From assembly GCA_017626095.1 (NCBI GenBank), contig JAGAJL010000043.1, positions 1 to 32,372 on the forward strand: DNA of 32,372 nt. The letters are read 5' to 3'. The notes below the pieces were generated by a model. The model made no database searches, was not told where the DNA came from, and was given only the letters and a program-made list of their open reading frames with translations. Numbering within the stretch: position 1 is the stretch's first letter; every line of letters begins with the position of its first letter. Below are positions 1 through 32,372 of this stretch, one piece after another. The DNA is from Lachnospiraceae bacterium. GTDB lineage: Bacteria; Bacillota; Clostridia; Lachnospirales; Lachnospiraceae. A program made the translations under genes and the position numbers.

Positions 1-138
1 CCTGGTGAAGGATATATTCCGACTTATACTCGCACAGATATCACGGATGCTCTTCATGATGCTTTCGGCTTTAGAACTGATTATCAGATAACATCTCAAA
101 AAAATATGAGAAAAATTTTGAATCAGACCAAGAAATAA
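1..138 (+). CDS. Transposase C-terminal end, IS1634-like (partial)
   Basis: The reading frame is open from the first base of the window and ends with TAA at 136-138, so only the last 45 residues are visible. The segment contains TRTDITDALHDAFGFRTDY followed by a lysine-rich tail, which resembles the C-terminus of IS1634/IS4-superfamily DDE transposases known from Lachnospiraceae; this is recognition from memory, not a search. The catalytic residues would lie to the left of the window. A hairpin with a T-run follows at 168-210. Whether the element is complete cannot be seen from here. Confidence 0.6.
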   Translation, partial: PGEGYIPTYTRTDITDALHDAFGFRTDYQITSQKNMRKILNQTKK

Positions 139-167
139 AAAATATAGCTACATACTTTTCTAAAAAG

Positions 168-210
168 AAAACCCTGCAAGCAGCGTATTTACACTGGGTG
201 CGGGTTTTTT
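168..210 (+). terminator. Rho-independent terminator after the transposase
   Basis: AAAACCC at 168-174 pairs with GGGTTTT at 202-208. The stem continues through GC/GC past one bulged T, with a small inner CAG/CTG stem, and ends in a T-run at 205-210. It starts 30 nt after the transposase stop. Confidence 0.6.
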
Positions 211-319
211 ACCTTTTCTCAAATGTCAAAGATGGGATTATATTGTAACACATTTCAAAAAAATGAATTGTAACCTTTTTATAAAATAATTTTTAATTTT
301 TCAAAAACAAAAGGATAGG

Positions 320-1504
320 TCAATCAAGAAATTGTCCTTCACTGTTATTTAATACCTGCGCACTGTATAAAAACAAAACATCGGTATTTTCAAAATTCAC
401 AAATCGGTCAAGGATAGACGGACTGATATAGCGGATATCTATCAACGTTACTTTTTTATAACATCCGGCAAATAAGGGTGCGATACTGCTGCCAAACGAA
501 TCACGAAACAGAATCAATTCTTTATCCGTTGCAGCGGAAGAATTTTCAATTGTAATCAAAGCCCGCGAACCGGATAAAAAAATCTCATACGGATCCATTC
601 CTTCTGTCTTTGTAAAATCATATAGAGAAAACAATTCCGCTTTTCCACTGTCATAGCATGTAACAATACAATTATCCATATAATCAGCTGTCAAACAGTA
701 AAGCGTTTCCTTCTTTACCGGCAATGAGCCTTGCCCATAATATACACCCTTAAATTGATCCGTAACATACTTTTCATCAAATTGAAAATCGAATTGGTTA
801 CCCATTGCTAACATTATTTTTTTTGCAACCGGTCCCAGTCGTTCCTGTCTCCAATGAGTATCGGTTTTATAATAGTCGTTTAACGAAAGTTCCTCTTTAA
901 TATCAATAAATTCAGCATATTCATCTGTTTGCTCCCGAAAGAGAGTTTCCAGTTTTTCATAATCCAGATAGGGCACTTCTGTCTGTTTTTCCAGATAATA
1001 ATTTTTGTCCGGTATCATCGCAAAAAACACTTGATTATCCTGCAGATAACGCTTTTTAATATACTGCATCCGATTAAGAGAGCGTGAAACCGAATCGGGA
1101 TGAATGCTCATGGAAGTCTTTAAAATATGACCTTCTGCATAATAAATATCGTTTATTTCTTTTCTCCCGATACCATATAAAGAAAACGCAGAATGAACGG
1201 TACGAAATGCTTCCCTGTACGGGAACTGATCAACCGCATACGCTTCAAATCCATCCATGAAAGAATTCTTTCCTTTATCCCCAAAAATAGTCTGCATATT
1301 TAGTTTCGGAAAAGAATGCAAAATTCTTCTTTCCGTATCCGATATTTCCTTATCAGGACTTAGCAGACCGATAATGAGAAATCCAATTAATGCTATACCA
1401 AAGAGAATGACATTGCTATAATCTCTCCATTTACTCGTCTTATCTGTCTCATTCATCGTTTTCGTTTTTTCTGTTTTATCCATCATTTCCGTCTTATCGA
1501 CCAT
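320..1504 (-). CDS. DHHW-family (AlgX/AlgJ-like) O-acetylation partner protein
   Basis: The protein has 394 residues. A low-complexity, charged N-terminus rich in K, T, E and M is followed by one membrane segment at about residues 30-49, then SDTERR, the usual entry to DHHW/SGNH-like extracellular domains. A TDTHWRQE motif near residue 215 matches the family's DxHW active-site motif, and a later RDSFG resembles the second SGNH block. These proteins typically work with an MBOAT acyltransferase to O-acetylate an exported polysaccharide, and the MBOAT gene lies directly upstream. An upstream ATG at 1543 exists, but GGAGAG six bases before the ATG at 1504 favours the later start. The polymer substrate cannot be inferred. 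Confidence 0.8.
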   Translation of the reverse strand: MVDKTEMMDKTEKTKTMNETDKTSKWRDYSNVILFGIALIGFLIIGLLSPDKEISDTERRILHSFPKLNMQTIFGDKGKNSFMDGFEAYAVDQFPYREAFRTVHSAFSLYGIGRKEINDIYYAEGHILKTSMSIHPDSVSRSLNRMQYIKKRYLQDNQVFFAMIPDKNYYLEKQTEVPYLDYEKLETLFREQTDEYAEFIDIKEELSLNDYYKTDTHWRQERLGPVAKKIMLAMGNQFDFQFDEKYVTDQFKGVYYGQGSLPVKKETLYCLTADYMDNCIVTCYDSGKAELFSLYDFTKTEGMDPYEIFLSGSRALITIENSSAATDKELILFRDSFGSSIAPLFAGCYKKVTLIDIRYISPSILDRFVNFENTDVLFLYSAQVLNNSEGQFLD

Positions 1505-1613
1505 AATAATCTCTCCAATTACATTATTCAAAAATGAAATCACATCTGAATATCAAAATACAATTGTCAATCTAGAAATCATATCCATATTCATAAAAAA
1601 TCATAATCTATAA

Positions 1614-3014
1614 TCAAAATCTGAAATATAAAAACGGATTAAATGAACCGTTAATCAGAAATGAAACCGAAATCAGTAAACAGGAAATCAGAAAAAAAGG
1701 TTCCAATACATTCACAACTTTTCTGCCTCCCGCGTTCCGTTTCAGATGCGAAACAAATCGTAAAGGAAAAGACGTGGCACCTATGATTCCCAACAATAAA
1801 AGCAGAAAATAATCTTTGAAATAAAAGAGGCTTTCGGCAGACAACAAAGGAATTCCTCCGAGCCCCGTCATATATCTAATTGTCTGCATGGCCTCGGATA
1901 AATCAGCGGCATGAAAGATCACAAAACTTACAGTCAATAAAATCCAAAGATATAAATGGCTAAAAACATGCGCCTTTTCCAGATATTGTTTCAACACCAG
2001 TTTTTCCAATATCAGAAATATGGCAAAAAACAATCCCCAGACGACAAAAGTCCAATCCGCACCATGCCATAGTCCGGTTGCCATCCACACAATCAGAATG
2101 TTTCTAACCCATTTTACAAACAATACCCGGTTCCCACCAAGAGGGATATAAAGATAATCCCTGAAAAAACGTCCTAAAGTCATATGCCATTGCCGCCAGA
2201 ACTGTGTCACGCTCTTAGCGGCAAGCGGATGATTAAAATTCTCAGGAAAATCAAAGCCCAGCATTTTTCCCAGCCCGATTGCCATATCACTATAACCGGA
2301 AAAATCAAAATACGTCTGCAAAGTCACTGCAATCGCATAGAACCAGACAAATAAAACCGTCTTTTCCTCTGCGGTCCCATATTTTATCCCGATTTCTCCA
2401 AGTGTATTGGCAAAAATCACTTTTTTTCCTAAACCAATTAAAAACCTTCTGATTCCACAAGAAATATTTGCAACAGAAACCGTTCTTTTTTGCAACTGCA
2501 TTTCGATATCCTGATATCGGACAATCGGTCCCGCAATCAGCTGGGGAAACATGGCAATATAGGTTGCCAACGTCAAAACATTCCTCTGTGCCTTTATTTT
2601 TCCATAATAAATATCCAGCAGATAACTAAGAATTTGAAATGTATAGAAACTGATACCGATTGGCAAAGCAATATGTAATAGTGTAAAAGAAAGTCCGGTC
2701 ATCCGATTCACAGTATCCAGAACAAAATCCATATATTTAAAATATCCCAGAATTACAAGACAAAAAGTCACAGACAAAGCTGTGACTGCTTTTTTTGCCT
2801 TATGATTTGCTCTTGTCTCAATCCATATGCCGCAAAAATATCCCGCACATATCATGAAAAGCATCAATAAAATGTACCGTGGTTCTCCCCATGCATAAAA
2901 GAAAAGACTTCCCAGTAACAAGACAGCATTCTGAAATCGGCCCGGAAGCAAATAATACAGCAACAGGAAGACAGGTAAAAAATAGAATAAAAAAGTTATA
3001 CTCGAAAAAAGCAT
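1614..3014 (-). CDS. MBOAT-family O-acyltransferase (DltB/AlgI-like)
   Basis: This is a polytopic membrane protein of 466 residues. It begins MLFSSITFLFYFLPVF, the classic AlgI-type N-terminus. It has FDFSGYSDMAIGLGKMLGF, FWRQWHMTLGRFFRDYLYIPLGG and ATGLWHGADW; the His in the last motif, near residue 317, is the expected catalytic His. It would pass acyl groups across the membrane to the DHHW protein encoded 109 nt downstream. The frame can be extended to a GTG at 3071 and an ATG at 3062, but neither has a good ribosome site. The ATG at 3014 fits the family N-terminus, although its AAGGA is rather distant (about 13 nt). Confidence 0.88.
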   Translation of the reverse strand: MLFSSITFLFYFLPVFLLLYYLLPGRFQNAVLLLGSLFFYAWGEPRYILLMLFMICAGYFCGIWIETRANHKAKKAVTALSVTFCLVILGYFKYMDFVLDTVNRMTGLSFTLLHIALPIGISFYTFQILSYLLDIYYGKIKAQRNVLTLATYIAMFPQLIAGPIVRYQDIEMQLQKRTVSVANISCGIRRFLIGLGKKVIFANTLGEIGIKYGTAEEKTVLFVWFYAIAVTLQTYFDFSGYSDMAIGLGKMLGFDFPENFNHPLAAKSVTQFWRQWHMTLGRFFRDYLYIPLGGNRVLFVKWVRNILIVWMATGLWHGADWTFVVWGLFFAIFLILEKLVLKQYLEKAHVFSHLYLWILLTVSFVIFHAADLSEAMQTIRYMTGLGGIPLLSAESLFYFKDYFLLLLLGIIGATSFPLRFVSHLKRNAGGRKVVNVLEPFFLISCLLISVSFLINGSFNPFLYFRF

Positions 3015-3078
3015 ATGCCCCAAATTTTCCTTTTTTTTCATATTTCTAAGGAAGTTTGCCATTCTACTCACAGACTAC

Positions 3079-3138
3079 ATGGCAACGTCAGCACATAATA
3101 CGTAAATTATTGCGAATTAAATACTGTTACGTTGTCAT
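3079..3138. repeat. Inverted repeat between the lipoprotein and MBOAT genes
   Basis: ATGGCAACGTCAG at 3079-3091 is nearly the reverse complement of CTGTTACGTTGTCAT at 3124-3138 (one wobble and a 2-nt bulge), with a 32-nt loop. There is no T-run, so it is more likely an intercistronic RNA hairpin than an intrinsic terminator. Confidence 0.4.
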
Positions 3139-3148
3139 ATTCCCTTTT

Positions 3149-3721
3149 TTATTGATAAATTTCATCTGCTACAACAGTTGCATGTTCCAGATTTTCAATT
3201 CCTTTGATGAAGTTATCCACGTTATCTGTTTTTCCATAGGCATATACGACATAATTACCCATGGACGCAATCTTAATCTTATCCGGAAAACCGCACATAA
3301 ATTGATTGTTCAAAAATCCTTCCTTGATTTGTGTGGCAGCCTCCTCGGTACTCATTTCATTCAAATGCAACGCCACAGCAGTAAATGTATTAGCATTCAT
3401 CATGTGCATAATGGACGCAGCATCAGTTATATCCTTTTGAACTTCTTCCGGCACGAGGAAAGTATAAGTTAAGGCATCTGTATTTGTGACATCCACTTTT
3501 CCGGGTGCATTATCCACCGCATTTTCAAAGCTTCCGCCACTTGCCGGAAACTGTTCCGGCATCTGATTCCAGCCTTCCTCCAAAACGGAAACTGCATCGG
3601 GATAGGCTTTGTCCACGTCATCGGCTACGGAAGTTCCCTTTGAAGTTTGACAGCCGGTCAGCCCCAGTACCATAATGGCAGTTATTAATATTGATACTAT
3701 ACTTTTTTTCATACTTTTCAT
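3149..3721 (-). CDS. Putative lipoprotein, DUF4358-like
   Basis: The protein has 190 residues. A lysine-rich N-terminus and hydrophobic stretch end in the lipobox LTGC with the lipidated Cys at residue 24, so it is probably anchored to the outer face of the membrane. A polar linker precedes a compact domain (about 75-185) with motifs such as MMNANTFTAVAL and MGNYVVYAYGKTDNV that resemble DUF4358 proteins often found beside MBOAT/DHHW genes; this family call is moderate. The ATG at 3721 is preferred over 3739 because GGGAGA sits 6 nt upstream. The MBOAT gene follows 134 nt downstream on the same strand. Function is unknown. Confidence 0.65.
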   Translation of the reverse strand: MKSMKKSIVSILITAIMVLGLTGCQTSKGTSVADDVDKAYPDAVSVLEEGWNQMPEQFPASGGSFENAVDNAPGKVDVTNTDALTYTFLVPEEVQKDITDAASIMHMMNANTFTAVALHLNEMSTEEAATQIKEGFLNNQFMCGFPDKIKIASMGNYVVYAYGKTDNVDNFIKGIENLEHATVVADEIYQ

Positions 3722-3893
3722 AGTTGTTCTCCCATACAAATATGATTAAAAAATGCTTAGTAATAATCCAATTTACAATATCTTCTTTAAATATTTCATT
3801 TCGACATCTTACAAAACATTATAATTTGGAAATAAACTCTTCCTATTCATTTAGAATATCTGACTATAGTATATCCAGACAGTTTCCTTTTTA

Positions 3894-3969
3894 CTCTACT
3901 AGTTTTTGATAGATTCTATCTTTTCACTTTTCTCTACTAGTTTTTGTTAGACTCAATTTTCTCCCGCTT
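3894..3969 (-). repeat. 38-bp tandem duplication of a gene's 3' end
   Basis: Two adjacent 38-nt units, 3932-3969 and 3894-3931, each read (minus strand) as ten codons followed by TAGTAGAG. The inner unit is the real C-terminus KREKIESNKN of the zinc-ribbon gene; the outer, beyond the stop, would encode KSEKIESIKN. Five of the nine differences are at third codon positions. The outer copy is out of frame with the gene, so readthrough cannot use it. Confidence 0.75.
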
Positions 3970-5229
3970 TTCCGTGGTTCTGATATAATTATCCTGTTTT
4001 ACAGAAAGCTGAACCGGTTTCTTGTCATTCTGCACATAATTCATAGCTTCACTTCCTGTTCTCACAGGCTTCATAGTCATTCTCAGGATGATATTCACAA
4101 TAAAAGCTACAATTACGGAAAAAATACCAATCATCAGCAATGGTTTAAAAGCAGTAGCTTTTACAATCAGTTCTAAAATTCCAAAAGAAAGAATAAATGA
4201 ACACAAAATCCACAAAATCTGTTTCATCCGGTCAATCGGAAGATTACCGGTCATTTTTCCGGTCTGTCCGTTTACGGCAAATAAAAAGTTTTGATTATTC
4301 CAGTTCGTTGTCAATAACCAGACAGGTAACATTGCATATTCCTGCTTTTCTCCGGAATATCTGACACGTCTTAATAACGTTCTTTCTTGCACTTTATCAT
4401 AGCCGTCAACGGTTTTCTTAATCTCGCTTGCCGTTGTATTTTCTGCTCTTTTACGTGCGCGCTCAATGGAATCTTCTTTTGACACATCATATTTATCAGC
4501 CAGATAGCCGGGCAGATATTCCATCTCAAATTTTGTCATTTCCTTATAATCATACGGTTCAATGGAATCCATTAAATCATCCGGCATTGCCGAAGATGCA
4601 TCAGTCGGAATATTAACATATTTCGCAGTACCTTTTCTATGTACCTCATAATGCTTGGTTGTTGTAATTTTTTCTGTGGACGTTTTTTTCTCACTAATCT
4701 GTTCGGCATCAAAATGCATATCCGCTTCCACAGTTCCGGAATACAACCAAAACGGAACATAGATCCCTTTGATTTCATCAATATGATTATGTCCTTTAAA
4801 AGTTCCGGGTAACAATACTTTCCCTTTATAATATTTTTCCAGTTTTTCCTTAACTTCACTCTTGTCAACTTTAAACGGGATGACATATTTAGGACGTAGC
4901 ATTCCCTTAAACTTCTGTGGCATAACCGCAGGATTTCCGCAGTAAGGGCAACTGGTTGCTGCGGTAGTTTCTTCACACACCATTTCTGCACCACAGGAAT
5001 TGCACTTGTATGCTTTCATGGTTTCATCACCGTCTGTCCAGTAACTCTCATCCTCTGAAATGGTAGGTGCATTTGCAACCGCCTTGTTTTTCTCTTCAAA
5101 ATACTTTTTTGCTTCTTCGATTGTATAAAGAGAAGCACAGTATTCACACTTTACTTTTCCGCTTTCCGGATCAAATTTCATCGGTCCCCCGCAAGCCGGA
5201 CAAATGTACTCTGTAACCTGTTCTGTCAT
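3937..5229 (-). CDS. TFIIB-type zinc-ribbon membrane protein
   Basis: The protein has 430 residues. Two zinc ribbons open it: CPACGG...KCEYC near residues 10-31 and CNSCGA...SCPYCGN near 75-98. Then comes a soluble region with motifs LRPKYVIPF and IKGIYVPFWLYSG, and near the C-terminus (about 335-385) two closely spaced membrane segments. This matches proteins annotated in Firmicutes as TFIIB-type zinc ribbon-containing protein, whose role is unknown. AGGAGG lies seven bases before the ATG. The last ten codons are part of a tandem duplication. The 215-nt gap downstream (3722-3936) holds only that duplicate and AT-rich sequence. Confidence 0.8.
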   Translation of the reverse strand: MTEQVTEYICPACGGPMKFDPESGKVKCEYCASLYTIEEAKKYFEEKNKAVANAPTISEDESYWTDGDETMKAYKCNSCGAEMVCEETTAATSCPYCGNPAVMPQKFKGMLRPKYVIPFKVDKSEVKEKLEKYYKGKVLLPGTFKGHNHIDEIKGIYVPFWLYSGTVEADMHFDAEQISEKKTSTEKITTTKHYEVHRKGTAKYVNIPTDASSAMPDDLMDSIEPYDYKEMTKFEMEYLPGYLADKYDVSKEDSIERARKRAENTTASEIKKTVDGYDKVQERTLLRRVRYSGEKQEYAMLPVWLLTTNWNNQNFLFAVNGQTGKMTGNLPIDRMKQILWILCSFILSFGILELIVKATAFKPLLMIGIFSVIVAFIVNIILRMTMKPVRTGSEAMNYVQNDKKPVQLSVKQDNYIRTTEKREKIESNKN

Positions 5230-5405
5230 GTTTGTTCCTCCTTTTACGTATGGAAATCAAATACAATGTAAAAAAAATTTCCCAGCACTTTAAATACTTA
5301 CATCATATTATCATTTCTTAGATCATTTTTTCTTGAGACTGTTTCTTGATCACTATTTGATTATTATTCTTTATTATCATACCATAGATAGCGATTTCAA
5401 CCAAC

Positions 5406-5456
5406 AAAAAAGAACACTTTCGACACAAAATTAACTGAATCGAAATTGTTCTTTTT
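5406..5456 (-). terminator. Terminator of aspS
   Basis: Read on the minus strand, AAAAAGAACAATTTCGA (5456-5440) pairs with TCGAAAGTGTTCTTTTT (5423-5407) around a 16-nt loop and ends in a T-run, 66 nt beyond the aspS stop. The upstream region 5230-5405 otherwise holds only AT-rich sequence leading to the zinc-ribbon gene. Confidence 0.75.
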
Positions 5457-5522
5457 ATGCTAACTGTCCATTCATCAACAGGAAAGAAAAACTAACAAAG
5501 TTTCCTGCTATAGATTTTTAAA

Positions 5523-7268
5523 TTAATCTCTGACCTTGATATGAACCTCTCTAAGCTGCTGCTCAGTGACCTCACCGGGAGCACCGCACATCAGATCCTG
5601 CGCATTGCCGTTCATCGGGAAAGCAATAACTTCACGGATGTTCTCTTCATTTTTGAGAAGCATAATCATACGGTCAACACCGGGTGCCATTCCGGCATGC
5701 GGAGGAGCACCAAACTGGAACGCATTGTATAATGCACCGAATTTCTGTTTCAAATCATCTTCGGTATATCCGGCAATTTCAAACGCCTTCACCATAATGT
5801 CCAGATTGTGGTTACGAACCGCACCGGAAGAAAGTTCCACACCGTTACATACAATATCGTACTGGTAAGCCAAAATCTCCAAAGGATCCATATTGTTTAA
5901 TGCATCCAGACCGCCCTGCGGCATAGAGAATGGATTGTGGGTAAAGATAATCTTCTTTTCTTCTTCATCGTATTCATACATCGGGAAGTCATTGATAAAG
6001 CAGAAACGGAATGCATTTTTCTCAAGTAAATCCAATCTGTTTGCAATTTCTGTACGAAGCTGACCTGCATAGCTAGCTGCTTTTGCTTCCTTGTCTGCGA
6101 TAAAGAAAATCGTATCACCGGCTGCAAGACCTGCAAGCTCTGCAATTTCTGTTTTCATATCATCCGGAATAAATTTATCAATCGGTCCCTTATAGGACAT
6201 ATCATCCAACACTTCCAGATAACCAAGTCCGCCCATTCCGATGGACTGTGCATATTTTAATAATTTCTCATGCTGACCTTTGGAAAGCTTTGCATGAACG
6301 TTGATGGCACGTACTGTCTTTTTATGGAAAGGCTTAAATGTACATCTTTGGAAGAAATCTGTCACATCTACAATTTCAAGCGGATTTCTAAGATCCGGTT
6401 TGTCGGTTCCATATTTTAACATTGCCTCTTTATAGCTGATAACCGGATAAGGAGCTGCTGTTACTGTTGCACCTTCGGGAGCAAATTTTTCAAAAGTTGC
6501 GGTAAGGATTTCTTCGCCTGCACGGAATACATCTTCCTGTGTTGCAAAGCTCATTTCAAAATCGAGCTGATAGAACTCGCCGGGTGAACGGTCGGCTCTC
6601 GCATCCTCATCTCTGAAACAAGGTGCAATCTGGAAATATTTATCAAAGCCGGATACCATTAAAAGCTGCTTGTACTGCTGCGGTGCCTGCGGCAATGCAT
6701 AAAATTTCCCTTTGTATTTACGGGAAGGAACGATATAGTCACGCGCACCTTCCGGAGATGATGCACAAAGAATGGGGGTCTGAATTTCCATAAATCCCAT
6801 CTCTGTCATTTTCTGACGTAAAAAGCTGATAACCTCAGAACGGAAAATGATATTATCCTTTACTTTCTTATTTCTCAAATCCAGATAGCGATATTTTAAT
6901 CTGAGATCTTCACGAATTTCTTTTGAAGTCTGCACTTCAAACGGAAGCTGTTTATATACTTTTCCTAAAATTTCAACCTTATGAGCCTCTAATTCAATGG
7001 TTCCTGTCGGAATTTTGGGATTGTAGGTTTCTTCATCACGATGTTCAACCAGACCCTCTACACTGATACAGTCTTCTTTGTTGATTCCGTCAAGCAAAGA
7101 GGTGTCTCTCATAACGACCTGCATAACACCGTACATATCTCTTAAATCGATAAACGACACACCGCCATGATCACGGATATTTTCTACCCAGCCGGCGATT
7201 TTTAATATGCTGTTCACATCTGCTTCTGTGATTTGATTCATCGTACGGTCACGATAAATGTTTGACAT
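5523..7268 (-). CDS. aspS: Aspartyl-tRNA synthetase
   Basis: At 581 residues it has the usual bacterial AspRS length. The N-terminal OB-fold anticodon domain contains GWVENIRDHGGVSFIDLRD. Class II motifs follow: motif 1 (FRSEVISFLRQKM...TPIL), motif 2 (FRDEDARADRSPGEFYQLD), a GAD insertion domain, and motif 3 (GMAPGVDRMIMLL). It charges tRNA with aspartate in the cytoplasm. The RDHG motif carries the His seen at this position in non-discriminating bacterial AspRS, where discriminating enzymes usually have Leu, so it may also make Asp-tRNA(Asn); this is inference. GGAGGAG precedes the ATG at 7268; the ATG at 7316 lies inside the leader terminator region and is rejected. Expression is controlled by the T-box leader. 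Confidence 0.97.
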   Translation of the reverse strand: MSNIYRDRTMNQITEADVNSILKIAGWVENIRDHGGVSFIDLRDMYGVMQVVMRDTSLLDGINKEDCISVEGLVEHRDEETYNPKIPTGTIELEAHKVEILGKVYKQLPFEVQTSKEIREDLRLKYRYLDLRNKKVKDNIIFRSEVISFLRQKMTEMGFMEIQTPILCASSPEGARDYIVPSRKYKGKFYALPQAPQQYKQLLMVSGFDKYFQIAPCFRDEDARADRSPGEFYQLDFEMSFATQEDVFRAGEEILTATFEKFAPEGATVTAAPYPVISYKEAMLKYGTDKPDLRNPLEIVDVTDFFQRCTFKPFHKKTVRAINVHAKLSKGQHEKLLKYAQSIGMGGLGYLEVLDDMSYKGPIDKFIPDDMKTEIAELAGLAAGDTIFFIADKEAKAASYAGQLRTEIANRLDLLEKNAFRFCFINDFPMYEYDEEEKKIIFTHNPFSMPQGGLDALNNMDPLEILAYQYDIVCNGVELSSGAVRNHNLDIMVKAFEIAGYTEDDLKQKFGALYNAFQFGAPPHAGMAPGVDRMIMLLKNEENIREVIAFPMNGNAQDLMCGAPGEVTEQQLREVHIKVRD

Positions 7269-7316
7269 TTTTGTCTCCTCCTTATAAAAACGAATTCTGT
7301 TCTGAACGGAGCGCAT

Positions 7317-7521
7317 AAAAAAAGTCCGTTCTGAAACATTGCTTGTCTCAGGACGAACATACAGTCCGCGGTGCCACCTGAATTACTGAAAACAGTCACT
7401 CAAATCCAATTGTCCTGGCTGTTGAAGTTGTTATTCACACAGATTCACTTTGCAAGGCTCTCACCATCCCTCACTCGCTGGGAACGATAAACTATGTTAC
7501 TCGTCTTCGTCATTGCCATTT
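7317..7521 (-). promoter_or_regulatory. T-box riboswitch leader of aspS
   Basis: On the minus strand the leader has the T-box AGGTGGCACCGCGG (7379-7366), then a terminator (stem 7358-7344 with 7338-7324, T-run 7323-7317). Stem I runs from GAAG (7508-7505) to CTTC (7427-7424). It has the loop-E AGTA (7501-7498) facing GAA (7436-7434), and a distal part with GATGGTGAGAGCC. The triplet placed as the specifier, after GAAT, is AAC (7432-7430), an Asn codon; a GAC occurs elsewhere but not in this position. Uncharged tRNA should stabilise the antiterminator and allow aspS transcription. T-box identity is firm; the specifier is moderate. Confidence 0.92.
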
Positions 7522-7527
7522 GATGAT

Positions 7528-7556
7528 ATTATATAAACTCTCCTAAAAAAAGTCAA
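7528..7556 (-). promoter_or_regulatory. Promoter of the aspS T-box transcript
   Basis: On the minus strand TTGACT (7556-7551), a 17-nt spacer and TATAAT (7533-7528) form a near-consensus sigma-A promoter. Transcription would start near 7521, just before Stem I of the T-box. Confidence 0.85.
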
Positions 7557-7594
7557 CGGCCGATTATTTGCCCTATTGTCTGCCTGTTACGGAC

Positions 7595-7821
7595 GTTGGA
7601 TGAAAATCGTATTCTTGCATGTTTAGGTTGCGATGTATAAGTTTATCTAAATATTTTGTAATATCATTATTTTAGCCGGACGCACCGATGCACCCGGACA
7701 TCCATGTCCGACGTGCACCTTTCGCAGCATCCTTGCTGCTCATTGCTGAAACTGAACAAAATATTAAGATGAGCTAATACATCTTCACAATAAACATTCA
7801 AGAATACGATTTACATCCAAC
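7595..7821. repeat. Large hairpin element, copy A (core in + orientation)
   Basis: Arms 7595-7659 and 7756-7821 are about 65 nt each and largely complementary with a few internal loops; their ends are GTTGGATG and CATCCAAC. The 96-nt core holds two small hairpins with 2-4 nt at their palindrome centres, CGGACATCCATGTCCG (7695-7710) and GCAGCATCCTTGCTGC (7724-7739). They are separated by GTGCACCTTTC, and TGCAC/GTGCA pairs outside the first. Copy B has the same architecture and alignable sequence in inverted orientation. No target-site duplication or coding frame is evident. It may be a structured RNA gene or a non-autonomous mobile element. The 166-nt spacer between the copies (7822-7987) has no recognisable gene. 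Confidence 0.8.
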
Positions 7822-7948
7822 TGGGTATCGAAAGAAATAGTGAGATACAAAACAAGCGTGTCCATAAACGACGAAAAAGCTATCAGAAATAGTCGAAAGC
7901 GTGGTTTGAGGTACGATTGATCCGGTAGTGAATAGACAAAACGATTAT

Positions 7949-7977
7949 TTACTTATTATATACACTTCCTTTATAAT
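7949..7977 (+). promoter_or_regulatory. Possible promoter before element copy B and the ABC-F gene
   Basis: TATAAT at 7972-7977 is a perfect -10 box; a 17-nt spacer puts the poor -35 TTACTT at 7949-7954. The predicted start, near 7984, would place all of element copy B in the 5' leader of the ABC-F mRNA. The weak -35 keeps confidence low. Confidence 0.4.
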
Positions 7978-7987
7978 TATAACGGTT

Positions 7988-8211
7988 TGTGAGAAAATGG
8001 TATCTTCCCTGTCTATTTAGCGGTAGTTGTCCGGTTTATCTTTATAATCCGATTCAGCTATCAGCACTTCGCGACATGGATGTCGCGAAAGGTGCATCGA
8101 GGCAGGATGCCGATTTTGCACCGTGTGCGTCAACTCACCTAAACTTTTCTCGGATTATTTAGATAAACAGGACAACGGACGTATAGACAGGGAAGATATC
8201 ATTTTCTTACA
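7988..8211. repeat. Large hairpin element, copy B (core in - orientation)
   Basis: Arms 7988-8052 and 8150-8211 are complementary over most of their length and enclose a 97-nt core. On the + strand the core has hairpins CGCGACATGGATGTCGCG (8070-8087) and GGCAGGATGCC (8101-8111), separated by AAAGGTGCATCGA. Reverse-complemented, it aligns with copy A through GACGCAC, GCACCTTTCGC, TGCTGA and the inner arm GTTTATCTAAATA, while stem bases differ with pairing kept. The right arm ends 34 nt before the ABC-F start codon. Confidence 0.8.
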
Positions 8212-8245
8212 AGGTAAAATCAACAGCCCCAAAAGGAGAATCCCT

Positions 8246-9802
8246 ATGATACTTGAAGTAACAAATTTAAGCCACGGTTTCGGAGACCGCGCTATTTTTG
8301 ATAATGTGTCTTTTAGGTTGCTTAAAGGCGAACATATCGGATTAGTCGGTGCTAATGGTGAAGGCAAATCCACTTTTATGAATATTATTACCGGTTCACT
8401 GCCACCGGATGAAGGAAAAGTGGTCTGGGCAAAAAATGCAAAAATCGGCTATCTGGATCAGCACACAGTCTTGGAAAAAGGCATGACCATAGGCGATGTA
8501 TTAAAAAGTGCTTTTGCCAGACTTTTCGATATGGAAGCGCGAATTACAGAGATTTGTGACCAGATGTCCGGTGATATCGATGAAAACACCATGAACGAAC
8601 TGTTGGAAGAAATGGGTTTACTGCAGGACTTATTGGACAGCCATGATTTCTATGTCATAGATGCCAAGGTTGAGGAAGTAGCCAGAGCTTTTGATTTGTT
8701 GCCACTTGGTCTTGATAAAGATGTTTCGGAGCTTAGCGGCGGTCAAAGAACCAAAGTATTACTTGCAAAGTTGCTTTTAGAAAAGCCGGAAATATTATTA
8801 CTGGACGAACCCACCAACTATCTGGATGCTCATCATATTGAATGGTTAAAGCGGTATTTACAGGAATACGAAAATGCTTTTATCCTGATTTCCCATGATA
8901 TCCCATTTTTGAATTCAGTAGTTAACATAATTTACCACATGGAGAACTGTGCCCTGGACCGCTATGTGGGAGACTATGATAAATTTATGGAAGTATATGC
9001 CGTAAAGAAAAGCCAGAAAGAGGCCGCATACAAAAAGCAACAGCAGGAAATTAAAGAGCTAAAGGATTTTGTAGCCAGAAACAAGGCGCGTGTTGCTACA
9101 AGAAACATGGCCATGTCGCGTCAGAAAAAACTGGATAAAATGGATATTATAGAATTGGATTATGAAAAGCCAAAACCGGAATTTTATTTTAAAGAAGCCA
9201 GAACACCTGGCAAGACTATCTTTGAGACCACGGATTTAGTTATCGGATATGACAAGATGGCTCCTCTTTCCAAGCCCATCAACCTACGCATGGAACGTGG
9301 TGAAAAAATTGCAATCATCGGAACCAATGGAATTGGAAAAACAACATTTTTAAAGAGTGTATTGGGACTTATTCCTTCTTTATCGGGCACAGCACAACTC
9401 GGAGACTACCTATATCCCGGTTACTTTGAACAGGAAGTAAATACCGGAAACAATTCCTGTATTGAAGAAATATGGGAAACATTTCCCGGTTTTACGCAAT
9501 ATGAAGTGCGAAGTGCTTTGGCAAAATGTGGTCTGACCACCAAGCACATCGAAAGCAAGGTCAAAGTACTATCCGGTGGCGAACAGGCAAAAGTTAGGCT
9601 ATGCAAACTGCTTAATAAAGAAACCAATGTTCTCTTATTGGATGAGCCTACCAACCACTTGGATGTCGATGCAAAGGAAGAATTAAAAAGAGCCCTCACT
9701 TCATATAAGGGCTCCATCCTGTTGGTATGTCATGAACCGGATTTCTATGACGGTCTGGTAGATAGAATCTGGAATCTGGAAGAATATTCAACTTTATCAT
9801 AG
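8246..9802 (+). CDS. ABC-F family ATPase (duplicated ABC domains, no membrane part)
   Basis: The protein has 518 residues and two ABC domains in tandem. Domain 1 has Walker A GANGEGKS at residues 35-42, signature LSGGQ at about 163 and Walker B LLLDEPTN. Domain 2 has Walker A GTNGIGKT at about 359, signature LSGGEQ at about 442 and LLLDEPTNHLD. A charged, Lys/Gln-rich interdomain linker lies between, as in ABC-F proteins that act on the ribosomal E site (YbiT/YkpA-like housekeeping factors or antibiotic-resistance proteins). No transmembrane segment is present. Sequence alone does not separate the subgroups. The frame opens upstream at 8123, but AAGGAG before the ATG at 8246 and the family N-terminus MILEVTNLSHGFG fix the start. 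Its leader probably contains element copy B. Confidence 0.92.
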   Translation: MILEVTNLSHGFGDRAIFDNVSFRLLKGEHIGLVGANGEGKSTFMNIITGSLPPDEGKVVWAKNAKIGYLDQHTVLEKGMTIGDVLKSAFARLFDMEARITEICDQMSGDIDENTMNELLEEMGLLQDLLDSHDFYVIDAKVEEVARAFDLLPLGLDKDVSELSGGQRTKVLLAKLLLEKPEILLLDEPTNYLDAHHIEWLKRYLQEYENAFILISHDIPFLNSVVNIIYHMENCALDRYVGDYDKFMEVYAVKKSQKEAAYKKQQQEIKELKDFVARNKARVATRNMAMSRQKKLDKMDIIELDYEKPKPEFYFKEARTPGKTIFETTDLVIGYDKMAPLSKPINLRMERGEKIAIIGTNGIGKTTFLKSVLGLIPSLSGTAQLGDYLYPGYFEQEVNTGNNSCIEEIWETFPGFTQYEVRSALAKCGLTTKHIESKVKVLSGGEQAKVRLCKLLNKETNVLLLDEPTNHLDVDAKEELKRALTSYKGSILLVCHEPDFYDGLVDRIWNLEEYSTLS

Positions 9803-9825
9803 TGAGTATTTCTTTGGAAATCACT
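9801..9825. terminator. Short hairpin between convergent ABC-F and mutY
   Basis: AGTG...ATTTC (9801-9812) pairs with GAAAT-CACT (9816-9824) around TTTG with a 3-nt bulge. It overlaps both stop codons, which are only 18 nt apart. A weak bidirectional terminator is possible. Confidence 0.3.
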
Positions 9826-11056
9826 TATGAATTTTCTTCCCGATACCGGGTTTCATATCAAAGTATTCTGTAAAAGCGGAAAAAGCCGATGGAATTGCAT
9901 AGTCTTTTTCCGTTTTTTCTTTCGTTACCCAAAAATAATCTTCTGACCATTCGTCATTTTCATTCCCAATGTTTTGATTCTGTCCATCCGGGCCATCATT
10001 TTCATTCTGTCTATTCTGACTGTAATTATCGTCTTTGACATTATCCTTCCTGTATTCCACGGGCTCTACCAAAAATCGATATCCGCTCATCTCCCATTCA
10101 ATATGGGAAAAGATGTGTTTTGCCTTTCTGGTTTTCTGGATACGCAATGGTGACATTCCAAGAGCCCGGACAGCTGATACAGCTTCCTTTTCCGATAATT
10201 CTCCTTCATAATTGGGAAGCTCATACATAGCCGCCAGAAGTCCTTTTGCCGGCCTTTTATGTAGCAAAATATGTTCTCCGTCTCCAACAATCAAAACTGT
10301 CTTTTTTTCAATCCGGCGAGACTTTTTAGCCGCCTTTTTGGGATACTCCTGCCATACCTTTTTTTGATGAGCCTGACACATTTTCTCCCATGGACAGTCC
10401 TCGCAGTGAGGGGCACCATTTGGTACACATATAGTTGCACCAAGCTCCATCAATGCCTGATTGATATCCCCACTACGTCCCTGCACATCCATAAACGGAA
10501 GCAACATATCCCGCACTTCATTTTTAGCTTTCTGACTCAGAATATCTTCTTCGTACAAAATCAGTCTCGAAATAATACGAAGAACATTTCCGTCCACCGC
10601 CGGCACCGGTTCGTGAAACGCAATGGACGCAATGGCCCCCGCCGTATAACTGCCTATTCCGGATAATTGGATAATTTCATCATAAGTTTTTGGAAACTTA
10701 CCTTGATATTGTTCTTCAATCCGAATGGCTGCTTTTTGCATATTGCGTACACGATTATAATAACCAAGACCTTCCCACAACTTTAAAAGACGCTCTTCTT
10801 TAGCACTTGCTAACTTATGAACATCCGGTAATTCTGCCATAAATCGTTCATAATACGGCTTGACAGCTTCTACCCGCGTCTGCTGAAGCATGATTTCCGA
10901 AACCCAGATTTTGTAGGGATCCCTGCTACCCCGCCATGGCAATATTCTCTTATTTTGATCATACCATTTTAATAATGGTGTAATAATATCCTGTTCAATT
11001 GTTTTCATTTCTATTGTTTCTATTTTACTTTTTTGTTTTTCTTTTGCTTCTGCCAT
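9821..11056 (-). CDS. mutY: A/G-specific adenine DNA glycosylase
   Basis: MutY removes adenine mispaired with 8-oxoguanine. In these 411 residues the catalytic Glu is E54 (WVSEIMLQQT), the helix-hairpin-helix is LSGIGSYTAG (131-140), and the catalytic Asp is D155 (VDGNVLR). The [4Fe-4S] cysteines are C210, C218, C221 and C227. The first Cys gap is seven residues rather than the more usual six. A C-terminal MutT-like 8-oxoG recognition domain follows (about 250-400), interrupted near 335-365 by a low-complexity insert rich in N, D, Q and G. The first 16 residues are Lys/Glu-rich and there is no clear ribosome site, so M17 is an alternative start. The gene lies 34 nt after the 5'-nucleotidase gene. 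Confidence 0.95.
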   Translation of the reverse strand: MAEAKEKQKSKIETIEMKTIEQDIITPLLKWYDQNKRILPWRGSRDPYKIWVSEIMLQQTRVEAVKPYYERFMAELPDVHKLASAKEERLLKLWEGLGYYNRVRNMQKAAIRIEEQYQGKFPKTYDEIIQLSGIGSYTAGAIASIAFHEPVPAVDGNVLRIISRLILYEEDILSQKAKNEVRDMLLPFMDVQGRSGDINQALMELGATICVPNGAPHCEDCPWEKMCQAHQKKVWQEYPKKAAKKSRRIEKKTVLIVGDGEHILLHKRPAKGLLAAMYELPNYEGELSEKEAVSAVRALGMSPLRIQKTRKAKHIFSHIEWEMSGYRFLVEPVEYRKDNVKDDNYSQNRQNENDGPDGQNQNIGNENDEWSEDYFWVTKEKTEKDYAIPSAFSAFTEYFDMKPGIGKKIHK

Positions 11057-11090
11057 TCAATTGGTTATGGTTTCTTATAATATCACATTT

Positions 11091-11999
11091 TTATGGGTCA
11101 TCACCAAAAGGAACTCTTGCCGCAGGAACCACTTCGGACGCCGGAAGCGTATGCACTTCCTGATCATCAAAGAAAATGTGGGCTCCAAAAGCCTTTAAGA
11201 CTTCACTTTTGCTGACACCACCCAGAAAAAAGGCTTCGTCTATTCTGACATTCCATGCTCTCAGCGTACGAATGACCCGCTCATGCGCCGGAGCACATCT
11301 GGATGTGACAAGCGCGGTACGAATAGGCGCCTGATCTGCCGGAAACTCCTGCTGAATCGAAGATAAAATCTGCAAAAATCTGGCAAATGGACCTGCTGTC
11401 AGCGGATTCTTTGCATTTGCCCTTTCATTTTCAGAAAAGGCTTCCAGCCCTTTCTCCCGAAATATTTTTTCGGAATCTGCCCCAAACAATACGGCATCAC
11501 CATCAAAAGCGATTCGAATCTGCTCAATCTTTTCATCCGTACTATAAGTCTTTAATCCATCATCCACAATAATACCGGCTGCAATGCCATCGGCAAGTGC
11601 ACTGCGCACATCATCCTCGTTGTGAGACAGGAATAAATCTGTATGGAATGCAGATAAATAAGGTGCCAACGGCATTCCGCTTGACAAAACCGCTCTGGTA
11701 ATCGGCAATCCATAATGTTCAATGGAATGGAAAATTCTTAATGAAGTATCCGCACTGTTTTTGGACATAATAATGACTTCTACCCGATTTTCCTGCCCGG
11801 GCAGCTTATTTAAATTCAATAACGCCCGTATCAGCATAAAACCGGGCCCCGGAGCTAAAATCTCATCCTCATGCTCTGTCTGATATTTACAGAAGGCATC
11901 CACTCCCTGCGTTTCATAAATCTGACTTTCTTTTGTCAAATCAAACAATGCTCTGGTGCTAACTCCTACTACCAGTTTGTCATCTAAATTGTATGCCAT
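11091..11999 (-). CDS. Cytosolic 5'-nucleotidase family protein
   Basis: The protein has 302 residues, with no signal peptide or membrane segment. Motifs such as LVVGVSTRALFDL, VIIMSKNSADTSLRIFHSIEHYGL, FDGDAVLFGADSE, ALVTSRCAPAHERVIRTLR and FFLGGVSKSEVL match the NT5C1-like 5'-nucleotidase family (Pfam 5-nucleotidase), which dephosphorylates nucleoside monophosphates. Substrate preference cannot be read from sequence. The start is supported by GAGGAGG upstream, but that ribosome site lies within a terminator-like hairpin (12000-12028), suggesting translational or transcriptional gating. It follows the DUF1653 gene by 33 nt and precedes mutY by 34 nt, so the three are probably cotranscribed. 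Confidence 0.85.
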   Translation of the reverse strand: MAYNLDDKLVVGVSTRALFDLTKESQIYETQGVDAFCKYQTEHEDEILAPGPGFMLIRALLNLNKLPGQENRVEVIIMSKNSADTSLRIFHSIEHYGLPITRAVLSSGMPLAPYLSAFHTDLFLSHNEDDVRSALADGIAAGIIVDDGLKTYSTDEKIEQIRIAFDGDAVLFGADSEKIFREKGLEAFSENERANAKNPLTAGPFARFLQILSSIQQEFPADQAPIRTALVTSRCAPAHERVIRTLRAWNVRIDEAFFLGGVSKSEVLKAFGAHIFFDDQEVHTLPASEVVPAARVPFGDDP

Positions 12000-12028
12000 A
12001 AAACCGCCTCCTCTTATTTGGCGGTTTT
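12000..12028 (-). promoter_or_regulatory. Hairpin that includes the 5'-nucleotidase ribosome site
   Basis: On the minus strand AAAACCGCC (12028-12020) pairs perfectly with GGCGGTTTT (12008-12000) around an 11-nt loop. The Shine-Dalgarno GAGGAGG (12013-12007) straddles the loop and 3' arm, and the start codon follows the TTTT directly. It resembles an intrinsic terminator after DUF1653 that also hides the next gene's ribosome site. Confidence 0.65.
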
Positions 12029-12032
12029 CTTT

Positions 12033-12764
12033 TTAAAATCGTCTTTCCACTTCGAATTTTTCTTTTAGGGAAAGACAATTCATCAATTCCCTATATCGTT
12101 CATACGTATTTTCGGAATTCAACTCGATATCCATGGTCACTGCCATAATCTGAAGCATTTCATCCGTTATACGATTTTTCAATCCCGCCAAAATATTTAT
12201 TTTTTCTTCATATGTGTCAGCATCCAGAAAAGCTTCCACCATGGGATCCATCTGATAAGATGAAACTTCCGGTTCGCTGTTCTTTATGCCTATTGCTTCT
12301 CCTACTTCTTCAATGTTACTTCCACTTATCGGTTCAATTGCTGTTCCACTTATTCCCTTAATTTGTTTCTCTGCTGCTTCGCAATCATTTCCACTTCCTG
12401 TATCAGCATTTGTTTCACTATCATTTCCACCTGCTGCTTTGGCCATTACTCTGTTGTTTTTTTCAGCTCCCACTCTATCTGATGGCGCACTGTCATCAAC
12501 AGTAAATCCAACGTTATTTCCAGTTTCAGAAGTCGGTTCTATCTGGGTAAAGCGATATTGTGCTGTCACATCGGGATACTTTATGTGGTCGACCGGGCTC
12601 ATAAATTGTGTCAAATCTCTGGCATAAACCTCATATGATCCATACAATGCCTGATAAACAACAATCAAATGTCCGTCCTCGGAATCCTTTGCAATGGCTA
12701 AAATCTGATAATTATTTCCTTTAAAATGTCTGTATACCTCAAACGGCTTCGGATTATCTCTCAT
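12033..12764 (-). CDS. DUF1653 domain-containing protein
   Basis: The protein has 243 residues. Residues 1-80 contain FEVYRHFKGNNYQILAIAKDSEDGHLIVVYQALYG and HIKYPDV.QYRF, the hallmark of DUF1653, a small beta-rich domain of unknown role. A polar, Ser/Gly/Asn/Asp-rich linker (about 85-165) leads to a C-terminal helical part with two acidic segments (MVEAFLDADTYEEKINIL and a final YERYRELMNCLSLKEKFEVERRF). AAGGAG lies eight bases before the ATG. It is the first gene of the minus-strand cluster with the nucleotidase and mutY, under a good promoter at 12800-12828. Confidence 0.82.
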   Translation of the reverse strand: MRDNPKPFEVYRHFKGNNYQILAIAKDSEDGHLIVVYQALYGSYEVYARDLTQFMSPVDHIKYPDVTAQYRFTQIEPTSETGNNVGFTVDDSAPSDRVGAEKNNRVMAKAAGGNDSETNADTGSGNDCEAAEKQIKGISGTAIEPISGSNIEEVGEAIGIKNSEPEVSSYQMDPMVEAFLDADTYEEKINILAGLKNRITDEMLQIMAVTMDIELNSENTYERYRELMNCLSLKEKFEVERRF

Positions 12765-12799
12765 AAATCATGCTCCTTTTCATCGGATCTATATTTACT

Positions 12800-12828
12800 A
12801 TTATAATCGCAAAGCGCTTTACTGTCAT
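12800..12828 (-). promoter_or_regulatory. Promoter of the DUF1653-nucleotidase-mutY cluster, cre-like spacer
   Basis: On the minus strand ATGACA (12828-12823), a 17-nt spacer and TATAAT (12805-12800) make a near-consensus promoter. The spacer contains the palindrome AAAGCGCTTT, identical to the core of CcpA (cre) operators, although the outer cre positions do not match. Confidence 0.7.
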
Positions 12829-12875
12829 TCCTTTAATTGCAAAAACAATTGGCATGAATTACCATTTGTCATGGA

Positions 12876-13289
12876 CTAGTCTGAAAAATGAAAAACAAAG
12901 ACCGCGCATGGAAAATTCTTTACCAGATTTTGTAACTGCATAAGAAGTTGTGCTTTACCTGTATCGTCCAGAAAACGAAGATTGGAATGATGAATGGCAA
13001 CTTCATATGAATTGATATCTTCTCCATATACCTTTGTCATGGTAACACCGGCATTTTCACATCCATAGTGACTTAAAATATGTTTCATTTCTTTTAAATA
13101 AGCTTTTTCCAGCAAATCTGTCTGTTCCTTATCAGCCATAATTTTATTTTCCATAGACTGACTGTAAACATTCATGGAAAAACAAGTCAAGATAATCATC
13201 ATAAGTAAAAGGGTAATTATTATAAAGCCAATATTCTTTCCCATCAGGTTCCGACTTTTTGTTGACATGACCAAATGTAATTTCTCCAT
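12876..13289 (-). CDS. Small single-span membrane protein of unknown function
   Basis: The protein has 137 residues. I do not recognise the family. A short Lys/Ser-rich N-terminus is followed by one membrane segment at about 18-41 (IGFIIITLLLMMIILTCF) and a C-terminal domain that should face outward. That domain includes a helical stretch (MADKEQTDLLEKAYLKEMKHIL) and ends with LMQLQNLVKNFPCAVFVFHFSD. GGGAGG followed by seven T residues precedes the ATG at 13289, so the upstream in-frame start at 13304 is rejected. It lies downstream of the YqeY gene on the same strand, separated by an AT-rich hairpin. Confidence 0.65.
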   Translation of the reverse strand: MEKLHLVMSTKSRNLMGKNIGFIIITLLLMMIILTCFSMNVYSQSMENKIMADKEQTDLLEKAYLKEMKHILSHYGCENAGVTMTKVYGEDINSYEVAIHHSNLRFLDDTGKAQLLMQLQNLVKNFPCAVFVFHFSD

Positions 13290-13310
13290 AAAAAAACCTC
13301 CCATTAAACG

Positions 13311-13351
13311 AAAACCAATTAAAATCTTTCAAAATCTTTTGAACTGGTTTT
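13311..13351 (-). terminator. AT-rich hairpin after the YqeY gene
   Basis: On the minus strand AAAACCAGTT (13351-13342) pairs with AATTGGTTTT (13320-13311) with one G-U and a 21-nt loop, then CGTTT. It lies 33 nt past the YqeY stop. The long loop and poor T-run make it a weak terminator. Confidence 0.4.
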
Positions 13352-13384
13352 AGTTTAACAGGAGGTATGTACGTTAATTTGGAC

Positions 13385-13831
13385 TTATGCCATAAATTCT
13401 CCGACTAATTTATTTACAACCGAACCTTCGGCTTTTCCTTTTACTTTGGGCATTAACTCTTTCATGATTTTGCCTTTATCCTTCGGAGTGGCTTTCTCAA
13501 TTCCAAGATCATTTAATACGCCCTGAATAATTTCTTTGATTGCATCTTCGGTAAGGTCAGCCGGTACAAATTCCTGATATACGGCAAGTCTCTTTGCACA
13601 CTGGTCTTTGATATCGGTTCTGTCAGCCGGTGCGGATTCCATCGTTTCTTTGGTCTGGCGGATTTCTTTTTTGATTACTTCATTTTCTTCATCTTCCGTC
13701 AGGTCTTCTCTTTTATCAATGGCCTTATTTTTTAATGCACTTAATAGCATTGATAAAGAATCTTTTCTTTCTTTATCTTTTTCCTTCATGGCTTTTACCA
13801 TTTTTGCTCTGATTTCATCAATTTTACTCAT
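13385..13831 (-). CDS. GatB/YqeY domain-containing protein
   Basis: The protein has 148 residues and is almost entirely helical and charged. It starts MSKIDEIRAKMVKAMKEKDKERKDSLSMLLSALK and ends GKIMKELMPKVKGKAEGSVVNKLVGEFM, matching the stand-alone YqeY family, which shares the tail domain of amidotransferase subunit GatB. The family is often encoded with translation genes, but its biochemical role is not settled. AGAAGGAA precedes the ATG. The upstream gap (13832-13920) is AT-rich with no clear promoter. Confidence 0.9.
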   Translation of the reverse strand: MSKIDEIRAKMVKAMKEKDKERKDSLSMLLSALKNKAIDKREDLTEDEENEVIKKEIRQTKETMESAPADRTDIKDQCAKRLAVYQEFVPADLTEDAIKEIIQGVLNDLGIEKATPKDKGKIMKELMPKVKGKAEGSVVNKLVGEFMA

Positions 13832-13920
13832 TGTTTATTCCTTCTTTCTATTTTATATTAAGGTTAATCCTTATTATTTTCATATTATGATACTGAAATC
13901 ATCAATAGTTTTTTCCATAA

Positions 13921-14008
13921 TACCAAGGATTGCTACGCACTTTGTGCTCTCGCAATCCTAAAACATTCGAAATCCGCCCTAATCGGGCCACTTTCTTTGA
14001 CCCTGGTA
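13921..14008. repeat. Multi-hairpin repeat-like element
   Basis: Outer ends TACCAAGG (13921-13928) and CCCTGGTA (14001-14008) are almost complementary. Inside are a strong hairpin, GGATTGC (13927-13933) with GCAATCC (13952-13958) and an inner GCAC/GTGC, and a second hairpin GCCC/GGGC around 13976-13988. The element ends six bases before the next gene's stop codon. The compact nested form suggests a dispersed intergenic repeat; only one copy is in the window. Confidence 0.55.
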
Positions 14009-14013
14009 CCATA

Positions 14014-14547
14014 TTATTTCAATTCCGTCCTGCAGAAATAACAGTCCTTCCCGCTATAATAATGATCCGGAACCAGATTTTCCGCACCGCAATATGGACA
14101 GTATTTGATTTTCATACCACGTGGAATGGGGTCTCCCAACAGATATCTTCCACCAACTTCATTTCCACCGTATTTCTGGTTAACGCGTTCCATCTCTTCC
14201 CGTTTTTCTTTTGCATGCTCTATCTGGTCCATTCTTGCTTTCTTTTGCAGATAATCGGTAGTGGATGTTTTTTGAACCTTTGATTTTGTTTCCTGTACCG
14301 GTTGTTTTACTGCCTGCCCCGCTTGCTTTACTCCATGACCTGACTGTTTTATTTCCTGTCTTGGCGATACCGTCTTCTGTGATGGCTGGGCAGATAAGGT
14401 TTGAACCTGACTTGCTCTTTTCTGATCATATCGTTTTTGAAGTTCCTGATACTGCTTATCATAATTACTTTTTTTGCCTGCTTTATTTGCTTTACTGATT
14501 GTAACAACAATAAAGATCAAAAAAATATAAAATATCAAAGCACTCAT
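14014..14547 (-). CDS. Membrane-anchored C-terminal zinc-ribbon protein, unknown
   Basis: The protein has 177 residues. An N-terminal membrane segment (2-19, ALIFYIFLIFIVVTIS) is followed by a Lys/Gln-rich stretch and a low-complexity linker with repeated VKQ units (about 55-95). A coiled, charged helix (about 100-125) leads to a C-terminal zinc-ribbon-like CPYCGA...CYFC (about 150-174). I do not recognise a named family. AAGGGG lies upstream of the ATG. It starts 20 nt after holA and is probably cotranscribed with it. The linker is unusually repetitive, and its DNA is also repeat-like. Confidence 0.65.
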   Translation of the reverse strand: MSALIFYIFLIFIVVTISKANKAGKKSNYDKQYQELQKRYDQKRASQVQTLSAQPSQKTVSPRQEIKQSGHGVKQAGQAVKQPVQETKSKVQKTSTTDYLQKKARMDQIEHAKEKREEMERVNQKYGGNEVGGRYLLGDPIPRGMKIKYCPYCGAENLVPDHYYSGKDCYFCRTELK

Positions 14548-14567
14548 AAAGCGTTTATCCCCTTTCT

Positions 14568-15557
14568 TTATCTGGCGGCATTACAGTATTTAATCATCAG
14601 TAATTCCACACTCATAATATCTGAAACCTTTCCGGTCTTGATATCTTCATCTGCCCGGACGCAGTCATCGACTGCTGCCCGCAAAACTTCTTTTTTAAAA
14701 CGGGCTGCCTGCTCCATACATTTACCTGCAACAAAAGGAGCAACTCCCATTTTCTGCGCAATGGTACTCTTATCATAACCTTTTTCACGCAAAGTCTTTG
14801 TCTGCAATAACAGATTGAACTGCCTTGCAATCAAAGCCAAAATACGCATCGGTGGCTCTTTTAAGGAAAGAAGATCGTAATATAAATGCAGAGCCTTTTC
14901 CTGTCTGCCTGTTGCCAGGTAATTGATCATGTCAAAAATCCGGTTTGCAATACGTTCTGTGCAAATCGTTTCCACATCCTGCACAGTAATTCTGCCCTTC
15001 TTCATACAATAGCAGATGCACTTTTCCAGCTCGGAATGAATGTTTTCCATATCAGATCCGGTTTTATATAACAATGTGGCAACTGCCATGGGTTCGATTT
15101 CCATATTTTCTTTTTTTACCAGACTAACGACCCAGCGGCTTAATGTGGTTTCATCCTGTTCCTGAAATTCTCCCACATATCCATGGTCCTTTACCGCCTT
15201 ATATAATTTATTTCGCTTATCAACTTCCTTTTCATTAAAAATAAAATAGGTCGTCTCAAAGCACTCTTTCATATAATCTGCGAGCTGGTCCGCGCCGGCA
15301 TTCTTAAACAATCCGCTGTTTTCAATGATGATAATACGTCGGTCAGCAAAAAAAGGAACCTCTTCCGCCTTATCAATAATCTGTGCCTGATTGATATCTT
15401 TCCCTTCATAGATCGAAAGGTTCATGGTATCTCCACCATTTAAGAGGGAATCCTTTAAACGGTTGCGGTACTGATTTCTCAAATAATCTTCTTCTCCGCA
15501 TAAAAGATACATCTGTTTGAAATTTCCTGTTTTGATATCTTCATTGATCCGCTTCAT
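14568..15557 (-). CDS. holA: DNA polymerase III delta subunit (clamp loader)
   Basis: At 329 residues it has normal HolA length. The N-terminus MYLLCGEEDYLRNQYRNRLKDSLL, the segment VPFFADRRIIIIENSGLF, the helical KTGSDMENIHSELEKC, and the C-terminal ALIARQFNLLLQTKTLREKG...IAQKMGVAPFVAGKC are characteristic of firmicute delta subunits. It opens the sliding clamp as part of the clamp loader. AGAGG precedes the ATG at some distance. A promoter at 15602-15630 gives it an independent start, and the zinc-ribbon gene follows 20 nt later. Confidence 0.93.
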   Translation of the reverse strand: MKRINEDIKTGNFKQMYLLCGEEDYLRNQYRNRLKDSLLNGGDTMNLSIYEGKDINQAQIIDKAEEVPFFADRRIIIIENSGLFKNAGADQLADYMKECFETTYFIFNEKEVDKRNKLYKAVKDHGYVGEFQEQDETTLSRWVVSLVKKENMEIEPMAVATLLYKTGSDMENIHSELEKCICYCMKKGRITVQDVETICTERIANRIFDMINYLATGRQEKALHLYYDLLSLKEPPMRILALIARQFNLLLQTKTLREKGYDKSTIAQKMGVAPFVAGKCMEQAARFKKEVLRAAVDDCVRADEDIKTGKVSDIMSVELLMIKYCNAAR

Positions 15558-15601
15558 AAAAACAAATTATTCCTCTCACATCGATACCGTCTGCACTTAT
15601 A

Positions 15602-15630
15602 ATTTTACCCTCTTGCAGATTAATTTGCAA
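15602..15630 (-). promoter_or_regulatory. Probable promoter of holA
   Basis: On the minus strand TTGCAA (15630-15625), a 17-nt spacer and TAAAAT (15607-15602) lie 45 nt before the holA start codon. Confidence 0.6.
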
Positions 15631-15699
15631 TAATAGATAGAACTACGGATTCCCCTGTTTTGAAATTTCAAATTATGGATAATTGTCGATTTGACATGA

Positions 15700-16596
15700 T
15701 TAGTATCCCATCATCTCAAGCTCTTTTTCAAACATATCTAACGAATCTGCTTTTGCAGCTTTAATCGTTAATTGCATGACATCTTCAAGCTCATTTATTG
15801 ATGAGATTCTACCCTTTAGATTATCGGAAATAGGGGCAATTTCACATAGCAAATCCACAAGAACAGCTTTTACATTTACTAATAATTCTGCCTTTCCTTG
15901 TTCTAATCCTTCTGCCTTGCCGGCGTTATATTCTTCTTTCATTAATTCTTCAATTAACATATGACGCCTCCCCATTTCCCGATCAAACTTGATTTTTTCA
16001 ACAGATTTCTGCAAGCGCTTCACGAACTCATCGGAATAATCATTTTGACTTTCCTCAAGCTCTGCACCTACATATTTCAGAAAATTCACGAGATCTTTTG
16101 ATATCTCGTCTTCATTTGTTCCAACCGTACTTAAAAATATGGTATAGCTCCCATCATCATAATGATAATCTCTGTCTTCTTCAATCATCTGACATCTGGT
16201 ATACTTATACTTTCCCAGTCCGATTGGATCATAATCACATATGAATATAACATACGTTTCCGGCAATTGCTCATAATCAATTCCCGTACTCAATAACTCC
16301 ATATCTATCTGACTGTGATAGTATCTGGATCTTTTTAATATCTCTGTGTTTGCGACCTGCATCTCCACATTAAAATGCCGGTTTTTATCATCTTTTAAGT
16401 ATACATCCAGTCGTATTCCCCTATATTCCGGATTATAAACGATACTCTTTTCATATGATATCTCTACATGGTCTACCTGAATGTCGAGTGCTCTTTCAAT
16501 GACTCCTTTGGCGTTTTCTTCATCCAGCATAACCGCTGCAAACATAAAGTTATCTTTGAATGTCAATTCCTGTAATGTTTTTCTTCTTTTATTCAA
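15700..16596 (-). CDS. Rpn-family PD-(D/E)XK nuclease / putative transposase
   Basis: The protein has 298 residues. It begins with LTFKDNFMFAAVMLDEENAKGVIERAL, the typical Rpn/PDDEXK_2 opening. The nuclease core has Asp in RGIRLDVYLKD and Glu-Met-Gln in HFNVEMQVAN (about 63-80), then KRSRYYHSQIDMELLSTG and ETYVIFICDYDP. The C-terminus holds an AGKAEGLEQGKAEL coiled segment often seen in this family. Rpn proteins promote RecA-independent recombination and are spread widely as accessory genes. The start is TTG: AAGGAGG lies seven bases upstream and no ATG fits. It has its own near-perfect promoter at 16638-16667. Confidence 0.88.
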   Translation of the reverse strand: MNKRRKTLQELTFKDNFMFAAVMLDEENAKGVIERALDIQVDHVEISYEKSIVYNPEYRGIRLDVYLKDDKNRHFNVEMQVANTEILKRSRYYHSQIDMELLSTGIDYEQLPETYVIFICDYDPIGLGKYKYTRCQMIEEDRDYHYDDGSYTIFLSTVGTNEDEISKDLVNFLKYVGAELEESQNDYSDEFVKRLQKSVEKIKFDREMGRRHMLIEELMKEEYNAGKAEGLEQGKAELLVNVKAVLVDLLCEIAPISDNLKGRISSINELEDVMQLTIKAAKADSLDMFEKELEMMGY

Positions 16597-16637
16597 TAAA
16601 ATTCCTCCTTGTGAGCTACAGAGGAATCCGTAAATAT

Positions 16638-16667
16638 ATTATAGTTTATAGATTTTGGCAGTGTCAA
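16638..16667 (-). promoter_or_regulatory. Consensus promoter of the Rpn gene
   Basis: On the minus strand TTGACA (16667-16662), an 18-nt spacer and TATAAT (16643-16638) match both consensus hexamers exactly. It begins five bases after the DUF4261 stop codon. Confidence 0.85.
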
Positions 16668-16671
16668 CATC

Positions 16672-17568
16672 TCAGAATCTGTTTCCGGATGCATATTCTC
16701 CCATATTGATATCTATTACTTCTCTGACCGGTTGTATCAGTGCGTTTTCATACTGTACTGTCCATTGCACCTCCCGGCTCATTTTTCCATCTTTTATGCC
16801 ATCAATATGATCATGGGAATTAATCGGGTTATTCTCATTAAAAATATAGGTAAGTACATTATATGCATGATTCACAACAGCATTTGGGTCCATTCCATGA
16901 AAATGATATTGTAAATCCGGCAAAAACAGCGTGCTCATTCCCAATGTATCAACCATCATATCATCGCCACCCTGTATATTAAAAAACCTCACATTAACAG
17001 CATAATATATAAACCGATCTTCTTTCGGAGCAGTACAATTTAAGATAGCATCTCTAGTAAACATTTTTTTCGATGTCTCAAAAACAACCGCTTTACAGGA
17101 AGGATACATCTCCACCAGTGCCTCCGTATATTCCACCAGCATCCTGGCTCTGTCTTTGTAATCCAGTCCGGCCGCCATAACATCTGTTGCAATGACCTGA
17201 TAAGAACAATTATTTAGTATTTCATCTCCGTCTGGACAATCCCACAACTGACTTTCTGCAATCTCGTCCATAATAGGCTTTTTCGTTTGAATACAGTCCA
17301 TAATCATAAGTTGAGGTGGTATATCTTTATTTTCTTTTTCAAAATGCACGGTATAGTTTTTAGGTGCAAAACCTGCCACTTTCCCATCATAGCAAAAACA
17401 ATCCACATCGCCCATATGTTTCCTCATCACTTCATACATGAATTCTTTATCCGGCATCTCACACATTTCTTCCATCAGCAAATGGATTATAAAAACCATG
17501 CCCGGAGGTCCTTCCACTTTGTTTAAATCCTGCTGTAAAACTTTATCCTTCTTTTTAAATATACTCAT
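16672..17568 (-). CDS. DUF4261 domain-containing protein
   Basis: The protein has 298 residues, soluble, with no signal peptide. The C-terminal half carries LPDLQYHFHGMDPNAVVNHAYNVLTYIF, an INSHDHIDG segment, VQWTVQYE and LIQPVREVIDINMGEYASGNRF, the pattern of DUF4261. The N-terminal half has MVFIIHLLMEEMCEMP. The family's activity is unknown. ATG at 17568 has GGGAGA upstream; the earlier in-frame ATG at 17604 is close to the predicted transcription start and is rejected. A promoter at 17595-17623 lies just upstream. Confidence 0.8.
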   Translation of the reverse strand: MSIFKKKDKVLQQDLNKVEGPPGMVFIIHLLMEEMCEMPDKEFMYEVMRKHMGDVDCFCYDGKVAGFAPKNYTVHFEKENKDIPPQLMIMDCIQTKKPIMDEIAESQLWDCPDGDEILNNCSYQVIATDVMAAGLDYKDRARMLVEYTEALVEMYPSCKAVVFETSKKMFTRDAILNCTAPKEDRFIYYAVNVRFFNIQGGDDMMVDTLGMSTLFLPDLQYHFHGMDPNAVVNHAYNVLTYIFNENNPINSHDHIDGIKDGKMSREVQWTVQYENALIQPVREVIDINMGEYASGNRF

Positions 17569-17594
17569 TGTGTATCTCCCTTTTACATAGAATT

Positions 17595-17623
17595 GATATA
17601 TCAAACCCTATCTCAGTTGTCTA
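17595..17623 (-). promoter_or_regulatory. Probable promoter of the DUF4261 gene
   Basis: On the minus strand TAGACA (17623-17618), a 17-nt spacer and TATATC (17600-17595). The start would fall near 17588, 20 nt before the start codon. Confidence 0.5.
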
Positions 17624-17640
17624 AATTTTAGCAATCAAAA

Positions 17641-17692
17641 ATAGTTAAATCAAGAAAAATCAAATTTTTCTGATCTTTCTTGACTTAACTAT
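17641..17692 (-). terminator. 22-bp hairpin with T-run
   Basis: ATAGTTAAATCAAGAAAAATCA (17641-17662 on +) pairs with 17671-17692 at 20 of 22 positions plus wobbles, around an 8-nt loop, and is followed on the minus strand by TTTTTG. It begins eight bases after the stop of a possible gene remnant (17700) and lies upstream of the DUF4261 promoter, as expected for a terminator of a former gene. Confidence 0.6.
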
Positions 17693-17699
17693 CTTACAA

Positions 17700-18077
17700 C
17701 TAATTATACTTATTCCTCTGACCTATGTTGAGAGCAAAGAAATCTAAAATCAATCGGTTGAGCATACTCCGGTAACTCTTTTTACATAATTCATGCGGAA
17801 TAAGTCCAATTAAAAATTTAACCCTTCAATCATTTCTTGTTGTTTTTTCATATATGTCCATCATAAAATAGGCATTTTCCGATTAGTCATAATGACACCA
17901 TTGCCCCATAGGCCATGCCATCAAATGTATTATAAAAATGTGGCATACTCCCAAAAGAATATATGTATGACGCTTTACAACTAAAATGGTAGCAAGCGTA
18001 TCATTTTTATACGCATGATTGCTTTTCATAATGACCGGCTCAAAGGCAAAATAGTTTCTTTGTCTCTTGCTCCATTC
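17700..18077 (-). pseudogene. Possible decayed coding remnant
   Basis: In one minus-strand frame two open stretches lie in line: about 64 codons (18077-17887) including RHTYILLGVCHIFIIHLMAW, and about 38 codons (17816-17703) ending TAG at 17702-17700. The intervening segment has two stops in that frame (TAA at 17885-17883, TGA near 17829). No ribosome site or start is evident and I recognise no family. The terminator hairpin just after the last stop is the main support. The rest of the gap (17605-18447) is AT-rich without other genes. Confidence 0.25.
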
Positions 18078-18350
18078 TCACTTTGTCATTTAGTAAAAAT
18101 TTATATTTTCAAAATCTTGCCAATTTGATATATAGATAATCATCTTTGTTTCTTCCTATTGTTATACTTAACCTATTTTTTTATATAATGTTTTCATCTT
18201 CGCATCAACACAGTTTGCATTTCTGGTATCTTTTGTTGCAAAAATAACATACAAACTACGAAACAATCCGTAAGATCATGTGGTCAAAATACCTTTTGAA
18301 CAAAACATCATCATATACTATTTTATTCATGCAATTATATACATACTTTA

Positions 18351-18380
18351 ACTATATAGGCATATAATAGCCTATATAGT
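18351..18380 (+). promoter_or_regulatory. Palindromic operator over the -10 box of the XRE gene
   Basis: ACTATATAGGC (18351-18361) and GCCTATATAGT (18370-18380) are perfect inverted repeats with an 8-nt spacer that contains TATAAT (18363-18368). A protein bound here would block RNA polymerase. The palindrome lies 67 nt before the XRE start, consistent with autoregulation. No good -35 was found. Confidence 0.6.
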
Positions 18381-18447
18381 TTATTTAATATTACCATTAT
18401 TGCTTATACAATTCAAGTAAAGTTATATTCTATAGGCAGGTGAAAAT

Positions 18448-18777
18448 ATGGATTATTATAAGATAGGACAAAGAATTCGCAAATATAGAAAAGCTTGTAA
18501 TTTATCTCAGGAACAATTAGCAGAAAAAGTCGGAATATCTACCACACATCTAAGTCATATAGAAACCGGAAATACCAAACTTAGTCTTCCTGTATTTGTG
18601 AACATTGCCGAAGCATTATCCGTTCAGACAGATGAACTGCTGTATGAAACATTAAACAACAAAGCCGCCGTAAAACAGGAAATATTAGAATGCTTTGATT
18701 CTTGTTCGGCTCAGGAAATGTATATTTTGAATGATATTATCAAAGCAACTAAGACCTCTTTAGATAAGTATATTTAA
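18448..18777 (+). CDS. Small XRE-family transcriptional regulator
   Basis: The protein has 109 residues. The HTH domain (6-62) reads IGQRIRKYRKACNLSQEQLAEKVGISTTHLSHIETGNTKLSLPVFVNIAEALSV in XRE/Cro style, with ISTTHLSHIETG as the recognition helix region. A C-terminal acidic helical tail (CFDSCSAQEMYILNDIIKATKTSL) could dimerise. AGGTG lies five bases before the ATG. It is a lone plus-strand gene between minus-strand neighbours; the palindrome at 18351-18380 is a likely self-operator. Other targets are unknown. Confidence 0.88.
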   Translation: MDYYKIGQRIRKYRKACNLSQEQLAEKVGISTTHLSHIETGNTKLSLPVFVNIAEALSVQTDELLYETLNNKAAVKQEILECFDSCSAQEMYILNDIIKATKTSLDKYI

Positions 18778-18854
18778 TTACTCCACTCTATTTTCTTTTC
18801 AGCCGCTTTCTTTCAGCTATTCTCATCTTTTATTTCGAATATATATAAAACATC

Positions 18855-18889
18855 AAAAAAACGCCCCGAAGAGAAATCTCTTCGGGGCG
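18855..18889 (-). terminator. Strong terminator of pckA
   Basis: A perfect 12-bp GC-rich stem, CGCCCCGAAGAG with CTCTTCGGGGCG (18889-18878 and 18873-18862 on the minus strand), has a 4-nt loop and a 7-T run at 18861-18855. It lies 36 nt after the pckA stop and may also serve the convergent XRE gene. Confidence 0.93.
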
Positions 18890-18925
18890 AAAATTACTTT
18901 TTATTTATTGTGACAAAATCACAAA

Positions 18926-20536
18926 TTATAACTGAGGACCAGCTGCAACTAATGCTTTACCAGCTTCGTTAGTTGTATATTTAACGAAGTTCTTCTGGAA
19001 TCTTTCAGCAAGATCTTTTGCTTTTGTTTCCCATTCAGAAGGATCAGCGTATGTGTCACGAGGATCTAAGATTGCAGGATCAACACCGGGAAGTTCTGTA
19101 GGAACTTCGAAGTTGAACATCGGGATAGTCTTTGTAGGAGCTGTCTTGATGTCACCGTTTAAGATAGCATCGATGATACCACGTGTATCTTTGATTGTGA
19201 TACGTTTGCCTGTACCATTCCATCCTGTATTTACAAGGTATGCTTTTGCTCCGTTAGCATTCATTTTCTTAACAAGTTCTTCACCGTATTTTGTAGGATG
19301 TAACTCTAAGAATGCCTGTCCGAAACATGCTGAGAATGTAGGTGTAGGCTCTGTAATACCACGTTCTGTACCAGCTAATTTAGCTGTGAAACCTGATAAG
19401 AAGTAGTACTGTGTCTGTTCAGGAGTTAAGATTGATACAGGAGGTAATACACCAAATGCATCTGCTGATAAGAAGATTACGTTATCAGCTGCAGGACCTG
19501 CAGATACTCCGTTTACGGTTGAAGCGATTTTTTCAATGTGGCTGATCGGATAAGAAACACGTGTGTTTTCTGTAACGCTCTTATCATCGAAGTCGATTTT
19601 GCCATCAGCTGCAACAGTAACGTTTTCTAATAAAGCATTTCTCTTGATAGCGTTGTAGATATCGGGTTCTGATTCTTTATCAAGACCGATAACTTTTGCG
19701 TAGCAACCACCTTCGAAGTTGAATACACCGTTGTCATCCCAACCGTGCTCATCATCACCGATTAATAATCTCTTAGGATCTGTAGATAAGGTTGTCTTAC
19801 CTGTTCCTGAAAGACCAAAGAAGATTGCTGTATGTTTACCTTCCATATCGCAGTTAGCTGAGCAGTGCATAGAAGCGATACCTTTTAAAGGTAAGTAGTA
19901 GTTCATCATAGAGAACATACCTTTTTTCATTTCTCCGCCGTACCATGTGTTGATGATAACCTGCTCACGGCTTGAAATATTGAATGCTACACAAGTTTCT
20001 GAGTTAAGACCTAATTCTTTGTAATTTTCAACTTTTGCTTTAGAAGCATTGTAAACTACGAAGTCAGGTTCGAATGTCTTTAATTCTTCTTCTGTAGGAA
20101 CAATGAACATGTTCTTTACGAAGTGAGCCTGCCAAGCAACCTCAACGATGAAACGAACTGCCATTCTTGTATCAGCGTTAGCACCGCAGAATGCATCAAC
20201 AACAAATAATCTCTTGTTGGAAAGTTCTTTTTTAGCTAAATCTTTAACTGTTGCCCATGTTTCTTCTGACATAGGATGGTTATCGTTCTTGTACTCATCA
20301 GATGTCCACCATACAGTGTCTTTTGAGTTTTCATCCATAACGATATATTTATCTTTAGGTGAACGTCCTGTGAACACACCGGTCATAACATTAACGGTGT
20401 CAAGTTCTGTGTTCTGACCAACTTCATAACCTTCAAGGCCTTCTTTGGTCTCTTCTTCGAATAATACTTCGTAAGAAGGGTTGTAAACAACTTCTGTTGT
20501 TCCGGTGATGCCATACTTTGTTAAATCGATTGCCAT
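18926..20536 (-). CDS. pckA: Phosphoenolpyruvate carboxykinase (ATP)
   Basis: At 536 residues it has the normal length for the ATP-dependent enzyme, which interconverts oxaloacetate and phosphoenolpyruvate; in gut anaerobes it can run toward CO2 fixation. Motifs include [12 protein letters not shown] (substrate binding), [18 protein letters not shown], the P-loop [11 protein letters not shown], the metal site [23 protein letters not shown], and [20 protein letters not shown] lies 11 nt before the ATG at 20536. An in-frame ATG at 20608 is upstream of the predicted transcription start and is rejected. Its coding sequence is rich in GCT, GTT and TCT-type codons unlike some neighbours, as expected for a highly expressed gene. 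Confidence 0.97.
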
Positions 20537-20609
20537 CTTTCTTTTTACCTCATTTCTTTCATATTTATTGCCTTTCGGCATATATCTGGTTTTATTTTTC
20601 CTATTCAAT

Positions 20610-20639
20610 ATTATACTAACAGGCTTACAAAATCAACAA
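20610..20639 (-). promoter_or_regulatory. Promoter of pckA
   Basis: On the minus strand a perfect TATAAT (20615-20610) lies 18 nt after TTGTTG (20639-20634). The leader, about 65 nt, contains a tiny GCC-GAAA-GGC hairpin. Confidence 0.65.
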
Positions 20640-20707
20640 AAATCTGCTACTTTTCAGAAAGTTTTCATAAAAATTACATTTTCGAAAAATGCTCAAATTT
20701 ACATAAT

Positions 20708-22078
20708 TTAATCCATTTTTGGAAGTGAATCAAAACCGGGCTTTAAATCCTCATCTGTCGGGATGTAATCGGACATGGTACCGTTATGGAAATTTTCATA
20801 CGCATACATATCAAAATAGCCGGTTCCGGTAAGTCCGAACAGAATGGTTTTTTCCTCGCCGGTCTCTTTGCACTTCAATGCTTCATCAATCGCAACTTTG
20901 ATGGCATGACTGCTTTCCGGTGCAGGAAGGATTCCTTCCACTCTTGCAAACTGCTCGGCAGCGGCAAATACAGCGGTCTGCCCTACAGAACGCGCCTCCA
21001 TATATCCGTCATCATACAACTGCGAAAGCACGGAGCTCATACCATGGTAACGAAGACCGCCCGCATGATTTGCAGAAGGAATGAAACCACTTCCGAGTGT
21101 ATACATTTTTGCCAGAGGACACACTTTTCCGGTATCGCAGAAATCATATGCATATTTTCCTCTGGTAAGACTCGGGCAGGATGCCGGTTCAACTGCAATA
21201 ATCTGATAATCATTTTCTCCCCGGAGTTTTTCACCTACAAACGGTGAAATCAAGCCACCGAGATTGGAACCGCCGCCGGCACATCCGATGATAATATCCG
21301 GCTTAATGTCATATTTATCCATTGCGATCTTAGTCTCTAAACCGATGACTGTCTGATGTAAGAGTACCTGTGACAGTACGCTTCCCAATACATAACGATA
21401 TCCTTCTGTCGTAGTTGCTGCTTCCACCGCTTCGGAGATGGCGCATCCAAGACTACCTGTTGTACCGGGATGCTCTAAAAGAATCTTCTTGCCGACTTCC
21501 GTTTCCATGGAAGGCGAAGGCGTAACACTGGCACCGTATGTACGCATAACTTCACGACGGAATGGTTTCTGTTCATAAGAACATTTTACCATATACACCT
21601 TACAATCCAGGTCAAAATAAGAACATGCCATGGAAAGTGCTGTTCCCCACTGACCGGCTCCGGTCTCTGTTGTGACACCTTTTAAGCCCTGTTTTTTTGC
21701 ATAATAAGCCTGAGCAATAGCAGAATTCAATTTGTGACTTCCGCTGGTATTGTTTCCTTCAAATTTATAATAAATTTTGGCGGGAGTTCCCAGTTTTTTC
21801 TCCAGACAGTAAGCTCTGACTAACGGAGAAGGGCGATACATTTTGTAAAAATTCAGAATTTCTTCCGGAATATCGATATAAGGTGTCGTATCATCCAGCT
21901 CTTGTTTCGCTAATTCGGTACAAAAAACATGTTCCAGTTCTTCTAATGTCATCGGCTGTTTTGTGCCCGGATTTAAAAGCGGAGCCGGTTTGTTTTTCAT
22001 GTCAGCCCGCACATTGTACCATTGTTTAGGCATCTCATGCTCTTCTAAATAGATTTTGTAAGGTATTTCTTTGCTCAT
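20708..22078 (-). CDS. TrpB2-type tryptophan synthase beta-like PLP enzyme
   Basis: The protein has 456 residues, the length of the TrpB2 group rather than of TrpB1 (about 400). The PLP lysine is in NNTSGSHKLNSAIAQAYY; phosphate-binding glycines are in GCAGGGSNLGG; other family blocks are TETGAGQWGTALSMA, CSYEQKPFRREVMRTYGA and EGILPAPESSHA. It would join indole and serine to form tryptophan, or salvage indole, since no trpA is near. AAGGAGG lies six bases before the ATG at 22078; the longer frame to 22180 overlaps the end of the kinase pseudogene and is rejected. No dedicated leader is visible in the 98-nt gap upstream. Confidence 0.92.
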   Translation of the reverse strand: MSKEIPYKIYLEEHEMPKQWYNVRADMKNKPAPLLNPGTKQPMTLEELEHVFCTELAKQELDDTTPYIDIPEEILNFYKMYRPSPLVRAYCLEKKLGTPAKIYYKFEGNNTSGSHKLNSAIAQAYYAKKQGLKGVTTETGAGQWGTALSMACSYFDLDCKVYMVKCSYEQKPFRREVMRTYGASVTPSPSMETEVGKKILLEHPGTTGSLGCAISEAVEAATTTEGYRYVLGSVLSQVLLHQTVIGLETKIAMDKYDIKPDIIIGCAGGGSNLGGLISPFVGEKLRGENDYQIIAVEPASCPSLTRGKYAYDFCDTGKVCPLAKMYTLGSGFIPSANHAGGLRYHGMSSVLSQLYDDGYMEARSVGQTAVFAAAEQFARVEGILPAPESSHAIKVAIDEALKCKETGEEKTILFGLTGTGYFDMYAYENFHNGTMSDYIPTDEDLKPGFDSLPKMD

Positions 22079-22176
22079 GTTCATCCTCCTTAAATTACCT
22101 TTTTTATTTTTTATATGGTGCAAATAATTCTTATTAACACCCCGAATACAGCTGCGAGTGCCAATATAAAAATCAA

Positions 22177-24476
22177 TCATTTCAATATTTTTGCCAAAGT
22201 ACGCAACAGTTCCTGAATATTAATCGGTTTTGAAATGAAACCGTTCATACCGCTCTCATATGCGCTCTTTTTATCTTCTTCAAATGCATTTGCCGTCATC
22301 GCAATAATCGGAATATTTGCTTTTCGATTGTCACTAAGCGTCCGAATTTCCCTTGTAGCCATAAACCCGTTCATCTTTGGCATCTGAATATCCATCAAAA
22401 TAAGATCGTAGAAATCCGAAGCTGCTTCAGCCATCTTATCAACTGCAACAATTCCATCTTCCGCAACGTCAACAATAAATCCTGCTGCCTTTAGGATTTC
22501 TGCCGCAATCTCCTGATTGAGTTCATTATCTTCTACAAGAAGAATTCTCTTTCCTGTAAAATCCATATTCTCTTCTAACCGGTTTCCCGAAACCACAGTA
22601 CGCACAGGTCTTGTAAGAACTTCCCGTAATTCTGACATAAACAGTGGTTTAGCTACGAATGCCGTCACACCGGCTTCTCTTGCTTCAACTTCTATATCTG
22701 ACCAGTCATATGCAGTCAGAATAATGATTGGGGTGCTATCCCCGATTACCTTGCGGATTCGGCGAACCGTCTCAATACCATTCATATCCGACATGAGCCA
22801 GTCGATGATATATGCCTTAAAATCATCCCCTTCGTCATAAGCCTCTTTTGCTCTGACAATGGCTTCTTTTCTGGAAACCGTCCAGTCTGCTCTTATTCCG
22901 ATTTGCTTTAACATCTTGCTCACGCTCATACAGGTATTGGTATCGTCATCGGCAACCAGAGCACGGGCTCCCTGCAATTCCGGAATCGGTTCATATTTGA
23001 CAACGTGATCCGATAATTTGCAGTCAAATACAATGGTAAACTCGGTTCCTTTTCCTTCTTCACTCTTTACGGTAATCGTACCACCCATCATATCAACAAT
23101 GTTTTTTGTAATCGCCATACCAAGTCCGGTTCCCTGAATACCGCTTACCGTAGTAGACCGTTCTCTTGAAAAAGATTCAAAAATATGTTTCTGAAAATCT
23201 TCAGACATTCAAATTCCGTTATCTTTAATCCGAAATTCAAATGTAGTATATCCACTAAGCGCACAGGGCTTTTCGGAAATTCTGACGCTGATAATGCCGC
23301 CGACCGGTGTAAACTTAATGGCATTGCTGACAATATTTAAAAGGACCTGATTCAGCCGGAGTTTATCAGTAACGATATCTTCATGAACAATATCCTGGGT
23401 ATCAATAAACAAATCCTGTTGCTTGGAAGCAATATTGGACTGAATGATGGTTCGCAGATCATGAAGGACATCCGGCAGATGCACCTCTTTTTCTTCGATT
23501 TTTACCCTTCCGCTCTCGATACGGCTCATATCCAGAACGTCATTAATCAGGCTTAAAAGATGACTGCTTGAGACAGAAATCTTACTGAGGTAGTCTCTTA
23601 TCAAATCCACATCATCAAGATGAGAAGCTGCAAGAGCGGTATAACCGATGATAGCGTTCATCGGCGTACGGATGTCATGAGACATGTTGTTTAAAAATGT
23701 AGTCTTGGCTTTATTGGCATGCTCTGCTGCCGCAAGAGCATCCACCAGCATTTTTCTTTGATTTTCTTTTTCACGCTCTTCCTCGTCCACATTTAAAAAA
23801 GCAAAGGCAATATACGATGCTTCTTCCTCCACCTTAGTAAACTTAATCAGGGTAAGCTCCAGCCACAGATACTCCCCATTTTTTCCCATATGCAGAAAAC
23901 GGCAGGCATGTCTTTCTTATTACGAAGCACCTCTTTTATATAATCTTCATCAGCAAATTTAGCTAATTCATCCCGATAATCCGGATGTGTATATGTCAGT
24001 ATCAAATCTTTATACATGTTAAGATAACTATTCAAATCATGCACATCCATATTTCTATTTGAAAGTTCTTTACTAAGACTGTATTTTGTGCACTCATTTG
24101 TATCAAAATTAATGAGATACAGAGCTGAATACTGCCCGGCCAGACCCTCGATTTACTTGATATCATCTTCCAGAATTTTCCGATGTTCCATTTCCTTTAT
24201 ATGGAGTTCTTCTATTTTGGTCAGATCAAGCACATAAGTAATTGCCAGAAGATCACCATTTACCATGTCGGAATACATGACCACATGTTGTTCAGCTACC
24301 ATTGGTTTTCCCAAATATTCCACTTCGTCAATTACCTGATACATCGTTCCGGGAACAATATTCTTCGTGATATTGATATTGTAATATGCGCCTGCGCTCG
24401 CAGAAAGCGCATGCTCCATAATTTGAATCTTGTTCTTATATGTTTCGATTTGTTTTTCGAGTAATGTGTTCCCCAC
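22177..24476 (-). pseudogene. Broken hybrid sensor histidine kinase (PAS-HisKA-HATPase-REC-REC)
   Basis: Together the pieces encode an N-terminal PAS-like region, HisKA (FLNNMSHDIRTPMNAIIGYT), HATPase (NQVLLNIVSNAIKFTP; DNGI; GTGLGMAITKNIVDMMGG) and two receiver domains with acceptor Asp in YIIDWLMSDMNG and LILMDIQMPKMNG. Lesions on the minus strand are: in-frame TAA at 24155-24153; a one-base loss near 23903-23907, where DMPCRFLHMGKNGEY would be expected; and TGA at 23211-23209 replacing the second Gly codon of DNGIG. The PAS region also joins EVEY directly to LGKPMVAEQHVV, shorter than relatives I recall. Receivers alone could be translated from ATG at 23208, but the kinase cannot be made. 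Confidence 0.88.
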
Positions 24477-24614
24477 TAAAATACCTCCGAACTGCCACTT
24501 CCGGATATGTCATCCGTTGCATATTCCATTGCATGCAACTTTATTATTTTAACATGTATTACTGAGAAAACACAAGAGTAGCGGAGACAGTTCGGGGTAT
24601 GCATGTGGAAGAAA

Positions 24615-24745
24615 ATAACGTAAAAAAGACAGTGTGATAAAGAACGGTGTGGAAATGGATAGTGTGAAAACAGTCCATGTCAAAAAAAAAGTGTGAAAAT
24701 TAGTGCGAATAAAAGTGGTGGAAAAATGTGAACAAAAGTGCAAAG
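24615..24745 (+). repeat. Purine-rich stretch with AGTGTGAAAA-like units
   Basis: The plus strand is nearly free of C and has about seven or eight imperfect copies of AGTGTGAAAA at irregular spacing (for example AGTGTGATAA, GGTGTGGAAA, AGTGTGAAAA twice, AGTGCGAATA, AGTGGTGGAA). It lies between the kinase pseudogene and the MDR dehydrogenase. A 64-codon minus frame across it looks like an artefact of composition. Confidence 0.4.
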
Positions 24746-24775
24746 GGATAGCGAGAACTTTGTCCTCCTATCCCT
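24744..24775 (-). terminator. Hairpin after the MDR dehydrogenase gene
   Basis: On the minus strand AGGGATAG (24775-24768) pairs with CTATCCCT (24751-24744) and an inner GAG/CTC, seven bases after the dehydrogenase stop. The tail TTGCACTTTTG is a weak T-run. Confidence 0.5.
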
Positions 24776-24781
24776 CTGTAG

Positions 24782-25792
24782 TCAGAAATTTATAATTACA
24801 TTCAATGCATTTTCGACATCGGATGCTTTTTCAATAGCTGTCGCCAAATCATCCAATGGATATTCATGAGTAATCAGTTTCTCGATGTCCCATTTTCCTG
24901 ATTTCATAATATTCAATACATCTTCAACATCCTCCGGCGTATATCCGCCACTGCCGGTTATAGACTTCTGACCAAAAGTCAGTCCAAGAATATCTACTTC
25001 CCGTTTATTTTTTCCTACCGCAACCAGCACCATTTTACCGTTATATTTTCCATATTTTTCATATGCGGTCAGAACAGCATCAGCGCCGGCTGCATCAATC
25101 CAGATATCACAATCAACCGCATGCCCGTTCACACCCATACTCTTTCCGAGTATTTCCGTCAGTCCGGACAATTCCGGATCTGATTCATTGTTGTATGTAT
25201 CAAATCCGAGTTCTTTGCAGATAGCTAGTCTGAAATCAGAAAAATCACAGATAACAACCTGTTCACATCCAAAATATTTTAACGCAATTGCTGCAGATAT
25301 ACCAATCGTTCCGGCGCCAAATACAATTCCTTTCTGTCCTTTGCCCGGCAGAGCTCTTCTTGCCGCCCTGCAGCCAACGGTAAACGGCTCTATCAATGCC
25401 GCTGCCTTATCGGAAATACTCTCATCCACATGATATATGGAATTTCCCCATGCCGGATTCGGACAGTAAATATATTCGGAAAAACCACCAATTGTTCCTG
25501 CTCTTTTCTTATCTCCGGTTACGAAAAGCGGATAAGGATAAACCCTTTCTCCGACTTTCACATCCGTTACATTCCTGCCGACTGCCGAAACTCTGCATAC
25601 CGTTTCATGTCCGAATTCTCCACCGACCGTAATCCGATGCCCCAGACCGGTTCCATGCTGATATACTGCAACATCTGTCCCACATATGCTGGAATAAATA
25701 TTTTTTAAAATAATAGCATTATCTTCACATTCATAATCCGGCAAATCTGCTATTTCGATATTATGAATCCCCTGATATAAAGCTGCTTTCAT
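24782..25792 (-). CDS. Zinc-dependent MDR alcohol/polyol dehydrogenase
   Basis: The protein has 336 residues. The GroES-like domain carries catalytic zinc ligands in SSICGTD (Cys37) and GGEFGHE, with Glu in ALIEPFTVG. The NAD(P) Rossmann fold has GAGTIGISAAIALKYFG and an acidic VICDFSDFR end to the second strand, favouring NAD over NADP. The four-cysteine structural zinc loop of classical enzymes is absent; the region reads YPYPLFVTGDKKRAGTIGGF. The family oxidises alcohols, polyols or threonine; the substrate is unknown. AAGGAG lies 13 nt before the ATG. The gene is flanked by two pseudogenes but appears intact. Confidence 0.87.
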   Translation of the reverse strand: MKAALYQGIHNIEIADLPDYECEDNAIILKNIYSSICGTDVAVYQHGTGLGHRITVGGEFGHETVCRVSAVGRNVTDVKVGERVYPYPLFVTGDKKRAGTIGGFSEYIYCPNPAWGNSIYHVDESISDKAAALIEPFTVGCRAARRALPGKGQKGIVFGAGTIGISAAIALKYFGCEQVVICDFSDFRLAICKELGFDTYNNESDPELSGLTEILGKSMGVNGHAVDCDIWIDAAGADAVLTAYEKYGKYNGKMVLVAVGKNKREVDILGLTFGQKSITGSGGYTPEDVEDVLNIMKSGKWDIEKLITHEYPLDDLATAIEKASDVENALNVIINF

Positions 25793-25872
25793 TTATGTTA
25801 TTGTCTCCTTTTATATTTTTTTGCTTCCTTTTACTTCTTACGGAATATCTGAACTACCTTGGAAGTACAAAA

Positions 25873-27285
25873 TCAATCCGTTACCATTTTTGTTGACAGA
25901 ATCTTTTCCAGTTTATGAATTTCTGTTGAAACAAAAATAAATCCGACAACAGCTGCAACAAGATCCGAGATAACGGCTGCCCAAAGCATGGTAACAATAC
26001 TTTTAGAAATCATTGCAATTAGAATGGATGCCGGTACAAATACAATTACATCCCTAAGCAATGCCAATATAGTTGATTTTACACTATTTCCCATAGACTG
26101 TAAAATAATTGCCGCAGATTTAATATAACACGTCAGAATAATTCCTCCAAGGAAAATTCTGATACACAATCTGGCATATTCCATATATTCTTCCGTATTA
26201 TGACTTCCAAACAAAGAAATTACAACTCCGGGTGCCAACTCAAAAATTAGAAAGGCGATTGTACCAACCAAAAGCACAAGCTTTGTAATCATCTGAATCG
26301 TTTCTTTTACCCTGTTTATATTTCCGGCACCCATATTAAATCCGATAATCGGTTGTCCTCCAAGACTGATACCGATAACAATTGATATTACAATTCCAAA
26401 AACCTTCATGACAATACCTACAACCGCCAAAGGAATTACCGCGCCATAGGCATTTCCGGTACTTGCCATGGTCTCATATCCGTATTTTGTCAGCAGATTA
26501 TTATTCACAGCAATGATTACAACAATAGAAAGCTGCACAATCAAAGAAGCCATTCCCACAGAAACAATTCTTCCTAATGTACGTCCTTCAATTCTAAGTG
26601 CGTCTTTATTGATTACAAAGTTCTTTGATTTTGTCAGATAATAAATACTCATTGCAAGTGTAAGTATCTGTCCTAAGACCGTTGCAATTGCGGCACCTTT
26701 TACTCCCATATCAAAACCAAAAATAAAGATGGGATCCAAAATCAGATTTGTAATTGCTCCTGCCAGTGTTGATGCCATCGCATATTTCGGTGAACCATCA
26801 GCTCTGATAGAACCATTCAGTCCCTGCCCGATCATATAAAAAGGAATTCCGGCAGATATTATTTTGTAATAATCGGTAGCATAAGTATAACATTCTACCT
26901 CTTCCGGATTACCTCCGAAAAGACTAAAAATCTTTACCCGGAACAAAAATACAATCGCACATAACACAACGGAAACGATTATTAATGTGATAAATCCATT
27001 GCCCACATTTCTATCAGCCTATTTCTTATCGCCTTTTCCCAAAGCAATACTAAATCCGGCTGCGGCACCATCTCCTACTAAAAGTGCCAGACCAAGTGCA
27101 AATACGGTAAACGGATACACAATATTGGTAGCCGCGTTTCCGTAAGCTCCGGCTGCACTCCATCCGATAAATATCTGGTCTACAATATTATAAAGTGCAG
27201 CAACAACCATGCTAATGACACAAGGAACCGAAAATTTTTTTACAAGACTTCCTATTTTTCCGGTTCCCAAATCCAATTCTTTCAT
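25873..27285 (-). pseudogene. MATE-family transporter interrupted by an amber codon
   Basis: Two open segments, 27285-27019 and 27018-25873, are in the same frame and together make a full-length MATE drug/sodium antiporter of about 470 residues. Segment 1 begins MKELDLGTGKIGSLVKKFSVPCVISM and has YNIVDQIFIGW. Segment 2 includes FYMIGQGLNGSIRADGSPKYAM and GGQPIIGFNMGAGN. The break is TAG at 27021-27019, between GKGDKK and ADRNVGNGF, where a Lys or Glu codon would be expected; one substitution explains it. Reinitiation at 27006 would give a truncated protein lacking the first helices. Sequencing error or very recent mutation is possible, since nothing else is damaged. Confidence 0.85.
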
Positions 27286-27444
27286 TTCTAAAATACTCCA
27301 TTTCTAATTTTTATATAACCCCGATTGCATTACCCCTGCGAAACCGTTCTACTTGTTTTATCACTGATTTAAAGGGCATTTGTTTGCTTTATAGCTGATT
27401 AACAGTCGCCAAATACAATTGTGAAGGCATATTCCCAAAACAAA

Positions 27445-27497
27445 AAAGTGTGTGCCGGGGCGCAAGTTGGACTTACGCCATACAGGCTACACACTTT
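27445..27497 (-). terminator. Terminator downstream of the XRE/helical-repeat regulator
   Basis: On the minus strand AAAGTGTGTAGCC (27497-27485) pairs with GGCACACACTTT (27456-27445) with an inner hairpin GGCG...CGCC and AAGT/ACTT, then a T-run (TTTTTTG). The gap 27286-27683 otherwise contains a short hairpin at 27531-27554 and AT-rich sequence. Confidence 0.6.
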
Positions 27498-27530
27498 CCG
27501 TTATTCTTTATTGTATTCCACAAATATCAA

Positions 27531-27554
27531 GGGGTCAAAATGCTTTTTGATCCC
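27531..27554. repeat. Short 10-bp hairpin
   Basis: GGGGTCAAAA (27531-27540) pairs with TTTTGATCCC (27545-27554) around TGCT, with one wobble. It lies between the XRE gene and the T-run terminator; no role is clear. Confidence 0.35.
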
Positions 27555-27683
27555 AATATCTTTAGTTTCAAATAATTATAACAAATATTTTCTTTTTGTT
27601 TCAAAGGATAATTTTTATAAAAAAATGATTTTTTGCAATGCTATTTTCTGCAAAATATCTAATGATTTCTTATCTATCTGATT

Positions 27684-28736
27684 TTATGAAATATCTTTAT
27701 CTTTGGAATGAAGTAGCTTCTCCCATGCTTCATTCCCTTTCATATATTCATAAGCTTCTTCGTCGCGAAAACCATCCCATAATTTTTCTTTTATACTCTC
27801 CAAAACCAAACTCTCCGGCTTACGGAATGTCATATGCTGAAATAATTTTGATGTTTGAAAATCATGAAGTGTGTCTACGCTATTTAACAGTTGCTCAACG
27901 ATACGATATGTTTCTTCCACATTTTTTTCTGCACAAACAACATCAAGCATTGCTGCAAATTCGTGATATTTTCCCATTTCAAAAATACCGGCAAGCGCAC
28001 CGACTTTTTCTGCAAGATAACGAGCTGTCTGAATATCTCCCTCTTCAATTGCCATAACCATCATATAGCCAAAGGTAAAATTCAATGTCTGATACTCCGT
28101 AAACAAGAGATTTTCAGAGGTTTTAAAAGCATTCTCTATATCTCCCTGCTCCTTATATAATCTTGACTGATTTGTTTTTTTCATAGGATCATTCTCTGAG
28201 AAATACTGCAGATATTCCTCTGCTTTCGCAAAATCCTTCTTTCTTAAATAAAAACCAAATAAAGAATCTGCCGCATGGCGCTTTATTTCTTCACTCTCAT
28301 CACGCAATGCAATCTCATACCATGTATTAATTTGTGCATCGTACTTTTCAGAATCAAGGTTAGCTTCTGCTAATCTTCTGGCATCCAGTATAACTGCCAT
28401 CTGCCATATAAGCATATTGCAGTTTGGGTATTCTTTTATCTTTTCCGTTGCCCACTCAAATACTTTTTCAAATTCCACCTCATTAAACATGCTATCCATC
28501 TTTTGGATAATCTCATCGATTTCAGAGGATGTAAGATCTTCCTTGAATGATAGCAATGTATCAAGAGAAATGTGCAATAACCTTGCAATTGGTGCCAGTA
28601 ATTCAATGTCCGGATATGAGTTCCCGTTTTCCCACTTATTTACCGCGGGGGTTGTCACCCCGAATCTCTTTGCCATTTCCTCCTGTGTCAATCCTGCTTC
28701 TTTTCTATATTTTCTAATTACTTGTGCAATTTTCAT
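27684..28736 (-). CDS. XRE-family regulator with C-terminal helical repeats
   Basis: The protein has 350 residues. The N-terminal HTH (4-62) reads AQVIRKYRKEAGLTQEEMAKRFGVTTPAVNKWENGNSYPDIELLAPIARLLHIS. The remaining residues form helical pairs with TPR-like spacing (for example KKDFAKAEEYLQYFSENDPMKKTNQSRLYKEQGDIENAFKTSENLLF), as in peptide-responsive or RRNPP-like regulators, though a peptide-binding role is only inference. GGAGG lies 11 nt before the ATG and a good promoter precedes it (28783-28811). Transcription runs toward the MATE pseudogene, from which it is separated by a terminator. Confidence 0.88.
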   Translation of the reverse strand: MKIAQVIRKYRKEAGLTQEEMAKRFGVTTPAVNKWENGNSYPDIELLAPIARLLHISLDTLLSFKEDLTSSEIDEIIQKMDSMFNEVEFEKVFEWATEKIKEYPNCNMLIWQMAVILDARRLAEANLDSEKYDAQINTWYEIALRDESEEIKRHAADSLFGFYLRKKDFAKAEEYLQYFSENDPMKKTNQSRLYKEQGDIENAFKTSENLLFTEYQTLNFTFGYMMVMAIEEGDIQTARYLAEKVGALAGIFEMGKYHEFAAMLDVVCAEKNVEETYRIVEQLLNSVDTLHDFQTSKLFQHMTFRKPESLVLESIKEKLWDGFRDEEAYEYMKGNEAWEKLLHSKDKDIS

Positions 28737-28782
28737 GAACCTTTAAACCTCCAGATTATATTTCAAAAGCTTTTGTACCTAA

Positions 28783-28811
28783 ATCATAACAGGAATATTG
28801 GTGTCGGACAA
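28783..28811 (-). promoter_or_regulatory. Promoter of the XRE/helical-repeat regulator
   Basis: On the minus strand TTGTCC (28811-28806), a 17-nt spacer and TATGAT (28788-28783). The start would be near 28776, 40 nt before the start codon. Confidence 0.6.
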
Positions 28812-28929
28812 TTGAGCTGTTGTTAAATATTGTTTAATTTTTTTAACCTGTGGTAAACAAACCAGAGGTAGTGGCTATGATAACATTTTTATGAACTCAC
28901 TTTATTCCACTAAAATATTTTGTTCTAAT

Positions 28930-29826
28930 TCAATCATATGTTTTTACCTGTTGTAGCATTTTTTCAAGTTCATATGCCGCAATGCTTAAAGTAGTGTCCT
29001 TTCTTTTTAATATGCATATATTTCGCTTTGGCACTTCCCGTTCCATCGTAAGAACGACTAAATTGTCCATATCTTCTTTTCTTAAAAATTCAACAGGAAC
29101 AAATCCTATTCCCAAGTCACATCTGACCATTGGGAGTATTTGATCTGCTGTAGCAGCCACCACATCTGCTTTATATGTAGCGCCGATAGAATGAAAATAT
29201 TCTGTATAAAATGTAAATGAACTTGTATGTTCTTCAAGTCCTATTACCGGATATTCGTCTATCTGATTATTAGTCAATGCCCCTCCTTCTTCTATCCCAT
29301 ATTCTTTGCTGCATACAGCAACCTCTCGAATGGAACGAATTCTCTCAGCACTTATATTAGCCGGCAAATCAAAAGGCTCTGTCACGATAGCAAAATCCGC
29401 CAACCCTTCCTTTAATGTCATCAAAGCCTGTGGTGTGGAATTATTAGAAATCTTAATTCTTATTCCCGGATATAACTTACGATACTTTTTCAATACCGGT
29501 AATAATACACAGTGAAGAGCTATCTCACTTGCTGCTATTGTCACACCTCCTGACGCAAGACCTTTATCTCTTGCAATTTCCTGCTCGCCAGTTAAAATGT
29601 GCTCAAATGCAACCGATACATGAGAGTAAAGTTTTTCTCCTTCCGGAGTAAGAGCTACTCCATGTCTTTGTCTGATGAACAAAGAACATCCTAATTCTTC
29701 TTCAAGCTTCTTCATCATTCTTGTTATATTCGGCTGATTATTAAACAACACTCTTGCCGCAGCTGTAAAGCTTTTATATTTTGAAACATAATAAAACACT
29801 CTGTAGTAATCGTAACTAATATTCAT
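28930..29826 (-). CDS. LysR-family transcriptional regulator
   Basis: At 298 residues it has classic LTTR length. The winged HTH (3-60) reads YYRVFYYVSKYKSFTAAARVLFNNQPNITRMMKKLEEELGCSLFIRQRHGVALTPEG, followed by a periplasmic-binding-like effector domain (about 90-295) with VTIAASEIALHCVLLPVLKKYRKLYPGIRI and ADFAIVTEPF. The coinducer is unknown. It is transcribed away from the MATE gene at 29949, and the shared intergenic region has a T-N11-A palindrome at a position typical for LTTR activation, so that pump is its likely target. GAGAGACGAG precedes the ATG. The 193-nt gap before the XRE gene has only that gene's promoter. Confidence 0.93.
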   Translation of the reverse strand: MNISYDYYRVFYYVSKYKSFTAAARVLFNNQPNITRMMKKLEEELGCSLFIRQRHGVALTPEGEKLYSHVSVAFEHILTGEQEIARDKGLASGGVTIAASEIALHCVLLPVLKKYRKLYPGIRIKISNNSTPQALMTLKEGLADFAIVTEPFDLPANISAERIRSIREVAVCSKEYGIEEGGALTNNQIDEYPVIGLEEHTSSFTFYTEYFHSIGATYKADVVAATADQILPMVRCDLGIGFVPVEFLRKEDMDNLVVLTMEREVPKRNICILKRKDTTLSIAAYELEKMLQQVKTYD

Positions 29827-29838
29827 CTCGTCTCTCTA

Positions 29839-29857
29839 ATATATGTTTTTCATATAT
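29839..29857. promoter_or_regulatory. LysR-type binding palindrome
   Basis: ATATATG-TTTTT-CATATAT is a perfect inverted repeat containing a T-N11-A (29842 to 29854). Its centre, 29848, is about 65 bases upstream of the MATE promoter's predicted start, the standard recognition site of LysR-type regulators, and close to the lysR start for autoregulation. Confidence 0.7.
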
Positions 29858-29877
29858 CTAAATGGCATTATTAATAT

Positions 29878-29906
29878 TTTACACATATCTTATTGTGAAT
29901 TATAAT
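29878..29906 (+). promoter_or_regulatory. Promoter of the intact MATE gene
   Basis: TTTACA (29878-29883), a 17-nt spacer and TATAAT (29901-29906). The predicted start is near 29913, 36 nt before the start codon at 29949. Confidence 0.75.
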
Positions 29907-29948
29907 ACCAAAGGATTACAAATACAATATAAAGCGAGAAGTTACTAT

Positions 29949-31286
29949 ATGAATAAGGATTTAACTATTGGAAATCCCGGGACTGTTCTATGGAAGTTCT
30001 GTATCCCATTATTTGGAAGTATCATTTTCCAACAGCTTTACAATATTGCAGACAGTCTTATCGCCGGCAAATACATTGGTGAAAATGCGCTTGCTGCTGT
30101 TGGCAACAGTTATGAAATAACACTTATTTTCATTGCATTTGCCTTTGGCTGTAACATGGGGTGCTCTGTAGTTGTTTCCAGACTATATGGAGCAAAAGAT
30201 TATAAACGAATGAAATCAGCTGTATATACAACCTGCATTTTCAGTGCGGCTGTATGTCTCATGTTGATGTTAATCGGCATCTTCGGCTCTGGCCCATTAC
30301 TCACCTTAATACACACTCCACAAGAAGTATTCGCAGATTCCAAGCTATATCTGGATATCTATGTCTGGGGATTGCCATTTGTATTCTTCTACAATATTGC
30401 CACCGGAATTTTCTCAGCTCTGGGAGATTCCAAGACTCCATTTTATTTTCTTGCAGTCTCATCCACATCAAATATTGCCGTAGATATTCTGTTTGTAAAA
30501 GCCTTTCACATGGGAGTTGCAGGTGTAGCATGGGCAACCTTCCTGTGTCAGGGTATAAGCTGTATACTTGCAATGATTGTAGTGTTCAAAAGACTTTATT
30601 ACATTGGTGAAAAAGGAAAGACATCTATTTTTGACCTAGAATTGCTTAAACAGATCATTGTAATAGCAGTTCCAAGTACACTTCAGCAAAGCTTTATATC
30701 ATTAGGCAATATTGTCATTCAGGGAATCATAAATAGTTTTGGTGCACCTGTCATGGCAGGATACTCTGTCGCAGTCAAGCTTAATAACCTAGTGATAACA
30801 TCATTTACCACACTTGGCAACGGTATCTCAAATTACACCTCTCAAAATCTTGGTGCAGCAAAACTATCACGAATTAAAGATGGTTTTAAGTCAGGAATTA
30901 AAATGGTCTGGATGCTTAGTCTTCCACTATTTGCCCTCTACTTCTTTGGCGGTGAAATATGCCTGAGAATATTCTTAGATACCCCTACAGAACAAGCTAT
31001 GCATACCGGTATTATGTTCCTTAGAATTCTATCGCCTTTCTATTTTGTAGTATCTGCAAAGCTTGTGGCTGATGGAATACTTAGAGGTGCCGGAATGATG
31101 AAATACTTTATGATTGCCACATTTACGGATTTAATTTTACGTGTTGCGTTGGCATATGTATTTTCACATACCATTCTTGGCGCAACCGGTATCTGGTGTG
31201 CTTGGCCTATTAGTTGGACCGTTGCCACCATCCTCTCAATTTCATTCTACAAAAGAGAACCTTGGGCTGTATCTAAAAAAATGTAA
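29949..31286 (+). CDS. MATE-family multidrug efflux transporter
   Basis: The protein has 445 residues and about 12 membrane segments, as expected for the family. It begins MNKDLTIGNPGTVLWKFCIPLFGSIIFQQLYNIADSLIAGKYIGENALAAVG, the conserved MATE opening. Later blocks include GCNMGCSVVVSRLYGAKDY, YNIATGIFSALGDSKTPF and VADGILRGAG. It exports cationic drugs or metabolites in exchange for Na+ or H+. The frame extends upstream to 29862, but that would precede the predicted transcription start; the family N-terminus starts at 29949, although its ribosome site (GAGAAG) is weak. Regulation by the divergent LysR protein is likely. It differs from the broken MATE gene at 25873-27285, so the two are not recent duplicates. 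Confidence 0.93.
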   Translation: MNKDLTIGNPGTVLWKFCIPLFGSIIFQQLYNIADSLIAGKYIGENALAAVGNSYEITLIFIAFAFGCNMGCSVVVSRLYGAKDYKRMKSAVYTTCIFSAAVCLMLMLIGIFGSGPLLTLIHTPQEVFADSKLYLDIYVWGLPFVFFYNIATGIFSALGDSKTPFYFLAVSSTSNIAVDILFVKAFHMGVAGVAWATFLCQGISCILAMIVVFKRLYYIGEKGKTSIFDLELLKQIIVIAVPSTLQQSFISLGNIVIQGIINSFGAPVMAGYSVAVKLNNLVITSFTTLGNGISNYTSQNLGAAKLSRIKDGFKSGIKMVWMLSLPLFALYFFGGEICLRIFLDTPTEQAMHTGIMFLRILSPFYFVVSAKLVADGILRGAGMMKYFMIATFTDLILRVALAYVFSHTILGATGIWCAWPISWTVATILSISFYKREPWAVSKKM

Positions 31287-31300
31287 TTCATGCAAAAACA

Positions 31301-31336
31301 AGCCAGTTTGGGAACCATTACGAAACAAAACCGGCT
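31301..31336 (+). terminator. Terminator of the MATE gene
   Basis: AGCCAGTTT (31301-31309) pairs with AAACCGGCT (31328-31336) with one wobble, then ATTTCTCTTT. It begins 14 nt after the MATE stop. The T-run is interrupted. Confidence 0.5.
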
Positions 31337-31362
31337 ATTTCTCTTTGTTAATAAAATTGGCA

Positions 31363-31391
31363 TTGACACAGTACAAATATGGTATTACATT
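31363..31391 (+). promoter_or_regulatory. Possible promoter of the pilin-like gene
   Basis: A perfect TTGACA (31363-31368) with a 17-nt spacer to TACATT (31386-31391, four of six matches). The leader to 31550 would be about 150 nt. Confidence 0.45.
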
Positions 31392-31549
31392 TATCGCAAT
31401 GCTTACAGGCAGAAGGGACTTTTCCCACAAAAAGATACACTAAAATTAATCAAGGCAGTACTCGAACTAAGCTTTTTTCTTTCCATCGAAATGACAATAG
31501 AGATTGCTGATGGTAAGGGTAAACCGGGAAAAATAAGGAAGATAAGAAA

Positions 31550-31957
31550 ATGCGAAAGAAAAATCAAGGATTTACATTGGTGGAACTAATAGTTGTTTTA
31601 GTTATTCTGGCAATTTTGGCGGCAATACTGGTTCCGGCTCTATTGGGCTATATTGATCGGGCGAAAGATAATCAGGACATTCTGAATGCCAGGACACTTT
31701 ATACATCAGCACAGACAATGGCATCTGAGTATTATGGAAAAGATAAAAAAATTAATTTCCCTCAAGATGGTGATTTCAATAATGACGTATTAAAACTTTC
31801 GGATTTATCATCTGATGATTTCCAATATGCTTATATTGGATTTGGAAAAAATGATACGGATTCACATTCAAAATATACGGTTGAGATGGTAGTATATTGT
31901 AATAAAAAAGGCGTTATGTATTTTATGAAGGATGGAAATGCATGGCAACGCTGTTAG
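31550..31957 (+). CDS. Type IV pilin-like / pseudopilin protein
   Basis: The protein has 135 residues. The class III signal KKNQGFTLVELIVVLVILA has the prepilin peptidase site between Gly and Phe, the conserved Glu at mature position 5, and a hydrophobic N-terminal helix continuing ILAAILVPALLGYIDRAKD. The rest is a small globular domain with two Cys near the C-terminus (MVVYCNKKG and the final AWQRC) that could form a disulphide. AAGGAAG precedes the ATG. No prepilin peptidase, ATPase or platform gene is nearby, so it would depend on a system encoded elsewhere. Confidence 0.87.
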   Translation: MRKKNQGFTLVELIVVLVILAILAAILVPALLGYIDRAKDNQDILNARTLYTSAQTMASEYYGKDKKINFPQDGDFNNDVLKLSDLSSDDFQYAYIGFGKNDTDSHSKYTVEMVVYCNKKGVMYFMKDGNAWQRC

Positions 31958-32048
31958 TCTGGTGAAGAAGACGCAGTAATGCAGGATTTGGATTCAAATT
32001 ATAAACATGCCTTAGTAATGAATCTGGCTCTGCCTCACTAATAATAAA

Positions 32049-32207
32049 ATGAGTATTTTATCAGAAACAGACAATTTATATACCACCTTCTTTACAGCTT
32101 ATTGTCTATTTGGAGTAATACTAAAATGGATAAAAGGAGGATGTATAGAGAGTTCTGAAGATATGGCCAAGTTATGCAGAGGTCTCTTGTCATATAACAA
32201 CAAGTAA
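32049..32207 (+). pseudogene. C-terminal remnant of a TetR/AcrR-like regulator
   Basis: An open stretch of 52 codons from ATG at 32049 to TAA at 32205-32207 encodes YTTFFTAYCLFGVILKWIKGG followed by ESSEDMAKLCRGLL. This resembles the last two helices of TetR-family ligand domains (aromatic-rich helix, W-I-x-x-G, E-S-x-E-x-M-A). The DNA-binding domain is absent; upstream in the same frame a TGA occurs at 32019. No good ribosome site is present at 32049. Family assignment rests on a short motif. The stretch 31958-32048 has no recognisable gene. Confidence 0.5.
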
Positions 32208-32249
32208 AAATAATGGAGCAGACCGAAAAACTGAAATTGAACAAAATCG

Positions 32250-32287
32250 CTGCGCGATGGCCTGCCAAGGCTATGGCGCAGTTTTTT
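32250..32287 (+). terminator. Strong terminator at the right end
   Basis: CTGCGCGATGGCCT (32250-32263) pairs with AGGCTATGGCGCAG (32268-32281) with one mismatch and one wobble around GCCA, followed by six T (32282-32287). It would end plus-strand transcription from the pilin/TetR-remnant region. Confidence 0.8.
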
Positions 32288-32295
32288 CTATTCCT

Positions 32296-32372
32296 TCAAA
32301 AATAGGCAGTGACAGGATTGTCCCAAGATAGTATTGTTAAAGTACCACCCATAACAAACTTCATACACGGGC
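32296..32372 (-). CDS. Possible C-terminal end of a gene beyond the window
   Basis: On the minus strand a frame enters from the right edge and ends with TGA at 32298-32296, giving about 25 residues that include MKFVMGGTLTILSWDNPVTA. It is too short to assign. The hairpin just downstream could serve it in reverse, though with a poor T-run on that strand. Confidence 0.25.
   Translation of the reverse strand, partial: PCMKFVMGGTLTILSWDNPVTAYF

Follow-up and report, generated by a model that had tools for sequence, protein, structure and literature searches.

Two inverted hairpins between aspS and an ABC-F-type gene

The whole stretch of DNA that was analysed, referred to here as the window, comprises 32,372 nucleotides of a Lachnospiraceae contig. 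Between aspS and a gene of ABC-F type it carries two homologous hairpins of around 227 nt, mutually inverted, which we call copies A and B (Table 1). The outer arms are 94% complementary in copy A and 93% in copy B, with values of 86% and 89% for the respective inner arms, and the cores of the two copies are 78% complementary to each other across 36 nt. Compared with shuffled sequences, copy B folded as single-strand DNA gave z = -12.1, and copy A folded as RNA gave z = -10.7. The loops read AAGGAU and AUGGAU in copy A, and AUGGAU and a shortened AGGAU in copy B. The arm complementarity, the folds and the matches to one Rfam family on opposite strands confirm the pair of large inverted homologous hairpins that a previous sequence-only reading had described.

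Table 1. Features of the hairpin locus and positions in the window.
Feature	Position	Strand	Remarks
aspS	5523-7316	minus	gene on the copy-A side of the hairpin pair
Copy A, full element	7593..7822	minus	~31-bp outer stem, inner stem, two GGA-loop hairpins; type I
Outer arm of copy A	7595..7625		pairs with 7791-7821; beyond the Rfam model
RF01731 (TwoAYGGAY) match in copy A	7625..7790	minus	90.6 bits, full model
Outer arm of copy A, partner	7791..7821		pairs with 7595-7625
Spacer between A and B	7822..7986		putative deletion remnant
Copy B, full element	7987..8215	plus	30-bp outer stem, inner stem, two hairpins; type II
RF01731 (TwoAYGGAY) match in copy B	8019..8183	plus	94.3 bits, full model
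3' outer arm of copy B	8183..8212		partner of 7987-8016
ABC-F-type gene	ATG at 8246	plus	gene on the copy-B side of the hairpin pair

A consensus scan of positions 7280-8320 found three promoter signals, against 2.8 expected from shuffles. Between copy A and aspS, a T-box leader of this gene was matched at 7346-7522 (minus strand) with 72.3 bits, under the gathering score of 93. Other matches in the window correspond to a Clostridiales-1 RNA (RF01699) at 13918-14059 (minus, 55.4 bits) and, distant from the hairpins, to the gene of a PD-(D/E)XK nuclease family transposase (PF12784) at 15700-16596 (minus).

The hairpins are members of the TwoAYGGAY family

Both copies match Rfam family RF01731, named TwoAYGGAY, over positions 1-168 of the 168 in the model, with scores well over the gathering score of 43, and they are members of this family. 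The sequence-only reading had known of no described family with this form, and was therefore mistaken in this, as TwoAYGGAY was already listed by Weinberg et al. in 2010 (PMC2864571). That work rates the family as probably RNA, and as probably neither cis-regulatory nor a riboswitch. Rfam's own tag for it is Cis-reg. It was proposed as a CsrA binder in 2014 (PMC4333381), and two additional covarying pairs were given to it in Rfam 15 (PMC11701678).

The architecture was studied on 116 copies taken from the fetched loci and clustered to 58 non-redundant ones (85% identity over 190 nt). The element continues past the Rfam model into an outer stem of 33 positions on average, whose cells in the 58 copies comprise 1781 Watson-Crick pairs, 33 G-U, 28 A-C, 53 other mismatches and 28 gaps. 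The 5' arms of these copies have a mean identity to each other of 31%, in agreement with the earlier observation that divergence is greatest in the arms. GGA was present in 100 of the 115 hairpin loops detected, and a T-T mismatch inside the element is conserved in 48 of the 58 copies. The downstream flanks are rich in C and poor in G (0.30 C, 0.15 G; upstream flanks, 0.20 C and 0.19 G). In several copies from three genomes (G002, G005 and G006; our labels for genomes, contigs and loci begin with G, C and L) complementarity seems, by eye, to continue into the flanks past the arm, which may thus be longer than the 40-nt cut suggests. The sequence GTCC near the 3' end was rejected as a general signal, being found in 10 of the 58 copies only.

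Pairing is kept through this divergence, as had been proposed from the two copies alone. In an alignment of 31 copies selected for diversity (A1), with the structure taken from copy B, 73.1% of the cells were paired, against 52.0% in shuffles, and the covariation score was 0.518, against 0.180 in shuffles, none of 500 being as high; structures slid along the alignment reached 0.235 at most. Of the 25 pairs predicted by RNAalifold, 23 show compensatory changes. Between orthologues, 33 paired double changes were found against 1.1 expected, in pairwise and hence not independent comparisons, and 18 when each pair was counted once.

Dispersed copies and divergent doublets

The window's genome has 29 matches to the family. 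Of 41 genomes searched, 10 carry at least one, namely eight of the nine of the window's genus plus G012 and G016 from two other genera. Altogether 163 matches were counted, 150 of them listed, with filters stricter than usual that lost weak matches. A 99% complete genome, G003, holds 24 copies with a best score of 111.8 bits, and one degenerate core pattern had no exact match among viral contigs.

Neighbouring copies adopt a preferred arrangement. Among the 150 matches listed, 31 of the 32 neighbours less than 1.5 kb apart are divergent, one is tandem and none convergent, and the distance between the Rfam matches of the divergent pairs listed goes from 108 to 1315 nt. When the fetched loci were grouped by orthology, 19 had a divergent pair, one of these having also a tandem neighbour, and none had a convergent pair.

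The copies were assigned to types I and II by their second hairpin, counting one species per locus. In the window's clade (G000, G003 and G008) a type I copy is joined to a type II copy at 12 of 14 paired loci, which are all the typable ones (permutation p 0.0016 for the 12 typed loci). The two loci outside the typing rule are L079/L066, I + I-like by eye, and L071, whose two copies are nearly identical and belong to another subtype. One site holds type II in G000 (L040) and type I in G008 (L064), the doublet being II + I in the former and I + I in the latter; as one species is counted per locus, L064 is outside the 12 of 14. Among the doublets outside the window's clade, none of six could be typed on both ends by the rule. 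Two copies of G008 (L060_5764 and L080_2830) look mosaic, with a type I-like first hairpin and a type II-like second one, which hints at recombination between types.

Compared with the remaining copies fetched from their genome, partners are more alike in G016 (two loci), G004 and G002, and no more alike in G006 (two loci); in G000, G003 and G008 pooled, core similarity is 0.70 for partners and 0.69 for non-partners. Both copies of the doublets at L071 and L072 carry nearly identical arms, and in the latter, a locus of G004, the two full copies have their arms in common with a mini-hairpin that lacks the core. The contrast that had been drawn with ordinary MITEs thus holds in part: arms do diverge more than cores, but the partners at these two loci share their arms, and the copies are dispersed, loss-prone repeats.

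TwoAYGGAY is a family already known in Rfam, but for its arrangement here we found no description in the literature searched. This search, to which most subscription papers were closed, returned no description of the doublets, and the accessible literature on TwoAYGGAY gave no mention of the type I/II pairing or of turnover at sites. Likewise, no description was found of the ~33-bp outer stem omitted from the Rfam model, of the variation of spacers from locus to locus or of the regulator gene end in the window's spacer.

Spacers and turnover at the sites

Apart from matches of 17-20 nt, the spacers of 26 doublets match each other between orthologous loci only. The same copies, A and B, are present in G003 at the window locus, with 2565 nt between the Rfam matches versus 228 nt in the window. 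In G003 an arylamine N-acetyltransferase gene ends beside A, and a GntR/aminotransferase (MocR-like) gene ends beside B. Positions 7873-8019 of the window, that is the end of the spacer and the start of copy B, align at 89.8% identity with the final codons of this MocR-like gene and its 3' flank, so the spacer of the window is best read, from this alignment, as a deletion remnant holding the end of the deleted regulator gene, with a stop codon at 7907-7909. At the protein level, the match of the remnant has an E value of 0.52 in the window, where it is too short for significance, and a weak one of 0.006 in G008.

Other sites differ between genomes mostly by deletion, and no clean filled/empty pair that could reveal a target duplication was found among the sites examined. 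At the window locus itself, G008 has around 500 nt with a small ORF in place of copy B, and in G001 (L076) a single copy, its core of type II, stands where the window has the type I copy A. One copy is reduced to an arm footprint at L086, and at L084 and L172 the core is gone while parts of the arms are kept. Copy A and the spacer are absent from L087 and L049, where B is present; loss of A is likelier here, though its absence could be ancestral. At the site of L082, G000 and G003 retain arm footprints only, which represent losses and no fresh gain.

The genes enclosed are diverse. The spacer of L072 encodes an Rce1-like (CPBP-type) protease (PF02517), and that of L071 an ORF named Rpn-like by resemblance, with no Pfam match, accompanied in the G008 version (L118) by a Sel1-repeat protein. 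The 524-nt spacer of L045/L070, 98.7% identical between G000 and G003, resembles a degenerate tandem array (off-register matches of ~76-83%). Two TTTCACGTGAAA sites, which we take to be a parS-like motif, lie 50 nt apart at 3119 and 3169 in the doublet spacer of L073 (G006, C56), and this sequence is in no other fetched locus outside the L073 region. In G001 (C37, L114), the site of the right copy of L071 shows at ~3640-3710 a different, coreless short palindrome (ACTTAGCCGAACG...CGTTCGGCTAAGT).

Strand preference of the fold

The G-U pairs were compared with the A-C mispairs in order to tell which strand pairs. In the pooled copies the G-U:A-C counts were 33:28 in the outer stem and 116:98 in the core, the latter blurred by misaligned cells, against 41:5 in T-box leaders with curated structure (7 of 10 alignments) and 45:18 in intrinsic terminators. 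The conclusion first drawn from the pool, that lack of a G-U excess meant DNA, was withdrawn after the counts were split by clade. In the window's clade the static count was 34 G-U to 14 A-C, versus 30 to 41 in the other genomes, and among new mismatches between orthologues of the window's clade it was 40 to 12 (p 0.0001). On these counts it is seemingly the annotated strand that folds in this clade, as RNA or as single-stranded DNA. In the copies from G002 and G005 (L089, L102, L103, L111-L113) one G-U was seen for 12 A-C, small numbers that look as if the opposite strand folded. G-U accounts for ~2% of pairs in the outer stem and ~5% in the core, versus 13% in T-boxes. A generic stem finder gave 44:45 for TwoAYGGAY, 15:10 for T-boxes and 28:19 for random windows, and consequently did not separate RNA from background. 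As a test of RNA against DNA, the wobble counts are mixed.

A REPIN-like doublet as the preferred reading

Repeats, doublets, type I + II pairing at most paired loci of the window's clade, paired changes, arm footprints, differences at the same site between related species and genes or a gene remnant in some spacers are what was observed, and they lead us to prefer, tentatively, a reading that we consider quite possible, if still short of probable: a non-autonomous doublet similar to REPINs, whose folded single strand would be recognised by an enzyme. The pair would represent a single unit of a palindromic repeat, dispersed and non-autonomous, that has TwoAYGGAY elements at both ends, hairpins of ~225 nt placed back to back around a spacer without fixed sequence. 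During copying, a trans-acting enzyme or host protein would recognise the folded single strand, with its two GGA-loop hairpins and long stem, in a way that may be akin to that of REP hairpins in REPINs. The arms would then be free to drift provided that pairing persists, and many of the solitary copies would be decaying remnants. Mobility of the doublet is suggested by the dispersal and turnover of the copies. With respect to the enzyme, the ORFs within 3 kb of the copies gave no recurring partner gene, as only common ABC-ATPase and response-regulator families appear at three or more loci. A Y1 transposase (PF01797) was rejected as a requirement, since no match was found in the carriers G000 (87% complete), G004 (97%) and G008 (100%); the other seven carriers have matches, some of them fragmentary.

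A stronger form of this proposal, which we regard as rather unlikely, is that TwoAYGGAY is primarily not an RNA and would form the ends of a mobile DNA of a new class, two-ended and recognised by its structure. Its units, of type I + II back to back in one clade, would be copied by a non-Y1 enzyme, and arm pairing would be kept either through selection acting on the folded strand or through copying from arm to arm. If true, a family filed as RNA in a public library has been misread, and a REPIN-like system independent of Y1 transposase exists.

An unlikely explanation is that of a cis-acting RNA, a 3'-UTR or leader element for the termination, processing or stability of flanking or once-enclosed genes. 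It agrees with the Rfam tag, with the base composition of the downstream flanks, with the G-U bias of one clade and with the terminator-like hairpins with a T run that adjoin several copies by eye, and in G003 copies A and B closely follow, in sense orientation, the N-acetyltransferase gene and the MocR-like gene, respectively. Nevertheless, the flanking genes run in varying directions, with many copies lying antisense to their nearest ORF; the hairpins of the window locus remain though the spacer genes are gone; the G-U share is well under that of T-boxes; and the rating by Weinberg et al. (PMC2864571) is probably not cis-regulatory.

We give a smaller chance to a DNA cruciform or single-strand hairpin that is not mobile now and would be bound by a host protein of nucleoid, replication or repair. 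Such a site would account for the strand-neutral mismatches of the pool, so different from those of T-boxes and terminators, and for the very strong DNA fold of copy B, but not for the excess of G-U over A-C in the window's clade, both static and new, and the core part of the pooled count is the one blurred by misalignment.

Similarly improbable is that the elements are transcribed outward as CsrA-sequestering RNAs, two GGA loops binding a CsrA dimer as in the gammaproteobacterial CsrB/RsmZ, which is the 2014 proposal (PMC4333381). The frequency of GGA in the loops and the G-U excess among new mismatches in the window's clade are as expected of such an RNA, and csrA is over the cut-off in nine of 10 carriers versus 18 of 31 non-carriers. 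The idea is weakened by G003, which has its 24 copies with no csrA or fliW match, and by G016, where there are two csrA matches and yet nine of 12 loops lack GGA; in addition, promoter signals around the pair are not above shuffles. CsrA binding may take place in some species, but it does not explain the persistence of the structure, the divergent doublets, the type pairing or the turnover at sites. Finally, a chance origin of the hairpins is ruled out by the arm complementarity and by the folds and covariation compared with shuffles.

Since 2010 TwoAYGGAY has been regarded as a structured RNA whose function is unexplained, with CsrA binding as the one published idea found. The doublet rule, the free-sequence outer stem, the site turnover and the csrA-less carrier provide a different and testable frame for the family, in which an enzyme or host protein would recognise the folded unit and single copies are possible remnants.

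Comparison with known systems

The elements coincide with TwoAYGGAY as modelled in RF01731 in their full-length matches, the two GGA-loop hairpins and the covarying stems, and differ in that the Rfam model stops inside the element, the ~33-bp outer stem of free sequence lying beyond. With CsrA-binding RNAs of the CsrB/RsmZ type they share paired hairpin loops with GGA; unlike these, they are multi-copy repeats, kept in a genome with no csrA match and with GGA mostly lost in G016.

In integrons, attC sites lie in tandem behind cassettes, conserve structure over sequence and act as a folded strand. TwoAYGGAY resembles them in the structure kept over sequence and in the proposed folded strand, whereas its copies are divergent instead of tandem. 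No common RYYYAAC 5' end was seen by eye in the flanks of the copies listed. OTH-22-1 (PMC8632094) is cited along with the attC comparison.

The likeness that we propose is to REPIN/BIME elements, the REP doublets copied by RAYT (TnpA-REP). According to two papers, REPINs are two inverted palindromes with a diverse spacer, singlets are usually decaying remnants, the sequence is species-specific while the structure is common, and REP units measure 21-65 nt (PMC8049555, PMC6006769). Our literature search returned no paper on REPIN/RAYT in Firmicutes. A GTAG/GTGG tetranucleotide where the hairpin begins, at its foot, is a further trait of REPIN/BIME elements. The TwoAYGGAY doublets are comparable in their inverted palindromes around a diverse spacer, in their putatively decaying singlets and in a common structure with sequence particular to the species; they depart from REPINs in that each end has ~225 nt and two inner hairpins, that three carrier genomes have no Y1 match, and that no gene was found flanked by TwoAYGGAY repeats in the manner of a REPtron. 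Because of the unit size and the absence of Y1 matches from those three carriers we do not file the doublet as a REPIN, although by analogy it would work like one.
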